Below are positions 1 through 64,000 of a stretch of 64,000 nt of DNA, piece after piece. The position numbers and the translations under genes are program-made. Within the stretch, counting starts at the first letter, position 1, and each line of letters begins with the position of its first letter. Source of the DNA: Mangrovihabitans endophyticus (GTDB lineage: Bacteria > Actinomycetota > Actinomycetes > Mycobacteriales > Micromonosporaceae); NCBI RefSeq assembly GCF_014646155.1, contig NZ_BMMX01000011.1, positions 1 through 64,000 of the forward strand, read 5' to 3'. The notes below the pieces were generated by a model. The model made no database searches and had not been told where the DNA came from. It saw only the letters and a list, made by a program, of their open reading frames with translations.

Positions 1-104
1 GTGTGGCGGTGTGGCGGTGTGGCGGTGTGGCGGTGTGGCGGTGTGGCGGTGTGGCGGTGTGGCGGTGTGGCGGTGTGGCGGTGTGACGGTGTGACGGTGT
101 GACG
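1..104. repeat. 8-bp tandem repeat array (GTGTGGCG x10, GTGTGACG x3)
   Basis: Thirteen head-to-tail 8-bp units fill the left edge: ten GTGTGGCG followed by three GTGTGACG. The array starts at base 1, so it may continue outside the window. It lies downstream of dnaA on the side where actinobacteria normally carry oriC and dnaN. The following 105-258 is G/C-rich, holds copies of GCGCGGGAGCAGC (107-119 and 155-167), and shows no gene or DnaA box. A role in the origin is only inference. Confidence 0.9.
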
Positions 105-258
105 GGCGCGGGAGCAGCTCCAGGTGGCCCTGAACCACGGCGTGATAGCGCTGCGGGAGCAGCGGCGCGGGAGCAGCGGGGCGGGCGCGTGCGGGCGTGG
201 TGAGATCAGGGGTGTCGGCTGACCCGTGATCGAAGCGTGCCCGGGCCCGGACGGGACG

Positions 259-2085
259 TCAGGTGTTCTGCTTGATGCGGTTCGTCAGTTCCGCGATCTG
301 GTTGTAGAGCGACCGCCGCTCCGCCATGTGCTGCCGGATCTTGCGGTCCGCGTGCATCACCGTGGTGTGGTCGCGCCCGCCGAAGGCCTGACCGATCCGC
401 GGCAGGGACAGCTCGGTCAGCTCGCGGCACAGATACATCGCCACCTGACGTGCGTTCACCAGCACGCGGGAACGTGAGTGCCCGCGCAGGTCCTCCAGGC
501 TCACGCCGAAGTAGTCCGCCGTGGACACCATGATCTGGTCTGCCGTGATCTCCGGTCCGGCGCCGTCCGGCACGAAGTCGCGCAACACCTCTTCGGCCAG
601 GGAGAGTTGCACCGGCGATCGCGTCAGGCTTGCGAAGGCCGTGACCCGGATGAGCGCGCCTTCCAACTCTCGAATCGAATTGGACACCCGTGAGGCGATG
701 AACTCCAGCACGTCGTCGGGCGCGTACATGCGCTCCTGGGCGGCCTTCTTCTGCAAGATCGCGATCCGCGTCTCAAGGTCCGGCGGCTGGATGTCGGCGA
801 GCAGTCCCCACTCGAACCGGGTGCGCATCCGGTCTTCCAGGGTGGCCAGTTGCCGCGGCGAACGGTCCGACGTGATGACGATCTGCTTGTTCGCGTTGTG
901 CAGGGTGTTGAAGGTGTGGAAGAACTCCTCCTGCGTACGTTCGCGGTTCTCCAGGAACTGGATGTCGTCGATGAGAAGGATGTCGACGTCCCGGTAACGG
1001 CGCTGGAACGCCTGCGTCTTGTCGTCACGCAGGCTGTTGATGAAGTCGTTGGTGAACTCCTCGGTCGACACATATCTGACCGAGCGAGCGTGGCCCAGCG
1101 TGGTGGCGTAGTGGCCGATGGCGTGCAAGAGATGTGTCTTGCCCAGGCCGGAGCTGCCATAGATGAAGAGCGGGTTGTACGCCTTGGCCGGCGACTCGGC
1201 CACGGCGACGGACGCGGCATGGGCGAACCGGTTGGACGAGCCGATGACGAACGTCTCGAACATGTACTTGGGGTTCAGCCGGTTGCCGTCGTTGCTGGTG
1301 GACCCACGGTCGTCGCGACCGACGCCGCGCAGATCGACCGGCGCGCGGCCGGGGCCGCTGTCTCCGCCGTGGCCCGCTCGCATCGCGTCGTCGCGGCGGT
1401 CGTCGTGGTGCCGCTGGTTCTCCCGCAGGCGTGCCGACTCGGCGGCGATCCGATGACCGCTTTGATCGTTGTGGTCCCGCTTGTCATGGCCGGGCCCGGA
1501 CTGCACCGGCATCGCGGACGGCGCCTGCGGCGCGGACGTCTGCATCGGCGCGGCGAACAGCGCTTCCTGTCCGTCACGAGCGACCGGAACCTGCCGCGAG
1601 TATGCCGTGGTGTGCTGCGCGGAGCCGGTGGGGTAGCCGTCCTGGACGGGGTAGGCGGGCGGCCCGGGCGACACCTGCTGCGGCGGTTGGTAGCGGTTGC
1701 CGGCGGCCGGTTCGGCGTAGTGGCCCGGCTGGCCGGGGGCTTCCGGGGGCGGGGGCGGCGTGCCGTAGACGGTTCCGGGCCGGCCGGAGCCGTCCTCCGG
1801 CGGTCGCACGGTGACCGCGACCTGAATCGGCCGGTCCAGTCGCCGCGACAACGCGTCGGTTATCGCGGGGCGAAGCCGGGACTCGATCACGTCGCGGGTG
1901 AAGGCGTCCGGAACGGACAGCAGCGCGGTGTCCTCGACGATGGCACGTAGGCGGGTAAGCCGAAGGTAGGCACGTTGCTGCGCCGAGACGATCTCGTCCG
2001 CGAGCTCGTCCGTCGCCTCCGCCCATACCTGGCTCAGGTCGACCGAATCGGCCACCTCTGCGCCACCCCCATCGCCGCCGGCCAT
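259..2085 (-). CDS. dnaA: Chromosomal replication initiator protein DnaA
   Basis: DnaA binds DnaA boxes at oriC, melts DNA and loads the helicase. The 608-residue protein has an N-terminal helicase-interaction domain, a long Pro/Gln/Gly-rich linker (about residues 95-270), an AAA+ core with Walker A GSSGLGKT (about 310-317) and Walker B LLIDDIQF (about 370-377), and the C-terminal box-binding helix [10 protein letters not shown] (about 570-579). The linker makes it much longer than E. coli DnaA, as is usual in actinobacteria. The frame stays open to 2202, but that extension covers the DnaA boxes upstream. ATG 2085 is chosen; GTG 2055, which would give a protein starting just before DSVDLSQVW, is a real alternative. 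Transcription is divergent from rpmH. Confidence 0.97.
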
Positions 2086-2793
2086 CCGACGCCTTGTTCG
2101 GTCTCCACCACTGCCGGTCGTCGTCTTGCGCGGGCGACGACCAGGCCCCCCCAACCCAGAAACCTCCTGCGTGCCGACGTGCACGGTGCCACTACTGTCC
2201 ACAGGTTATCCACAACCTGTGCACGTGTCGGCGGTCGCTCCCCCGGCCGGATGGTAGGCAGGCTCCGGAAAGCCTGTATGGCGCGGGAAACAGGCTCACC
2301 GTGCCGAACGATTAACCGCCTCGTCCGGTTTTGGCCAGCTCGCGGAGGTATGTGAACTGTGCTGGAGACCAGCAAGCGGGCACGCTAACAGCGCTAGGCC
2401 CACTGCTTCAACTGCGGTATACCCGGGTGAGCGCTCGGGATGTGTGAAGATTCATGGGACGCGCAGAAAGACGGCCATCCGTGCCGATCTGAGATCATGC
2501 CCCGATCGTGAACGACCGTTCCGTCGGTGGGGGTTACGGCGCGTCGCCACCGCATAGTTGACCGGCCCATCGGCCCTGCGTAGGGTCGAGCGGTTGCTCC
2601 GGCCCGCTCTGCTAAGGTGGAGCGCGGTGTCGGCTGTCCTGCTGAGCGCATGCACTGCTTGATGTCGTGCACTGCATTCGTGCACCGCTGAGCATGGCTG
2701 GACCGGATGCATGCCAACCGCACCACGGACCGCTGTCGGTGCGCGACGGATGACGTTGCGCACCGAATCGCCTTCGAAAACGGAGTTCCTGAC
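2086..2793. other. dnaA/rpmH divergent intergenic region
   Basis: About 700 bp separate dnaA from rpmH. This must hold promoters for both operons. It carries one consensus and one near-consensus DnaA box at its dnaA end. The rest (about 2230-2780) has no convincing ORF; reading frames here are short or antisense. No promoter pair could be assigned with confidence. It could contribute to origin function, but only two boxes are visible, which is fewer than a normal actinobacterial oriC. Confidence 0.6.
2195..2226 (+). promoter_or_regulatory. DnaA boxes upstream of dnaA
   Basis: CTGTCCACA (2195-2203) is one base from the high-GC consensus TTGTCCACA. TTATCCACA (2206-2214) is the perfect box. Three bases later comes TGTGCACGT (2218-2226), a degenerate inverted box. 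Their position just upstream of the dnaA start suggests autoregulation of dnaA. Confidence 0.75.
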
Positions 2794-2931
2794 GTGAGCA
2801 AGCGCACCTATCAGCCGAACAACCGCCGGCGTGCCAAGACCCACGGTTTCCGGCTGCGCATGCGCACCCGCGCCGGCCGAGCGATCCTGGCGTCTCGTCG
2901 GTCCAAGGGCCGCGCCAAGCTGTCGGCCTGA
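2794..2931 (+). CDS. rpmH: 50S ribosomal protein L34
   Basis: This 45-residue, very basic protein begins [20 protein letters not shown], the L34 signature, and binds 23S rRNA in the large subunit. The GTG start at 2794 follows a CGGAG ribosome binding site; the longer upstream frame (from 2707) does not resemble L34. It is the first gene of the rpmH-rnpA-yidD-yidC-jag-rsmG block next to dnaA, an arrangement conserved across bacteria. Confidence 0.98.
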
Positions 2932-2968
2932 GCCGACGGCTGGTCCCGACCCGGATGCTCAGGTAGTC

Positions 2969-3325
2969 ATGCTGGCCGCCGCGCAGCGACTGCGGCGGAG
3001 CACCGACTTCGCCGCGGCGATCCGCGGTGGGCGGCGGGTCGGCCGGGGGACCGTCGTCGTGCACCTGTTCGTCCACGAGCCGGCGCAAGCCACCACGGCA
3101 CGCGCCGGCTTCGTCGTGTCCAAGGCGGTCGGCAACGCCGTGACGCGCAACCGGGTCCGGCGCCGCCTGCGCGAGGTGACGCGCGACCGATTGGCCGGCC
3201 TCCCGGCGGAGGCGATGCTTGTGGTGCGCGCGCTGCCCCAGGCCGCCTCGGCGACGTACGACCAGCTCGGCGCGGACCTGGATGCCGCGCTCACCGCCGT
3301 CCGCAGACCTCGGCGGCCGCGATGA
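2969..3325 (+). CDS. rnpA: Ribonuclease P protein component
   Basis: This is the protein subunit of RNase P, which matures the 5' ends of tRNAs. The 118-residue protein starts [20 protein letters not shown] and contains the RNR motif region [14 protein letters not shown] (about residues 52-65) that contacts the catalytic RNA. ATG 2969 is chosen because homology begins there; the frame is open upstream to 2831 but overlaps rpmH in another frame. The stop overlaps the yidD start by 4 bp (ATGA), so the two are probably translationally coupled. Confidence 0.95.
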
Positions 3326-3579
3326 GCGTCGTTGCCCGAATGCTCCGGGCGGCGGTCGTCGCGTACCGTCGTTATGTGAGCCCGGCATTGCCGGCCCGCT
3401 GCCGGTTTTATCCTTCGTGCAGCGCCTACGCCGTCGAGGCGATCGAGCGGCACGGCGCGCTGCGCGGGACCGGATTGGCGGTCTGGCGATTGCTGCGCTG
3501 CCATCCTTTCCACCCTGGCGGGTACGACCCGGTGCCTGACCCGATCCGTCACCGTCCTGCCGATGTGACTGGAGCGTGA
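3322..3579 (+). CDS. yidD: Membrane protein insertion efficiency factor YidD
   Basis: The 85-residue protein has the YidD core: an amphipathic N-terminal helix, the cysteine motif [10 protein letters not shown] (about residues 27-36) and [12 protein letters not shown]. YidD is associated with the inner face of the membrane and assists YidC-dependent insertion. It starts inside the rnpA stop and ends 1 bp before yidC, so the three genes look like one transcript. Confidence 0.95.
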
Positions 3580-3580
3580 A

Positions 3581-4642
3581 TTGAGTCTCGACTGGATCTA
3601 CTCCGCCATTTCGTGGATCCTCCTGCAGTGGCACGGCCTGTGGGATGCCATCGGCGTCCCCGACGGCCGCTTCCTGGGCACCAACTGGGCGTGGGTGCTG
3701 GCGATTGTGTGCCTGGTGGTGACGGTTCGCGTCATCCTGTTCCCGGTCTTCGTCAAGCAGATCAAGTCCCAGCGGGCCATGCAGGCACTCCAGCCCAAGG
3801 TCAAGGAGCTGCAGGAGAAGCACAAGGGCGACCGGGAAACGCTCCAGAAGGAAATGATGGAGCTGTACCGGACCGAGAAGGCGAACCCGCTGATGGGTTG
3901 CCTCCCGATGTTCCTGCAGATCCCGGTCTTCCTGGGTCTGTTCCACGTACTGCGCCGGCTCAGCCCGGACAACGGCGGGAAGACGCTGTACGGATGGACG
4001 GTCCAGCAGTTCGAAGACGCCACACACGCGTCGCTGTTCACCGCTCCGCTGCCCGCCAAGTTCGGCTCCACCGCTGAGGAACTGGCCGCCCTCGGGGCGA
4101 ACGGCACCACGGTGAAGATCATTGCCGGTGTGCTGGTCCTCATCATGATGACCACCACCTACCTGACCAGCCGCCAGATGATCCTCAAGACCGGTTGGGC
4201 CGAGGACCCGCAGCAGAAGATGATCCAGCGGCTGATGCTGTACGGCATTCCCCTGTCGCTGCTCGTCTCCGGTTCGCTGTTCCCGATCGGTGTGGTCATC
4301 TACTGGGTCACCAACAACCTCTTCACCCTGGGACAGCAGCAGTGGGTGCTGCGTAAGTACCCGCCGCCGCAGATGGCCGGGGCGAAGACCGCCGCCGCTC
4401 GTGGTGCGTCGTCCAACGGCAAGGGCGCCCCGGCGAAGCCGTCCGCGAAGGGCGCCCCGGCGAAGCCGGTCAAGGGCGGCCCGGTGCAGCCGTCCCGCAC
4501 CGGCGGGCTGTTCGGCCGGGGCAAGAGCGCGCCGGAGCCGCAGGGCCCGGTGCTGGACGCCAAGGCCCGCGCGCCCAAGCCGGGTGCCAAGCCGGTGAAC
4601 CCGAAGAAGGGCGCACGTCCCGCCGGCAAACCCAAGGGTTGA
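3581..4642 (+). CDS. yidC: Membrane protein insertase YidC/Oxa1 family
   Basis: YidC inserts and folds membrane proteins alone or with SecYEG. The 353-residue protein starts with TTG at 3581 after a GGAGCG ribosome binding site. It has the Gram-positive layout without a large periplasmic domain: a first membrane segment, the segment around WVLAIVCLVVTVRVILFPVF (about residues 38-57), a charged coiled loop (about 60-105), then the conserved segments around residues 106-125, 182-200 and 225-262. The tail (from about 265) is Lys/Pro/Ala-rich with repeated GAPAKP units and is probably cytoplasmic, where it may touch the ribosome. Confidence 0.96.
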   Translation: MSLDWIYSAISWILLQWHGLWDAIGVPDGRFLGTNWAWVLAIVCLVVTVRVILFPVFVKQIKSQRAMQALQPKVKELQEKHKGDRETLQKEMMELYRTEKANPLMGCLPMFLQIPVFLGLFHVLRRLSPDNGGKTLYGWTVQQFEDATHASLFTAPLPAKFGSTAEELAALGANGTTVKIIAGVLVLIMMTTTYLTSRQMILKTGWAEDPQQKMIQRLMLYGIPLSLLVSGSLFPIGVVIYWVTNNLFTLGQQQWVLRKYPPPQMAGAKTAAARGASSNGKGAPAKPSAKGAPAKPVKGGPVQPSRTGGLFGRGKSAPEPQGPVLDAKARAPKPGAKPVNPKKGARPAGKPKG

Positions 4643-4698
4643 TTCCCTGCAGACCTCCCCACGGCCGTGGGACGAGCAATCACTACGGAGATGACACC

Positions 4699-5250
4699 GT
4701 GACCGATACCAGCACTCCTGATTCCTCGGCCGTGGCGGCCGCAGACTCGGCGACGGAGGAGCCGGCAAAGACGGAAACCGCCACCTCGGACGGCGACCTG
4801 TTCCGTCAGAGTGAGATTGCCGCGGATTACGTCGAAGGCTTGCTGGACATCCTCGACTACGACGGCGACATCGACGAGCTGGTGTCGGCCGGGCGGCCGA
4901 TGGTCGAGGTCGTCGGTGGTCGGCTGCAGCCGCTCGTCGGGCAGCGCGGGGCCACCCTGGAAGCGTTGCAGGAGCTGACCCGGCTGGCGATCTTCCGGGC
5001 GACCGGGTCGCCGAGCCGGCTCCTGCTCGACATCGGCGGATACCGCGCCAGTCGCCGCAAGGAGCTGGGGGCGGTGGCGCGCAACGCGGTGGAGAAGGTG
5101 AAGGAGCACGGTGACGCCGTGCGGCTGGAGCCGATGTCGGCGTTCGAGCGCAAGTGCGTGCACGACGTCGTCAACGCGATCGACGGCGTGGAGAGCGAGT
5201 CTGAGGGCGTCGAGCCGAACCGCCGGATCATCGTCCGGCCCGCCGAATGA
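4699..5250 (+). CDS. jag: Jag/SpoIIIJ-associated KH-R3H RNA-binding protein
   Basis: The 183-residue protein has an acidic Ala/Thr-rich N-terminus (about 1-32), a KH-type domain with the GQRGATLEALQELTRLAI loop (about 79-96) and a C-terminal R3H domain with EPMSAFERKCVHD. The family binds single-stranded nucleic acid and is encoded with yidC in most Gram-positives. GTG 4699 is preceded by ACGGAG at a good distance; the longer frame from 4639 is not conserved. rsmG starts 8 bp downstream. Confidence 0.93.
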   Translation: MTDTSTPDSSAVAAADSATEEPAKTETATSDGDLFRQSEIAADYVEGLLDILDYDGDIDELVSAGRPMVEVVGGRLQPLVGQRGATLEALQELTRLAIFRATGSPSRLLLDIGGYRASRRKELGAVARNAVEKVKEHGDAVRLEPMSAFERKCVHDVVNAIDGVESESEGVEPNRRIIVRPAE

Positions 5251-5257
5251 CGCGCGC

Positions 5258-6142
5258 ATGACGGAATCCCGCTCTGGCGGGAGTGGCTGCGGCCCGGACG
5301 ACCAGTCGTCCGGGCCGCATGCTTCTCCCCCATCCTCGTACGCGTCACCGGATCCGGGTCCGGAACCTCCGGCGGAGTCCGCCGCTGCGGCGTCACGCGT
5401 CTTCGGCGACCGTCTCGACCTGGCCGTTCGCTATGCCCGGCTGCTGATGTCCGACGGCGTGGTGCGCGGACTGATCGGGCCGCGGGAGGCTCCGCGGATA
5501 TGGGAACGCCACCTCATCAACTGCGGCGTCATGTCCGAAATGATCTTTTACGGTGCTTCTGTTATGGATATAGGCTCTGGTGCTGGTTTGCCCGGTATCG
5601 TGCTTGCGGTGGCTCGTCCCGATCTCACCATCACTCTGGTCGAGCCGCTAGCACGACGGACCGCGTTCCTGTCCGAAGCGGTGACAGCGCTTGGCCTCGA
5701 CTCGACCGTGACGGTCGTCCGTGGCCGAGCCGAAGAACTCGTCGGTGGACCCCCCGCCGCCGACGTCGTCACCGCTCGGGCGGTCGCACCACTCGACCGG
5801 CTCGCCGGTTGGTGCTTGCCGCTCGCCGCAGTCGGTGGCCGATTGCTCGCCCTCAAGGGTGCCTCGGCCGCGGACGAGGTGCGGGAGCACCGCCAGGCGA
5901 TCGTGCGGCTCGGTGGTGCGGAACCTGCCGTCGTGCGTTGCGGTCAGGGCGTCATCGAGCCTCCGGCAACGGTCGTGGAGATCGTACGGGAGCGGGCTGT
6001 CGCTTCGGCCGTACGGGCATCGGGCCGGTCGCGGTCCGTGTCCGGCTCGGGCTCCGGTGCGCCGGCGTCCGACCGGCGCGGCGGCAAGGGCGGGCGCGGT
6101 GGCCGTGGCACAACCGGGCAGAGGAGAACGCGGAGGGGATAG
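5258..6142 (+). CDS. rsmG: 16S rRNA (guanine527-N7)-methyltransferase RsmG (GidB)
   Basis: RsmG methylates G527 of 16S rRNA using S-adenosylmethionine; its loss in other bacteria gives low-level streptomycin resistance. The 294-residue protein has a disordered N-terminus (1-45), the SAM motif MDIGSGAGLPG (about 103-113), further Rossmann motifs to about 240, and a basic Gly/Arg tail that is longer than usual. Codons around 5528-5600 are strikingly AT-rich (ATA, TTT, TCT, GTT). ATG 5258 gives the usual start. Confidence 0.94.
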   Translation: MTESRSGGSGCGPDDQSSGPHASPPSSYASPDPGPEPPAESAAAASRVFGDRLDLAVRYARLLMSDGVVRGLIGPREAPRIWERHLINCGVMSEMIFYGASVMDIGSGAGLPGIVLAVARPDLTITLVEPLARRTAFLSEAVTALGLDSTVTVVRGRAEELVGGPPAADVVTARAVAPLDRLAGWCLPLAAVGGRLLALKGASAADEVREHRQAIVRLGGAEPAVVRCGQGVIEPPATVVEIVRERAVASAVRASGRSRSVSGSGSGAPASDRRGGKGGRGGRGTTGQRRTRRG

Positions 6143-6604
6143 ATGGCCAGGCGGAGCGCGCGGAAGCGGACCGGAAGAGTTCCACCGTCGGCGCGCTCCC
6201 GCCCGGAGGCCGCCGGTCCCCCACGACGGCCGAGGGCCGCGCCGCCTCCCCGCCCGGCCGCTCCCGTGGAAGCGTCCTGCCCGCCTGCCGGTCTCGACGC
6301 CCCGCAGGAATGCGGGACGGGGTGGCCCAGTGAGCAAGCTCCCGTCCATGGGGCTGCCCTTCGGTTGCTGCCGGGATTTATGATCTTTCAAGCGCCGGTG
6401 ATCGACGGACCGCGGACTCATCAGGCGGACAAGGATGGCAAGGCTCGCCCGGCACCCGTAGGCTGGCCGCGCGTCGATAGTGTGGACCGGTCGGCGGGAG
6501 AGTCCGGCGCTTCGCAGCCTCCTGCCAGACCGCACGCATCGCCAGCCGGTGCCACGGTGAGCACTCGCGGTGCCGACCCAATCCGATCAGGCAGGGACGA
6601 GACG
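6143..6604. other. rsmG-parA intergenic region
   Basis: The parA frame is open through all of this stretch, but the translation is low-complexity and unlike ParA. It is treated as non-coding and probably holds the parAB promoter. No clear promoter or repeat was identified. If the true start were 6143, ParA would carry a 154-residue extension. Confidence 0.5.
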
Positions 6605-7783
6605 GTGCATGACTTCGGCAGAGCCCCGGACGATGTTTCACGTGAAACTGACGCCCAACGAGGCGTAGGAGCCGCCGTCGATTTCGACGGCGGAGAGCGC
6701 AACGTCCCGCAACCGCGTGCCGGGAGTGGGTACGGCGAGGGGTCACAACCGACCGCCGGACGTGTCTATGGCACGCCCGGCGCGGACGCGTCGGCCACCA
6801 CGCCTCCGGTGCCACGCACGGAGCAGGCCGTCTCCCCCGCCGCCCCCGATCCGGAGCAGCCGTCGGCGAACTCCGACGAGTATGTTTCACGTGAAACGCC
6901 GGGCCGGGATGAGGACGATCCGCCGCTGGCCATGGAAGCGTTGCGTGCTGTGCAGATCCTCAATCCCAGCGGCGAGATCATCATGCCGCGACCCGACCAT
7001 CCGAGGGTCCTCTGTGTCGCCAACCAGAAGGGTGGCGTCGGCAAGACGACGACGACCGTGAATCTCGCCGTCGCTCTCGCCCTGCACGGCAACCGGGTGC
7101 TCGTCGTCGACCTCGACCCGCAGGGCAACGCGTCCACCGGCTTGAACGTGCCGCACCACGCGGGCGTCCCGGACGTCTACGACTGCCTGATCGACAACAC
7201 GCCCCTCTCCGACATCGCCCAGCCGGTCGAGGGCATACCGAACCTGTTCTGCGTGCCGGCGACCATAGACCTCGCCGGCGCCGAGATCGAACTGGTGTCC
7301 GTGGTTGCTCGCGAGTCGCGCCTGGCGCGTGCCATCGCCGCCCACCCCGAGAAGTTCGACTACGTCTTCATCGACTGCCCGCCGTCGCTGGGACTGCTGA
7401 CGGTCAACGCGTTGTGCGCGGCGCAGGAGGTCCTGATCCCCATCCAGTGCGAGTACTACGCCCTGGAGGGCCTGAACCAGCTCATCAACAACATCAATCT
7501 GGTGCGTCAGCACCTGAACCCCACGCTCGACGTGTCGACGATCCTGCTCACCATGTACGACCGGCGGACCCGGCTGGCCGACGCCGTGGAGCAAGACGTG
7601 CGGAACCACTTCGGAGGCAAGGTTCTGCAGGCAGTCATTCCGCGAAACGTACGGGTGTCCGAGGCGCCGAGCTACGGCCAATCCGTGATGACCTACGACC
7701 CTGGTTCGCGGGGCGCCACGAGCTATTTCGAGGCGGCGCTGGAGATTGCGCTGCGTGGGGTCGATAACGGAGGCGCCGCATGA
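6605..7783 (+). CDS. parA: Chromosome partitioning ATPase ParA
   Basis: ParA (Soj) is a Walker-type ATPase that binds DNA non-specifically and drives movement of ParB-parS complexes. With the GTG start at 6605 (AGGGA 7 bases upstream) it has 392 residues: a disordered N-terminus of about 125 residues, the deviant Walker [10 protein letters not shown] (about 142-150), the signature [11 protein letters not shown] and FIDCPPSLG. Two parS sites lie inside the N-terminal coding region and are read as VSRET. The exact start is uncertain because the frame is open back to 6143; GTG 6556 is another option. The stop overlaps parB by 4 bp. Confidence 0.92.
6635..6648. other. parS site
   Basis: Perfect palindrome GTTTCACGTGAAAC, the ParB binding site, lying in the parA reading frame where it encodes VSRET. 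Confidence 0.93.
6884..6897. other. parS site
   Basis: Second perfect GTTTCACGTGAAAC inside the parA N-terminal coding region, again read as VSRET, 249 bp after the first. Confidence 0.93.
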
Positions 7784-8802
7784 AAAATCGTCCGCGCGGA
7801 GGCCTCGGGCGGGGCCTAGGTGCGCTGATCCCCACCGGGGCCGCGGCGGAGAACGCTGCGGCCGCTTCGGCGTCGGCGCCTCCCGCGCAGTTCTCCGTGG
7901 CCACGGAGCCGCCGCTCGGCGCGGCGGCCGAGCCCGAGCAGGCCACCGACTTGAGCCCGGTGCCCGGGGCCAAGTTCGCCGAGCTGTCGGTGACGGACAT
8001 CGTGCCGAACCCCAAGCAGCCCCGGCAGGTCTTCGACGAGGAGGCCCTGGAGGAGCTGAAGACCTCCATCCAGGAGGTCGGCTTCCTGCAGCCCATCGTC
8101 GTCCGTGACCTCGGTGACGGCCACTACGAACTGGTCATGGGCGAACGGCGCTGGCGAGCCGCCCAGGCCGTCGGCAAGGAGACCATCCCGGCCATCGTCC
8201 GGGACACCCGCGACGATGACATGCTGCGGGACGCGCTCCTGGAGAACATCCACCGGGCCAACCTGAACCCACTCGAAGAAGCCGCCGCTTACCAGCAGTT
8301 GCTGGAGGAGTTCGGGGCCACGCACGAGGAATTGGCGAAGCGCATCGGCCGGAGCCGTCCGCAGATCTCCAATACCATCCGGCTGCTCAATCTGCCGTCG
8401 CCGGTGCAGCGACGCGTCGCTGCGGGAGTGCTCTCCGCCGGACACGCACGAGCCCTGCTGTCCCTGGAGGACAACGACTCCCAGGAACAGCTCGCCCTGC
8501 GGATCGTCGCCGAGGGGCTTTCCGTACGCGCAACTGAAGAACTCGTCTCGCTCGCGCTCGCCGATGGGCCGGCGAAGAAGGCGGCACCGACCCGGCGTCC
8601 TAAGGTGCATGCTCCGGCCCTGAACGATTTGGCGGACCGACTCTCGGACCGATTCGACACGCGGGTGAAGGTCGACATCGGGCGGAACAAGGGAAAGATC
8701 ACCATCGAGTTCGCGACGGTCGACGACCTGGAACGCATCGTCGGCATGATCGGTGTGGAGGAAGAGGGAGGAGGAGGAGGCTCCTCCTCCTCCGAGGACT
8801 GA
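7780..8802 (+). CDS. parB: Chromosome partitioning protein ParB
   Basis: ParB binds parS, spreads as a CTP-dependent clamp and recruits condensin and ParA. The 340-residue protein has an N-terminal [15 protein letters not shown] ParA-contact motif, the CTP-binding ParB fold with GERRWRAA (121-128) and [14 protein letters not shown] (155-168), a helix-turn-helix (about 172-203, [16 protein letters not shown]) and a C-terminal dimerisation domain. It ends in an acidic Gly/Ser tail. ATG 7780 overlaps the parA stop. Nine parS sites lie nearby. Confidence 0.97.
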
Positions 8803-8821
8803 CAGTACCGCCGACGCGTAT

Positions 8822-8857
8822 CGAGGCGCGCGACCCCGTTCCGGGTCGCGCGCCTCG
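8822..8857 (+). terminator. Terminator hairpin after parB
   Basis: A perfect 15-bp stem (8822-8836 with 8843-8857) and a 6-base loop, followed by TCTTT, sit 19 bp after the parB stop. Confidence 0.85.
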
Positions 8858-8862
8858 TCTTT

Positions 8863-8910
8863 GTGGTGGTGCCCGCTCTCGTGGTGGTGCCCGCTTGTGG
8901 TGGTGCCCGC
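8863..8910. repeat. Three copies of GTGGTGGTGCCCGC
   Basis: Exact 14-bp copies lie at 8863-8876, 8881-8894 and 8897-8910, just past the parB terminator. No function is evident. Confidence 0.85.
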
Positions 8911-9593
8911 GCTTAGTATCGCCGGGCGAGCCCGGCGATCTCGATGGTGGCCGGAAACGCGAGATGATCTTCATTTGATGCGTCAATTACTTCTCTGGAA
9001 GCCATTCTCCTGGGATTTCACGTCTCTCCTTTCCGAGCACGTACGACGTTTTGAACGCCCCTTTTCTGGTATTTCCACGGCACCGCAACCCCGCCGGCGT
9101 CTCCGTTGGCTTTGCTTCCGTCGGCCTTCCCCGTTCCGAGCCTTCTCGGTCGTAACATGAGCAGGATTCACTTATGAAGGGCGAGCGGCGACCGTCCCTC
9201 GGTGGCGTGGCGTATGGACGATGGCGCCTGCGTCCCAAGGTTTGCCGGAACTCGGAACTGACGGTCTCGACGGAGGTCGGCCGTCGTCCGGTCGGCGGTC
9301 ACCCGGAATTGCCGCAGAGGTCGCCGCCGGTGATACAGCGGATCCCGCCTCGGTGCCTCTCTGCGGCGGGCGATTTTGACGGTCGCTTGAGCGCGATGCT
9401 CCGTCGTCTTCACGAGGGATCGGTGACAATCCGGCGCGAGCGTGGCCGGGACGGATGCCGCAGACATCGGCGGTGACGTCGCTGCGTGACCGCTGCGTAG
9501 GCATTGGTGTCCTCGCTCTGGTCCAGTCGCGGTGGCGTGCCCGCCCTTCTTCGGTCGCGTTGTCTGCCGCGAACGGCGTTGGCCCGATTCCCC

Positions 9594-9607
9594 GTTTCAC
9601 GTGAAAC
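9594..9607. other. parS site
   Basis: Perfect GTTTCACGTGAAAC palindrome in the gene-free region downstream of parB. Confidence 0.93.
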
Positions 9608-9957
9608 CGGCCGCGATGGATGGCGGCTGGGGCGCACGGCCGAGGACACGGGCGGATTCGCATCCGTTGACCTCGGCGCCGGGCTCTCGTGCGCCGGGGC
9701 TGAATCTGCCGAGCTGTGGGACCGCCACGCCGCAGCGGCACCGTGCTGCCGGCCGTGTTCCTCTCGATAGGCGTGGGGCACGGAATGCGGCCGTCTTGGT
9801 GGCGAAGGCCATCGGTGCTCCATCTGCAAGCCCCTCGACCGTGCCGCCGATCGTTGGCACGGCAGCATCCCGCTCGGCAAAGTTCTGCGGCCTCGTGACG
9901 GCACCGGGTGGCGGTGTCGACCGCGATCTTGATGATCGCAAGGGATGCGGGGACGCG

Positions 9958-9971
9958 GTTTCACGTGAAAC
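9958..9971. other. parS site
   Basis: Perfect GTTTCACGTGAAAC palindrome, 364 bp from the previous site. Confidence 0.93.
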
Positions 9972-10271
9972 AGCGCCTTGCCCCGCGGCCTCAACCGCGA
10001 TGATGCGGCGTACCTGGAGTAGCTCGAATCGCGCGATGCGCGGCGAGGTGGGGCTCCCCTACGCGAACGTTCGAGCCGAGTCGTGGTGGCGGTAACGGGC
10101 GGCGCACACCGGGCGAAGCCGAGTACCTCGTAGCGCGGTGATGCTTCGCGGCCCAGGGGAATCCCCAGGAGCCTCGGCGGCTGCGAGTCCGTGTCGTCCA
10201 TAGCGTCGGCTCCGGATGTGGCCGCGTGGCGTCAAGCGGACCGTGCCCGGTCGGCGAATCCACCGTCCTCC

Positions 10272-10285
10272 GTTTCACGTGAAAC
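10272..10285. other. parS site
   Basis: Perfect GTTTCACGTGAAAC palindrome, 314 bp from the previous site. Confidence 0.93.
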
Positions 10286-11003
10286 GGCGCATGTGGCGGT
10301 GCGGTGCGGCAGCGACACCCATGCCCCAGGTGCCGTCGCCACGCTTCATCCTTGGACCCCGCCGCCCTTATCTCCCGCCCTGGGACACCACAGCCGATCC
10401 GCCTCAGCACGCGACGGCCAGGCACAAAGGTGGGTCCGGGTGAAGCTGAGCGAAGGGTGGGTTGCCCGGGCGAAGCTGAGTGTGCGAGGCGGCGCCCTTC
10501 GCGTGTCATCCCCGTTCGATCGCCGGGCTATGGGCGGTGACCGTCGGCTGGTGGAACCGCCCCGGGGGCAGGCGTCGACCGACCGGACCGGAGCGGATGC
10601 CTCGGGCCTGCATGATCGCGGCCTCGCGCATCCTCGCGGCCTCGCGGGCAGCCCTCCCCGCGGACGACGGCCGCGGACGACGGCCGCAGACGAAAGGACG
10701 CCGATCGTCCGAGCGACGAGGCGATTGCCGTGCCTGCCCTGGCTGTCGTCGGAAGTTCTGTAGTTCCCGGCAACGCTGAGGGGCGGCCGAGGGATCGTGC
10801 GGCCGAGTGGCCGCGGAGCGGGACGGAGGGGCGGGACGGATGGGCGGGATGGAGGGGACGGGACGAGTGGCGGGGACGAGTGGCGGAAGGTCCGGGGGCC
10901 GCGGGACGGCGGTCGGTGGGTGAGACCGAGGCATAGGGCAACCGGAACGCGCGAAGCGCGGCGGCGAGGGCGCGTCGAGGCATGGTGAAGCGGGGTCGCT
11001 CCC

Positions 11004-11017
11004 GTTTCACGTGAAAC
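11004..11017. other. parS site
   Basis: Perfect GTTTCACGTGAAAC palindrome. Confidence 0.93.
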
Positions 11018-11451
11018 GACGAGGATGGCCCGAGCCGGGTTCTCCGATCGGACGGCGGCCACTCCCCGCCACGGGCAGACGAGCGGATGGCACCAGCCCG
11101 ACGACGCTTCGGGTCGGATGGCGTAAAGCCCGCGCCGGGGCAGATTGGCCGAAGCGAGTACGCATGTATGCCCAGGCGGCCGAGACGCGTGCGCGAGGGA
11201 TGAGCGGCGCAGGCCCGGCTGACGGAGGCGGGCCGCCAGCGGAGACCAGCGTCCGTCAGCGGCGGGTCGGCCGTCAGTGGAGGTCCGTCCGTCAGCGGAC
11301 AGCCGGCTGCCAGTTGAGAGCCGTTGCCGGAGAGGGGTGGACGTCGGAGAAGAAAGAGCCAGAGGGTGAGACCGAGCCGGACGGCCGAAGCGGGAGAGGG
11401 TCCGGGATGCCGATCGGAAGGTCGATCGAAACTCAAGCCGAGTGGCGGCAT

Positions 11452-11465
11452 GTTTCACGTGGAAC
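11452..11465. other. Imperfect parS site
   Basis: GTTTCACGTGGAAC differs from the perfect palindrome at one position (A to G in the right arm). It directly abuts the 16-bp tandem repeat at 11469. It is probably a weaker ParB site. Confidence 0.7.
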
Positions 11466-11468
11466 AGC

Positions 11469-11596
11469 CGTGCCGCCCGGAGACCGTGCCGCCCGGAGAC
11501 TGCACCGTCTGGGGACTGCACCGCCCCGAAACACCGCCGCCCCGAAACACCGCCGCCCCGAAACACCGCCGCTCCGAAACACCGGCGCCCGGAGAC
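11469..11596. repeat. Degenerate 16-bp tandem repeat, 8 units
   Basis: Eight consecutive 16-bp units, each ending in GGAGAC, GGGGAC or CGAAAC. The first two are identical (CGTGCCGCCCGGAGAC), and two adjacent units at 11533-11564 are identical (ACCGCCGCCCCGAAAC). The array starts 3 bp after the imperfect parS site. Function unknown. Confidence 0.85.
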
Positions 11597-11890
11597 AGCG
11601 GCTGTTGGCCGCCATGGGGGATCATCGGGGGCTGCTCGCGGGGCTCATCCACAGGCGCCGAGAACGGTGCGGATCAGTGTCGAGACGGTACGGGTGAGAG
11701 TCGTCCGCGCGAGTGGTGACACCGCGTCATGGCCGCCGCGACGCCCTACGGTCCGGGAGCGTGCCGGGCCGAGAGGCCGTTGACCGAGTCGACGAGGGGC
11801 ACATGCGCGCCCACCTGGGCCCATTACATCGGGGAACCGCGTTATCCACACCCTGTGCGTAAGCCTGTTGAGAACTTTTGTACGGGCCCC

Positions 11891-11904
11891 GTTTCACGTG
11901 AAAC
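11891..11904. other. parS site
   Basis: Perfect GTTTCACGTGAAAC palindrome among the DnaA boxes. Confidence 0.93.
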
Positions 11905-11967
11905 GAGCCGTCGTGACGGGGAGTGTCCACGCATATATCCACAGGCTCAGCAGGCCCACGACATGGT

Positions 11968-11981
11968 GTTTCACGTGAAAC
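11968..11981. other. parS site
   Basis: Perfect GTTTCACGTGAAAC palindrome, 10 bp from an inverted DnaA box. Confidence 0.93.
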
Positions 11982-12149
11982 TGGGCCGCCTGTGGATAAC
12001 GCCTGTGGATAACTTCACGCCGTCATGAGCGTCACTGTCCGCAGTACGAGGAGTGTCGTCGCGACTGGCCGATCGGCCGACGTCGGATCACCTGCTTCGC
12101 CGGAAATTGACCCGGGACAGTGTGCCGTGACCTCGACTAAGGTCGGTTC

Positions 12150-13166
12150 GTGCCCGACAACGCCGCCCCCCTGCCGGACTTCACGCGTTGGCCGTCGTTC
12201 CCCTTCGAGGGCGACCTTCGCGTCAAGGCGCTCGCCGCGCCGGTCGCCGAGGAGCCCCGCCGCAGCGGTGAAGACGCCACCGACTGCGTTGCCTGCAATA
12301 CGCCGGACGATGCGTACATCTGGGTCAGTGAGCGGTGGCGCGTACGCGCCATGGACCGACCTACCGGCCTGCCGGTGGTCCTGATCCTTGAGTGTCGATC
12401 CCACCTCGACCTCGGAGATCTGCCGAACCTCCTCGCGGCCGAGCTGGGCGTCATGACGGTTCGCCTGGAGCGTGCCATCCGGTCGCTGGACGGTGTCGCG
12501 CGCGTCCACGTGAATCGGTGGGGTGACGGGTCGGCGCACATGCACATCTGGTTCCTGGCGCGACCACACGGTCGGCTGCAATTGCGTGGCACGTTCCTCT
12601 CCCTGTGGGACGACATTCTGCCGGTCATTCCGGAGCAGCAGTGGCGGGAGAACCTCGCGCTCGTGGCGGCCTGGCTGGCGGACTTCGGCGGGACCGCGAA
12701 CGCCGAACCGCCGCACATCGCATGGCAGTCGCCGTCCACGATCAGCGACCCGAGCACGGCCGGGGTGCCGGAAACCGACGGGGAGCCGGAAGCCTCCCGG
12801 GAGCCGGGCGTCGCCGGGGACACCGGTGCCGGGGAGCCGGCCGTCGTTGCGGAAACCGACGCGACGGAGGTGAGCGGCACCGACAAGACGGCCGGCACCG
12901 TCTTCGTGAGTCGCGCGGCTCGGGGAGGAGAGAACGGGACTCCGTCGGACCGGGAAGCCGCCGCCGAGGATCAGGCCGGCACCCAAGCCCTCGCCGAGAC
13001 CCAAGACCTCAAGGAAGCCGACCCGCCTCAGTCCGACCCGCCTCAGTCCGACCGGCCCCAGTCGGACCCGCCTCAGTCCGACCGGCCCCAGTCGGGTGTG
13101 GCCGAGGGGCCGGCACCGGCCGCTGCGATGCCGTCACCGGACGGCGAAACCGCGACCCGTCGATAG
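12150..13166 (+). CDS. HIT-superfamily-like protein with repeat tail
   Basis: The first 185 residues resemble the histidine-triad fold: a CVAC pair (46-49), a strand-helix-strand region, and NRWGDGSAHMHIWF (122-135), where HIT enzymes have HxHxH. Here the third histidine is Trp (H130-M-H132-I-W134). HIT proteins hydrolyse or transfer nucleotides, but activity cannot be assumed. The remaining residues are Ala/Glu/Thr-rich and end with repeats of DPPQS/DRPQS (about 290-312), so they are probably disordered. GTG 12150 starts right after the parS/DnaA-box region. The lower-strand gene behind it (13209-14174) is convergent. Confidence 0.65.
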   Translation: MPDNAAPLPDFTRWPSFPFEGDLRVKALAAPVAEEPRRSGEDATDCVACNTPDDAYIWVSERWRVRAMDRPTGLPVVLILECRSHLDLGDLPNLLAAELGVMTVRLERAIRSLDGVARVHVNRWGDGSAHMHIWFLARPHGRLQLRGTFLSLWDDILPVIPEQQWRENLALVAAWLADFGGTANAEPPHIAWQSPSTISDPSTAGVPETDGEPEASREPGVAGDTGAGEPAVVAETDATEVSGTDKTAGTVFVSRAARGGENGTPSDREAAAEDQAGTQALAETQDLKEADPPQSDPPQSDRPQSDPPQSDRPQSGVAEGPAPAAAMPSPDGETATRR

Positions 13167-13208
13167 AGGAGGCGAACGGCGGCGAGCCCGGACGGCGTAC
13201 GCGCGGTT

Positions 13209-14174
13209 TCAGCGACCGGCGGCGTCGGCGCGCGCGGCGGCGCGTTCCGTGAGCGTCGCCCACAGCTTTCCGAACTCCAGCCCGCTCGCCTGCACAGCGA
13301 GCGGCAGCAACGACGTCTCGGTCATGCCCGGCGAAACGTTGACCTCCAGGACGTGCGGTGTGCCGTCCTCGTCCACGATGAGATCCACCCGGGACAGGTC
13401 GCGCAGGCCCAGCGCCCGATGGGCCGCCACCGCGACCTCGGCGACGTGCGCGGCGACGGCCGGATCCAGCCGTGCCGGCACGTGCCATGTGGTCAGCCCG
13501 GCGGTGTATCGAGCGGCATAGTCGTACACGCCGTCCCGTGGCACGATCTCCACCGCCGGCAGCGCCTCCGGGCCGGATCCCTGGTCGACGACCGATACGG
13601 CGACGTCCATGCCGTTCACGTACCGCTCGACCAGGGCCGTCGCGTGATAGGCGAAGCAGCCGACCATCGCGGCCGGCAGGTCGGCGGACGACCGCACCAC
13701 CGTGCCACCCAGGCCGGACCCACCCTGCGCCGGCTTCACCATCAGCGGCAGGTCGAGCCGCGACACGATCCGGTCGAGCACGGCCACCGCGCCCAGCTCG
13801 GAGAATCGGTCATGTGGCAGCGCCACCCAATCCGGCGTGGGGATGCCCGACTCGCGCAGCACCGCCTTGGCCGACGGCTTGTCCCATGCCAGCCGTGACG
13901 CCCGGGCGTCGCAGCCGACATAGGGAATGCCGCACAGGTCCAGCACACCCCGCAGCGAGCCGTCCTCGCCGGTGGCTCCGTGCAGCGCGATCACTACGGC
14001 ATCCGGCGGATCCGCCTGCAACAGCGGGAGCAACGCGGCGTCGGCGTCGTGCATCGTCACGTCGATCCCGGAGGCGCGCAGGGCGTCGGCCACCCGGCGC
14101 CCGGAGCGCAGCGAGACCTCCCGTTCGTACGACAAGCCGCCGGCCAGCACCAGCACGTGCGGGTCGACGCTCAT
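13209..14174 (-). CDS. D-alanine--D-alanine ligase family protein (ATP-grasp)
   Basis: The family joins two D-alanines with ATP for the peptidoglycan stem peptide. The 321-residue protein shows the ligase motifs HGATGEDGSLRGVLDLCGIP (95-114), the ATP-grasp lysine in LMVKPAQGGSGLGG and the metal-binding end EVNVSPGMTETSLLP. The length is normal for Ddl. A second ddl elsewhere is usual in actinobacteria, so this copy may have another substrate. ATG 14174 overlaps the stop of the upstream aminotransferase by 4 bp, so both are probably one operon. The frame is open upstream to 14705 but only as a shadow of the aminotransferase. Confidence 0.88.
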   Translation of the reverse strand: MSVDPHVLVLAGGLSYEREVSLRSGRRVADALRASGIDVTMHDADAALLPLLQADPPDAVVIALHGATGEDGSLRGVLDLCGIPYVGCDARASRLAWDKPSAKAVLRESGIPTPDWVALPHDRFSELGAVAVLDRIVSRLDLPLMVKPAQGGSGLGGTVVRSSADLPAAMVGCFAYHATALVERYVNGMDVAVSVVDQGSGPEALPAVEIVPRDGVYDYAARYTAGLTTWHVPARLDPAVAAHVAEVAVAAHRALGLRDLSRVDLIVDEDGTPHVLEVNVSPGMTETSLLPLAVQASGLEFGKLWATLTERAAARADAAGR

Positions 14175-15475
14175 GCCACATCGGGTCCCGGTGCGTCCGC
14201 GGCAGCCGCGCCGCGGCGGTGGTGCGTGCGTCCGGCCGAGCCGAACACCGCCCGCATGGACAGTTCCTGTTCCATCACGCCGGACAATCGCCGTACGCCT
14301 TCCCGCAGCCGTTCCGGCGCGGAGAAGGAGAAGTTGAGCCGCATGTGCGCGGTGCCGGACCCGTCCGCGTAGAACCCGGTGCCGGGGACATAGGCCACCC
14401 GTGCGGCGATCGCCCGCGGCATCATCGCCTTGGAGTCCAGGCCGTCGGGCAACGTGGCCCAGACGAACAAGCCACCCTCCGGCCGCGTCCAGGTGGTGCC
14501 CTCCGGCATCAGGTCGGCCAGCGCGGACAGCAGCGCCTCGCGGCGCTCCCGGTACGTCTCCCGATAAACCTTGATCTGCTCCCGCCACGGCATGGTCGCC
14601 AGGTATTGCGTGACGGCGCTCTGTGCGAACGCCGACGGGCACAGGATCGAGGCCTCGGAGGCCATCACCAATTTCTCCCGTACGGCGTGCGGCGCCAGCA
14701 CCCACCCCACGCGCAGGCCCGGGGCGAACGTCTTGGAGAAGGTGCTCACGTAGAAGACGCCGTCCCGGCGACGCGCTCGCAACGGCCGGGGTGCGCCGCC
14801 CTCGAAGCTCAACATCCCGTACGGATCGTCCTCGACGACGAGCAGGCCGTGCGCCGCGCAGATGTCGAGAACCTCCTCGCGGCGGGCGTCGGTGAGCGTG
14901 ACGCCGGCCGGGTTCTGATAGGTGGGGATGGTGTAGAGGAATTTCGCGCGACGTCCGGACCGGGCGACCGCGTCGAGGGTTTCCGCGAGCGCGGCGGGGA
15001 TCAGGCCGTCGGAGTCCATCGCCACGTGTGCCACCTGTGCCTGGGCGGCCTGGAACACGCCGAGTGCGCCGACGTAGGTCGGCCCCTCGGCGAGCACCAC
15101 GTCGCCCGGGTCGAGGAAGACGCGCGCGATGAGGTCCAGCGCCTGCTGGCCGCCCACGGTGACCACCACGTCGTCCGGGGACGCGCCGTCGATGCCGGAC
15201 ATCGACATCACGTCGCAGATGTGTTCCCGCAGCGCGGCCGTGCCCTGCCCGATGCCGTACTGCAGGGTGCTCGTGCCCTGCTCGGCGGCCAGCCGTCCGA
15301 GCATCTCGCCCACCGCGTCGAGCGGGAGCGCCGCGATGTACGGCGAGCCACCGGCGAGTGACACCACCTCCGGCCGGTTCGCGACCGAGAACAGCGCGCG
15401 GATCTCCGAGGTTGTCATGCCCCGGACCCGCCTCGCATAGCGATCCGTGTAGTCGTCCTGCGTGGTTCCGGACAC
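14171..15475 (-). CDS. PLP-dependent aminotransferase, class I/II (2-aminoadipate type)
   Basis: A fold-type I aminotransferase of 434 residues with VTVGGQQALDLIARV, the asparagine motif YTIPTYQNPAGVTL, EDDPYG and the PLP-lysine motif STFSKTFAPGLRVGW. It resembles LysN/2-aminoadipate aminotransferases and the catalytic half of MocR proteins, but there is no HTH domain, so a catalytic role is likely; the substrate is unknown. The frame is open to a TTG at 15508, but GTG 15475 has GAGG upstream and fits better. It overlaps the ddl-like gene, suggesting supply or use of amino acids for cell-wall precursors. Confidence 0.87.
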   Translation of the reverse strand: MSGTTQDDYTDRYARRVRGMTTSEIRALFSVANRPEVVSLAGGSPYIAALPLDAVGEMLGRLAAEQGTSTLQYGIGQGTAALREHICDVMSMSGIDGASPDDVVVTVGGQQALDLIARVFLDPGDVVLAEGPTYVGALGVFQAAQAQVAHVAMDSDGLIPAALAETLDAVARSGRRAKFLYTIPTYQNPAGVTLTDARREEVLDICAAHGLLVVEDDPYGMLSFEGGAPRPLRARRRDGVFYVSTFSKTFAPGLRVGWVLAPHAVREKLVMASEASILCPSAFAQSAVTQYLATMPWREQIKVYRETYRERREALLSALADLMPEGTTWTRPEGGLFVWATLPDGLDSKAMMPRAIAARVAYVPGTGFYADGSGTAHMRLNFSFSAPERLREGVRRLSGVMEQELSMRAVFGSAGRTHHRRGAAAADAPGPDVA

Positions 15476-15663
15476 CTCATCCACCTCATTCGTCACAAGG
15501 GTCGGCAACGGAAGGTCATGCTAGCCACCGCGGGCATCCCGCCGCCTGCGGATTGGCGGCCGATCAAGGGGTGAGCGGCGTAGGATGCCTGCGGGGGCGC
15601 GGACGAGCACGTGTCAGGACCGTGCTTCGACGTCCGTGAAAGCGCTAGGTGGGGGGGCCGTCG

Positions 15664-16335
15664 ATGTCGCGACGCCTGGTCAACTTGACCCTCGACACCC
15701 TCGAGGATCTTCCCCGGCCGTGCCGGGAGTGCGTCTATTGGGAACTCGACCCTGTCTCAGGTGACCGCGCCTGCGCCGCGGGCGACACCGCTTTGGAAAA
15801 GGAAGCGTGGGTGTCGCAGACGCTGCTGGAGTGGGGCTCCTGCGGCAAGCTCGTCTACGTCGACGGGATGTCGGCCGGCTTCGTGATGTATGCCCCTCCG
15901 GCGTACGTGCCGCGGTCGATGGCCTTCCCGACGTCTCCGGTCTCCCCGGACGCGGTGCTGTTGACGACGGCGCACGTGGTGACCTCATTCGCCGGGGGCG
16001 GTCTGGGACGGATGCTCGTGCAGGGCGTCGCCCGCGACCTGACGAAGCGGGGCGTCAAGGCGATCGAGGCGTTCGGCGACGCGAAGTACGGCGAGGCGGA
16101 CGAGGGCGGCAATATGGCGGGTTGTCTGGTTCCGGTCGACTTTTTCCTGTCGGTCGGTTTCAAGACGGTACGCCCGCATCCGCGCTACCCGAGGCTGCGG
16201 CTGGAATTGCGGACGGCGCTGTCCTGGAAGTCCGACGTCGAATACGCGCTGGAAAAGCTGCTCGGGTCGATGACTCCGGAAAACCTGCTGCGTCCGGTAC
16301 GCCCAGCGGCGGCGACCCGGTCGGCGGACAACTGA
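15664..16335 (+). CDS. GNAT family N-acetyltransferase
   Basis: The 223-residue protein has a conserved N-terminus with a cysteine pair (CRECVYWELDP, about 20-30) and an acetyl-CoA loop AGGGLGRMLVQGVARDL (about 116-132). Its position upstream of cwlM matches the conserved Rv3916c-type gene between parB and cwlM in mycobacteria. The substrate is unknown. ATG 15664 after a G-rich stretch is preferred to GTG 15649. Confidence 0.8.
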   Translation: MSRRLVNLTLDTLEDLPRPCRECVYWELDPVSGDRACAAGDTALEKEAWVSQTLLEWGSCGKLVYVDGMSAGFVMYAPPAYVPRSMAFPTSPVSPDAVLLTTAHVVTSFAGGGLGRMLVQGVARDLTKRGVKAIEAFGDAKYGEADEGGNMAGCLVPVDFFLSVGFKTVRPHPRYPRLRLELRTALSWKSDVEYALEKLLGSMTPENLLRPVRPAAATRSADN

Positions 16336-16361
16336 CCGGGCGCCACCAGAGTGACTGCGGC

Positions 16362-17513
16362 CTAAGCGTTGCGTGACGCGAGGGCGAGACGGAGTTGGCG
16401 CACGTCGATCGAGCCGGTGGGGACGTCGTTCTCCACCGGGTAGTACATGCGCTGCACCGCGGCCAGCACCGCCTCCACCATCTGCTCCCGCACCAGCGGG
16501 TCGACCAGGCGTGCCCGGTCCTCCGGCGACGTCAGGTAACCGAGGTCCACCCGTACCGCGGGCATCCGGGTCAGGCGCAGCAGCTCCCACGTCTTGGCAT
16601 GGATGCGGCAGTCCTGCATGCCGGTGCGCACCACGACCTCGCGTTGCACGAGGTTGGCGAGGCGCTCCCCCACCGTCGAGGTGAGGCCGTTGCCGGTGCC
16701 GTAGTGATAGGTCGCGACGCCGGAGGCGGCCTCGTTGGTGTTGCCGTCCAGATGCAATGAGATCAGCAGGTCCGCGTTCAGGCTGTTGGCCAACTGCGCA
16801 CGCTCGGCGCCGGACATGATCCGCGTCGGCGACGGACCGCGGGTCATGTGGACGCGCATGCCTGCCGCGGCGAGCCGGCCCTCCAGCCGGGCCGCGGTGT
16901 CGTAGACCAGGTCCGCCTCGGTCCAGCGCAGCGGACCGTCCGGCACCAGCACGCCGAGATCCTCCGGGCCGCCGTGGCCCGGGTCGATGACGATGGTCTT
17001 GCCGACCAGGTTGGGCCCGGACTGGCGGAAGGCCTCGGCCTCGCGCAGCCACTGCGGCCGGCCGCCGACCACCTTGCGGCCGAGTCGGCGCAACGCGTTC
17101 ATGGTCTGCGGGCCGCACGACCCGTCCGGGGACAGTCCGACCTCCCGCTGGAACTGGGCGACGGCGCGGGCCGTCCGCGGACCGTACATGCCGTCCGCAC
17201 GCCCGCTGTCGAAGCCCATCTCCAGCAGGCGTTCCTGCAGGGTCCGCACGTCCTCGCCGACGATCAGCGACGGGATGGAGTGGAACAGAGTGCGGGCGCC
17301 GAGCTTCCAGCGTGCCCCGTCGAGCGCCTGCCACGTCTCGTCGTCCACCACGCCACCGACGCCGATGCCACGACTTTGTTGGAAGGCCCGCACGGCCGTT
17401 TCGCAGGCCTCGTCGAAGTCACCCTCGGGCGACTCGAGAAGTTCGAGACCGACCAGGATCGTCCGGATCTCCAAGACGGCAGGTCCGGTTTCTCCACGGC
17501 GGATCGCACGCAC
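16362..17513 (-). CDS. cwlM: CwlM-like peptidoglycan-binding amidase homologue
   Basis: The 383-residue protein has two peptidoglycan-binding domains (about 8-65 and 85-143) and an amidase_3 domain (about 173-365). Zinc ligands look intact: H180 in DPGHGG, E199 and H254 in SLHLDGN. The catalytic Glu of true amidases (VEGGFL-type motif) is Asp323 here (RVDLGYLTSPED). In mycobacteria CwlM lacks a signal peptide and regulates MurA rather than cutting peptidoglycan; this protein also has no signal peptide. GTG 17513. It lies beside trxA and trxB as in M. tuberculosis (Rv3915-Rv3913). Confidence 0.9.
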   Translation of the reverse strand: MRAIRRGETGPAVLEIRTILVGLELLESPEGDFDEACETAVRAFQQSRGIGVGGVVDDETWQALDGARWKLGARTLFHSIPSLIVGEDVRTLQERLLEMGFDSGRADGMYGPRTARAVAQFQREVGLSPDGSCGPQTMNALRRLGRKVVGGRPQWLREAEAFRQSGPNLVGKTIVIDPGHGGPEDLGVLVPDGPLRWTEADLVYDTAARLEGRLAAAGMRVHMTRGPSPTRIMSGAERAQLANSLNADLLISLHLDGNTNEAASGVATYHYGTGNGLTSTVGERLANLVQREVVVRTGMQDCRIHAKTWELLRLTRMPAVRVDLGYLTSPEDRARLVDPLVREQMVEAVLAAVQRMYYPVENDVPTGSIDVRQLRLALASRNA

Positions 17514-17620
17514 GCGCGGCTCCTTGGCATTCGGGGGAAGGGGAACGACTCCCGGAGCGTACTCCTCGACGCACGAGGCGGCCGGACATCGATGGCCGCA
17601 CCGTGCGTCGCGTCACCGGT

Positions 17621-17662
17621 ACGCCGACGCCCCGCATTCACGTGAATGCGGGGCGTCGGCGG
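17621..17662 (-). terminator. 42-bp perfect palindrome downstream of trxA
   Basis: Two 21-bp arms (17621-17641 and 17642-17662) are exact reverse complements with no spacer, centred on TTCACGTGAA. It lies just after the trxA stop and probably ends trxB-trxA transcription. The centre matches the inner 10 bases of parS but not its outer bases. Confidence 0.8.
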
Positions 17663-17668
17663 TCGGCG

Positions 17669-17992
17669 TCAGAAGGCCGATTCGATCAAGTTGATCAAAG
17701 CGCCCTTGGGCTTGGCGCCGGCGACGGAGCTGACTGCCTCGCCGCCCTTGAACATCGTCAGCGTCGGCACCGACATGACCCGGTACGCGCGGGCGGTCTC
17801 CGGGTTCTCGTCGATGTTGAGTTTCACGATCTGCACCTTGTCGCCCATCTCGTTGGCGATCTCGGCGAGGAGCGGCTCGACCTTGCGGCACGGCGCGCAC
17901 CATTCCGCCCAGAAGTCCACCAGAACCGGCTTGTCCGACTGCAGGACATCGCTCGCGAACGTGGCGTCCGTGACCGCCTTGGTTGCTCCCAC
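17669..17992 (-). CDS. trxA: Thioredoxin
   Basis: A 107-residue thioredoxin that reduces protein disulfides using electrons from TrxB. The active site is WCAPC (31-35), with Ala in place of the usual Gly, and the cis-proline loop is MSVPTLTMF. GTG 17992 has AGGAGGG five bases upstream. The trxB gene lies upstream with a 16-bp gap, so the two are one operon. Confidence 0.96.
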   Translation of the reverse strand: MGATKAVTDATFASDVLQSDKPVLVDFWAEWCAPCRKVEPLLAEIANEMGDKVQIVKLNIDENPETARAYRVMSVPTLTMFKGGEAVSSVAGAKPKGALINLIESAF

Positions 17993-18008
17993 TATGACCC
18001 TCCTGGTC

Positions 18009-18968
18009 TTACAGCTCGACGAATGAGGCGATGAAGCGTTCGGCGTCCAGCGCGGCCGCGCAGCCGGTGCCGGATGCGGTGATGGCCTGGCGGTAGGTGT
18101 GGTCCACCAGGTCGCCGGCCGCGAAGACGCCCGGCAGGTTGGTGCGCGTGCTGGGGTGGTCGACCTTGACATACCCGTCCTCGTCCAGATCGACCTGCCC
18201 TCGGAGCAGTTCGCTGCGCGGATCGTGGCCGATCGCCACGAAGACGCCGGTGACGTCGAGCACGCGGGTCTCGCCGGTCTGCGTGTCGCGCAACCGGGCG
18301 CCCACCACCTTGCCGTCCTCGCCGAGGATCTCGTCGATCACCGAGTTCCAGGCGACCTTGATCTTCGGGTTCGCCAACGCGCGGGCGGCCATGACCTTGC
18401 TCGCCCGGAACGAGTCGCGACGGTGCACGATCGTCACCGAGGCGGCGAACCGGGTCAGGAAGGTGGCCTCCTCCATCGCGGAGTCGCCACCGCCGACGAC
18501 CACGATGTCCTGGTCGCGGAAGAAGAAGCCGTCGCAGGTCGCACAGGACGACACACCGTGGCCGAGCAGTTCCTGCTCGCCGGGCACGCCCAGCGGTCGC
18601 CACGCGGACCCGGTGGCCAGAATGACCGCCCGGGCGAAGTATTCCGTCTCGCCGACGAAGACCGTCTTCAGGCCCTCGGTGCCCGGCTCCGTGGGACGCT
18701 CGCCCAACTCCACGCGGGTCACGTCGTCGGTGATGAACTCGGCGCCGAAGCGCTCGGCCTGCTTGCGCATGCTGTCCATCAGCTCGGGGCCCATGATCCC
18801 GTCCGGGTGGCCCGGGAAGTTCTCCACTTCGGTGGTGGTCATCAGCGCGCCGCCGGACTGCACGCCTTCGATGACGAGCGGCTTGAGGTTCGCCCGGGCG
18901 GCGTACAGCGCCGCGGTATAACCGGACGGCCCCGAGCCGATGATGATCAGGTTCCGGACCTCGTCCAC
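18009..18968 (-). CDS. trxB: Thioredoxin-disulfide reductase
   Basis: An FAD-dependent, NADPH-using low-molecular-weight thioredoxin reductase of 319 residues, with the FAD motif [18 protein letters not shown] (near residues 9-26), the redox pair CATC in SCATCDG (about 138-144) and the NADPH motif [15 protein letters not shown] 18968 is preferred over ATG 18983, because GGAGGAG lies between them at a proper distance. It supplies electrons to TrxA encoded immediately downstream. Confidence 0.96.
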
Positions 18969-19062
18969 TGCCGACTCCTCCATCTGCTCGCGCCGGGGCT
19001 ACCGGCGACTTTCGCACGCTAGAACCCAGGATAGGAAGTCGCCATTCCCCCACGACACTGTG

Positions 19063-19113
19063 CCTTCCGACTCACCGGGCCTTCCGACTCACCGGGCCTT
19101 CCGACTCACCGGG
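19063..19113. repeat. Three exact copies of a 17-bp direct repeat
   Basis: CCTTCCGACTCACCGGG occurs three times head to tail (19063-19079, 19080-19096, 19097-19113) between the anti-sigma gene and trxB. Function unknown. Confidence 0.9.
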
Positions 19114-19140
19114 GGCGGCTCGGCGCCGTGCGGGCGCGGA

Positions 19141-20091
19141 TCAGCGCACCGGCACTTTGGCGAGTTCGGCCGAGCCGGCACCGGGCGCGCCGCAGGTCGG
19201 GCTGCTGGCCTGCGCCCAGGTGCCGTTCGCCGCGACGAACCGAACGATCACCGCCGGCGCGCCGCGATAGCGGGCATAGTCCACGGTTCGCACCGTGATC
19301 GGCCCGGCGGCGTTGTCCCGCGCGACGGCGTCCAGGCAGGCGAGCAGGGCGGCGCGGGGCCGCAGCGGGTCGAGCGCGGCACTTGTCGCACCCGGCGATG
19401 ACCGGTCCAGACCGGGCGCGCCCTGGATGCCGGGGTCGGCGGGAGCGGTGAACGGCTGCACCACACCCGTGGCGAGCGTCGTCTCGTCGTAGTCGGTGCC
19501 GCTGGTGGTGACCAGATCGGGGGCGGGAACTGCGGCGGCTCCCCCGGCCGCCTCCGCCGATTCCGCCGGCGCGAACATCGGCTCGGCGTGGTCGCTGGCC
19601 GCGGTCGACGACGCGGTGCCGGAGGATCGGACGAGCTGACCGACCGCGAAGCCGGCCACTGCGATCACCCCGGCCGCGACGGCAGCAGGCGCGGCCCAGC
19701 GCAGGCGGCGCCGCCGGGCCGCGGTGACATCGTTCCCGGCCCCGCTTCCCGGTACGGCGGAGAGGTGGCGCTGTGCGGGCGCGGTCGACGTGGCGGTGGG
19801 TACCGGGCGCGGTGCCGGATCCTCGGCGACCGCTCGCGCCGTAGGGGCGAACGCGGCGTCGATCCGGGCGGCGACGTCGTCCGGCATGGGTTCGGGAATC
19901 TCGGACAGGGCGCGCAATTGCTCGCCCACGGAAGCCATGCCGGCGGCCAGCGAATCACGCGCGGCACGCCACGCGGCGTCGTCGGCGACCAGCCGCGCGA
20001 CGACCGGCTCGTCCGGGGTGCCGTCCAGCGCGCCGCCGAGGTAATCGGCCAGCAGGTCGAGATCGACCTCGCGGTGCTCGTGCCCGGTCAC
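19141..20091 (-). CDS. Putative membrane anti-sigma factor for the adjacent ECF sigma factor
   Basis: The 316-residue protein has a cytoplasmic N-terminal helix bundle starting DLDLLADYLGGALDGTPDEP (10-29), one membrane segment (about 133-155, WAAPAAVAAGVIAVAGFAVG) and an extracellular domain with two cysteines. No zinc-binding HxxxCxxC motif is seen. It overlaps sigM by 4 bp and takes the same place as the anti-SigM gene (Rv3912) in mycobacteria. Holding SigM at the membrane is inferred from that context. Confidence 0.8.
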   Translation of the reverse strand: MTGHEHREVDLDLLADYLGGALDGTPDEPVVARLVADDAAWRAARDSLAAGMASVGEQLRALSEIPEPMPDDVAARIDAAFAPTARAVAEDPAPRPVPTATSTAPAQRHLSAVPGSGAGNDVTAARRRRLRWAAPAAVAAGVIAVAGFAVGQLVRSSGTASSTAASDHAEPMFAPAESAEAAGGAAAVPAPDLVTTSGTDYDETTLATGVVQPFTAPADPGIQGAPGLDRSSPGATSAALDPLRPRAALLACLDAVARDNAAGPITVRTVDYARYRGAPAVIVRFVAANGTWAQASSPTCGAPGAGSAELAKVPVR

Positions 20092-20807
20092 CGGCCTCCC
20101 CTCCCCTCGCGTGCGGACGTCGTTGGTGAGACGGCACCGGATGGCGTGTGGTTCCCGGAGGAATCGTGATCACCGTCTCCGCCCCGCAGATGTCCGAGCG
20201 CGGCGGCCATCCGGGCCCGCCCGCGGGCACAGCGGCTCTTGATCGTTCCCTCGGCGACGTCCAGGATCTCCGCCGCCTCGGCCACGGCGTAGCCCTGCAC
20301 GTCCACCAGCACGAGGGCGGCACGCTGCTCGGGTGGCAGGGCGGCGAGCGCGGACCGGACGTCCATCGCCGCATCGTGGTCGGGCGCGGGCGCGGCGGGT
20401 TCCGGGGCCGCGGGCCGCGACTCCGCGGGCCGGGTGCCGTCGGGCAGCGGCACGGTCGGATGGCTGCGCCGTCGCCGGAGTCGATCCAGGCAGGCGTTCA
20501 CCACGATGCGGTGCAACCAGGTGGTGACCATGGATTCGCCACGGAAGCGTGGCGCCGCGCGGTGCGCGGACAGCAGCGCGTCCTGCACCGCGTCGGCCGC
20601 ATCCTCGCGATCGCCGATCGTGCGCACCGCGACCGCCCACAGCCGGTCCCGGTGGCGCCGGACCAGCTCCGCGAACGCCTCCGGATCGCCGTCGACATGG
20701 GCGCGCAGAAGCTCGGCATCGGTCGGCCCCGACTCGTCCATGCCGGAGCGATCCGCGGCGAAGCCTTCCGCGCGGGAGTCGTGGGATGCCGGGTCGGCGG
20801 AGTTCAC
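20088..20807 (-). CDS. sigM: ECF RNA polymerase sigma factor (SigM-like)
   Basis: A 239-residue ECF sigma factor with region 2 (about 42-117, including DRLWAVAVRTIGDREDAADA and the WLHRIVVNACLDRLRRRR end) and region 4 (about 150-215, PPEQRAALVLVDVQGYAVAE and the GTIKSRCARGRARM recognition helix). The linker is Pro/Ala-rich and the acidic C-terminal tail is disordered. GTG 20807 is used; ATG at residue 23 is an alternative. It is translationally coupled to the anti-sigma gene. SigM in relatives responds to envelope stress; its regulon here is unknown. Confidence 0.9.
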   Translation of the reverse strand: MNSADPASHDSRAEGFAADRSGMDESGPTDAELLRAHVDGDPEAFAELVRRHRDRLWAVAVRTIGDREDAADAVQDALLSAHRAAPRFRGESMVTTWLHRIVVNACLDRLRRRRSHPTVPLPDGTRPAESRPAAPEPAAPAPDHDAAMDVRSALAALPPEQRAALVLVDVQGYAVAEAAEILDVAEGTIKSRCARGRARMAAALGHLRGGDGDHDSSGNHTPSGAVSPTTSAREGRGGR

Positions 20808-20860
20808 GCCAGCAATCTACCGATTCGCGCGGCCGGTCGGCCGAGGCCGTCGCCGCTCGG

Positions 20861-22408
20861 TCAGTAACCCTCGACGGAGATCTTGTTGATGTCCACCCGG
20901 TAGCCGCCCCGACCATCGTCGGCCTCGGGCAGGTCGGTGAGGAAGACCAGAACGTACTGATACTTCTGCGCGTCGTCGAAGACGGTGAAGACCTTCTGCG
21001 TGCCGTCCGTCGTCACCGGGTCGCCGAGCTTCTTGTACGTCTTGACGATCTGGTCGTCGCCCTCGGTGTTGTCACCGGGGTCGTCCGGACCCCACATGAT
21101 CTGCATCGTCACGCCGGGCGCCGACGTCTCCACGCTGAGGTCGGCGATGGTGCGCGGGGTGCCGAGGTTGATCAGCACGCCCATGCCGGCCTTCTGGTTG
21201 CCGAAGTTCGACTGCTTGAACCGCTGGGTCTTCCACGCGGTGTCGCCGTCGCCGTCGACGGTGTTCGTCGCCTCGCCGGTGTCGGCACGCGTGCCCTGCG
21301 GCGGGTCGACGATGCGCACCATGTCGCCGGTCAGCGGGATGTTCTTGGGTGTGGGCGAGTCGGTGGGCCCGCCGTCCTTCTGCTGCTGCGAGTCACCGGA
21401 TGTGCCCGCACCAGCCGGTGCGGTGTTGGCCTGCGTGGTCTCGGTCGGCGAGGCCTGGCCCGAGTTGGTGATCGCCCGGATGCCGAACACCAGGCCGACG
21501 ACCGCGATCACGACGAGCGCACCGACACCCAGCACGATCTTGCGCGTGCTGCGCACCGGCTCGACCGCGTTGCTTTCGGTGAACCGCAGCGGGCCGACGT
21601 CTTCGTAGTCGTCCGCCGCGTCCAGGCGGGCCAGCTCGGCCGCGAGCGCGTCCGCCTCCGGCGCCGCCACTCGCTGGTCCAGCAGGTCCATGGTCAGGTC
21701 GTCCAGGTAGGCAGGCACGCCGGCGCGCATCTGCCGTGGCGTGGTGAGGTTGCCCGCCGCGTCGCGGTTGGCGTCCGGCAGCGCGGACCGCCCGGCCTCC
21801 TGGTGCGGCCAGCGCCCGGTCAGCGCGTAGTAGAGGACACCGCCGACCTTGCGCACGTCGGTCTCGGTGCTGTCCGCCGAGTCGGCGCGGGCGTCGGCCA
21901 GCACCACGCGGCCGTCGTCGCCGATCAGCGTGGTGCCCGGATGCACGTTGCCGTGCACCATGCCGGTGGCGTGCACCGCGGCCAGCGCATCGGCCAGCGC
22001 CCGCGCGATCGCGGTGGCCCGGGCTGCGTCCATCGGCCCGTCCGTGCCGACCATCTCGCGCAGCGCCACCCCGTCGACCCACTCGCGGACCACGTAGGCC
22101 CGGCCGCCCTCGTCGATCGCGTCATAGACGCCGACCAGGTTGGGGTGGATGACGCGGCTCGCGTCGACTGCGGCCTGCAGCATCTCGGTGGCGGAGTCGC
22201 CACCGGGACGCCGGAGCACCACGGCCACCGGACGCCGGAGGATGACGTCGGAACCGCGCCAGACCTGACGGCCGGCGCTGTCGTCGTTGACGTGCTCCTC
22301 GAGCTGGTAACGCTCGGCCAGGATCTCGCCGACGGTGGGTGTACCGAAGGTCATGACCGGACCGGCCTCATCAGCCTCGGTCTCCCGGCCTTCGCCGACC
22401 TGCGTCAC
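20861..22408 (-). CDS. Membrane pseudokinase with extracellular discoidin-like domain
   Basis: The 515-residue protein has a protein-kinase-like cytoplasmic domain (about 28-275), one membrane segment (about 291-310), a Ser/Thr/Pro linker and an extracellular domain (about 375-515) like F5/8 type C domains. Kinase residues are lost: the VAIK lysine is missing (VAVVL, 61-65), HRD reads HGN (152-154) and DFG reads DAR (172-174). In M. tuberculosis the corresponding pseudokinase is fused to MurJ (Rv3910) and, when phosphorylated by PknB, recruits FhaA. Here it is a separate gene downstream of murJ. GTG 22408 follows GGGAGGA; the frame is open to 22648. Confidence 0.85.
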   Translation of the reverse strand: MTQVGEGRETEADEAGPVMTFGTPTVGEILAERYQLEEHVNDDSAGRQVWRGSDVILRRPVAVVLRRPGGDSATEMLQAAVDASRVIHPNLVGVYDAIDEGGRAYVVREWVDGVALREMVGTDGPMDAARATAIARALADALAAVHATGMVHGNVHPGTTLIGDDGRVVLADARADSADSTETDVRKVGGVLYYALTGRWPHQEAGRSALPDANRDAAGNLTTPRQMRAGVPAYLDDLTMDLLDQRVAAPEADALAAELARLDAADDYEDVGPLRFTESNAVEPVRSTRKIVLGVGALVVIAVVGLVFGIRAITNSGQASPTETTQANTAPAGAGTSGDSQQQKDGGPTDSPTPKNIPLTGDMVRIVDPPQGTRADTGEATNTVDGDGDTAWKTQRFKQSNFGNQKAGMGVLINLGTPRTIADLSVETSAPGVTMQIMWGPDDPGDNTEGDDQIVKTYKKLGDPVTTDGTQKVFTVFDDAQKYQYVLVFLTDLPEADDGRGGYRVDINKISVEGY

Positions 22409-22453
22409 CCGTCCTCCCTCGATGCTGCGCCACGGATCCGTGGCTGGCGTCTG

Positions 22454-22479
22454 CGTCGGCCACGGGTCCGTGGCCGACG
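22454..22479. repeat. 12-bp-arm palindrome between murJ and pseudokinase gene
   Basis: Arms 22454-22465 and 22468-22479 are exact reverse complements with a 2-base centre. It sits in the 297-bp gap between the genes. It could be an attenuating hairpin or an operator. Confidence 0.6.
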
Positions 22480-22681
22480 TCCACCGTGGGGCTGCCCGCC
22501 CGTGGTGGTTCACCGCGGGTCGCGGACCCCCGGCACGATACGGTCGATGGTGCTGGTGCGGTCGTGTCCATAGCGACCATACCCGCCCGCGGCTACGAGG
22601 CCACAGGTCATCCCCTGGCGCGGCCTCGCCCCGCGCCTGCCTGCGCACGCACGGATGAGCGGGAAGTCGCAGCTCATCGAG

Positions 22682-22702
22682 TTTTCCACAGCTTGTGCAC
22701 AG
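22682..22702 (+). other. DnaA-box-like composite site
   Basis: TTTTCCACA (22682-22690, one mismatch to the DnaA box), three bases, then TGTGCACAG (22694-22702). It lies just downstream of murJ in a gap otherwise without features. It matches the arrangement at 2206. Confidence 0.5.
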
Positions 22703-22705
22703 GGC

Positions 22706-24484
22706 TCAACGGCCGAGCTTGCGGCGGACCGTCCCGACAACCTGTCCGACCTCACGGACCCGCAACATGGTCGCGGCGACGAGGTAGGTGATCATGATCG
22801 CGGCGCCGCCGACCGCGAGTCGCACGAAGGCCTCCGTCCGGTCCGGGGTGTCGCCACCCGGCAGCAGACCCACGATCAGCCAGCCCACCAGCGCGGCGGC
22901 CAGCGCGGCGGCGAGCACCTTCGCCAGACCGGCCACCATCGAGCCGAGGTCGAGGCGGCCGATCCGGCGGCGCAACACGGCCAGCGAGATCAGCGCGGAC
23001 AGCACGTAGGACAAGGCGTTGCCGAAGGTCATTCCGGCGGCCGCGAGGCTCTGCGGCAGCACCACGAAGAACACCAGGTACGCCGCGATCCGCAAGCCCA
23101 CCACCGGCAGGTTGATCAGGGCGACGGTCTTGTTGCCCTTGAGCGAGTAGAACGCGTACGTGCAGAGATAGCTGATGGACAACGGCATGACCGCGAACGC
23201 GGCCACCGCCAGGACGTCGCCCGTCGCGTACGCCGTACGCGGCAGATAGGCGCCGCCCTGGAAGAGGAAGACGGCAATCGGGGTGCCCAGCACGCCGTAG
23301 ACCACCGCGATCGGGGCGAGCGCCGCCGCGGTGAGCCGGATGCCCCGGCTGAGGTCGGCGCTCACGTCGGCGAATCGGCCCTCGGCCGCCGCCGCGCTCA
23401 TCTTGGGCAGCAGGGCGGTCATCACCGACACCCCGATGATGCCGTGCGCCATCATGGTCAGCAGGTAGACGTTGTTGAAGGCGAGCACGCTGGCGCCGGT
23501 CTTACCGGACACCCGGCTGAGCAGGTTCACCACCACGAAGACGGCGATCTGGTTGGCCGTCACGTAACAGAGCATCCATCCGGCCAGCCGCCCGATCTCG
23601 CCAAGGCCGAGGCCGCGCGGATCCCACCACCACTTCCATCGGAATCCCACCCGACGCAGGGCCGGCAGCAGCCCCGCGGCCTGGGTGATCATGCCCAGCA
23701 GGGTGCCGCCGCCGATCAGCGCGATCCGGCCGGGTGTCATGTCGGCCGGGTCCAGGCCCTTGGCCGTACCGAAGGTGACGATGAAGATCCCGCAGGTCGC
23801 GATGACGACGAGGTTGTTCAGGATCGGTGCCCACATCGGCGCGGCGAAGTGTCCCCGCACGTTGAGCACTGCCGCGATCAGACCGGACAGGCCGGTGAAG
23901 AAGATGATCGGCAGCATCAGGTACGCCAGCGCGGTGACCAGGTCCCGATAGTCGCCGGGCGCGTTGCCCGACTGGATCAACGTGATCACCGGGGCGGCGA
24001 GCACCACCAGGGCGGTGGCCACGCCCAGGCTGACCACGGCGAAGGTGAGCAGCTTCTGGGTGTACGCCTGGCCGCGGTCCGGCTCCACCTGCCGCCGCCG
24101 GACCAGCAACGGGATCAGCACGCTGGACAGGATGCCGCCGAGCAACAGCTCGTAGAGCTGGGACGGAAGGAAATAGGCGCTGGTGTACGCGTCGCCGATG
24201 CCGGCGCCCAGGGTCATGCCGATCAGCATGTTGCGGACGAAGCCGATCAACCGGCTGACCATGGTGCCGATCGCCATGATCGCGCTCTGTCCGGTGGTGC
24301 CGGAACCCTCGTCCGAGCCGCCCGGCTCGGACGGCGCCGGCGGATCCTGCGGCGGCAACGCCTGGTCCTGTGCGGCGCCGGCGCCGGGCACCGGTTCGTC
24401 GTCGATCGAGATCAGCGTCGCGCCGTCACCCGGCGGCGGATCACCGTCGGCCGCGTGCGCGCTCCGGTACAACCCACCGGTCAC
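22706..24484 (-). CDS. murJ: Lipid II flippase MurJ
   Basis: MurJ (MviN) flips lipid II across the membrane for peptidoglycan synthesis. The 592-residue protein has a disordered N-terminus (1-68), then about 14 membrane segments of the MOP superfamily, with conserved VSRLIGFVRNMLIG (about 76-89) and GDAYTSAYFLP at the start of the transport core. There is no fused kinase domain, unlike mycobacterial MviN; the pseudokinase is the next gene. GTG 24484 is preceded by AGGAGG. Confidence 0.95.
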   Translation of the reverse strand: MTGGLYRSAHAADGDPPPGDGATLISIDDEPVPGAGAAQDQALPPQDPPAPSEPGGSDEGSGTTGQSAIMAIGTMVSRLIGFVRNMLIGMTLGAGIGDAYTSAYFLPSQLYELLLGGILSSVLIPLLVRRRQVEPDRGQAYTQKLLTFAVVSLGVATALVVLAAPVITLIQSGNAPGDYRDLVTALAYLMLPIIFFTGLSGLIAAVLNVRGHFAAPMWAPILNNLVVIATCGIFIVTFGTAKGLDPADMTPGRIALIGGGTLLGMITQAAGLLPALRRVGFRWKWWWDPRGLGLGEIGRLAGWMLCYVTANQIAVFVVVNLLSRVSGKTGASVLAFNNVYLLTMMAHGIIGVSVMTALLPKMSAAAAEGRFADVSADLSRGIRLTAAALAPIAVVYGVLGTPIAVFLFQGGAYLPRTAYATGDVLAVAAFAVMPLSISYLCTYAFYSLKGNKTVALINLPVVGLRIAAYLVFFVVLPQSLAAAGMTFGNALSYVLSALISLAVLRRRIGRLDLGSMVAGLAKVLAAALAAALVGWLIVGLLPGGDTPDRTEAFVRLAVGGAAIMITYLVAATMLRVREVGQVVGTVRRKLGR

Positions 24485-24533
24485 ACCAGCCTCCTGTCGT
24501 CCGGCACCGAACGCTCACGATAGTGGCCGCGCC

Positions 24534-25427
24534 TCACACGTGGCGGCGCAGGAGGGTGCCGGGGACGGCGCCGGCCAGGGTCTCCACCATCCAGCACGCC
24601 TCCAGCGGCACCAACGGCTCGCTCAACGCGTCCAGCACCGTCGGATGATCACAGCCCGCTTCGGTCAGCGCGCCCAGCAGGTCTGTGACCGGGCGCAGAT
24701 CGCCGGTGTCCGCGATGTGCCGGGCCAGCGGACGGGTGCCGGAGTACATCCCGTCATGCGGCACGCGGGACAGTTTGCCGGCGGCCAGGCGCATCAGGTC
24801 GGCCAGGCCCTCGTGCGGGAAACGGGAATCCGCACGGACCTCCGGGCCGCCGGAGGCCGGAGCCGCGTACGCCGCGATGGTCGCCTCGTCCAGCACATGG
24901 GGTGACGGCACCGGTGGTTGCGGCCACCAGCTCTCCGCGGCGAACAGCGGCAGCGGGGTCTGCTCGGGCAGGCACGGTGGCGGCGGCGTGACGTCGCGCC
25001 GCAGCGACCGGTACGCCACCTCGCGCATCGCCGCGATCGCCTGTTCGTCATCCTCGGCACGGGCCGGCGCGTACGCCGAGAGCAACGCCACCACCAGGCC
25101 GGGGTGCGGCAGCGTCGGATCCTCCAACGCGATCAGCCGGGCGCACAGATCGAGTTCGTGCCAGCGCAGCGCCGCCGGGTGCGGGCGTCCGGGCACCGTC
25201 CAGCCGAGTTGCACCGGCTCGCTGGACGCCGGCTGACGCAGGCCCAGGGACTGTTCGCCGGTGACCGGATCGACGTCCAGCACCAGCGCGTACCCGCCGG
25301 TGACCGGAAAGACGGCACGCAGCGGGGCGTGGTCGAGCGCGTCAGCGTCGTCGCTGCGCAGCCGCGCCCAGAATCGCGGGTCCTCGCTGAGGCGGATCAG
25401 TGACTCGGTGACGGGCACGCGGTCCAT
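24534..25427 (-). CDS. Conserved hypothetical protein
   Basis: A 297-residue soluble protein with no signal peptide or membrane segment, probably all-helical with Pro/Trp-rich loops (for example PPPPCLPEQTPLPLF and ESWWPQPPVPSPHV). It was not recognised as a known family. It lies upstream of murJ in the same direction and diverges from cca; the 49-bp gap to murJ allows co-transcription. No function is proposed. Confidence 0.75.
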   Translation of the reverse strand: MDRVPVTESLIRLSEDPRFWARLRSDDADALDHAPLRAVFPVTGGYALVLDVDPVTGEQSLGLRQPASSEPVQLGWTVPGRPHPAALRWHELDLCARLIALEDPTLPHPGLVVALLSAYAPARAEDDEQAIAAMREVAYRSLRRDVTPPPPCLPEQTPLPLFAAESWWPQPPVPSPHVLDEATIAAYAAPASGGPEVRADSRFPHEGLADLMRLAAGKLSRVPHDGMYSGTRPLARHIADTGDLRPVTDLLGALTEAGCDHPTVLDALSEPLVPLEACWMVETLAGAVPGTLLRRHV

Positions 25428-25476
25428 CCTGCCCGCTGCGTTCTCCCGCTGCCACGACCGATATCCTGGTCATCCC

Positions 25477-26907
25477 ATGTCTGTGTTGAATTCCGCTCAG
25501 CGCAACGCCGTCGCGGAGCTGTTGCGGGTCTCCCCTGTCTCGGATGAACTCGGGCGGCGATTCGCCGCGGCCGGCCACGAGTTGCACCTGGTCGGCGGCT
25601 CCGTGCGCGACGCGTTGCTCGGCCGCCTCGGCGATGATCTGGACTTCTGCACGGACGCGCGGCCGGAGCAGACGCTCGCCGTGGTGAAGGGGTGGGCGGA
25701 GGCGATCTGGGAGACCGGCCGCGAGTTCGGCACCATCGGCGTGCAGAAGGCCGGCTTGCGGATCGAGATCACCACGTTCCGGGCGGAGGCGTACGACGGG
25801 ATCAGCCGCAACCCGGTGGTGGCCTACGGCGACAACCTGCTGGACGATCTGCGGCGCCGCGACTTCACCATCAACGCGATGGCCGTGTCGGTGCCCGGAC
25901 ACGAGTTCACCGACCCGTACGGGGGTCTGCAGGATCTCGCCGCACGAGTGATCCGGACACCGGATTCGCCCGAAATGTCCTTTGGCGACGATCCACTGCG
26001 GATGCTGCGCGCCGCACGCTTCGCGGCAAAGCTCCGGTTCGCCCCCGATCCCGCGGTGGTCGCCGCGATGACCGCGATGGCGGCGGACCTCGACCGGATC
26101 ACCGCCGAGCGGATCCGTGACGAGTTCACCAAGCTGCTCTGCGGCGCCGACCCGGTCACCGGGTTGCGGATGCTCGTGGACACCGGGCTCGCCGACCGGT
26201 TCCTGCCCGAGCTGTCCGGCCTGAAACTGGAGATCGACGAGCACGCCCAGCACAAGGACGTCTACGAGCACACGTTGATCGTGGTCGCCAACGCCGTGCG
26301 CCTGGAGAACGGCGGCGCGCCGGACTTCACGCTCCGGATGGCCGCGCTGATGCACGACGTGGGGAAGCCGGCCACCAAGGAGGTCGGCCGCGACGGGCGG
26401 GTCAGCTTCCACCACCACGAGGTGGTCGGTGCGCGGCTCACCAAGCAGCGCATGAAGGCGCTGCGATACCCCAAGGACGTCACGTCCGATGTGGTCCAGC
26501 TTGTCGCGCTGCACCTGCGCTTCTACGGGTACGGGCGCGGCGAGTGGACCGATTCGGCGGTGCGCCGGTACGTGACCGACGCCGGTGACCTGCTTCCCCG
26601 CCTGCATAAGCTCACCCGGTCCGACTGCACCACCCGCAACCGGCGCAAGGCGGCGGCGTTGTCGGCGGACTACGACGCGCTGGAGGCGCGGATCGCGCGG
26701 CTGCAGGCCGACGAGGATCTCGCCCGGGTACGCCCGGACCTGGACGGCAACGCGATCATGGAGCTTCTCGGCGTACCGCCCGGACCGGTCGTGGGCCGGG
26801 CGTGGAAGCACCTGAAGGAGCTGCGGCTGGAGCGCGGCCCGCTGGCCCGTGAGGAGGCCGAGGCGGAGCTGTTGACGTGGGCGCGCGAGCAGGGACACCT
26901 GTCCTGA
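25477..26907 (+). CDS. cca: CCA tRNA nucleotidyltransferase (PcnA/Cca family)
   Basis: The enzyme adds or repairs the 3' CCA of tRNAs. The 476-residue protein has the nucleotidyltransferase motif LVGGSVRDALLGRLGDDLDF (about residues 38-57), the arginine motif DLRRRDFTINAMA, the RNA-binding core with GDDPLRMLRAARFAAKL and an HD domain (HDVGKP, about 290-295) with likely phosphohydrolase activity. This is the Rv3907c type. ATG 25477 is chosen; the upstream frame is antisense to the divergent gene. Confidence 0.95.
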   Translation: MSVLNSAQRNAVAELLRVSPVSDELGRRFAAAGHELHLVGGSVRDALLGRLGDDLDFCTDARPEQTLAVVKGWAEAIWETGREFGTIGVQKAGLRIEITTFRAEAYDGISRNPVVAYGDNLLDDLRRRDFTINAMAVSVPGHEFTDPYGGLQDLAARVIRTPDSPEMSFGDDPLRMLRAARFAAKLRFAPDPAVVAAMTAMAADLDRITAERIRDEFTKLLCGADPVTGLRMLVDTGLADRFLPELSGLKLEIDEHAQHKDVYEHTLIVVANAVRLENGGAPDFTLRMAALMHDVGKPATKEVGRDGRVSFHHHEVVGARLTKQRMKALRYPKDVTSDVVQLVALHLRFYGYGRGEWTDSAVRRYVTDAGDLLPRLHKLTRSDCTTRNRRKAAALSADYDALEARIARLQADEDLARVRPDLDGNAIMELLGVPPGPVVGRAWKHLKELRLERGPLAREEAEAELLTWAREQGHLS

Positions 26908-26952
26908 GTTCGGCGGCGCGGTTCTGTCACACCCTCGGGGCATGATGGGCAC

Positions 26953-27411
26953 ATGCGGTTGCTGGTGAGCTCCCCGGTCGGCGCTCTCGGCGTGCACGTC
27001 GAGGCGGGCACGGTGGTGGGGGTGCGTTTCGGCGCCACCGCCGGGACGTCCGAGCCGCATCCGGTCCGCGACGAGCTGAATGCCTACTTCGCCGGCGCGC
27101 TGACGTCGTTCACGACCCCGATGGAGTTTCGCGGCGGGTCCGCATTCGAGCGCGCGGTCTGGGCCGAGATCGCGCAGATCCCCTACGGCGAGACGGTGAC
27201 CTACGGCCAGATCGCCACGGCGCTCGGCGACCCCGGTGCCGCACGTGCCGTCGGCACCGCCTGCAATCACAATCCGTTGCCGGTGGTCGTCGCCTGTCAT
27301 CGCGTGGTGGGCGCGGGCGGCAAGATGGTCGGCTTCGGTGGTGGACTGGACCGCAAACGCCGGCTGCTGGAGCTGGAGGCGCGGGTCACCTTCCAGCGCT
27401 CCTGGGGATAG
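26953..27411 (+). CDS. ogt: Methylated-DNA--protein-cysteine S-methyltransferase
   Basis: A suicide enzyme that removes O6-alkyl groups from guanine. The 152-residue protein has the DNA-binding helix region IPYGETVTYGQIATALGDP and the active cysteine in VVACHRVVG (about residues 112-120). The usual proline before the cysteine (PCHRV) is Ala here. It lies 45 bp behind cca on the same strand. Confidence 0.93.
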   Translation: MRLLVSSPVGALGVHVEAGTVVGVRFGATAGTSEPHPVRDELNAYFAGALTSFTTPMEFRGGSAFERAVWAEIAQIPYGETVTYGQIATALGDPGAARAVGTACNHNPLPVVVACHRVVGAGGKMVGFGGGLDRKRRLLELEARVTFQRSWG

Positions 27412-27433
27412 TCAGCCGATCTCACGGGCCGCG

Positions 27434-28174
27434 TCATTCCAGGTGGCAGGGCCCCTCCGGCGGAAGCGGCGCGACGCTCAACACCGGTTTGCCGCCCGCC
27501 ATGGTGCCCAGCACACAGGCCCCGCCGGTGGACGCCGCGAAATCGCCGCGGGCGCTGATGTCCGGCTTGAACAGCCCGGCCCGCGCCAGCACCGCCCGGA
27601 CCGCATCGCGGTCCATCGGTTGCCCGGCGGCCTGGCGCAGCGTCAGCTCGGCCTGCAGCGCGATGACGCAGTCGATCGCGCCGTCCGCCGCCTCGTCGGC
27701 GATGTCGCCTCGCCGGGGAATGCCGGACCGCTGGGCCTCGATGACGAGCCGGGCGCGCTCGGCCGGATCACCGAGATCGACGACGCCCGTGCCGGCCGAC
27801 GACGGGCCGATGGGAGCCGGGGCTGGGCGGTTCGGCGCCGGGCGTGCCGGAGCTGGGCGTGCCGGAGCTGGGCGGGTCATACCGGCGCTCGGCCGACGGA
27901 TGCTGGTGTTCTGCTGCACGCAGCTCGCCACGCCGGGTCTCGGACGAGACGACAGATAGCCCGGCACCGCCCGCAGCGGTGGGGCGACCGAGGCGTCGGG
28001 CACGACACGGGCGAAGGCTGAGACGCGGGCCATCGGGCTCGCCGAAAGATGAACCGTCACCGTCCGGCGGCCCGCCGGCTGTCCGGCCGGATCGGTGCCC
28101 GGCCGCGCGCACGATCCCACCACGGCGACGGTAAGCACGAGCGCCGTGGCTGCGGATGCCCTGCGGTGCCTCAC
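27434..28174 (-). CDS. Putative lipoprotein, function unknown
   Basis: With the GTG start at 28174 the 246-residue protein begins RHRR followed by a hydrophobic stretch ending VVGSC, a plausible lipobox, so it is probably a lipoprotein. A Pro/Ala repeat (RPAPARPAPARPAPNRPAPA region, about residues 102-125) spaces the signal from a C-terminal domain (about 135-246) that has three cysteines. It converges with ogt. TTG 28210 and GTG 28195 are other possible starts. No family was recognised. Confidence 0.6.
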   Translation of the reverse strand: MRHRRASAATALVLTVAVVGSCARPGTDPAGQPAGRRTVTVHLSASPMARVSAFARVVPDASVAPPLRAVPGYLSSRPRPGVASCVQQNTSIRRPSAGMTRPAPARPAPARPAPNRPAPAPIGPSSAGTGVVDLGDPAERARLVIEAQRSGIPRRGDIADEAADGAIDCVIALQAELTLRQAAGQPMDRDAVRAVLARAGLFKPDISARGDFAASTGGACVLGTMAGGKPVLSVAPLPPEGPCHLE

Positions 28175-28248
28175 CCGCGAGAGCCTAGCGTCCACCCTGG
28201 CATCGTCCAAGGTCGATGGAGTGGCCGATTGTCGCTCCGCACACGACG

Positions 28249-28278
28249 CAGGGGTCGAGCCTGCAGGCTCGACCCCTG
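28249..28278 (-). terminator. Terminator palindrome after ino1
   Basis: Perfect 15-bp arms (28249-28263 and 28264-28278) in the gap downstream of the ino1 stop. Paired as a hairpin it would end the padR-ino1 transcript. Confidence 0.75.
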
Positions 28279-28310
28279 TGCGTCCGACCGTCGCGTCGTG
28301 GTGCGGAACC

Positions 28311-29390
28311 TCAGCGCTCGACGTCGCCCTTGATGAAGGCCTCCACGGCCGCCTTCGCGTCGTGGTCGCTGTACTGCTCCGGCGGGCTCTTCATGAAGTA
28401 GGAGCTGGCGGACAGGATCGGGCCGCCGATCCCCCGGTCCTTGGCGATCTTGGCGGCACGGAGTGCGTCGATGATCACACCCGCGGAGTTCGGCGAGTCC
28501 CACACCTCGAGCTTGAGCTCGGCGTTCAGCGGGGTGTCGCCGAACGAGCGGCCCTCCAGCCGGATGTACGCCCACTTGCGGTCGTCCAGCCACGGCACGT
28601 GGTCCGACGGACCGATGTGGACGTCGCTCTTCACCATCTCGTGCGGGATCTGGCTGGTCACCGACTGGGTCTTGGAGATCTTCTTGGACACCAGGCGGTT
28701 GCGCTCCAGCATGTTCATGAAGTCCATGTTGCCGCCGAAGTTGAGCTGGTAAGTGCGCAGCAACTCGACACCGCGGTCCTCGAACAGCTTGGCCAGGGCG
28801 CGGTGCACGATGGTGGCGCCCACCTGGCTCTTGATGTCGTCGCCGACGATCGGCAGGCCGGCGTCGGTGAACTTCTGCGCCCACTCCGGGTCGGAGGCGA
28901 TGAACACGGGCAGGGCGTTGACGAACGCGCAGCCGGCGTCGATCGCGGCCTGCGCGTAGAACTTGTCGGCCTCGTCGGATCCGACCGGCAGGTAGGACAC
29001 CACCACGTCGACCTCGGCGTCGCGCAACGCCTGAGCCACGTCGACCGGCTCCTCACCCGACTCCTCGATGATCTCCCGGTAGTACTGGCCGAGACCGTCG
29101 AACGTCGGTCCGCGCTGGACGGTGACGCCGGTCGGCGGCACGTCGCAGAGCTTGATGGTGTTGTTCTCGCTGGCGATGATCGCCTCGGTGAGGTCCATGC
29201 CGACCTTCTTGGCGTCCACGTCGAACGCCGCGACGAACTTCACATCGTTGACGTGGTAGTCGCCGAAGGTCACGTGCATGAGACCCGGAACCCGGTCGGT
29301 CGGGTCGGCATTGCGGTAGTACTCGACGCCCTGGATCAGGGACGAGGCGCAGTTGCCCACACCAACGACGGCGACGCGGATGGAGCCCAT
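28311..29390 (-). CDS. ino1: Myo-inositol-1-phosphate synthase
   Basis: The enzyme turns glucose-6-phosphate into inositol-1-phosphate with NAD, feeding phosphatidylinositol, mannosyl-PI lipids and mycothiol. The 359-residue protein starts with the NAD-binding motif [18 protein letters not shown] (4-21), and contains [15 protein letters not shown] and [14 protein letters not shown], typical of the actinobacterial type. ATG 29390 has AAGGAGGAAACGCG upstream; the longer frame is discarded. It lies 17 bp after padR and is probably controlled by it. Confidence 0.96.
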
Positions 29391-29409
29391 CGCGTTTCCT
29401 CCTTGTTCA

Positions 29410-30024
29410 TCACGGCCGGTCCTTCGAGGTGGAGCCGGTGTTACGGGGGTCTCCCGTGGCCGGGTCGGCCGGGGAGCAGGGGGTGCGGCCGGATCGCTCA
29501 TTGGTGATGAGCTCTTCCAGCCATCGAACCTCGCGCTCGCAGGCGTCCAGTCCATGGCGCTGCAGTTCGAGGGTGTACGCGTCGAGCCGGTCACTGGCCC
29601 GCGCGATCACGTCGCGCAGCCCTTCCCGGCGTTCTTCCACACGGCGTCGTCGTCCCTCGAGAATCCGCAGCCGCGTCGCCTGGTCAGTCCGGGCAAAAAA
29701 GGCGAAGTGCACACCGAAGCCGGCATCGTCGTACGTTTCCGGGCCCGCTTGAGCGAGCAACTCGGCGAACCGTTCCTTGCCTTCGGCGGTGATTTTGTAG
29801 ACAACGCGCCCGCGCCGACTGGTGAGGGGCGGCACGATCTCTCCGTCGGCGGTGCCCGCCTCGCCGATCAGTCCGCTCGTCTGCAGGCGCTTGAGCGTGG
29901 GGTAGAGCGTGCCGTAGCTGATGGCCGCCCGCAGCGTGCCGAGCTTGGTGGCCAGCTCCTTGCGCAGTTCATAGCCGTGCATCGGGGCCTCTTGGAGGAG
30001 GCCGAGAATGGCGAGCTCTAACAT
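29410..30024 (-). CDS. PadR family transcriptional regulator
   Basis: A 204-residue regulator with an N-terminal winged helix (1-75, [20 protein letters not shown] start) and a C-terminal coiled-coil dimerisation region (about 110-185, Arg/Glu-rich). ATG 30024 follows GAGGAGG. It is encoded directly upstream of ino1, as Rv0047c is in M. tuberculosis, and an ATGTAT/ATACAT palindrome lies just upstream, so autoregulation together with ino1 is likely. The ligand is unknown. Confidence 0.93.
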
Positions 30025-30035
30025 GGCCACCTCCT

Positions 30036-30058
30036 CGATGTATCGGCTCGATACATCG
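30036..30058 (-). promoter_or_regulatory. PadR operator
   Basis: Perfect 10-bp arms CGATGTATCG and CGATACATCG with a 3-base spacer (GCT). They contain the ATGTAT/ATACAT halves typical of PadR operators. The site begins 11 bp upstream of the padR start codon, overlapping the leader. Confidence 0.8.
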
Positions 30059-30170
30059 CAACAGTAGATCGCTGGTGAACTTGGTGCAAGGTCGGACTGA
30101 AGTGCAATCGCCGCGCCACGCTGCGTGATGGCTGTCGCCGTTGCCGAGTGGACCGCGTACTCTCTTCGCC

Positions 30171-30638
30171 ATGCGAACGCAGCGGCAGATCGTCGACTAC
30201 TCGCTTCAGAAGCGAGCGCTGTTGCGTGACCTGCACAATGGGCGGATCGGGACACTTGAGGTCTGCGATGCGAGTCCCTACCTGCGAAATGCCGCGAGGT
30301 TTCACGGGGAGCCCACCGAGCAACGATGCCCGGTCTGCCGTCGTGACAATCTCACCCTGGTGCACTACATCTACGGCGACGAGCTCAAGCAGTCCGCCGG
30401 GCAGGCCCGCAAACTCGCGGAGCTGCCGGTCCTGGCGATGACGTTGCGTGAGTTCCAGGTGTTCGTCGTGGAAGTGTGCCAGTCATGCGCCTGGAATCAC
30501 CTGGCCGAGCAGTACCGTCTCGGCCGGGACGCCCTGCATGCCGACGAACTGGAACGGGGCGAAGCAGTCAATTCGTCCCCCTCGGGCCGCCACCGCGAGA
30601 CAGGGTCGTCGTCACATCACCGGGAGGGCCGACGGTGA
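30171..30638 (+). CDS. DUF5318-like zinc-ribbon protein
   Basis: A 155-residue protein with two CxxC pairs, CPVCRRDN (about 48-55) and CQSC (about 103-106), which could bind zinc, and conserved QIVDYSLQKRALLRDL near the N-terminus. It matches the small conserved actinobacterial gene between padR and ponA (Rv0049 position). The C-terminal tail is disordered. Function unknown. ATG 30171 is used. Confidence 0.8.
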   Translation: MRTQRQIVDYSLQKRALLRDLHNGRIGTLEVCDASPYLRNAARFHGEPTEQRCPVCRRDNLTLVHYIYGDELKQSAGQARKLAELPVLAMTLREFQVFVVEVCQSCAWNHLAEQYRLGRDALHADELERGEAVNSSPSGRHRETGSSSHHREGRR

Positions 30639-30827
30639 CCGCGCGGCCCCTCGCTAACGTGAATACGACCCCGACCGACACGGGCATCCAGCGCCGCACT
30701 CGGTCATCGAAGACATCCGACAGGACGGCTGCGCGGAGGCAGCCCACAACGTCCGCTCGTGGCACTGCCCCGGGAAGCCCCTCCAGGGCTCTCCGGACGG
30801 GCCACCGCGACCGGTAGGTGTGACCGC

Positions 30828-33725
30828 ATGAACTCGTACGGCGATCAGCAGTCCCCGCGCGCCCGGGCCCGTGTGCCCGGACCGCCCGCTGCCGCGCCCG
30901 ACGACGAACCGTCCAGTCCCCGCTTCTCGGACGAGGGCCGTCCCGCACCCGACGCGTACCGCCGCCCGGCCGGCGGCCGAGCCACGGTCGGTGGCTCGGC
31001 GCCGCGTGGCTCGGCCTCGGTGGGCTCGGCCTCGGTCGGCGGGCGCGCATCCGTGGGCAACGGGCCCGGCCCAGGAGGCGCCGGCCGGGCTCCGGTCGGC
31101 GCCGGCAACGCCTCCGTCGGTGGTCGTGCCGCCGTGGGTGGTCGTGCCGCGGTGGGTGCCCCGCCCGCACCACCCGGTTATCCGGGACACGGCGGCACCG
31201 GCGGCCGTGCGTCGGTCGCGCGTGCGGCGGTGCGTCCGGTGTCCCCGGCGGTCGGCGGCGGCCCCGGCCTCGACGGCCCCGACGGTCCGGGCAAGCGCGG
31301 CAGCGCTGCCAAGATCCTCAACAAGGCGGCCAAGAAGCGCCGCCGGGCGAACATCCTCACCGCGGCCGCCGCTGTCCTGGTGATCCTGCTGGGCGCCGGC
31401 GTGGTCGGCGGCACCTATTTCTTCGACGATGTGGCGCTGCCGTCCCCGAAGACCGAGGACCAGTCCAACGTCATCCTCGACGCCAAGGGCAACACGCTCG
31501 CCAAGCTCGGTGACCAGAACCGCACCGTGGTGCCGCAGGCGAAGATCAACATGGTCGTACAGCACGCCGTCGCGGCGGCCGAGGACAAGAACTTCTACAC
31601 CCACAACGGCATCGACATGAAGGGCATCATCCGTGCCGCGTGGAACAACTTCTCCGGTGGTGACACCCAGGGTGCCTCCACGATCACTCAGCAGTACGCC
31701 CGGCATGCGGCCGACCTGAAGGACATCAGCTACAACCGGAAGCTGCGCGAGGCGGTCATCGCCCGCAAGCTCGAATCGACGTACTCCAAAAACCAGATCA
31801 TGGGGTTCTACCTCAACTACATCTATCTGGGTGAGGGGCGTTACGGCATCGAGGCGGCGGCGCAGGGCTACTTCGGCAAGTCCGTGCTCACTCCGGCGGG
31901 TAGCAAGAACGCGATCACGCCGTACGAAGCGGCGGTGCTCGCCTCGATCATCAAGCAGCCCGAACCGACCGCGACGCACGGCGGCTTCGACCCCAACTAC
32001 AACCTGCCGGACGCCAAGGACCGGTGGGAGTACACGCTGTCGAACATGCTGGAGATGAACTGGATCTCCCAGGCGGAATACGATGCACGCAAGTACCCCG
32101 AGGTCAAGAAGCCGAGCACGGGCAAGTGCACGACGTGCGCCGCGGGCAAGCCGGTCGGCATGATCATGCGGCATGTCACCGCCGAACTCCGCTCCATGGG
32201 CATCACCGAGCAGGAACAGCAGCGTGGCGGCCTGACCATCACCACGACCATCGACCCCGAGGTGCAGAAGGCCGCGGAAGAGGCGGGTTCGCGCAACAGC
32301 AAGAAGTCGGCGATGCACGGCCGGCCGAAGACCTACCAGGCTGCGGTGATCGGTATCGATCCGTCGAACGGCCGAGTTCTCGGCTACTACGGCGGGGACG
32401 ACCCGGACGGGATCGACTACGGCGGTTACCTCAACGGCGAGGGCTCCGGGTTCAGCGGCTCCGGGCAGTCCCCCGGTTCGACGTTCAAGCTCTATACCCT
32501 TGCCGCCGGCTTGAAAGAGGACATCTCCTTCAAGACCACGTGGGACGGCACCAAGAAACGTCCGGACGGCACGAAGATCAATAACGCCGGCGCGGATGAC
32601 AACTCCGTCTGTGATGGGAAGATCAAGTACTGCGACCTGGAGACGGCGACGATCCGGTCGTACAACTTCCCGTTCTTCTGGATCACCCACGAGATCGGCA
32701 TGCAGAAGGTGATCCAGGCGGCAAAGGACGCGGGCATCGAGCATCTGGTCAACAACGACGGCAAGATGATCAACCTGGACGACACCGACGACGCCACCTG
32801 GGAGAAGAACTTCTCCGACGAGGTCGGGTTCGGCCAGTTCCGGATCATCCCGCTGGAGCACGCCGAGGGTGTCGCGACGATCGTCAACGGCGGGGTGCGG
32901 CATGAGGCGCACTTCGTCAAGACCGTGAAGCGCGTCGACGAGAAGACCGGCAAGCTTGTCGCCTACAAGAGCGAGAAGCTGGACGGCAAGCGGGTCTTCC
33001 CGGCCGACGAGATGTCCAACCTGGACGGTGTGCTGGCGAAATACCCCGCGCACGCCAAGAACACGCTTCGCAACGGACGCCAGGCGATCGCCAAGTCCGG
33101 CACCTGGGAGTACGACGACGGCAAGGACAAGCACGTCGGCAGCGGTGACACCTGGTTCGTGGGTGGCATCCCGCAACTCGCTGCCACGGTCTGGGTCGGC
33201 GGTGCGAAGAACAAGGTCGAGTTGCGCGAGGCCGGCGGCGGAGACATGTTCGGTTCGGGCACGCCGGCGCAGATCTGGGAAGACTTCCTCAACGCCGTGA
33301 CCAAGGCGCTGAACATGAAGCAGGAAAGCTTCCCGGACCGCGTGGAGACCGGCGATCCGAACAGCAAGTACGCCAACGGGCAGCCCCCGCCTCCGCCGCC
33401 TGCGGATCCGCAGCCGGACCAGCAGAATCCGGGTTGTCAGTTGTTCCCGCGGCTGTGCCAGAACAACGACGGCGGCAACAACAACGGGAATAACAACGGC
33501 AACAATAACGGCAATGACAACGGCAACAACAATGGCAACGGTAATAACAACGGCAACAACAATGGCAACGGCAACAACAACGGTGGGGACAACGGCAACA
33601 ACAACGGTGGGGACAACGGCGGCGACAACAACGGCGGCGTGACGACGTTCCCGACGTTGCCCAACAACCGGGGCAGCGACAGCGGAGGCGGCGGCGGCGA
33701 AGCCGTCCAGAGCCCCGGCGGCTGA
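30828..33725 (+). CDS. Bifunctional class A penicillin-binding protein (PonA type)
   Basis: It polymerises and crosslinks peptidoglycan outside the membrane. The 965-residue protein has a disordered Gly/Ala/Ser/Val-repeat N-terminus (1-155), one membrane segment (about 175-197), a GT51 transglycosylase domain with EDKNFYTHNG (252-261) and GASTITQQ (282-289), and a transpeptidase domain with S551-TF-K554, S611-Y-N613 and K756-S-G-T. The tail (about 880-936) is nearly pure Asn/Gly/Asp repeats. No PASTA domain is present. ATG 30828; the DUF5318-type gene lies upstream. Confidence 0.96.
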   Translation: MNSYGDQQSPRARARVPGPPAAAPDDEPSSPRFSDEGRPAPDAYRRPAGGRATVGGSAPRGSASVGSASVGGRASVGNGPGPGGAGRAPVGAGNASVGGRAAVGGRAAVGAPPAPPGYPGHGGTGGRASVARAAVRPVSPAVGGGPGLDGPDGPGKRGSAAKILNKAAKKRRRANILTAAAAVLVILLGAGVVGGTYFFDDVALPSPKTEDQSNVILDAKGNTLAKLGDQNRTVVPQAKINMVVQHAVAAAEDKNFYTHNGIDMKGIIRAAWNNFSGGDTQGASTITQQYARHAADLKDISYNRKLREAVIARKLESTYSKNQIMGFYLNYIYLGEGRYGIEAAAQGYFGKSVLTPAGSKNAITPYEAAVLASIIKQPEPTATHGGFDPNYNLPDAKDRWEYTLSNMLEMNWISQAEYDARKYPEVKKPSTGKCTTCAAGKPVGMIMRHVTAELRSMGITEQEQQRGGLTITTTIDPEVQKAAEEAGSRNSKKSAMHGRPKTYQAAVIGIDPSNGRVLGYYGGDDPDGIDYGGYLNGEGSGFSGSGQSPGSTFKLYTLAAGLKEDISFKTTWDGTKKRPDGTKINNAGADDNSVCDGKIKYCDLETATIRSYNFPFFWITHEIGMQKVIQAAKDAGIEHLVNNDGKMINLDDTDDATWEKNFSDEVGFGQFRIIPLEHAEGVATIVNGGVRHEAHFVKTVKRVDEKTGKLVAYKSEKLDGKRVFPADEMSNLDGVLAKYPAHAKNTLRNGRQAIAKSGTWEYDDGKDKHVGSGDTWFVGGIPQLAATVWVGGAKNKVELREAGGGDMFGSGTPAQIWEDFLNAVTKALNMKQESFPDRVETGDPNSKYANGQPPPPPPADPQPDQQNPGCQLFPRLCQNNDGGNNNGNNNGNNNGNDNGNNNGNGNNNGNNNGNGNNNGGDNGNNNGGDNGGDNNGGVTTFPTLPNNRGSDSGGGGGEAVQSPGG

Positions 33726-33734
33726 CCGGACCGC

Positions 33735-33794
33735 GACGACGGCGGCGGTGCGTGCACATCCCGGATTGGGTGTGCACGCGCCGCCGCCGTCGTC
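33735..33794 (+). terminator. Terminator hairpin after the class A PBP gene
   Basis: A 24-bp stem (33735-33758 with 33771-33794) with a single G-U pair and a 12-base loop, 9 bp after the stop codon. Confidence 0.85.
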
Positions 33795-33881
33795 ATGTCG
33801 GGTATCCGAGACGAGGGCCAGCCGCACGGATCGCTGCCGGGACGGTCGCGGTGCCCCGCCGATGCGGCATGATGCCAAGAC

Positions 33882-35384
33882 ATGAGCACCGATTCGCCCC
33901 CCGAACCAGACCGCCCCGCCACTTCGGACGGATTCGTGCGCGGCCTCTCCGAGGCCATCGGCGGCCCGTTGGGCGGGCACGCCGCCCGTCCGAGGTCCGG
34001 CAAGTTCTGGACGGCGGCGCGGATAGTTCTGGCTCTCTGCTGCCTCACGCTCGCCCTGCACTGGGTGCAGAAGTCGCCGTGCCAGACCGGCGACTGGCAG
34101 CAGAACATCCAATACACGCGGTTCTGCTACACCGACGTGCTGGCGCTGTACTACGCCGAGGGCCTCAGCGACGGCGACGTGCCCTACCGCGACCACCCGG
34201 TCGAATACCCGGTGGTGACCGGATACTTCATGGGTGCCCTGGGCCTTCCGGTGCACGCGCTCGGCGAGCGGTTCCCGGACATCAACCAGGGGCAATGGTT
34301 CTACAACGCCAACGCGGTGGTGCTCTGCGCGCTCGCGGTGGCGACCGCGGCGGTGATCCTCGCCCTGCGACGACGACGGCCCTGGGACGCCGCCATCTTC
34401 GCGGTGTCCCCCATCCTGTTCATCACCGCCACGGTCAACTGGGACTTCCTCGCCATCGGGCTGGCCGCCTTCGGATTGCTCGCCTGGGCGAGACGACGTC
34501 CGGTAGCGGCGGGGGTTCTCCTCGGCCTGGGCGGTGCGGCAAAGCTGTGGCCGTTGTTCGTGCTGGGTCCGCTGCTGGTGCTGGCGTTGCGGTCGGGACG
34601 CCTGCGGGCCTGGGCGTACGCGGTCGTCGGGGCGGTGGCGGCATGGGTGGTGGCCAACGCCCCGGTGTTCCTGCTCTACAGGGATAGCTGGAACCGCTTC
34701 TTCGAGCTGAACACCACGAGGCCCATCGACTGGGGCACGTTCTGGTACATCGGGCGCTATGTGGACGGCAAATGGAACAGCGGAGCGGCTGGCGATCGCG
34801 GCCCGTTCCAATGGCTCAGCGACCACATCCCCACCCTCAACACCCTCACGTACGCGATCTTCCTGCTCTGCTGCGTCGGCATCGCCGCGCTGTGCCTGTT
34901 GGCGCCGCGCCGGCCTCGGCTCGCGCAGGTGGCCTTCCTTGTGGTGGCCGCCTTCCTGCTGTTCAGCAAGGTGTGGTCCCAGCAGTACGTGCTCTGGCTG
35001 TTGCCGTTGATCGTGCTGGCCCGTCCGCGGTGGGGGGCCATCCTCGCGTGGACCGTCGCCGAGTTCGGATACTTCACCGCGTTCTATGCGGAGTTGCTCG
35101 GCGCCGGCGGCAAATCCGTCGTCCCCGAGGGCACCTTCGTGCTGGCCTCCACCCTGCGCCTGATCACCGTCGCCGTGCTGTGTGGTCTGGTGATCCGGGA
35201 GATCTGGAGGCCGGAACTGGACGTGGTGCGGCAGTCCTATGCGGACGATCCCGACGGTGGGGTGCTGGACGACGCACCCGACGCGGACTGGGTCGGCCGG
35301 CTGCGCGCGAAGTTCTGGCCGGCCGATGCGGCGGGCGGGACCGCCGGGATGGAGCCGGTCCCGGAGTCCTCGGCGACGACCTAG
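33882..35384 (+). CDS. GT-C membrane glycosyltransferase (DUF2029/GT87-like)
   Basis: A 500-residue protein with about 10 membrane segments, the first near residues 45-62, and an extracellular loop DHPVEYPVVTGYF (about residues 108-120) whose acidic residues suggest a polyprenol-phosphate-mannose-dependent GT-C enzyme. It follows ponA as Rv0051 does in mycobacteria. The acceptor is unknown; lipoglycan or cell-wall glycan mannosylation is a reasonable guess. Confidence 0.8.
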   Translation: MSTDSPPEPDRPATSDGFVRGLSEAIGGPLGGHAARPRSGKFWTAARIVLALCCLTLALHWVQKSPCQTGDWQQNIQYTRFCYTDVLALYYAEGLSDGDVPYRDHPVEYPVVTGYFMGALGLPVHALGERFPDINQGQWFYNANAVVLCALAVATAAVILALRRRRPWDAAIFAVSPILFITATVNWDFLAIGLAAFGLLAWARRRPVAAGVLLGLGGAAKLWPLFVLGPLLVLALRSGRLRAWAYAVVGAVAAWVVANAPVFLLYRDSWNRFFELNTTRPIDWGTFWYIGRYVDGKWNSGAAGDRGPFQWLSDHIPTLNTLTYAIFLLCCVGIAALCLLAPRRPRLAQVAFLVVAAFLLFSKVWSQQYVLWLLPLIVLARPRWGAILAWTVAEFGYFTAFYAELLGAGGKSVVPEGTFVLASTLRLITVAVLCGLVIREIWRPELDVVRQSYADDPDGGVLDDAPDADWVGRLRAKFWPADAAGGTAGMEPVPESSATT

Positions 35385-35435
35385 CAAAGCCAGGGGCCAA
35401 CCCCGACCGGCCGGGGTGCCGACCGGCCGGGGCCG

Positions 35436-37334
35436 TCACCTCAGGCGGAACAGCACTCCATCGTCGAGATCTTCGCGGCGGATCCCCAGGGCATCCACCG
35501 AGACATCGCCCGCGCGTTCCCACGGCGTACCGACCGCGTCGGAGCGCAGCAGCAGAACCGTGCCGATGCCCCGGCCGCGCAGGTAATCGATGCTGGCGCG
35601 GTCCGGGAAGGTAGCCACGGCCGCGCGCAGCCGGGCCTGCTGGGCACCGGCGAACCCGCCACCGCCGTTGGCCACTTGCGGGAACGTCGACGTGGTCCAC
35701 AACTGAACGGTCTGGTCGCTCAACGCGGCGGTGGGCAGCACGAGCAGCGGGCCGGACGCCGTTCGCATGGCGGCTGGCTGGTCCGGAACGGCGGGATGGG
35801 GGGTGGCGTTCCAACCCTCCGCGAGCAGGATCAGCATCGGCACCAGCGTGGCCAGGCGCAGCCACGGGCTGGGCCACGGTGGGATGCGGTGCGCCGTCAG
35901 GTGTTCCGCCCGTCGCGTCACTTCGGCGACCGCGCCGGCGGCGAGGATCGCCAGCAGGAGCGTCACCCACAGCATGAGCCGGCCGGGTATGCGTTGCTGG
36001 AGCGAGGCCGGAAGGTGGCCGAAGACCGGCAGGTAGGTCCATCGGCCGCCGACGAAGCTGGTGCCCATGGTGAAGATCAGCGAGGCGCCGAGGCCGAGCG
36101 CCAGGAAGAGCCGCTGGCGCCACGTCCAGATGGAGAAGACCAATCCGGCCAGCGCGAGGGCGTAGAGCACGAAGCCGGGAAGGAGGGTCATCTCGGCCGG
36201 CCAGTCCAGCGCGGAACGCGGCACGGCGTGCGGCAGGCCCCAGAGCCGGGATTCGGCCGGCCCGATGAGCAGGCTGCGCCACGGCGGCGAAAAGAAGGAG
36301 ATCTCCTCGGTGGCGTGGCCGTCGCCCGGAACACGGAAGTAAGGCACCGCGATCAATGCCGCGACGCCGACCAGGATGAGTGCGCCCAGTCCATCGGCGA
36401 CGATCAGGCCCCAGCCCAGCACCGGACGCCGAGCGGGTCGCCGGAAGCGCCGGATCGTCGCCGACGTCGCGATGGCGAGCAGGACGCCAGCGAGCACGCC
36501 GGCGAAGGGGAGCCCGAGGGCGAATCCGAGGCTGATCTGCCACGTGGCGACCAACCATCCGGCCGCCGCCCAGCCGGCCTGCCGTCGGCGGGGACGGAAG
36601 CCGCGCCGCATCGACCAGCCGTGACCGCGTGCCAGCATCGCGAGCGCGAGCGGGATGGCGCCTGCCGAGACGATGTCGAGATGCCCGGCCTGGGCCAGGC
36701 GCCAGGGTGCGAAGGCGAAGGCGACCGCGGCTGCCCCGGAGCCGGTGCGTCCCACGCCGAGTTGCCGGACCAGCGCGTATGCCCCGAACACCAGGAGCGC
36801 GTGCGCCAGGACGAACAAGATGTTGTAACGCAGCACGGCGGCGACCGGTCCGGTGCCGAGCATGCCGGCCGGCGCGTATCCCAGCAGGCTGTCGCCCCAG
36901 GCCAGGCTGTGCGGCGTGGGAAAGTAGGCGTTCGCCTGCCAGAGCCGCACGGGATCGCTCGGCAAGATGTGCCCGATCCAGGCGATCTGCCAGGCCTGCC
37001 GCGCCGGATCGTAGATGTCCTGCGGAAGCGTGTGCAACGGGTAACGCAGTGTCGGCCAGGTCATCAGCACGGCCAGGACCAGGGACGCGTACGCCGCAAG
37101 CGCCCACTCGTGCACCAGCGCGCGGTGGACCCGGCCCAGCACACGGCGGGCCCGCCCAGGTGCGCGATCGGCGATGGTGGCGAACGCGGTCCACGGATCC
37201 GGTGGCGCGCCCTCGGGGCGATCGCTGGGCAGTCGCCGTCGGGGGGCAGGTGCGGTCCGCGCGGCTGGCTGCTCCGCGCCGCCGACGGCCGTGCCGGCCG
37301 ACGGCGACGCGGACGGCGGCTGCTCGCTCGTCAT
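35436..37334 (-). CDS. Multi-pass membrane protein, GT-C-like
   Basis: A 632-residue protein with a disordered Pro/Ala N-terminus (about 1-80), about 12 membrane segments, and a C-terminal soluble domain (about 495-632). An early loop PQDIYDPARQAWQIAWIGH (about residues 105-123) resembles membrane glycosyltransferases. ATG 37334 has GGGGAG upstream and is preferred to ATG 37346. It converges with the GT87-like gene and lies 36 bp downstream of nfo on the same strand. Substrate unknown. Confidence 0.65.
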   Translation of the reverse strand: MTSEQPPSASPSAGTAVGGAEQPAARTAPAPRRRLPSDRPEGAPPDPWTAFATIADRAPGRARRVLGRVHRALVHEWALAAYASLVLAVLMTWPTLRYPLHTLPQDIYDPARQAWQIAWIGHILPSDPVRLWQANAYFPTPHSLAWGDSLLGYAPAGMLGTGPVAAVLRYNILFVLAHALLVFGAYALVRQLGVGRTGSGAAAVAFAFAPWRLAQAGHLDIVSAGAIPLALAMLARGHGWSMRRGFRPRRRQAGWAAAGWLVATWQISLGFALGLPFAGVLAGVLLAIATSATIRRFRRPARRPVLGWGLIVADGLGALILVGVAALIAVPYFRVPGDGHATEEISFFSPPWRSLLIGPAESRLWGLPHAVPRSALDWPAEMTLLPGFVLYALALAGLVFSIWTWRQRLFLALGLGASLIFTMGTSFVGGRWTYLPVFGHLPASLQQRIPGRLMLWVTLLLAILAAGAVAEVTRRAEHLTAHRIPPWPSPWLRLATLVPMLILLAEGWNATPHPAVPDQPAAMRTASGPLLVLPTAALSDQTVQLWTTSTFPQVANGGGGFAGAQQARLRAAVATFPDRASIDYLRGRGIGTVLLLRSDAVGTPWERAGDVSVDALGIRREDLDDGVLFRLR

Positions 37335-37370
37335 GCTGCTCCCCATACGACTGCTGAAGGTGTGGACGTC

Positions 37371-38147
37371 TCAGCTTCCGGCCCGGCCGCGCAGCAGGGC
37401 GATGTCCGCTGCCTGTCCGTCGGCGCCGCCCGGAGTCTCCACAATGACCGGTGCGCCGGCCGCACGGATGACGGCGATCACCAACTCCGGATCGATCTTG
37501 CCACTGCCGATGTTGTCATGCCGGTCGCGACCGGAGTCGAAGCCGTCCTTCGAGTCGTTGGCGTGGATCAGGTCGATCCGTCCGGTGATGGACTTGACCC
37601 GGTCGACGATGCCGAGCAGCTCCTCACCGCCGGCGTGCGCGTGACAGGTGTCCAGACAGAACCCGGCTCCGAACTCGCCCACCGCGTCCCACAGCCGGGC
37701 CAGATGGTCGAAGGTGCGGGCCATCGCGTTGTCCCCGCCGGCCGTGTTCTCGATCAGGATGGGCAGGGGCAGGCCACCGTCGGACTCGGCGTATTGAAAG
37801 GCCTTGCGCCAGTTGGCGAAACCCGCGTCCAGATCGGCTCCCCCGCCGACGTGCCCACCATGCACGATCAGGCCCTGCGCGCCCAGGTCCGCAGCCGCCT
37901 TCGCATGCGCCATCATCAGCTTGCGGCTGGGGATGCGGATCCGGTTGTTCAGCGTCGCCACGTTCACGATGTAGGGCGCGTGGATGTAGACCTCCACGTC
38001 CGACGCGCGCAGCGCCTCCGCGTCCGGCCGGGGCTGCGGGGTCTTATAACCCTGCGGATCGGTCAGGAAGAACTGCACCGCGTCCGCTTGGCGTGCGGCG
38101 GCGCCGGCGAGGGGGTCGACGGGATCGACATGAGCTCCGATGCGCAT
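37371..38147 (-). CDS. nfo: Deoxyribonuclease IV (AP endonuclease family 2)
   Basis: A 258-residue TIM-barrel zinc enzyme that cuts DNA at abasic sites. Metal-ligand motifs are visible: YIHAPYIVNVA, VHGGHVGGG, LIENTAGG, CLDTCHAHAGGE and LIHANDSKDGFDSGRDRHDNIG. The size is normal. It is divergent from the cell-surface gene at 38254. Confidence 0.94.
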   Translation of the reverse strand: MRIGAHVDPVDPLAGAAARQADAVQFFLTDPQGYKTPQPRPDAEALRASDVEVYIHAPYIVNVATLNNRIRIPSRKLMMAHAKAAADLGAQGLIVHGGHVGGGADLDAGFANWRKAFQYAESDGGLPLPILIENTAGGDNAMARTFDHLARLWDAVGEFGAGFCLDTCHAHAGGEELLGIVDRVKSITGRIDLIHANDSKDGFDSGRDRHDNIGSGKIDPELVIAVIRAAGAPVIVETPGGADGQAADIALLRGRAGS

Positions 38148-38253
38148 GGGAACGAGCCTACGACCCGGCTACGACACATCGATCTCGCGTCACCGCGCGG
38201 TCACGGATCTCGTTGACCCGTTGATCACACGGACCCGATCGGGGAGACCTCAC

Positions 38254-39258
38254 ATGGCGCGGCAAGTCCGGCACCGGCTGACGGCGGTGGCGCTCGGCGG
38301 CCTTCTGATGGGCGCTCCGTTGCTCACCAGCGGCACGGCGAACGCGGCCCAGGGCGGCGGCGCGACGGTGGCGTTCACCGGTGACGCGCTCCTTCCTTTC
38401 ACCTGCAACAGCCAACCGACCGTCGGAGCCATGACGGTGGCCGCCGACTCCACCGTCCGGGTGCTCAACCGGACCGGGCAGGACGCGGAACTGCGTCTGG
38501 CCGGCGCGTGGGCCGGCACCGTGCCGGAGGGCGGAACCGCCGCGGTGATCTTTCACCGCACCACCACGCTGCAGCTGAACCCGAGCTGCCCGAGCGCGAA
38601 GCAGTCGCCTCCGGTGCTGGTCACCACCACGGATCCGTCGGTCACTCCGCCGCCGTCGGGCACGACCGACGCGCCTACCGGTGCGGCGGGTTCGAGTCCG
38701 CCGTCCCAGTCGGGCGGTTCCCCGTCCTCGGACGGACGGCCGAGCGGTTCGCAGCAGCCGTCGTCGAGCCGCCCGGCGACCGGCGGCGTGAACACCGGCA
38801 CCGGGGGCGCGCGTGGCGGAGTGTCGAGCGGCGGCCACTCCACCACCCGGCGGACACCGGCCGCGCCCGATTCCCGGGTCCCGACTCCGACGGCGGCTGG
38901 GTCGAGCGTCGCTGGGGCGACCGGCGGGTCCGCCACGACGCGGAACTCCACCATGAGCGCCACGGGTGGCGGCGCACCGGTCGAAGTTCCCGCCGCTGCG
39001 GAAACTTCGACGCCGACCGATGCCGCATCGGCGTCCGCGGGTGGTGCGAATTCCACCGGCCCCGGCTCCCCCGCTCCGGTGGACGCGGGGCCGGAAGGTG
39101 CGTCCCTGGCGGAGCCGGTGGCCACCGCGGGTTCGGTCGCGGACAACCGAGCGGGCGGCTTGCTGGCCGCCGTGGCGCTGGTGTGCGTCTTCGGCGTGGC
39201 GACAGGGTTGATACGGTCATTCGTGTCGCTTCGCTCTAGAAGCACCTTTAGCCACTAA
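38254..39258 (+). CDS. Secreted Ser/Thr/Pro-rich cell-surface protein with C-terminal anchor
   Basis: A 334-residue protein with a signal peptide (RHRLTAVALGGLLMGAPLLT, cleaved after the ANA motif), a small conserved domain (about residues 34-115, with two cysteines), a long Ser/Thr/Pro/Gly-rich linker (about 125-295) and a C-terminal membrane segment (about 303-322) followed by basic residues. This layout suggests a membrane-anchored surface protein. ATG 38254; the open frame upstream is not conserved. Function unknown. Confidence 0.75.
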   Translation: MARQVRHRLTAVALGGLLMGAPLLTSGTANAAQGGGATVAFTGDALLPFTCNSQPTVGAMTVAADSTVRVLNRTGQDAELRLAGAWAGTVPEGGTAAVIFHRTTTLQLNPSCPSAKQSPPVLVTTTDPSVTPPPSGTTDAPTGAAGSSPPSQSGGSPSSDGRPSGSQQPSSSRPATGGVNTGTGGARGGVSSGGHSTTRRTPAAPDSRVPTPTAAGSSVAGATGGSATTRNSTMSATGGGAPVEVPAAAETSTPTDAASASAGGANSTGPGSPAPVDAGPEGASLAEPVATAGSVADNRAGGLLAAVALVCVFGVATGLIRSFVSLRSRSTFSH

Positions 39259-39368
39259 AATAGGTCATACAAGACTCCGCGGGGTGGTCGTCGCCGTGCT
39301 CATCGGTGTGGTCGTTCCTCCCCAGGTCCCACCCAACGAATGCGGACCGACTGCCCCGCGGCCTTACC

Positions 39369-39397
39369 GGGCCCCGTCCTGCGACGGGACCCTTTTT
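39369..39397 (+). terminator. Rho-independent terminator upstream of rpsF
   Basis: A 10-bp stem (39369-39378 with 39383-39392, one G-U pair), a 4-base loop and then TTTTT. It ends transcription of the surface-protein gene or acts as an attenuator for rpsF. Confidence 0.8.
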
Positions 39398-39433
39398 GCT
39401 GCTCCGAGTGTCCGCGGGTATGCTTCATCGGTT

Positions 39434-39534
39434 CGCAACGGGTGAGCCGCGGCCGTCTTTGACCGCGGCTTCGTTGCGGGAGACACAAGACCTCCTGCCG
39501 CGGAGAGACCGCGGCCGTTCAGCCCACAGGAGGT
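39434..39534 (+). promoter_or_regulatory. rpsF leader with S6:S18-type motif
   Basis: A first hairpin has an outer 7-bp stem (39434-39440 with 39472-39478) and an inner 8-bp stem (39445-39452 with 39463-39470). A second structure pairs ACCTCCTG (39490-39497) with CAGGAGGT (39527-39534), enclosing a hairpin CCGCGG-AGAGA-CCGCGG and a CCG-containing bulge. The second stem hides the rpsF ribosome binding site. It resembles the known S6:S18 autoregulatory motif (stem, CCG bulge, hairpin). Confidence 0.65.
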
Positions 39535-39543
39535 GAGAACGTC

Positions 39544-39834
39544 TTGCGTCATTACGAACTCATGGTGATCCTCGACCCCAGTCTCGAGGAGCGCACCGTC
39601 GGCCCGTCCCTCGACGCGTACATGAACGTGATCCGGACCGCGGGTGGTTCCGTCGAGAAGCTCGACGTGTGGGGCCGTCGCCGGCTCTCTTACGAGATCA
39701 ACAAGAAGGCCGAAGGCATCTACGCCGTGGTGGACCTGCAGGCCACCCCCGAGGCCGTGGCCGAGCTGGACCGTCAGCTCCGGCTCAACGAGTCCATCCT
39801 GCGTACCAAGGTCATCCGGCCCGAGACCCGCTGA
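39544..39834 (+). CDS. rpsF: 30S ribosomal protein S6
   Basis: A 96-residue protein beginning [19 protein letters not shown], typical S6; it pairs with S18 on the 30S platform. TTG start at 39544 with AGGAGGTGAG upstream. First gene of the rpsF-ssb-rpsR-rplI operon. The leader may allow S6:S18 feedback. Confidence 0.97.
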
Positions 39835-39903
39835 CCGTCGTTTTTCGTCAGGGGGCTCTGGAAGTCTCCGACACCAACGACGCCAAGCGGCGAGGAGAAG
39901 ATC

Positions 39904-40443
39904 ATGGCAGGAGAAACCACCATCACCGTCGTCGGCAACCTGACCGACGACCCCGAGCTGCGCTTCACCCCGTCAGGTGCCGCCGTCGCCAAATTCCGTA
40001 TCGCCTCGACGCCGCGGACTCTGGACCGGCAGTCGGGTGAATGGAAGGACGGCGAGCCGCTCTTCCTGTCCTGCAACATCTGGCGGGATGCGGCCGAGCA
40101 CGTCGCGGAGTCGCTGCAGCGCGGTGCTCGCGTGATCGTGCAGGGCCGGCTGCGCCAGAGGTCCTACGAGACTCGTGAGGGCGAGAAGCGCACCGTCTAC
40201 GAGCTCGAGGTCGACGAGATCGGTCCGTCGCTGCGCTACGCCACGGCGAAGGTGCAGAAGATGAGCAGGTCCGGCGGTGGGGGCTTCGGCTCCGGCGGCG
40301 GTAGTCGGCAGTCCGGCGGAGGCGGAGGCGGGGGCGGAGGCGGCAACAACTCGTCCTCCTTCGACGACCCCTGGGCGACCGCTGCCCCGGCCGGCGGCGG
40401 TGGCCGCTCCAACTCCTCTTTCGACGACGAGCCTCCCTTCTAG
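39904..40443 (+). CDS. ssb: Single-stranded DNA-binding protein
   Basis: SSB protects single-stranded DNA and recruits replication and repair proteins. The 179-residue protein has an OB-fold (1-115, [19 protein letters not shown] start), a long Gly-rich linker and the acidic tip DDEPPF at the end. A second tip-like motif NSSSFDDPW lies inside the linker. It sits between rpsF and rpsR as usual in actinobacteria. Confidence 0.96.
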
Positions 40444-40466
40444 GTCTTTCAGTTCAGGAGTAAGCA

Positions 40467-40706
40467 ATGGCGAAGGCTGCGGCACTGCGCAAGCCCAAGA
40501 AGAAGGTGAACCCGCTCGACAAGGACGGGATCACCTACATCGACTACAAGGACACCGCGCTGCTGCGGAAGTTCATCTCGGACCGCGGCAAGATCCGTGC
40601 GCGCCGGGTCACCGGCGTTACCTCCCAGCAGCAGCGGCAGATCGCCCGCGCGGTGAAGAACGCTCGCGAGATGGCGCTCCTGCCGTACACGGCGACGGCG
40701 CGCTGA
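40467..40706 (+). CDS. rpsR: 30S ribosomal protein S18
   Basis: A 79-residue protein with the S18 core [20 protein letters not shown] and [20 protein letters not shown]. No N-terminal zinc-ribbon cysteines are present, so it is the zinc-free type. ATG 40467 has AGGAG upstream. Confidence 0.97.
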
Positions 40707-40720
40707 CGGGGGCCACCGAT

Positions 40721-41170
40721 ATGAAGATCATCCTCACGCACGAGGTCACCGGCCTCGGCACCCCCGGCGACATCGTCGAGGTCAAGGACGGCTACGGCCG
40801 TAACTACCTGCTGCCCCAGGGATTCGCGATCCGTTGGAGCAAGGGCGCGGAGAAGCAGGTCACGGTGATCCGGCGGGCCCGCGAGGCCCGGGAGATCCGC
40901 GACCTCGGCCAGGCCAACGAGGTCAAGGAGCAGCTCGCCGGGCTCAAGGTCACACTGTCGGCCCGGTCCGGCAACGGCGGGCGCCTGTTCGGCTCGATCA
41001 CGTCCGCGGAGATCGTGGACGCCGTGAAGGCCGCAGGAGGGCCGTCGCTGGACCGTCGGCGCCTTGAGCTTCCCGGTCACATCAAGAGCACGGGCTCCTA
41101 CACGGTGCAGATCAAGCTGCACCCGGAGGTGACCGCCTCGTTCCCGGTGAACGTGGTCGGCGCCAAGTAG
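40721..41170 (+). CDS. rplI: 50S ribosomal protein L9
   Basis: A 149-residue protein with the N-terminal MKIILTHEVTGLGTPGD strand and VKDGYGRNYLLPQG motif, a connecting helix (about 40-75) and the C-terminal RNA-binding domain. Start ATG 40721 lies 14 bp after rpsR in the same operon. The frame is open upstream only as a shadow of ssb and rpsR. Confidence 0.97.
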   Translation: MKIILTHEVTGLGTPGDIVEVKDGYGRNYLLPQGFAIRWSKGAEKQVTVIRRAREAREIRDLGQANEVKEQLAGLKVTLSARSGNGGRLFGSITSAEIVDAVKAAGGPSLDRRRLELPGHIKSTGSYTVQIKLHPEVTASFPVNVVGAK

Positions 41171-41187
41171 TTCAGTTCGCTCCTCCT

Positions 41188-41226
41188 GCGAGGGCGTGCC
41201 GGGCATTCGCCTCGGCGCGCCCTCGC
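41188..41226. terminator. Bidirectional terminator between rplI and dnaB
   Basis: A 13-bp stem (41188-41200 with 41214-41226, one G-U pair) with a 13-base loop lies between the convergent genes. Confidence 0.7.
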
Positions 41227-41260
41227 GGCGCATCGGGCGATTGCCGCGCCCACCGCGTGG

Positions 41261-43603
41261 TCAGACGATCGCCATGTCGACGAAGCGGGACAAATGTAGC
41301 TGAGCCGCCACCGTCACGGTGTCGGTCGGGCCGTTACGGTGCTTGGCGATGATGAAGTCGGCCTCACCGGCCCGCGGCGATTCCTTGTCGTAGTAGTCGT
41401 CGCGGTGCAACAGCAACACCACGTCGGCGTCCTGCTCGATCGACCCCGACTCACGCAGGTCGGACAACTGCGGGCGCTTGTCGGTGCGCTGTTCGGGTCC
41501 GCGGTTTAGTTGGCTGACCGCGATCACCGGGCACTCGATCTCCTTCGCCAGCAGCTTGAGACCACGCGACAGGTCGGCGACCTCTTGCTGACGGCTTTCC
41601 GTGCGCTTCGGTGACGTCATGAGCTGCAGGTAGTCGACCACCAGCAGCTTCAGGTTGTGCCGTTGCTTGAGTCGCCGCGCCTTCGCGCGGATCTCCATGA
41701 GGTTCATGCTGGGCGTGTCGTCCACGAAGATCGGCGCCTCGCTGATCTCGCCCATCCGGCGTGCCAGCTTGGTCCAGTCGTCATCGGACAGTTGCCCCGA
41801 ACGCAGCACGTGCAGCGGCACCCGAGCCTCGGCGGACAGAAGGCGCATGACCATCTCGATCTTGCTCATTTCGAGCGAGAAGATGGCACTGGCGCAATTG
41901 GACCGGATGGCGGCATTGCGGGCGAAGTCCATCGAGACCGTGGAGTTGTGCGTGGGCACCAGGGTGCGGCCGGCCAGATAGAGCTTGTCGGCGTTGTCCA
42001 CCGACACGCACTTGACCAGGACTGACGGCACCGGACGCACGTCGACCACAAGGCGGGCCGACGGCACCGCCGATGCGTCGCGGCGCGCTTCCTTGTGCCG
42101 CAGGGCCTTGTCAGTCACCCGGAACACGTCGTCGGGGGCGGTGATGTCGACCTGGTGAGCGCCGTCCGGCGTGGCCGTCCGCACACCGCCGTAGCCGAGG
42201 CCGGTGGCGAGCTCGTCGAGATGCTCCGCCAGCAGCGGCGATTCGGTGACGAACCGGCACGCACCGTCCACGGTGACCGAACCGGCGGCATCGAGCAGCC
42301 CGGCCAGCAGTGCCAGCCGCTGCTCGTGGGAACCGCGCCGGTAGGGCAACGGAATGTGTCGCACGTCGAGCACGCCGAGCCTCGGCAACGCGTCGAGCAT
42401 GTCGGTCGCCGAGGCGGGTGTCCCGGCCGTCTCCGCGGCTTCGGCCTCCATCTGCAGAAGGATCTCGGGGTCGCCCGAGACACGCGTCGCGTCACCGGCG
42501 GCCAGCCAGGCTCCCAGAGCGTACGGCCCCACGGGCAACTGCCGCGGCGGCAGATGCAGCGCGCGGGGGTGCGCCACGGCGTGGTTGAACCGCCCGTCCG
42601 GCGCACGCAGCGTCGTGGCCATCTCCCGCGTCGTGTGGACGTGCGGTGCCCGATCCTGACGCGATTGTCCGGGCGTGTGGGTGGCCCACTGGTGTGCGCC
42701 GTCGGCGACGATGACCGTGCCGTCGTCGAACTCCACCTCGAAGCACGGCCGACCGACCATCACGTCGCTGGTGGCGATCACCGTCGTCGGGTGCCCATCC
42801 GCCCCGATCAGACGGTCGCCGACGGTCACCTCGGCCATCGTGGTCCACCCCAGTGGCGTCGCGAGCACCGTGTCCAGCGCCAGCGCCTTGCCCAGACCGG
42901 GACGACCGGCCACCACGATGAGCTGGCCCGCGTGCAAACCGTTGAGCAGGCGATCGAGGTCGGAGAACCCGGTCGGCACCCCGGTCATCACGCCGCCCTG
43001 CGCACCGACCGCCTCGATCTCGTCGAGCGTCGGCTGCAGCATGTCGCCGAGGGCGGCGAAATCCTCGCTCACCCGCTTTTCGGTGACGTCGTAGACCGCC
43101 TGCTGGGCGAGATCGACGATGTCGTCGACATCTCGGCCGCCGTTGCCGCCGGTGCCGTAGCCGAGCTGCACGATCTTCGTCCCGGCCTCGACCAGGCGGC
43201 GCAGCACGGCACGCTCGGAGACGATGCGCGCGTAATAGGACGCGTTCGCGGCGGTCGGCACGCTCTCCATGAGCGTGTGCAGGTAGGGCACGCCGCCCAC
43301 GCGTTGCAGGCTGCCGGAATCGGCGAGAGCCGCGGCCACCGTGACACCGTCCGCCGGCTCCCCACGCCCGTAGAGATCCAGGATGGTGTCGAAGATGGTG
43401 GCGTGCATCGGACGGTAGAAGTCCGGCGTCTTAAGGATCTCCACCACGTCGGCGATGGCGTCCTTGGACAGCAGCATGCCACCGAGCACGCTCTGCTCGG
43501 CGGCGATGTCCTGGGGCGGCGACTTGTCGAACTGCGCGTCGCGGGGCGGTCCACCGTCGTCGTGCGGACGGGGACCCGGCCGTGCGTCGTCCGTGATCGA
43601 CAC
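41261..43603 (-). CDS. dnaB: Replicative DNA helicase DnaB, interrupted by an intein
   Basis: DnaB is the hexameric fork helicase. The 780-residue precursor contains a 314-residue intein (A240-N553), leaving a 466-residue helicase of normal length. Extein features: N-terminal domain with PPQDIAAEQSVLGGMLL, the RecA-like core with Walker A GRPGLGK (233-239) joined to S554-TVSMDFARN after splicing, and Walker B LLVVDYLQLM. The intein splits the P-loop, so the helicase cannot bind ATP until splicing. GTG 43603 follows GGAGGAGG; the track start at 43618 precedes that site. It converges with rplI. Confidence 0.95.
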   Translation of the reverse strand: MSITDDARPGPRPHDDGGPPRDAQFDKSPPQDIAAEQSVLGGMLLSKDAIADVVEILKTPDFYRPMHATIFDTILDLYGRGEPADGVTVAAALADSGSLQRVGGVPYLHTLMESVPTAANASYYARIVSERAVLRRLVEAGTKIVQLGYGTGGNGGRDVDDIVDLAQQAVYDVTEKRVSEDFAALGDMLQPTLDEIEAVGAQGGVMTGVPTGFSDLDRLLNGLHAGQLIVVAGRPGLGKALALDTVLATPLGWTTMAEVTVGDRLIGADGHPTTVIATSDVMVGRPCFEVEFDDGTVIVADGAHQWATHTPGQSRQDRAPHVHTTREMATTLRAPDGRFNHAVAHPRALHLPPRQLPVGPYALGAWLAAGDATRVSGDPEILLQMEAEAAETAGTPASATDMLDALPRLGVLDVRHIPLPYRRGSHEQRLALLAGLLDAAGSVTVDGACRFVTESPLLAEHLDELATGLGYGGVRTATPDGAHQVDITAPDDVFRVTDKALRHKEARRDASAVPSARLVVDVRPVPSVLVKCVSVDNADKLYLAGRTLVPTHNSTVSMDFARNAAIRSNCASAIFSLEMSKIEMVMRLLSAEARVPLHVLRSGQLSDDDWTKLARRMGEISEAPIFVDDTPSMNLMEIRAKARRLKQRHNLKLLVVDYLQLMTSPKRTESRQQEVADLSRGLKLLAKEIECPVIAVSQLNRGPEQRTDKRPQLSDLRESGSIEQDADVVLLLHRDDYYDKESPRAGEADFIIAKHRNGPTDTVTVAAQLHLSRFVDMAIV
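41945..42886 (-). other. DnaB intein, class 3 type with decayed homing endonuclease
   Basis: The intein spans residues 240-553 of the DnaB precursor, inside the P-loop. Position 1 is Ala, not Cys or Ser. The class 3 W-C-T triad is visible: W306 in block B (DGAHQWATHT), C532 in block F (VKCVSVDN) and T551 in block G (PTHN). The ends are THN then Ser of the extein. The endonuclease-like motifs YALGAWLAAGDA and LLAGLLDAAGS lack the catalytic acid pattern, so homing activity is probably lost. Confidence 0.88.
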
Positions 43604-44046
43604 CACGACCTCCTCCACTCATTCGACGACCGTTGCCGTCGCGGCGAGTCCTGCGACCGTGCCGCCACGACGGTGTGATCAAACCGGTGGGGTACGACAC
43701 TTTCGGCGGAATAGGTCGTCGCAGCTCACCACCGGAGGCAAAGCCGACGCACACGATACGAACTCGCACGTCGAGGCCCCAACCGGCACGGTGGATGAGC
43801 CTTGGGACAACCTGTGGACATCTGGCCCCAAGCTGTGCACAGCCCTGTGCACAGCCTGTGTACAACTCGGACATGTGGTGCGCGATGATGCCCTCTGAGC
43901 AGGAAATTCGTGGTCCCCACGGTGTGGAGCAAGAATTTTTCGGCGGTTCACCCCGAACGCGCTACGGCGTGTCGTGCCGGGGCAGCGTGACCAAGCCGTC
44001 GCTGGGAGGCGTTGCGGTTCAGTCTCGGAGCGGTCACGCTTTTCGG
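43604..44046. other. dnaB-upstream intergenic region
   Basis: About 440 bp separate dnaB from the diverging Trp-rich protein gene. It must hold both promoters. DnaA-like boxes lie at 43813-43865. The plus-strand frame is open through this region, so the downstream start could be earlier. No promoter was assigned. Confidence 0.5.
43813..43865 (-). promoter_or_regulatory. DnaA-like box cluster upstream of dnaB
   Basis: TGTGGACAT (43813-43821) is one base from an inverted TTGTCCACA. CTGTGCACA occurs at 43833-43841 and 43845-43853, and TGTGTACAA (43857-43865) is one base from an inverted TTGTCCACA. Read on the minus strand this gives TTGTACACA, three bases, TGTGCACAG, the same composite as at 2206. 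Confidence 0.5.
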
Positions 44047-46905
44047 GTGGACCAACGGGAGTGGGACTACGGTGCCCGCCTGCCGCGAGACAGGCGCGCG
44101 TCGGCCGCTCCGGCTAACCCGACAGATCCCGATAATTCCGAAACGCGCCCTGCGTGGGAGTCGATCACCGACACCGGGAGTATGCAACCCAGCCCCGAGG
44201 CCATCGCTTGGGCGCGACGTGCCGACGCCTGGGCGGAGCAGTCGGAGGGCGGCGACGGCCAGCGCAGCCGTTGGTCGGAGGTGGCCACCACCGGCCGCCC
44301 GGCCTTCCCGCCGGATGGGGTGGGCTGGCGCACCGAGACCGCCGAGTGGCGTGCGACGGAGCAGACGGCGCGCTGGCGGCAGACGACCGAGTGGCGTTCC
44401 GCGTCGGGCACCCACGGGTGGCGATCCACCACCGAGGCGTGGCAGACCGGGAACGGCGCCGAGGGCTTCCTGCCCGCCGTCGACGGCGGGCAGGAAGGGC
44501 AACAGCTCGCCATCTCCGGCACGGCCTGGCCGACGCCCGACGGTGCCGAGGAGGGGCGGGACGCCTCGGGCGGGACATGGCGCCGGTTCACCGAGCGCGT
44601 ACCTCCGTGGGAGCAGCCCCCGCAGAGTGCCCCGCCGTGGCAGCAATTCAACGGATCGGCACCCTCCGCGCCGCCGTGGCAGTCATCGGCGATGCCGAAC
44701 GTGCCGCCGGCGTCCGGTGCTCCCCCGACGTCCAGCGCGCAGGCCTGGCAGCAGTCGGCGCCGGCCTGGCAGCAGTCGATCGAATCGGCGCCGACGACGC
44801 CGTACGACGAGCCGCCGCCTGCGGCCGGTGCCGGGTTGTGGCAGAGCCCCGGCTACCGAGAACCCGGCTACGGGGATGCGGGGCGTGCGGACTACGGGCG
44901 TGCGGACTACGCGGATCATGGGCGCCGGGAGGCCGCCGGATCCGGACCGTCCTGGCAGCAGACGCCACAGTCCTGGCAGCAGCCAGCCGCACCGGAGGCT
45001 TACGGCGCGCCGGCATGGCCGTACGGCGACGACGGCCGGCACCTGGTCCGGGCCGACGATCGCGAACGGTGGCGTCAGGAATCCGCCGCTGGTTCGGCCG
45101 GCATCGGGGAACGTACCCGGCCGATCGGACGGCGCCGCGCCCCGGAACCAGACCAGCGTCCACCCGGTGACACCGGGTGGAGCACACGTTCGGAATCCGA
45201 CGACTGGGCCGGTCATGCCGACACCGGCAGCATTCAACTGTTTCGGGAACCGCCGGGCGGGGACGGGCGAACCTGGGACCGCGACGACCGGACGGACCGG
45301 CGGCGGGGGACCGATCCGGCACCCACGTCGGGTGCGTGGGGCCGATCGCCGGAGGACTCCGGCGTCTGGAGCCGCGAGGACGAGTCGTACCGCGGTCGTG
45401 ACGACGGGCGCGAGGCGTCACCCGGCTGGCGGCGCGACGACGTCGGCCGTACCGGCCGGACCGCCGGCTACGACCGGGACCCGGCCGCGTACCGGCGTGA
45501 AATCGAGGCTCCGCCCACGGATCCGTGGGCGGCGGAGGTCTCCGACACCGGCATCATTTCGACGTCCTGGCAGGGTTCCGGAACGGTTGGTGGCGACTGG
45601 CGCACCGAGATGCGTCCGCGACCGCATAACCCGAACCGGGTGGGCCGCCGACGTGCTCCCGACCCGGAGGAAGACCGCCGAGGATATGAGGCGGGGCCCC
45701 CCGGATACGAGGGCGATCCGGCGGCATACGACGACGGCCGCGGGTATCGGGAACCGCGGGACTACGACAGCCGGGGGTTTGCGGCTCCCGGGTACGAGGC
45801 TCCCGGGTACGCGGCTCCCGGATACGCGGCCCAGGCATACGGGAGCCAGGGGTACGAGACTCGCGGATACGCAGACCCCCAGGGATACGCAGACCCGCAG
45901 GGACACGCAGACCCGCAGGGATACGACGACCGGTCGACCTACGACGACCGCTCGGGCTACGCCGCGCCGGTGGATCCGCAACTGTGGCGGCGGGAGCCCG
46001 GCGACGGCGCCGTGGACGGCGCGAATTGGCCGGTCGACCCCGCTGCGGAACGCAACCGTGAAGCAGGAGATCACGCCGACCTCGGGTGGGACACCGGGGC
46101 GGCCCCGTCGGCACCCGTCCGGGGCACCGCCAGCTATCGCGGGAACAGCACCGGCGACTGGCGCCGGGAGCTGGCCGCGGAAACCAGCAGCAACCTGGCG
46201 GATGGCGAATCCCGCCGGTTCAGCACCGAAGAGTTCGTGCCGTTCCGCCCGTCCGGCAGCGCGGCGCCGGTGTCGTCGCGTCCCGCACCGGCGGACGCAC
46301 CCGCCGAGCCGCCCGCGCCGGCTCCCGAGGACCGGGGCTACGCCGCCGACCGAGATCATGCCGCCGACCGGGAGTATGCCGCCGACCGGGAGTATGCCGG
46401 GGCCCGGGAGGACGTTGCCGGCCGGGAACAGTTGCTCATGGCCGGCGCGCCCGCCGACCGCTGGCAAGAGGCGGCGGACACGCGATGGCCGCCCCGCGCA
46501 TCGACCGGATCGTACGAGCGCCGCCCGGTCGGCAGCCTGGCCACCGCCACCGGGCCGGCGGCCGATGATCTCCTCGACGCCGACCAGGACGAGATCGAAG
46601 AGAACACCGGCGGTCCACTTGCCGCGGTCGGTTACACCGTCATCTGGTACGGCGTGCCGGTGGTCCTCTTCGTCCTCTACATGCTCGTGCTGAATGGCAG
46701 CCAGCAGGCGCACGCGCTCAGCACGCTGGCCGGCGCGGCACCGCAGTTCGGCCTGTCACTGCTGCTCAGCATGCTCGTCGCGGTGGGGCTGCGATGGGCC
46801 AGCGGCTCGTGGAAGGCGGCCAGCGTCGGACTCGCCGCCGCCGTCATGGGCGGTGGCCTGGCGACCGTGCTGACGTCCGCGATCACCGGAAACTCGCTGA
46901 GCTGA
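44047..46905 (+). CDS. Large Trp/Tyr/Arg-rich disordered membrane protein
   Basis: With the GTG start at 44047 the protein has 952 residues. About 850 are low-complexity: repeated Trp-rich blocks (WRTETAEW, WRQTTEW, PPWQQF), Tyr/Gly/Pro repeats (APGYEAPGYAAPGYAAQ, YADPQG) and ADREYA repeats. Four DTGSI/DTGSM-like motifs recur. The C-terminus has three membrane segments (about 860-950, IWYGVPVVLFVLYMLVL first). It diverges from dnaB. No family was recognised. The start is uncertain; ATG or GTG codons as far back as 43633 are in frame. Confidence 0.65.
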   Translation: MDQREWDYGARLPRDRRASAAPANPTDPDNSETRPAWESITDTGSMQPSPEAIAWARRADAWAEQSEGGDGQRSRWSEVATTGRPAFPPDGVGWRTETAEWRATEQTARWRQTTEWRSASGTHGWRSTTEAWQTGNGAEGFLPAVDGGQEGQQLAISGTAWPTPDGAEEGRDASGGTWRRFTERVPPWEQPPQSAPPWQQFNGSAPSAPPWQSSAMPNVPPASGAPPTSSAQAWQQSAPAWQQSIESAPTTPYDEPPPAAGAGLWQSPGYREPGYGDAGRADYGRADYADHGRREAAGSGPSWQQTPQSWQQPAAPEAYGAPAWPYGDDGRHLVRADDRERWRQESAAGSAGIGERTRPIGRRRAPEPDQRPPGDTGWSTRSESDDWAGHADTGSIQLFREPPGGDGRTWDRDDRTDRRRGTDPAPTSGAWGRSPEDSGVWSREDESYRGRDDGREASPGWRRDDVGRTGRTAGYDRDPAAYRREIEAPPTDPWAAEVSDTGIISTSWQGSGTVGGDWRTEMRPRPHNPNRVGRRRAPDPEEDRRGYEAGPPGYEGDPAAYDDGRGYREPRDYDSRGFAAPGYEAPGYAAPGYAAQAYGSQGYETRGYADPQGYADPQGHADPQGYDDRSTYDDRSGYAAPVDPQLWRREPGDGAVDGANWPVDPAAERNREAGDHADLGWDTGAAPSAPVRGTASYRGNSTGDWRRELAAETSSNLADGESRRFSTEEFVPFRPSGSAAPVSSRPAPADAPAEPPAPAPEDRGYAADRDHAADREYAADREYAGAREDVAGREQLLMAGAPADRWQEAADTRWPPRASTGSYERRPVGSLATATGPAADDLLDADQDEIEENTGGPLAAVGYTVIWYGVPVVLFVLYMLVLNGSQQAHALSTLAGAAPQFGLSLLLSMLVAVGLRWASGSWKAASVGLAAAVMGGGLATVLTSAITGNSLS

Positions 46906-46930
46906 GTGCGTTCCCCGGCCGGGCCGGCCG

Positions 46931-47386
46931 TCAGTCGAACAACTCGTGCAGGAAGCTCCGGCGGCGCCGGTAGTGGCCGTGGTAGCCGTGCCGGTAGTGG
47001 CCGTGGTGCCGGTAGTGGCCGTGGTGGCCGTACCGCGCACCGTGCATGCCGTGCGCGGTCGTCGGGTAGCCGGTCGTCGGGTAGCCGGGTGCGGAATGCC
47101 CCGGGGCGGGCGCGCCGTACGCCGGAGGCGGCGGAGGTGTGTAACCGCCCTGATGGCCGGGAGGCGGAGGCGGCGGAGGGGCGTACCCACCGGGCGGCGG
47201 GGACGCCGGCCGGGTCGGCGGCGCGGACGCCGGCCGGTTGTCCCAGGTGGCCTCGGCCTCGAAGAGCTTCTCCAATTCTCCGCGGTCCAGAAAGATGCCG
47301 CGGCATTCCTTGCATTGATCCACCGTGACGCCGCTGCGCTCGTACACCCGCATGTCGCCGTGGCACTTCGGACAGGTCATCTGCAT
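46931..47386 (-). CDS. TFIIB-type zinc-ribbon protein with His/Tyr-rich tail
   Basis: A 151-residue protein with a zf-TFIIB domain, C5-P-K-C8 and C25-K-E-C28 followed by RGIFLDRGELEKLFE, then a Pro/Gly-rich linker and a C-terminal run of HGHYRH-type repeats (about 115-145) and basic residues. ATG 47386 starts 1 bp after the stop of the upstream gene, so translation is likely coupled. Function is unknown; the tail could bind metal. Confidence 0.82.
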   Translation of the reverse strand: MQMTCPKCHGDMRVYERSGVTVDQCKECRGIFLDRGELEKLFEAEATWDNRPASAPPTRPASPPPGGYAPPPPPPPGHQGGYTPPPPPAYGAPAPGHSAPGYPTTGYPTTAHGMHGARYGHHGHYRHHGHYRHGYHGHYRRRRSFLHELFD

Positions 47387-47387
47387 C

Positions 47388-48644
47388 TCACAAACGGTAC
47401 ACAGCGGGGTCATCCCGCGGTGTGATCGTGTCCGTGACGCGCGGCGTAAGCGCCCCCGCCCACACCAGCAGGACGGCGGGATAGAGCAGGTAGCCGAACC
47501 GGGTGGTGGGCATCAGCAGGATGGCGGCGAGCAGGCCGAGCCCGGCGTAGCGAGCGGCAGACGCGGCCGTGCGCGGCGGACGCCGTACGAGCATCGCCGC
47601 GACGACGGCACCGGCCGCCACCAGCAGTCCCGCGGCGACGTACCGGCCGCCCGGCAGCCCGGTGGCGATGAGGTATCCGGGAAAGGGTGATTGGGCGGGA
47701 CTGGTCACCACGCCGTGCCCGAGGGGAAAGCGGATCACGTTCTCCAGCACCGCGTCCGCGTCCACCAGCAGGGCCGGGATCAGCACCGCGACCGGCAGGC
47801 CGAGCGCCCAGGGCAGGTACCGGCGACCCTGGCCGGTGACCACCGCATGCACCGCCAGCACGACGACCATCGGCAGCGCGAACAGCTTCAGCGCGGCGGC
47901 GGCGCCGACCGCGACGCCGCAGGCCGCGAACCAGCCCCGCGCGCTCAGCGCCAAGGCCAGCACGCACAGCGCCACCACCGGCAGGTCGTCACCGCCGGTG
48001 GCCAAGGTGAGCGCGCAGATCGGCAGCACGGTGACCACCTGCACACCGCGGACCGGGTCCGCGACCGGGCGTGGTGCGGCGACGTTACGTCCGAGCAGCG
48101 CCGCGGCGCCGCCCACCGCGGCGACGGTGACGACGGCGAACCAGATCCGCGCATCCGTCCACCACAGATCGCCGAACCAAGCGCGTGGCAGCCCGAAGAC
48201 CGCCATGCCGGGCTGGTAGGGGTGGTACGCGAGAAGCCGCTCGCCGGGCGGTAGCGCGCGGATCGCATCCGCCCCGAGATACGGCGTGCCGGTGCCGGCC
48301 AACCGTTCTCCCATCTGCTCGACGACCAGCACCTCTTCCTGCGCGCGACCGGCGTGACCGGCGGCACGTTGCACCGCCTGGATCACCAGCGGCAGCGCGG
48401 TCACCAGCGCCCACACCGCCCATGTCTGCGCGGCGCGTGCCGCCGGCCGGCGCAGCAGGAGCCCGAGGGACACCACGATCAGGGCGATGAGATAACCCCA
48501 GAACGCCACGGCGCCCCACGCCCGGTGCGGAAGGAGCGTCGAGGTGATCGCGGTGAGCAGCGCGAAGGCGGCGGAGACCGCGTAGAGCCCGGCGTCGAGG
48601 GCGAGTCCTCCGGCGGCCCGGTCGAGCCGCGAGAGCCAGGTCAC
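47388..48644 (-). CDS. Membrane glycosyltransferase-like protein (GT87/DUF2029-like)
   Basis: A 418-residue protein with about 10 membrane segments and a loop LLAYHPYQPGMAVFGLPRAW (about residues 138-157) after the early segments, as in GT-C enzymes. Its GTG start overlaps the stop of the GGDEF-EAL gene (GTGA), and its stop abuts the zinc-ribbon gene, so the three form an operon. Substrate unknown. Confidence 0.7.
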   Translation of the reverse strand: MTWLSRLDRAAGGLALDAGLYAVSAAFALLTAITSTLLPHRAWGAVAFWGYLIALIVVSLGLLLRRPAARAAQTWAVWALVTALPLVIQAVQRAAGHAGRAQEEVLVVEQMGERLAGTGTPYLGADAIRALPPGERLLAYHPYQPGMAVFGLPRAWFGDLWWTDARIWFAVVTVAAVGGAAALLGRNVAAPRPVADPVRGVQVVTVLPICALTLATGGDDLPVVALCVLALALSARGWFAACGVAVGAAAALKLFALPMVVVLAVHAVVTGQGRRYLPWALGLPVAVLIPALLVDADAVLENVIRFPLGHGVVTSPAQSPFPGYLIATGLPGGRYVAAGLLVAAGAVVAAMLVRRPPRTAASAARYAGLGLLAAILLMPTTRFGYLLYPAVLLVWAGALTPRVTDTITPRDDPAVYRL

Positions 48645-51145
48645 GCGTGCAAGTGTGGCAGAGACCTGCCGTGCCCGGACGGGCGGCGACGGGACATCCG
48701 CACCACGGAGCCCGCCTCGTGCATGGGTTCGGCGAGCGCACCGGACCGTCCGGCGGTGCCGCGTTGCAGGGTTGCGGTGACCCGGTCAGCCCGCATCGGC
48801 CGGGCGAACAGATGTCCCTGCCCGGCCACACATCCCAGCTCGAACAACGCCCGCCGTTGGGGTTCGCTCTCCACCCCTTCGGCGACCACGACCAGGCGCA
48901 GGCTGCGGGCCAGGTCGACGGTCGACTGGATCAGCGCCGCCGCCTCCGGCGACGTCTCGACGGTCTGCACGAAACCACGGTCGATCTTGAGCTGGTGCAC
49001 CGGTATCCGGGACAGCACGGACAGCGACGAGACTCCGCTGCCGAAGTAGTCCAGGGCCAGCCCCACCCCGGCGCTTCGGAGATCGTCGAGGGCCCGCCCC
49101 ACCACGTCGAGCTGGCTGATGGTGAGGGTTTCGGCGAGTTCCAGGGTGAGCCGGTCCGGCGCGACGGCGTGCCGGCTCAGTCGTTCCAGGACGGCGTCCG
49201 GGAAGCCGGGATCGAGCAGGCTGCGGGGCGACACGTTGACCGCCACCGGCAGGTCGAATCCCGCCTCGCGCCAGATGCTCACGGCGGACAGGGATTGTTC
49301 GAGCACCGCGTCGGCGAACGCGGGTAGTTGGTCGGAGCGTTCCACCGTTTCCAGGAACCGCATGGGCGTGAGACAGCCGTGGTCCGGGTGCTCCCATCGG
49401 GCCAGGGCCTCGGCCGACACCACATCGCCGGTGCCCAGGTCGACGATGGGCTGGAAGTCCACCACGAACTCGCCTTCGGCGATCGCCCGGCGCAGTTCCC
49501 CGCCCAGCACCAGCCGGTTGACGTCGGCCGGGTCGCGGGAATGCGCGTACGTGGTGATCCGCCGACCGGACCGTTTGGCCTGGTACATCGCCACGTCGGC
49601 GCGCCGGAGCACCTCGGTGACGCCGCCGCTGCCGGGAAACAGCGCGATCCCGCCGCACGCCTCCACGGTCAGGCGCATGCCCTCCACCTCGACGCTGCTT
49701 TCCAGCTCGCGGAACAGCGTTTCCGCCCGGTGCGTGGCCATCGCGGGGGTCGGCAGGCCGGTGAACAGCACCGCGAACTCGTCGCCGCCGAGGCGGGCCA
49801 CCAGATCCTGCGGCTGGGCGGCACGCTGCATCCGCGACGCGACCTCGCACAGCACCAGATCGCCGGCTTGATGACCGAGCGTGTCGTTGACCTCCTTGAA
49901 GTGATTCAGGTCGATCAGCAGGAGGGCGAGGACACCCTCGTCGCCGCGGCCGGCGTACGCGTCGCCGGCGCGGTCCAGCAGCTCGCGGCGGTTGGCCAGC
50001 CCGGTGAGCGGGTCATGCGTGGCGTGGTAGGCATGCTCGTCGGAGACTCGTTCCAGTTCCGCGTACGCGATGGCGTTGCGGATGCTGGTGGCCAGCGCGG
50101 ACGCGAAGGTCCGCAGCTTGTACTTCTCCGACTGCTCCAGGCTGACCGAGGTGCGGAAACGCAGCCGCAACTCGCCCACCGGACCGGACCCCTCGTGCCC
50201 GCCGAGGACGGTGGTGATGGTGCAGCCGCCCCATTCCGGTGCCTGGCCCGGCGGACCGTCGTATGCCGCGCGGATCAGTCGGCCACCGGTGGCGTCGCGC
50301 AGTTCGATCTCCGCGTCGTCGGCGGAGAACAACTCCGGCGCCTGGACGACCGCGGATCGCAGCACCGTGGTCAGGTCGGTGTGGTTGAGACGATCGGTGG
50401 CTCCGGCGAGGCGCCGCCACGCCTCGTCGTCGGCGCGCCGTCGGATCCTGCTCTTGGTGGCCTGCTGCAGGGCCAGCACGGTCAGCGGCATGGCGACGAT
50501 GAGCCACAGATCCTTGCGCACCACCAGGGCGATGGTCACCGCCAGGGCGAGGTTGGCCACGCGCACCGCGGCGACGATGTCCCAGTTGCGGCGGGCGGAC
50601 TGCAGCCACGAGACGCCACTGGCCAACGCGAGGACGGTGTGCCCGAGCAGGTCGTCCACGATGGCGTAACACAGCGCGGCGGCGGCGAGGGCCAGAGAGA
50701 GCTGCGCGGGAGACGGGAGACCGGCCGGAGAGGACACCGCGGGCGTCACGCCGAACAGGGGCAGCGCGAGCGACGCGGCGGTGACCGCGAGCACTTCCTT
50801 GGCGACGTTGAAGGTGAGCTTCAGGAGGGTGCGCTGGGTCAGAAGCTGGGATGTCAGCATGCCGGCTGCGGCGGCGAGCACCGCCCACGGCCCAGGCAGG
50901 ATGGCGAGCGATATCAGGACCGCGCCGGAGGTGATGGGGATCAGTCGCAGTTCCGCGCGGAAGCGGATCTGAATGACCGGTCCCGCGGCGGCGGCGGTGA
51001 TGATCGCGCAGGCCAGCGGATAAATAGCGGTGCTGGCGGCGAGGCTGTCGAGCTCGAACACCGTCCACCCGAGGCACAAAAGGGCCCCAAACGCGACGAG
51101 ACCGACATACGGCCGAAGCCGCCTGTCGGTCCTCGCGTCGTTCAC
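48641..51145 (-). CDS. Membrane GGDEF-EAL protein (cyclic di-GMP turnover)
   Basis: An 834-residue protein with about eight membrane segments (1-230), a GAF-like middle part (about 245-360), a GGDEF domain with intact RLGGDEFAVL (451-460) and an EAL domain with SAEALARW (577-584). The EAL metal motif DDFGTG is DYFGSG here (D699-Y700), so phosphodiesterase activity may be weakened. The protein may make cyclic di-GMP and sense a membrane signal. It begins the operon ending with the zinc-ribbon gene. Confidence 0.92.
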   Translation of the reverse strand: MNDARTDRRLRPYVGLVAFGALLCLGWTVFELDSLAASTAIYPLACAIITAAAAGPVIQIRFRAELRLIPITSGAVLISLAILPGPWAVLAAAAGMLTSQLLTQRTLLKLTFNVAKEVLAVTAASLALPLFGVTPAVSSPAGLPSPAQLSLALAAAALCYAIVDDLLGHTVLALASGVSWLQSARRNWDIVAAVRVANLALAVTIALVVRKDLWLIVAMPLTVLALQQATKSRIRRRADDEAWRRLAGATDRLNHTDLTTVLRSAVVQAPELFSADDAEIELRDATGGRLIRAAYDGPPGQAPEWGGCTITTVLGGHEGSGPVGELRLRFRTSVSLEQSEKYKLRTFASALATSIRNAIAYAELERVSDEHAYHATHDPLTGLANRRELLDRAGDAYAGRGDEGVLALLLIDLNHFKEVNDTLGHQAGDLVLCEVASRMQRAAQPQDLVARLGGDEFAVLFTGLPTPAMATHRAETLFRELESSVEVEGMRLTVEACGGIALFPGSGGVTEVLRRADVAMYQAKRSGRRITTYAHSRDPADVNRLVLGGELRRAIAEGEFVVDFQPIVDLGTGDVVSAEALARWEHPDHGCLTPMRFLETVERSDQLPAFADAVLEQSLSAVSIWREAGFDLPVAVNVSPRSLLDPGFPDAVLERLSRHAVAPDRLTLELAETLTISQLDVVGRALDDLRSAGVGLALDYFGSGVSSLSVLSRIPVHQLKIDRGFVQTVETSPEAAALIQSTVDLARSLRLVVVAEGVESEPQRRALFELGCVAGQGHLFARPMRADRVTATLQRGTAGRSGALAEPMHEAGSVVRMSRRRPSGHGRSLPHLHA

Positions 51146-51719
51146 AGCCGCTGCCTCACGCCTCTATGGTGCCGCGTGACGCCGGGCGAGTGTCAATGCC
51201 GAGCTTTCGCGCGGCGCGCCGTCGACGGCGTCTCCGATCTCATCCCCAGCCGGTCTCGCGCATGGCCGTCACCCCTTTGCCGAATGGATTCTTCGTGCTC
51301 CGTTGCGAACAACGATAGGAATCCGACGACAAGGATGGAAGCTGCATTTGTCGTTCGTTTCAGGAAATGCGAAGTAAGCCCGCTTCGTACCGAAATTGTG
51401 ACCGTTCGACGACGCTGCGCACGGTTCTGCGATACGTTTAGGGGATAGCAGGTATGAGGCGGGCCAACCGCACAAAATGCCCGGTGGGCAGCCTCGTTGA
51501 ACAGGTTTGTAATGTACGTCCGCGTGTGTGCGGACGCCCTTCGCATAACGTTTCTTATGGATCAATTAACGTTTGCGGTCCGTTCGGCCCGAATTTCGCT
51601 ACGGAAGGCGGACGAGTGCTGACATTGCGTCGCCACATCCGGATTGCAAGCCAGTGTGCGAAGCGTTTTCTGGCCGTTTCACCGCGTTATTCAAACGTAC
51701 GTTCTATAGGGTGGGCGCT
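51146..51719. other. AT-richer intergenic region before moaC
   Basis: The 574-bp gap has clearly lower GC in its right part (about 51280-51710) than its neighbours, and no convincing ORF. A 7-bp hairpin (51517-51523 with 51530-51536, loop GTGTGT) lies about 185 bp before moaC. A regulatory leader for the moa genes or a remnant of other DNA is possible, but none was recognised. Confidence 0.55.
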
Positions 51720-52199
51720 GTGACCGACACGCACAAGCTGACCCATGTCGACGAGACCGGCGCGGCGCGCATGGTGGACGTCAGCGCCAAGACCCCGACC
51801 GTGCGCCGTGCCGTCGCCGCCGGCCGCCTCGCCACGACCGCCGATGTGGTCGCGTTGTTACGTGACGGCGAGCTGCCGAAGGGTGACGCGCTGGCGACCG
51901 CACGCATCGCCGGCATCATGGGCGCCAAACGCACGCCCGACCTGATTCCGCTGTGCCATCCGATCGCCGTCACCGGGGTGACCGTCGACCTGGAGGTCAC
52001 CGACACCGGAGTGGAGATCACCGCCACCACGAAGACCACCGATCGCACCGGTGTGGAGATGGAAGCATTGACCGCGGTGGCCGTGGCGGGGCTGACCCTG
52101 GTCGACATGGTCAAGGCGGTCGACCCGGCGGCGAGCGTGGAGGCGGTGCGGGTGCTGCACAAGGAAGGCGGCAAGACCGGAGAGTGGGTGCGGCCGTGA
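51720..52199 (+). CDS. moaC: Cyclic pyranopterin monophosphate synthase MoaC
   Basis: MoaC acts with MoaA to make cyclic pyranopterin monophosphate, the first molybdopterin intermediate. The 159-residue protein has THVDETGAARMVDVSAK, IPLCHPIAVTG and the catalytic end DMVKAVDP with KEGGKTGEW. GTG 51720 is preceded by AGGGTGG; the frame is open upstream to 51573 without conservation. It overlaps mog by 4 bp. Confidence 0.96.
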   Translation: MTDTHKLTHVDETGAARMVDVSAKTPTVRRAVAAGRLATTADVVALLRDGELPKGDALATARIAGIMGAKRTPDLIPLCHPIAVTGVTVDLEVTDTGVEITATTKTTDRTGVEMEALTAVAVAGLTLVDMVKAVDPAASVEAVRVLHKEGGKTGEWVRP

Positions 52200-52672
52200 A
52201 GGCTCGGGTGATCGTGGCGTCCAACCGGGCGGCCAAGGGCGTCTACCGCGACGAGAGCGGGCCGCTGCTGGTGGCGGTGCTCCGTGAGCTCGGGTGCGAG
52301 GTGACGGAGCCGCTCGTGGTGCCGGACGGTCCGCCGGTCGCCGAGGCGCTGCGCGCGGCGATCGCGGAAGCGGTCGACGTGGCGGTGACCAGCGGCGGCA
52401 CCGGCCTCACGCCGACCGACCGGACTCCCGAGATGACTCGTGAGCTGCTCGACTTCGAGATCCCGGGCATCGCCGAGGCGATTCGCGCGTACAGCCGGGA
52501 GAAGGTGCCGACCTCCGCGCTGTCCCGCGGGGTGGCCGGGGTCTCCGGGCGCACGCTGATCATCAACCTGCCCGGCTCCACCGGAGGGGCGCGCGACGGG
52601 ATGGCGGTGCTCGGTCCGATCCTGGCGCACACGGTGGATCAGATCCGCGGTGGCGACCATCCGAAGGCATAG
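52196..52672 (+). CDS. mog: Molybdopterin adenylyltransferase (Mog/MoaB family)
   Basis: A 158-residue MoaB/Mog-like protein that adenylates molybdopterin before molybdate insertion. Motifs VTSGGTGLTPTDRTPE and IINLPGSTGG bind the pterin. GTG 52196 overlaps the moaC stop, and moeA starts 9 bp downstream. The family cannot be split into Mog or MoaB with certainty from sequence alone. Confidence 0.93.
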   Translation: MKARVIVASNRAAKGVYRDESGPLLVAVLRELGCEVTEPLVVPDGPPVAEALRAAIAEAVDVAVTSGGTGLTPTDRTPEMTRELLDFEIPGIAEAIRAYSREKVPTSALSRGVAGVSGRTLIINLPGSTGGARDGMAVLGPILAHTVDQIRGGDHPKA

Positions 52673-52681
52673 GCTTCGCCG

Positions 52682-53914
52682 GTGAGCATCGAATGGACCG
52701 CGGCGCGGGAGGCCGCCTGGCAAGCGGGGCGTTCGACGGCATGTGCGGCGGAAGTGGTGCCGCTGGCTGAGGCGGACGGCCGCACTCTGGCCGAACCCCT
52801 CCTCGCCCTGACCGACCTGCCCGCCTTTCCCACGTCGAGCATCGACGGCTGGGCGGTGCGCGGTGCCGGGCCGTGGCGTCCGGTGGGTCGGGTGCTGGCC
52901 GGCGGGACGGCGGAACCACTGTCGGCGGACAACACGTGCGTGGAGATCGCCACCGGCGCGATGGTGCCGGACGGCGCGGACGCGCTGATCCGGGTCGAGG
53001 ATTCCACCCGCGACGCGTCGGGGCTGGTCAGCGGGCAACCGCGACCGGTGCCCGACTGGCGCATGCCGGGCGAGGAGGCGACCAAGGGCGAGGAACTGCT
53101 GCCGGTCGGCACGCCGGTCGACCCGGCGGTTGTCGGGATGGCCGCCACCTGCGGCTACGACGCGGTGCGTGTGACGCCCGCGGTGCGCGCGGCGCTGTTG
53201 GTCTTCGGCGACGAGCTGCTCACCTCGGGGGCGCCGGGCGACGGCCGGGTGCGCGATTCGCTGGGCCCCCAGGTGCCGGCCTGGCTGCGCCGGTGCGGCG
53301 CGCGGATCACACCGGACGCCGCGGTCGGACCGGTCGAGGACACCCTCGACGCGCACGTGGACGCGATCCGGCAGGCGATGCGCACGGCAGATCTGGTCTG
53401 CACCACCGGCGGCACCATGCGCGGACCGGTCGACCACCTGCACCCGGCCATCGCGGCCCTGGGCGGCGAATACGTGATCGACACCGTCGCCGTGCGCCCC
53501 GGCTTTCCCATGCTGCTGGCCCGGTTGCCCGGCCCGGACGGGCGGGCGCGTCTGCTGGCCGGCCTGCCGGGCAATCCGCAGTCCGCGGTGATCGCCCTGG
53601 TGACGCTGGTGCAGCCGTTCCTGGCCGGGCGGCACGGCCGGAGCCTGCCCCGGCCGGCTCGGGTGACCACCACCGCGGCGGTGCACGGACGGCGTGGCGA
53701 CACCCATCTGGCGCTGGCCGCGCTGGACCCCGACCGCGGCACGGCCACGCCGGTCGGCCACGTCGGCTCGGCGATGCTGCGCGGATTGGCGAACGCGGAC
53801 GGCTTCCTTGTCGTGGCGCCACACACCGAGGCGGCGGCCGGTGACGCCCTGCCGTTCCTGCCCCTGCCGCTGCTCGCCGGAGAGCGGCCGGCCCGGCCCG
53901 CCGGAGGCGAATGA
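52682..53914 (+). CDS. moeA: Molybdopterin molybdenumtransferase MoeA
   Basis: MoeA inserts molybdate into adenylated molybdopterin. The 410-residue protein has the N-terminal domain with PTSSIDGWAV (about 50-59), the Mog-like domain with CTTGGTMRGPVDHL and GLPGNPQSAV, and a C-terminal domain. GTG 52682 is used. The stop overlaps moaE. Confidence 0.94.
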   Translation: MSIEWTAAREAAWQAGRSTACAAEVVPLAEADGRTLAEPLLALTDLPAFPTSSIDGWAVRGAGPWRPVGRVLAGGTAEPLSADNTCVEIATGAMVPDGADALIRVEDSTRDASGLVSGQPRPVPDWRMPGEEATKGEELLPVGTPVDPAVVGMAATCGYDAVRVTPAVRAALLVFGDELLTSGAPGDGRVRDSLGPQVPAWLRRCGARITPDAAVGPVEDTLDAHVDAIRQAMRTADLVCTTGGTMRGPVDHLHPAIAALGGEYVIDTVAVRPGFPMLLARLPGPDGRARLLAGLPGNPQSAVIALVTLVQPFLAGRHGRSLPRPARVTTTAAVHGRRGDTHLALAALDPDRGTATPVGHVGSAMLRGLANADGFLVVAPHTEAAAGDALPFLPLPLLAGERPARPAGGE

Positions 53915-54333
53915 TGACCCTCGTCCAGACTGAGATCTCCGACCAGCCGCTGGACCCGGCCGTGCAGGAGAAGGCGGTGACCGATCACCGGGCCGGGGCG
54001 GTCGTCACCTTCCAGGGCGTGGTCCGCGACCACGACCACGGTCGCGGCGTGACCCTGCTGGAATACGAGGGGCACCCCAGCGCCGCGGCGATCCTGCGCA
54101 CGGTCGCCGACGAGATCGCCGCAGACCCGGACGTGTACGCCGTTGCGGTGGTGCATCGGATCGGCACACTGGCGATCGGCGACGTGGCCCTGGTCGCCGC
54201 GGTCTGTACCGCACATCGGTCGGCCGCCTTCGCCGCCTGCGCCAAGCTGGTCGACGAAGCGAAGGCGCGTCTGCCCATCTGGAAACGTCAGGTCTTCTCC
54301 GACGGCACCGACGAGTGGGTCAACTGTCCGTAG
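53911..54333 (+). CDS. moaE: Molybdopterin synthase catalytic subunit MoaE
   Basis: The large subunit of molybdopterin synthase, which takes sulfur from MoaD. The 140-residue protein has GAVVTFQGVVRDH and the catalytic-lysine motif LPIWKRQVF (about residues 121-129). ATG 53911 overlaps the moeA stop; a second ATG follows directly. The gene ends inside the convergent GT87-like gene by 14 bp. Its partner moaD is at 63702 on the minus strand. Confidence 0.95.
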   Translation: MMTLVQTEISDQPLDPAVQEKAVTDHRAGAVVTFQGVVRDHDHGRGVTLLEYEGHPSAAAILRTVADEIAADPDVYAVAVVHRIGTLAIGDVALVAAVCTAHRSAAFAACAKLVDEAKARLPIWKRQVFSDGTDEWVNCP

Positions 54334-55681
54334 TGCGGCGCGCCGCCGGAACCATCGGCAGGCGGTTGGGCTTGCTCCACCGGTCGACCGGGAACGCCGG
54401 TGCCGCACCCGGGCGATGCGGCAGCGCGTTCACCAGGAGGATCAGGGCCAGCGCGTACGCGTTGACGGTGATCGGTCCGGTGCTGGTCCACATCTCAGCG
54501 GTCGCGAACAACAGGAGGGTCGCGACGGCGGCGGCGGACACTCCCCCGCCCGGGAGGCGTCGCCCCCGCACCGGGCGGCGTGTCGCGGTCCGGTGGCGGG
54601 CCGCGACGTCGATGAGGATCAACAGTGCCGGGAAGACCCAGATCAACTCATGTATGCCGGTCACCGGGCCGACGATCGCCCCGGTCAAGCCGACCACCGT
54701 GAACGCGGCCACCTCGTCGCCCTCGGCGTGCGCCGACCGGGCCCGGATCAGTCCGACCGCGAGCAGCAACATCGCGAACGACGACCACAGCAGCACCGGC
54801 GTGGTGGCCGAGTCGTACAGCCGGGCGAGGACCCCGGCGAGCGATTGATTGTCCGGCCGGGCAATGCCACCGGTGCGGTCCAGCCGCCAGAAGACCTCGG
54901 CGAACCACGCCGCGGTCTCGTGCGGCGCGGCGACCAGCGCCCCGGCCGCCAGCGTGACGCTGGTGATCAGGGCGGTGATCATCGGTCGCCACTGCCTGGT
55001 CAGTCCCAGGTAGACGATGAACAGGCCGGATCCCATGGCGAACACCGTGGCCAGCCCGGTGCCGACGCCTGCCCATGCGCCGTTGGCCCAGCCCCGGCGC
55101 AACCGAGTGGCCGGCGCGGTGCCGTCTGCGGTCTGTGCCGCTGTCCGGCCCGGCCACCACGCCTCCCGGCTGCGCACCCACGCGCCCCGGCGCAGCGCCA
55201 CCACGTCGGCGACCAGCAACCCGAAGACCAGCAGATCGAGGGTGCCAAGCCCGAGCGTGGCACGCACCGGCTCGATCGCTACCGCCATCGCCACGGCGAG
55301 CAGCACGGCGATCCACCGCGGCCGGCCGTGCCGGCGTGCCATCGGCGCGGCCAGCGCCACCGCCGCCAGCACCAGCGCGGTGACACCGCACAGCGCGAGC
55401 AGCCAACCCGCGACACGCAACGGAACCCACGCCGAGGGCAGCAGGAAGAACGCGGTCGGCGGCGACATCGCGGTGCCGAGGTGGACGACGGGATCGCGGA
55501 ACGCGTACAGCCCTCCGCCGGACAGCCAACTGGTCAGCGCGCCGCGGTCGACGGCCAGCCCGGCGAAGCCGTACCGGTCCGCGACGGCCCCCAGCACCAG
55601 GACGGCGCCAACCATCGCCGCGACGGTCACTGTGGACCGGCGCACCGTCGTGTGTGTGCGCGTGCGTTCCAACACCGGCAT
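54320..55681 (-). CDS. GT-C membrane glycosyltransferase (DUF2029/GT87)
   Basis: A 453-residue protein with about 10 membrane segments and the early loop YAFRDPVVHLGTAMSPPTAF (about residues 61-80). A DxQSLAG-like motif (PDNQSLAGVL) fits the alpha-mannosyltransferase GT87 family. ATG 55681 is chosen because the upstream 57 residues are not hydrophobic or conserved. Probable role: polyprenol-phosphate-mannose-dependent mannosylation; acceptor unknown. Confidence 0.8.
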   Translation of the reverse strand: MPVLERTRTHTTVRRSTVTVAAMVGAVLVLGAVADRYGFAGLAVDRGALTSWLSGGGLYAFRDPVVHLGTAMSPPTAFFLLPSAWVPLRVAGWLLALCGVTALVLAAVALAAPMARRHGRPRWIAVLLAVAMAVAIEPVRATLGLGTLDLLVFGLLVADVVALRRGAWVRSREAWWPGRTAAQTADGTAPATRLRRGWANGAWAGVGTGLATVFAMGSGLFIVYLGLTRQWRPMITALITSVTLAAGALVAAPHETAAWFAEVFWRLDRTGGIARPDNQSLAGVLARLYDSATTPVLLWSSFAMLLLAVGLIRARSAHAEGDEVAAFTVVGLTGAIVGPVTGIHELIWVFPALLILIDVAARHRTATRRPVRGRRLPGGGVSAAAVATLLLFATAEMWTSTGPITVNAYALALILLVNALPHRPGAAPAFPVDRWSKPNRLPMVPAARRTTDS

Positions 55682-55775
55682 GGCGCGACCCCCATGTCGC
55701 TCTCGAACGGAGAGCTTAGACAGCCGCGCATGATCATGCGGCCCCGTACGGCCTAACGCGCATGCTTCGGGAAGG

Positions 55776-56318
55776 TCACCCCGGCAGTTTGCGTCCCGCG
55801 GTGGCGGACATCGCGGCAATCTTGGCATCGCGGCGAGCGGTGCGCACCGCACGGCGCACGCTGCGCTGCGACCGGCCGACCGCGTGGCTGGTGCGGTAGC
55901 GCAGACCCGGCTTGCCCTGCGTGTCGGCGGCTGCCAACAGCAAGCCGCCCAGCAGACCGAGGTTCTTCAGGAACTGGGTCTGCTGGGCGGCACGTTCGGG
56001 TTGCGGCAGCGCCCAGAACGGGTGACCCGCGACGGTGGTGGGGATCAGATTCGCGGCCAGCACGGCCGCCGCCGGCCGGGTGAATCTGCCGCCGGCCAGC
56101 ATCAACCCGGCCGCCACGTCGACGCCGGCCTTGATCCGCACCAGGCTGCGCGCATCGCTGGGCAGGCGCGGATCGGCCTTCTCGATCAGGGGACCGACCC
56201 GGTCGGTGACCCGCTTCGCGGTGTCGACCTTGGCATCCGGGTCGATCAGGTTGCGGGCTCCGCTGATCACGAAGATCGAGGCGAGCATGGCGCGCGCAGC
56301 GCTGCGTACGGGCTTCAT
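55776..56318 (-). CDS. DoxX family membrane protein
   Basis: A 180-residue protein with about four membrane segments in the DoxX layout; VRSAARAMLASIFVISGARN starts the first, and FLKNLGLLGGLLLAAADT is the last. The C-terminal 45 residues are very basic. DoxX proteins work with thiol-redox partners in some actinobacteria; no partner gene lies nearby. Confidence 0.85.
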   Translation of the reverse strand: MKPVRSAARAMLASIFVISGARNLIDPDAKVDTAKRVTDRVGPLIEKADPRLPSDARSLVRIKAGVDVAAGLMLAGGRFTRPAAAVLAANLIPTTVAGHPFWALPQPERAAQQTQFLKNLGLLGGLLLAAADTQGKPGLRYRTSHAVGRSQRSVRRAVRTARRDAKIAAMSATAGRKLPG

Positions 56319-56395
56319 ACCGCTGGTTATACCCGCACCGGCACGGTCATGCGCGGGATCGCGGGGACGGCCGGGCCGAGACGACGAAACCCGGC

Positions 56396-57598
56396 CTACG
56401 GCTGGGTGCGCAGGTACCGGCCGAAATGCGGCACGGTGAACGCCACCGTGCCGCGCTCACCGCTGTAGATGAGCCCCTTCTTGATCAACGCGTCCCGCGC
56501 CGGGGAGAGACTCGCCGGCCGGCGGCCGAGCGCGCCCGCGATCTCCGAGGTGAGCACCGCCGCGTCCATGTCGTCGGTGGTCTCGCCGCTCCGTGCGGCC
56601 ATCGCCCGCATGTACTCGCGTTCCGCCGGGGTGGCGCGCTCGAACCGTGACCCGAAGAAGCCGACGGCAAGTTCCCCCTCCGCCTCCGGGGCGGCCACCC
56701 GGACGTCGTCCTCGGTGACCGGGGTCTGCGGAGCGTGGTCCCAGGTGGCCTTCCCGTACGCCTGCACGAAGTACGGGTAACCGCCCGACTTCTCGTAGAG
56801 CAGATCCAGGGCACCCGGCTCGTACGCCACGTCCTCGCGCGCCGCCGGAGCGCACAACGCGAGGTCGGCGGCGCCGCGGTCGAGCCGGTCGATCCGTTGG
56901 TATCGGAACAGGCGTTCGGAATAGGACTTGGCCGCGGACAGCACCGCCGGCAGGTGCGGCAGCCCCGCTCCGACCACGATCAGCGGCGCGCCGAGCTGGG
57001 ACAACTCGTGGCACGCGGCGCACAGCGCGGAGACTTCGACCGGACCCAGGTCCTGCATCTCGTCGATGAACAGGGCGATGCCGGTGCCCACGTCGGTGGC
57101 CAGGGACGCCGCGTCGGTGAACAGCTCCACCAGGTCGATCTCGATGTCACCGGAGTCCGCCCGGCCGCGCGCGGCCGGCACGTCGATGCCGGGCGCCCAC
57201 CGGTCGCGCAGCTTGGTGTTCGCGTCGTTGGCGCGCAGCGCGAACGCCTTGAGCACGCCGAGCACTTCGTCCACCCGGTCCGGGTTGCGATGGTGCGGGG
57301 TGAGCTCCCGCAACGCCATGTGCAGGGCCGCGCTGACCGGGCGGCGCAGCGGCTGGTCGGGACGGGCCTCGATCTTCCCGGTCCCCCAGAGTCGGCCGAT
57401 CGCCGCCGACCGCAGCGAGTTGAGCAGGACCGTCTTGCCGACGCCGCGCAGGCCGGTGAGCACCAGGCTGCGCTCCGGGCGGCTGCGCGCCACCCGTTCC
57501 AGCACCACGTCGAACGCGTCCAGCTCACGATCGCGCCCGGCCAGCTCCGGTGGTCGCTGGCCGGCGCCGGGAGCGTACGGGTTCCGCACCGGGTCCAC
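56396..57598 (-). CDS. Orc1-like AAA ATPase with C-terminal winged helix
   Basis: A 400-residue ATPase starting PVRNPYAPGAGQRPPELAGR, with Walker A TGLRGVGKT (about 46-54), Walker B IALFIDEMQDLG (about 172-183) and a sensor-like VVGAGLPHLP. The C-terminus (about 310-400) looks like a winged helix. The fold is that of Orc1/Cdc6-like and STAND-type regulators; its partner is unknown. GTG 57598 is preferred over the 57670 start, but the ribosome binding site is weak. Twin palindromes lie just upstream. Confidence 0.75.
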   Translation of the reverse strand: MDPVRNPYAPGAGQRPPELAGRDRELDAFDVVLERVARSRPERSLVLTGLRGVGKTVLLNSLRSAAIGRLWGTGKIEARPDQPLRRPVSAALHMALRELTPHHRNPDRVDEVLGVLKAFALRANDANTKLRDRWAPGIDVPAARGRADSGDIEIDLVELFTDAASLATDVGTGIALFIDEMQDLGPVEVSALCAACHELSQLGAPLIVVGAGLPHLPAVLSAAKSYSERLFRYQRIDRLDRGAADLALCAPAAREDVAYEPGALDLLYEKSGGYPYFVQAYGKATWDHAPQTPVTEDDVRVAAPEAEGELAVGFFGSRFERATPAEREYMRAMAARSGETTDDMDAAVLTSEIAGALGRRPASLSPARDALIKKGLIYSGERGTVAFTVPHFGRYLRTQP

Positions 57599-57619
57599 GG
57601 ATAGCACCGTATCGGGCCG

Positions 57620-57712
57620 TCTAGCCGAATCGCTAGAGTGCCTGATGTTCTCCGGCCGGGCCGACCGCATCGATCGAGCGGCGTATTCGGCCTTCTAGCT
57701 CAGATGCTAGAA
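57620..57712 (-). promoter_or_regulatory. Twin operator-like palindromes TCTAGC-N6-GCTAGA
   Basis: Two copies: 57620-57637 (6-bp arms) and 57693-57712 (7-bp arms, TTCTAGC/GCTAGAA), both with 6-base spacers. Centres are 74 bp apart, close to seven helical turns. They lie upstream of the ATPase gene; CTAG is rare in such GC-rich DNA. Confidence 0.7.
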
Positions 57713-57726
57713 AGTCTTAGAGAGGG

Positions 57727-58383
57727 CTACCGGTCGCGGAGGCAGAGCACGAAGTCGAGCTCGTCCAGCTCGCTGTCGTAGAAGTACCACTTCGTGTACC
57801 CGTCGACCCCGCGGCACTTGGCCTCGGCGTCCGCCTCACCGGTGGTCTTGCCGTCCACCCGCCGCAGCACCTCGTACGTGCCGGAGGCGCATCCCACGAT
57901 GGTCATCTCGGGCTCGTCGGCGGTGCCCTCGTTGCGCACGCACTGACCCTCCTCGACGAACCGCGCGTCGGAGCTGCTGCGTGGCTCGGGCGCGGCCACC
58001 TCGCTGGTGGTGGCCCCGGCGGTGGGCGTGCTCGCCGGCGCCTCACCGGCCGCGGCGTTGCGGGTGGCGCGGCTGATCAGCACGCCGCTCACCACCAGGC
58101 CGCCGCAGACGAGCAGCGTGAGCACCACCACCAAGGCGACCATCGGCGCGTTGCGGCGCGGCCGCGGGGCGGGCGGATCCCATCCCGGCGCGGGGTCCGC
58201 GCGGTACGGCGGCGGAGCGTACGGCCCGGAGGAATCCGACATCGGCGGCAACGACGGAGGGTGCCCGCCCCACGCCCCCTCCGGGGAAGCGGCCGCGTCC
58301 CGCCAGGGATCGGCCGGTTCTGTGTAGGGCTCGTCGGACCCGTCCGGCCAGGGCTTGCCGGGGTGCGGGCCGTGCTGGCTCAT
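57727..58383 (-). CDS. LppU-like membrane protein
   Basis: A 218-residue protein with a Pro/Gly-rich cytoplasmic N-terminus, one membrane segment (about 85-107, MVALVVVLTLLVCGGLVVSG region) and an extracellular domain of about 80 residues (FVEEGQCVRNEGTADEPEMT start) with three or four cysteines likely forming disulfides. It resembles the actinobacterial LppU family. ATG 58383 has GGAGGAA upstream; the open frame to 58956 is discarded. Function unknown. Confidence 0.78.
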   Translation of the reverse strand: MSQHGPHPGKPWPDGSDEPYTEPADPWRDAAASPEGAWGGHPPSLPPMSDSSGPYAPPPYRADPAPGWDPPAPRPRRNAPMVALVVVLTLLVCGGLVVSGVLISRATRNAAAGEAPASTPTAGATTSEVAAPEPRSSSDARFVEEGQCVRNEGTADEPEMTIVGCASGTYEVLRRVDGKTTGEADAEAKCRGVDGYTKWYFYDSELDELDFVLCLRDR

Positions 58384-58525
58384 CGAACTTCCTCCACGCG
58401 GCGAGTTTCGGGTCAACGGTAGCGTGCCCCCGCCCGCCCGCCCGGCACGAAACCGCGCGGGCTCGCGCCGGTTGTCGGCAACGCGACCGGCGGGCGCCCT
58501 CGTTCTGCCGTTACCGTCCACCGTC

Positions 58526-59239
58526 ATGCCGCTGACTCTCGCCGTGGCCGCGGCCGTCTTCGGCGCGGCAGCCGCGGCCTTCCTCCCCCGCATCACCCAC
58601 CGGCTGGCGGTCCCGCCCGGCACACCGCCGCTCGCGGCGTGCCCGGACTGCGACGCGCCGTTTCCGCGAGGGCCGTCCGGCTGGCTGCGTGCCGGCGCCG
58701 GCTGCGCCTGCGCCGGGGCGCCCTGGCGCACCGTGCTGTGCGGCGCGGCGGTCGCCGTGACGCTGGCCGTGGGCTGGGCCCGCTCGCCCGCGCTCCCGGC
58801 GCTGCTGGTCGCGGGCGTGCTCGGGCTGCTGCTGGCCGAGGTCGACCGGCGTTGCCTGCGACTCCCCGATCCGCTGGTCGCCGCGCTGGCCGTCGTGGCC
58901 GGGTCGGCAGGGCTCGCCGGGTCGGCCGGTCGCGCGCTCGCGGCGGCGGTGCTCACCGGCGGCGGCTATCTGGCCGTGGCGGTGGCATCCGGCGGGCGGC
59001 TGGGGCTGGGTGACGTCAAGCTGGCCGCCGTGCTCGGCTGGCTGCTCGGCTCGGTGAGCTGGTCCGCGCTCGGGCTCGGGCTCGGGCTGGCGCACGCGAT
59101 CAACGGATCCGTCGCGGTCACCGTGCTGACCGCGCGCCGCGCCGGGCGCGACCACCGGCTGCCGCTGGGACCCGCCCTGCTCACCGGCGCGCTGGTCGCC
59201 TTGCTGGTGTGCGGGCCCGCCCCGATCAGAGCAGCCTGA
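58526..59239 (+). CDS. Prepilin peptidase (A24 family)
   Basis: A 237-residue membrane aspartyl protease that cleaves and may methylate type IV prepilin-like proteins. The catalytic aspartates are in LLAEVDRRCLRLPDPL (about residues 108-123) and GLGDVKLA (about residues 163-170). A CPDC pair (about 37-40) lies in an N-terminal loop. No pilin or Tad genes are visible in this window. ATG 58526; the frame upstream overlaps the LppU-like gene. Confidence 0.9.
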   Translation: MPLTLAVAAAVFGAAAAAFLPRITHRLAVPPGTPPLAACPDCDAPFPRGPSGWLRAGAGCACAGAPWRTVLCGAAVAVTLAVGWARSPALPALLVAGVLGLLLAEVDRRCLRLPDPLVAALAVVAGSAGLAGSAGRALAAAVLTGGGYLAVAVASGGRLGLGDVKLAAVLGWLLGSVSWSALGLGLGLAHAINGSVAVTVLTARRAGRDHRLPLGPALLTGALVALLVCGPAPIRAA

Positions 59240-62200
59240 GCTGACGCTCCCGGGGACGGGCCGGCGTGGTGTCGCCGAGGCGGTCGAAGAGGCCGCCGTC
59301 GATCGCGTCCAGGAACGGCGTCGGCGTGTGCTCCCGCTCGCTGCCGTGCCGGAACCGGCGCGCGGCATGCGTGACATAGAGGCGATCCTGGGCGCGGGTG
59401 AGCCCGACGAAGAACAACCGGCGCTCCTCGGCGACCTCGTCGTCGCCCGGCGTCGCCCCGGGCCATCGCAACGGCAGCAGATCCGCCTCGCAGCCGACCA
59501 GGAACACCACCGGGAACTCCAGGCCCTTCGCGGCGTGCAGGGTCAGCAGGTGCACCGCCTCGGCGCGCGGATCGAGGGCGTCCACCTCCGCGCCGGTCGC
59601 GATCTCCTGCAGGAAGTGGGACACGTCGTCACCCGTGCGCCGGGCCAACGGCATCAGCAGGTCCGCCGCCGCCCACACGTCCTCCGGCGCCATCTGATCG
59701 CCGTCCAGCGTCGGCGCCGCGTACCGCTGCGCGAGCACCTGTGCGGCCAGCTTGACGCGCGCCGGGAGCCCGCCTCCGAGGCCCGAGGCGTGCCGCAACT
59801 CGCGGGCGATCTCCTGCACCCCGGCGCGGGTGCGCAGCCGGTTGTGCGAACGCTTCTGCACCGGCACGCCGGCCCGCGACAGCGCCTCGACGATCGGGCC
59901 GGACTGGGCGTCGGTGCGGTACAACACCGCGATGTCCGAGAACGACAGCGTGCCGGGTGCCACCGCCCGCGAGTCCACCCGGCCGGAGTCCAGCGAACCG
60001 TGCGACAACCCGCCGACCAGCTCGTCGACGGTGCGCACCACGAAGTCGGCCTCGTCCGCGACGGACGCCGCGAAATAGCGGCCGACAAGCGGAGATTCCG
60101 GATCGAGACGGGCCGGGTCGAGGCGACGTCCGCGGACCAGGGTGGACGGCGCGATGGCCTGCACGGCGGCGGCCAGGATCGGCGCGGATGAGCGGTAATT
60201 ACGGGTGAGGCGCACCAGCCGCGCGTCGGTGAAGTCGGCGCTGAACCGCAGGAAGTACCGCACGTCGGCACCGCGGAACGAGTAGATCGCCTGGTCCGGG
60301 TCGCCGATCGCGCACAGGTTGCCGTCCGCCGGGCTGAGCAGGCGCAGCAACTCGTACTGGACCTCGTCGACGTCCTGGTACTCGTCCACGAAGATCCACT
60401 GCCAGCGCTTGCGGTATCGCTCCGCCAGGTCGGGCTCGTCGCGCAGCAGCGCCACCGGAAGCGCGATCAGATCGTCCAGGTCGACCAGGTCCTGCTGGCG
60501 CAGGATCTTCGCGTACGCCAGATCATCCGCGCCCGCCTGTTCCCGGGCCGCGGCGCGCTCCGCATCGTCGGCGATGCGCCAGTCGGCGCCCAGCCCGGCC
60601 GCCTTGGCGTTCTCACGCAGGATGGTCAAGCCGACCGCGTGGAAGGTGCCGACCGTGATGTCGTCCGCGACGTCGCCCATCAGGGCGGCCAACCGGGTGC
60701 GCATCTCCTCCGCGGCCCGCCGGGTGAAGGTGATCGCCAGGCAGCGTTCCGGGAACACGCCCAGTTCGGCGCAGAGGTAGGCGATCCGGTGGGTCAGTGT
60801 CCGCGTCTTGCCGGTGCCCGGACCGGCCACGATCAGCAGCGGGCCGCCCGGCGCAGACGCGGCGACGCGCTGCATCGCGTCCAGCCGGTCGAGCAGCCCG
60901 GTGCCCACCTCCTCCATGCCGGCCAGCATCGGTTCGAACGGCTCGTGCGGGGACGGCGGTGGCGGGATCGGAGGCGCCTTGGCCGGCGGCTCCTTTCGCG
61001 GTGTGGCCTTCGGCGCCGGGGCGCGGCCGACCGCGGGCTCGGTGCGGCGCTGCTGCGGCACCGGTGTCACGTCCGGCATGTCGAACAGCGTCTCTGCCTG
61101 TGCCGCACCGGGGCGTTTCACCTCGCCCGGCGCGAAGAGCGTGATCACGCCGTACTCGCCGTCGTAGCCCGGCACCCGGCGCACCTCGCCGCGGCGCAGC
61201 CGGGAGACCGCTTCCTGCAGATCCTCGCCGCCGGCCCGCCCGATCTCCGTGAGCGGGACGGTACGCAGGATGGAGAGTTCCGGGCCGAGGGCGGCGACCA
61301 GATGGTTGAGCGCACCGGCGACGGTCTTCGACTTGGCGCCCACACCGTTGATCTCGCCCAGGATCTCGTGCAACTGGATGAGGTGCTCCACGCTCTGCCG
61401 CCGGGGCTGCGCTCGTTCCCGGTCCGCGAGGTCCGCCACGCGGCTGAGCACACCGACGGTGAGCGGCTTGCCGCATTCCGGGCAGCGGCCACCGTGTTCC
61501 CGTGTCCGGGCCGGTTCCCAGTTCACGTTGCAGGCACGATGGCCGTCGGCGTGGTACTTGCCCTCCTCCGGGAAGAACTCGATGGTGCCGGCCAGTGAGC
61601 TGCCGGTCCGCATCGCCGAGTAGTCGGGCGTACCGGAGAACAACGTCGCCTCGCGGCCCAGCGCCGCGGGCGAATGCGCGTCCGAATTGGATACCAGATG
61701 ATATTGGTCCAAGCTGGACACTCGCCAGTTCATCTCCGGGTCCGATGACAACCCGGTCTCCACCGCGGTGATGTGCCCGGCGAGATCCGCGTAACAGTCC
61801 GCGATGGCGTCGAAGCCGGACTTCGAGCCGAGCGCGGAGAACCACGGCGTCCAGATGTGCGCCGGGACGAGATAGCTCTCCGGGTCCGACTCCAGCACGA
61901 TCTCCAGCAGGTCGCGGGAGTCCAAGCCGAGGATGGGCCGACCGTCGGAGGCCAGGTTGCCGATCCGGCCCAGGGCCGTGGTGACCCGCTCGGCAGCCGC
62001 GAAATCGGGCACGTAGATCAGGTGATGCACCTTGCGCGTACGGTCGTCGCGCTTGTAGATCGTGGAGATCTCCACGCTGAGCATGAACCGCGCGGCCGGG
62101 CTGCCCTGCACCGATCCGGGCAACTGCCGGGTGACCTCCGCTTCGTCGGCGAACCGATAGAGGCCACGCTCCGGCGTTTCCCGCAGGTTCTCCCGGAGAT

Positions 62201-62432
62201 GATCGAACCAGGCCGGGTGGGTGAAGTCCCCGGTGCCCAGCACCGCGATGCCTTTGCGGCGCGCCCACCAGGCGAGGGTGGGCAGCGTCAGGTCACGGCT
62301 GCAGGCACGCGAGTATCGGGAGTGGATGTGCAGATCCGCGACGTACGTGTCCGCGGCGACCGAGGACCCTGCGTTGTCCGAGGGCACGCGCTGCATCCTG
62401 TCATGTCCGTCCGTCCGCTCGCGCATCGCCAC
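59226..62432 (-). CDS. PHP nuclease (EndoQ-like)-UvrD helicase fusion protein
   Basis: A 1068-residue protein in two parts. Residues 28-440 match the TIGR00375/EndoQ group: PHP metal motifs DLHIHSRYSRACSRDL (33-48), TGDFTHPAW, PAHIWTPW and SNSDAHSP (247-254), and a zinc site C301, C317 and C320 (CPEC). After a Pro-rich linker (about 440-505) comes a full UvrD/Rep helicase: Walker A AGPGTGKT (536-543), FVDEYQDVD, GDPDQAIYSFRG, and VHLLTLHAAKGLEFP. EndoQ cuts beside deaminated bases. Fusion suggests helicase-linked repair. GTG 62432. It overlaps the prepilin peptidase end by 14 bp. Confidence 0.93.
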   Translation of the reverse strand: MAMRERTDGHDRMQRVPSDNAGSSVAADTYVADLHIHSRYSRACSRDLTLPTLAWWARRKGIAVLGTGDFTHPAWFDHLRENLRETPERGLYRFADEAEVTRQLPGSVQGSPAARFMLSVEISTIYKRDDRTRKVHHLIYVPDFAAAERVTTALGRIGNLASDGRPILGLDSRDLLEIVLESDPESYLVPAHIWTPWFSALGSKSGFDAIADCYADLAGHITAVETGLSSDPEMNWRVSSLDQYHLVSNSDAHSPAALGREATLFSGTPDYSAMRTGSSLAGTIEFFPEEGKYHADGHRACNVNWEPARTREHGGRCPECGKPLTVGVLSRVADLADRERAQPRRQSVEHLIQLHEILGEINGVGAKSKTVAGALNHLVAALGPELSILRTVPLTEIGRAGGEDLQEAVSRLRRGEVRRVPGYDGEYGVITLFAPGEVKRPGAAQAETLFDMPDVTPVPQQRRTEPAVGRAPAPKATPRKEPPAKAPPIPPPPSPHEPFEPMLAGMEEVGTGLLDRLDAMQRVAASAPGGPLLIVAGPGTGKTRTLTHRIAYLCAELGVFPERCLAITFTRRAAEEMRTRLAALMGDVADDITVGTFHAVGLTILRENAKAAGLGADWRIADDAERAAAREQAGADDLAYAKILRQQDLVDLDDLIALPVALLRDEPDLAERYRKRWQWIFVDEYQDVDEVQYELLRLLSPADGNLCAIGDPDQAIYSFRGADVRYFLRFSADFTDARLVRLTRNYRSSAPILAAAVQAIAPSTLVRGRRLDPARLDPESPLVGRYFAASVADEADFVVRTVDELVGGLSHGSLDSGRVDSRAVAPGTLSFSDIAVLYRTDAQSGPIVEALSRAGVPVQKRSHNRLRTRAGVQEIARELRHASGLGGGLPARVKLAAQVLAQRYAAPTLDGDQMAPEDVWAAADLLMPLARRTGDDVSHFLQEIATGAEVDALDPRAEAVHLLTLHAAKGLEFPVVFLVGCEADLLPLRWPGATPGDDEVAEERRLFFVGLTRAQDRLYVTHAARRFRHGSEREHTPTPFLDAIDGGLFDRLGDTTPARPRERQLRLL

Positions 62433-62462
62433 GCGCTGAGCACTCCTATCGATCGTGATTGG

Positions 62463-63701
62463 TTACCGGGTTCGCAGGTCGACGACGGTCACCTGTGGGG
62501 GCACACCCACCCGTACGGGTGGACCCCAGAAGCCCGCGCCGTCGGTGACGTAGACCGGCGTGCCGTCCACCTCGCCCAGGCCGGACACCACCGGCTGCTG
62601 CAGCCCGACCAGCAGGTTGAACGGCATCGTCTGGCCGCCGTGCGTGTGCCCGGAGACCTGCAGGTCCACCCCATAGGGCGCGGCCTGCTCCGCGGCCAGC
62701 GGCTGGTGGGCCATCAGGATGACCGGCCGGGTGGTGTCCCGGTCGCCGAGGGCGCGCCGGAAGTCCGGCGGGTCGCCGACTTGCGCGCCGCCGAGGTCGT
62801 TGACCCCGGCCAGGTCCAGGCCGTCGAGTTCGATGCGTTCGTTGCGCAGCGGCCGTACGCCGAGGCTCGCCACCTCCGTCACCCACTCCTGGTATCCGGA
62901 GTAGTACTCGTGGTTGCCGGTGACGAAGTATGCGCCGCGCCGCGACTCGATGCCGGCCAGCGGTTCGGCGAACCGTCCCAGCTCGGCGACGCTGCCGTCG
63001 ACGAGGTCGCCGACCACGCAGACGATGTCTGCCCCCACCGAGTTGATCACCTCGACGATCCGGCCCGCGTGCCGGGTGCCGGTCAGCGGGCCGAGATGGA
63101 TGTCGGAGACCACCGCCAGGCGGGTGCCGTCCATCGCGCGGGGAAGCTTCGCGATCGGGATCTGCACGCGATCGATGCGCGGACGGCTGAGCGCGGTCCG
63201 TACGCCGTACCCGGTGACGCCGGCGGCGGTCAGCCCGGCGAAGACGGCCGCCCCGCGGGCGAGCACGAGCCGCCGATCGATGCCGGGCGGCGTCGCCGCG
63301 CCGGATGACGTGTCCGCAGCGGGCGAGCCGATGGGGCCGGCGGGTCCGGTCGGCGCGTCACCGGAGGCGGGCATGCCGGCGGTGGTCATCGCCGGCGTAT
63401 CCGCCGAGCGGCGCCCCGCAAGCCGGATCACCAGGCGCGGGACCTCCAGCACCGCCAGGGTCAGGAGCAGGTAGAACGCACAGCCCAGCCAGAGATATCC
63501 GGGCCAGGCCAGCCAGGTGGCGTGGCCGGTGCGAGTGCCGATCAGGGTGGCCGGGACCAGCACGGCCAACAGCACGGCGATTCCGGTGCCGATCCGGCGT
63601 GCCGGTCCGGGGCGAAGCGTGTCCCGGACCAGCCGCTTCCAGAAGTACAGATGGATCAGGCCGATGACGGCGAAAGCCGTCACCACGACGGCGAGAACCA
63701 T
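62463..63701 (-). CDS. Membrane metallophosphoesterase
   Basis: A 412-residue protein with four N-terminal membrane segments (1-95), a linker, and a calcineurin-like phosphoesterase domain (about 165-410) with SDIHLGPLTG, GDLVDGS, GNHEYY and GHTHGGQ, all metal ligands present. A likely fifth segment precedes the domain (about 143-163). Substrate unknown. ATG 63701 directly follows moaD (stop 63702-63704), so the two may be co-transcribed. Confidence 0.88.
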   Translation of the reverse strand: MVLAVVVTAFAVIGLIHLYFWKRLVRDTLRPGPARRIGTGIAVLLAVLVPATLIGTRTGHATWLAWPGYLWLGCAFYLLLTLAVLEVPRLVIRLAGRRSADTPAMTTAGMPASGDAPTGPAGPIGSPAADTSSGAATPPGIDRRLVLARGAAVFAGLTAAGVTGYGVRTALSRPRIDRVQIPIAKLPRAMDGTRLAVVSDIHLGPLTGTRHAGRIVEVINSVGADIVCVVGDLVDGSVAELGRFAEPLAGIESRRGAYFVTGNHEYYSGYQEWVTEVASLGVRPLRNERIELDGLDLAGVNDLGGAQVGDPPDFRRALGDRDTTRPVILMAHQPLAAEQAAPYGVDLQVSGHTHGGQTMPFNLLVGLQQPVVSGLGEVDGTPVYVTDGAGFWGPPVRVGVPPQVTVVDLRTR

Positions 63702-63950
63702 TCAGCCCCCCGCGAACGGTGGCAGCACGTCCACCGTCGATCCGTCCGGCAGCGCGGCGTGCCGGTCATGGCAGGCCAGCCCGTCGACCAGGAAGCTGGC
63801 CGCGTCCAGCACCGTACCGAGACGGCTGCCGTGCCGATCGGCCAGCACCCGCGACAGCTCGGCCAGCGAGGTCGCCGACGCGGCCTCGGTCCAGACGCCA
63901 CCGGCCGCGGCCCGTGCGCCCGCGAAGTAGCGGACGGTCAATGCGCTCAC
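63702..63950 (-). CDS. moaD: Molybdopterin synthase small subunit MoaD
   Basis: An 82-residue ubiquitin-fold sulfur carrier ending in the required Gly-Gly (PPFAGG). It gives sulfur to MoaE, encoded at 53911. The GTG start at 63950 lies 2 bp downstream of the moaA stop, so moaA and moaD are co-transcribed. Confidence 0.92.
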   Translation of the reverse strand: MSALTVRYFAGARAAAGGVWTEAASATSLAELSRVLADRHGSRLGTVLDAASFLVDGLACHDRHAALPDGSTVDVLPPFAGG

Positions 63951-63952
63951 GC

Positions 63953-64000
63953 TCAGCCCCCGATCGCCGACATCGGCCGTGCGGGCTGCAGGAACGCAGG
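63953..64000 (-). CDS. moaA: C-terminal end of MoaA (partial, GTP 3',8-cyclase)
   Basis: Only the last 15 codons and stop are in the window. They read ...PARPMSAIGG, matching the conserved MoaA C-terminus that ends in GG. The rest lies beyond the right edge. It completes the moa set together with moaC, mog, moeA, moaE and moaD. Confidence 0.8.
   Translation of the reverse strand, partial: PAFLQPARPMSAIGG

Follow-up and report, generated by a model that had tools for sequence, protein, structure and literature searches.

The window, a 64,000-nucleotide stretch of the Mangrovihabitans endophyticus genome, contains on its minus strand a single gene for an EndoQ-type nuclease joined to a UvrD-type helicase (Table 1). 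The earlier note had described one frame of 1068 codons holding a PHP nuclease, a Pro-rich linker and a UvrD helicase, and our analysis confirms this: the catalytic set of an EndoQ-type nuclease and the key motif residues of an SF1A motor lie in one chain. Sequence and structure comparisons reveal the domains, their catalytic residues and motifs, the co-inheritance of the halves, split-gene forms and a conserved C-terminal tail.

Table 1. Features of the fusion locus, in window coordinates
Feature	Position	Strand	Remarks
EndoQ-UvrD fusion gene	59226..62432	-	1068 codons plus stop, GTG start
EndoQ-type PHP nuclease part, residues 28-439	61116..62351	-	alignment to PfuEndoQ site
Probable structural zinc site HxxC...CxxC, residues 298-320	61473..61541	-	
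Pro-rich disordered linker, residues 441-510	60903..61112	-	pLDDT <50
Junction motif QAETLFD, residues 445-451	61080..61100	-	near the usual clamp-type end of most stand-alone bacterial EndoQs
UvrD-type SF1A helicase, residues 511-1056	59265..60902	-	GPGTGKT 537-543, DEYQD 683-687
Short 2B subdomain, about residues 866-950	59583..59837	-	
C-terminal beta-clamp-type motif QLRLL, residues 1064-1068	59229..59243	-	predicted; consensus from PMC13254535
Calcineurin-like metallophosphoesterase gene	62463..63701	-	Pfam; directly upstream, 30 bases off

Residues H35, H37, D69, E121, H136, H192, G227, S229, D251 and H253 of the nuclease half align with the active site of PfuEndoQ, and structure comparison shows that the overall fold matches EndoQ as well. 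D251 was paired with D193 of PfuEndoQ by counting on the alignment, and we take D193 to be a site residue. Residues named for the PfuEndoQ site include E76, H84, H139, G169 and S171, the last two of which keep out T and A (PMC8307549). Across the fusions the active site is almost invariant: E121, H136 and H192, the counterparts of E76, H84 and H139, are identical in 80 of 81 sequences, with one gap, and the same holds for G227 and S229, aligned with G169/S171, and for the catalytic residues except H35. The PHP domain is followed by a predicted zinc-binding subdomain with HxxC...CxxC instead of CxxC...CxxC. We considered and rejected this site as a hallmark of the fusion, since the form is general in bacterial EndoQ, being found in 12/12 stand-alone proteins of the main outside group. 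The TIGR00375 (NCBIfam) score, 138.3 bits, does not reach the curated cut-off of 326.6; because no sampled genome does (0/150, 0/149 and 0/149), the stand-alone EndoQs of these genomes miss it too, and two of 14 control genomes reach it.

The second half carries the motifs and motor fold of a UvrD-family SF1A helicase, as judged from sequence and structure comparison. It falls well below both the pcrA and uvrD equivalog cut-offs; for pcrA the score is 371.9 bits against 911.2, a value missed by all of the 14 genomes examined. In a careful tree with 19 paralog rows, from which 20 of the 77 rows of a quick tree were dropped, the helicases group into one clade whether fused or encoded by a separate gene, and the PcrA/UvrD paralogs fall outside it; one sequence (L132) lies outside the clade in the quick tree and inside it in the careful one. 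All helicase trees were built without L140, which has a broken frame, and without two repeat copies of the genome's own paralogs. The 2B stretch measures 102 residues, compared with 190 in the PcrA of the same genome. A small 2B neither singles out the fusions nor is shared by all of them, since the genome's own UvrD2-type paralog is nearly as short (118) and six fusions have a long one (147-225). This natural variation, from 34 to 225 residues within one clade, offers a resource for helicase studies.

Clamp-binding peptides follow the consensus Q-phi-x-[L/M]-[F/L] (PMC13254535), which the QLRLL ending of the window protein fits as a predicted motif. With L073 set aside, a relaxed form of this beta-clamp-type motif ends 78 of 81 sequences, with QLDLF and QLSLF among the variants elsewhere. 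Q[LIVA]x[LM][FL], the published motif in its strict form, is present in 45/81, QLRLI being the commonest miss (n=27), and an initial narrow pattern recovered only 47/81 because it excluded I and V endings and forms like QETLF. No such tail was found in 20 UvrD/PcrA paralogs. Three frames for the genome's own Y-family polymerases, meant as a positive control but possibly cut, showed no clamp motif. The clamp-type tail is, as a predicted element, a new finding on this fusion family, and its conservation suggests that the protein acts together with the beta clamp, and hence with a polymerase.

A second candidate element lies at the domain junction, where fusions carry an LF[DE]-like motif in the place at which stand-alone EndoQ usually has its own clamp-type motif. 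A first pattern matched 88/94 junctions, compared with 841/7870 background 26-mers and 8/210 in the remaining linker; a wider pattern matched 49 of 52 rows. Three of the 52 rows lack the motif, and just 14 of the other 49 have a Gln close by, so that the motif could have decayed or be something different; it is weaker evidence than the tail. A Q motif ends 11 of 22 lone EndoQs: 11/12 in the main outside group, 0/4 among deep rows and 0/6 inside the fusion clade. The accompanying tail count leaves aside four cut or broken rows (L053, L073, L136 and L140).

How widely the fusion occurs was a check proposed beforehand, and the arrangement proves to extend far past Mangrovihabitans endophyticus. 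Near-full-length relatives were found in Actinomycetota, Planctomycetota, Acidobacteriota, Pseudomonadota, Myxococcota, Verrucomicrobiota, Elusimicrobiota and other phyla, and because the same arrangement recurs in many bacterial phyla it looks like a widespread DNA-repair machine. Its distribution is patchy, for example 27/150 genomes of the order. In the window's family, an EndoQ domain is present in 16/19 genomes among those listed, 15 of them in frames of >1000 codons. A search of the phylum gave an EndoQ-part match in at least 4 of 149 genomes, including the window's own; all 149 were hit by UvrD paralogs because the query was the whole protein. In four genomes the EndoQ and helicase frames are separate, adjacent and overlapping, and six lone EndoQ rows, among them L145, which is cut by a contig end, and, in the window's family, L139, fall inside the clade. 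Since split forms sit among fused ones in the trees, fission and repeated fusion are both possible.

A metallophosphoesterase homolog accompanies 44 of 80 fusion loci and lies directly upstream in 43 of the 44. The gene is perhaps co-transcribed with the fusion; as a conserved operon partner it was rejected, since all 44 loci belong to Micromonosporaceae. The fusion has recurrent downstream neighbours, in 28 to 38 of the 80 loci; among 67 loci no neighbour gene shared across phyla was recognised, and the apparent cross-phylum clusters were interpreted as frames belonging to the fusion itself, whether antisense, overlapping or unfiltered. The proposal that such a protein suits a GC-rich genome fails, for the 80 loci span 29.6 to 75.7% GC. 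Nor is replacement of UDG supported: in one phylum sample UDG is present in 34/36 EndoQ-carrying and 20/20 EndoQ-lacking genomes. The two carriers without it (G507 and G515) both have the split pair, as do two with UDG (G538 and G556), and four genomes are too few to weigh. A mobile origin was rejected, as 72,556 plasmids gave no match to the whole protein (E 1e-60) or the EndoQ part (E 1e-3), 50,697 phage records none to the EndoQ part, and a scan of viral contigs, sensitive to close relatives only, no relative.

The reading we favour, at somewhat better than even odds, is that a clamp-docked enzyme cuts on the 5' side of deaminated or abasic bases, after which its attached helicase loads at the nick and peels off the damaged strand. 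The EndoQ part would find the altered nucleotide, flip it into its pocket and cut the strand just 5' of it. The helicase, presumably moving 3' to 5', could then use the nick to load onto the intact strand, travelling in the same direction as repair synthesis and lifting the damaged strand off as a 5' flap that may pass to a clamp-bound polymerase, a flap nuclease and ligase. Such an order, nick and then unwind, would be geometrically sound. The C-terminal tail, QLxL[LIF], would dock the whole chain on the beta sliding clamp, with the LF[DE] motif perhaps a second dock, and a short 2B may mean that the motor is little autoinhibited, its location and not dimerisation acting as the switch. The nick-and-unwind repair reading of the earlier note thus survives as regards a nuclease catalytic set and motor in one chain, and loses its link to a GC-rich genome; that the machine is self-contained is doubtful, because the conserved tail points to the beta clamp and so to a polymerase. 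Several observations weigh against the favoured reading: UDG in 34/36 carriers, the patchy spread and the low TIGR00375 score; the strict tail in 45/81, the Q motif in 0/6 in-clade lone EndoQs and the unseen Y-family polymerase motifs; and the gaps in the junction motif, the 2B variation and the want of a recognised cross-phylum neighbour. Rep without 2B, moreover, is poor at displacing bound proteins (PMC6158625). A broader version is one we regard as doubtful: a clamp-docked excision pathway of many phyla, without glycosylase or UvrABC, in which one chain nicks 5' of the lesion, unwinds the damaged strand and grips the clamp by two peptides, one closing the EndoQ part and one closing the helicase, maybe in both pockets of the dimer, conducting incision, displacement and polymerase hand-over from one place.

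The same features admit other interpretations. The motor might pull the nuclease over single-stranded template, or in the wake of the clamp, with EndoQ checking for uracil or hypoxanthine before or just after copying, with unwinding secondary. EndoQ cuts both bases in single-stranded DNA (PMC11354406), and the clamp-type tail, flexible linker and conserved motor motifs agree with such scanning, whose order of events the sequence does not distinguish from nicking followed by unwinding; a template cut ahead of the polymerase would, however, be expected to break the fork, and we consider the idea unlikely. The low TIGR00375 score, the co-occurrence of UDG and the cutting of oxidised pyrimidines by PfuEndoQ (PMC8307549) could instead mean that the nuclease has moved to another lesion, such as ribonucleotides, oxidised pyrimidines or flap and gap junctions, uracil and hypoxanthine being minor substrates. 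The constancy of G227/S229 and of the catalytic residues other than H35 in 80/81 fusions makes this quite improbable.

Anti-phage defence, with a nickase and UvrD pair acting in the manner of Gabija on uracil-containing or otherwise modified phage DNA, would suit the patchy distribution, the suggestion that Bacillus EndoQ may act against viruses (PMC8307549) and helicase matches to PADLOC GajB models (best 5.3e-72). Yet the PADLOC matches listed (25 of 52) are all to UvrD-like helicase models (GajB, RTasHel), the three neighbours have no or weak matches and GajA is absent; with plasmids, phage records and viral contigs unmatched, recurrent downstream genes, EndoQ in most of the listed family genomes and a tail that better fits host repair, a defensive role seems very unlikely. 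Least credible, and hardly to be expected, is that fusion merely fixes the stoichiometry of halves working in separate pathways: the six lone in-clade EndoQ rows, contig-cut L145 among them, would agree, but the co-inherited helicase type forms its own clade, to which none of the 19 paralog rows belongs, and the frames overlap where the genes are separate.

EndoQ has been described as mainly archaeal, with few bacterial homologs (PMC4357722), and in the open-licence papers searched no description of an EndoQ-UvrD fusion was found. A helicase-bearing form now appears in many bacterial phyla, actinomycetes included, with catalytic site and clamp-type tail kept. If the favoured reading is true, it would represent an alternative to base excision repair built on a single protein. 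It would also give a direct handle on what follows EndoQ incision in bacteria, since strand displacement and the tie to the clamp would then come from the incising protein itself.

Compared with UvrD, PcrA and Rep, the fusion helicase occupies a separate clade, has short 1B and 2B regions relative to PcrA and bears its own clamp-type tail. In Gabija a DNA nicking enzyme works with a UvrD-like helicase, and GajA is an OLD/TOPRIM nuclease, unlike the PHP nuclease here; the fusion helicase gives GajB matches, and PADLOC found no GajA in the fusion protein and its three neighbours, nor was there any sign of mobility. RecBCD, AddAB and AdnAB also join a UvrD-type motor to a nuclease, which is of RecB type in contrast to PHP, and they act at double-strand ends, not base lesions. 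The beta clamp is a binding partner of RecB as well (PMC13254535). Closest in fold, catalytic residues and zinc subdomain is Endonuclease Q (PfuEndoQ, TkoEndoQ and Bacillus EndoQ), which likewise has a clamp-binding tail, for PCNA in archaea, and beta-clamp motifs have been noted in bacterial homologs (PMC4858679). The fusion is about 28% identical to it and has one zinc Cys replaced by His, a general bacterial trait; what sets it apart is that it is joined to, or paired with, a helicase, at whose end the main clamp-type motif now lies.

The earlier note had read the amino-terminal part of the fusion as an EndoQ-type nuclease with its metal residues, and alignment agrees. E121, H136 and H192 occupy the positions of PfuEndoQ E76, H84 and H139, each of which yields a dead enzyme as a single mutant, and G227 and S229 align with PfuEndoQ G169 and S171, a pair that contributes to the exclusion of T and A (both in passages of a review, PMC8307549). 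Together with D69, D251, H253 and all four zinc ligands, these five residues are identical in 80 of 81 sequences (the window protein and 80 loci); the one gapped sequence must be L085, because its match begins at residue 488. H35 is replaced by Gln in two. The note's zinc site holds, its all-Cys composition does not: one ligand is His, giving HxxC...CxxC. We rejected this pattern as a hallmark of the fusion, since it is a bacterial trait common to stand-alone bacterial EndoQs (12/12 in the main group outside the fusion clade). Four lone PHP proteins that form a deep group in the planctomycete sample (L146, L147, L165, L166) keep the catalytic residues, lack the zinc Cys at 301, carry a short insert at that place, and probably have another function.

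The helicase is complete, as had also been proposed, with key residues of Walker A, Walker B and the other motifs invariant across 38 aligned rows. Its accessory subdomains are short: the 2B-containing stretch has 102 residues and the 1B stretch 82, versus 190 and 127 in the same genome's PcrA. A small 2B is not peculiar to the fusion, since that genome's UvrD2-type paralog has a 2B stretch of 118 (1B, 132). With the broken L140 left out, the 2B stretch spans 83-121 residues in 45 of 51 fused rows and 147-225 in six, all from the planctomycete sample (L128-L130, L132, L133, L135); in the four split-gene helicases it is merely 34-39. Rep monomers become active unwinding enzymes once 2B is deleted (PMC13238157, PMC6158625), though Rep lacking 2B is poor at displacing bound proteins (PMC6158625). 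A 2B this short would fit a helicase whose activity is controlled by docking, though it is no proof of one. A separate PcrA-type frame, 665-812 codons long, is present in each of the 14 genomes with a fusion or split pair that were checked, and the fused helicase is therefore an additional one.

How widely the fusion occurs, a question raised at the outset, can be answered broadly. A scan of genome contigs yielded at least 573 relatives confirmed by tblastn; the best 80 served as loci, and many others may be helicase-only. Nearly the entire protein is matched at 79 of the 80 (the exception is L085), with identities from about 80% in Micromonosporaceae down to 44% in Endomicrobium. Counting long TIGR00375 frames as fusions, with helicase content checked in the fetched frames only, 26 of the 27 matches among 150 genomes of the window's order lie in frames of at least 934 codons (the remaining one has 498). 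The sampled Planctomycetota gave matches in 20 of 149 genomes (nine in frames above 1000 codons, ten in frames of 439-557, one fragment), and the phylum of the Endomicrobium genome in 36 of 149 (16 in frames of at least 974 codons, 20 in frames of 370-485). Plasmids, phages and viral contigs returned no match, the viral-contig scan being one that finds close relatives only.

Among 40 regions fetched, four (L156-L159) hold split pairs, in which a short UvrD-type frame (518-536 codons) directly succeeds an EndoQ frame of 428-433 codons and overlaps its stop. In the nuclease tree, which came from a rapid search and has long branches close to PfuEndoQ, a single clade (SH-aLRT 100) contains all 52 fused, four split and six lone rows; the remaining lone EndoQs fall outside it. 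A careful helicase tree, built from 57 of the quick tree's 77 rows, unites 35 fused and three split rows (UFBoot 98, SH-aLRT 92), apart from 19 PcrA/UvrD-type rows, every one from a genome with a fusion or split pair and two from the window's own; the quick tree placed the fused L132 outside. From these clades we conclude that nuclease and helicase travelled together. The split pairs may be precursors of the fusion or products of fission.

Nearly all fusions share a C-terminal beta-clamp-type tail. Q-x-x-L-[L/I/F] ends 78 of 81 sequences, or 79 by pattern count before L073, an accidental match at a contig end, is set aside; L045 (broken frame) and L053 (contig end) also lack it. The background is 108 of 5846 internal 15-mers, and no paralog helicase has such an ending (0/20 by eye, 0/17 by pattern). 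In a diverse representative set the tail lies within the last ten residues in 45 of 48 true-stop rows; L067 has QLTLF 14 residues before its end, L138 ends QLDFSLFK, and L142 ends differently, probably through a frame shift. The textbook clamp peptide is QL[S/D]LF and a revised form Q-phi-x-[L/M]-[F/L], according to part of PMC13254535. QLDLF, QLSLF and QLELF tails are near the former; the window's QLRLL matches the latter, which 45 of 81 tails meet strictly and the commonest, QLRLI (27 sequences), misses. Split EndoQ genes end QLALL in three of four and EEPSLF in the fourth, their helicase partners QLSLF, QLSLFN, QPELF or QPTLFDL, and in the main outside group 11 of 12 lone EndoQs carry a similar terminal peptide (QLSLF, QLELF and QMKLF among them). 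Three fetched frames, possibly incomplete, of the window genome's Y-family polymerases, intended as a positive control, contained no clamp motif.

Beyond the EndoQ core, in most cases by 15-22 residues, fusions also keep a brief [L/M/F/W]F sequence, frequently LF[DE]; a wide pattern finds it in 49 of 52 rows (missing in L058, L067 and L129) and another in 88 of 94 sequences. A Gln stands just ahead of it in only 14 of 49 (window: QAETLFD), and we therefore treat it as a candidate for an additional, weaker contact. None of the six lone EndoQs within the fusion clade has the Q motif. Among these, L139 (genome G263, 2571-4064), from the window's own family, is an EndoQ part of 498 codons that ends DPELFD at the place of the junction motif, and the fetched 9 kb contains no helicase; it groups with Prauserella (SH-aLRT 87) and may therefore be a transferred, helicase-less form.

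Across phyla no neighbouring gene was recognised as conserved beside the fusion. A homolog of the adjacent metallophosphoesterase occurs at 44 of 80 loci, in Micromonosporaceae only; at 43 of these it lies immediately upstream of the fusion.

Other genes noted in the window
Feature	Position	Strand	Remark
Calcineurin-like metallophosphoesterase	62463-63701	-	30 bases upstream of fusion, same strand
GGDEF-EAL protein	48641-51145	-	
GT87 glycosyltransferase	47388-48644	-	near GGDEF-EAL gene
GT87 glycosyltransferase	54320-55852	-	near GGDEF-EAL gene

UvrD-type motors run 3'-to-5'. The ends that EndoQ generates are a 3'-OH and, on the damaged nucleotide, a 5' phosphate (part of PMC4357722), so that the downstream strand begins, at its 5' end, with the damaged base. 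The fused motor, if it shares this polarity, could step onto the intact strand at the nick and run downstream, peeling off precisely the strand that bears the damaged base at its 5' end, and would share its direction with synthesis from the 3'-OH; docking of the tail on the beta clamp would bring nuclease and helicase to the polymerase's working site. Several findings speak against such a repair role: the fusion's TIGR00375 score falls below cut-off, no neighbour gene was recognised as shared across phyla, the positive control with Y-family polymerases gave no clamp motif in the fetched frames, and 34 of 36 EndoQ-carrying genomes in one phylum sample also have UDG, so that the enzyme there is at most an additional route, or serves other lesions. 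The sole genomes of 56 that lack a UDG match both carry split pairs (L156 in G515, L157 in G507); the two remaining split-pair genomes have UDG.

We found no description of a helicase fusion of EndoQ in the open-licence literature, and the architecture may already appear in database domain listings. The parts are known, and their widespread arrangement is apparently undescribed. The clamp-type tail offers a testable handle on the fusion's role. Stand-alone EndoQ is already in the literature for archaea and some bacteria; portions of one report (PMC4858679) note a beta-clamp-type C-terminal peptide in Bacillus and Desulfovibrio homologs and the binding of PCNA by TkoEndoQ through its C-terminal motif.
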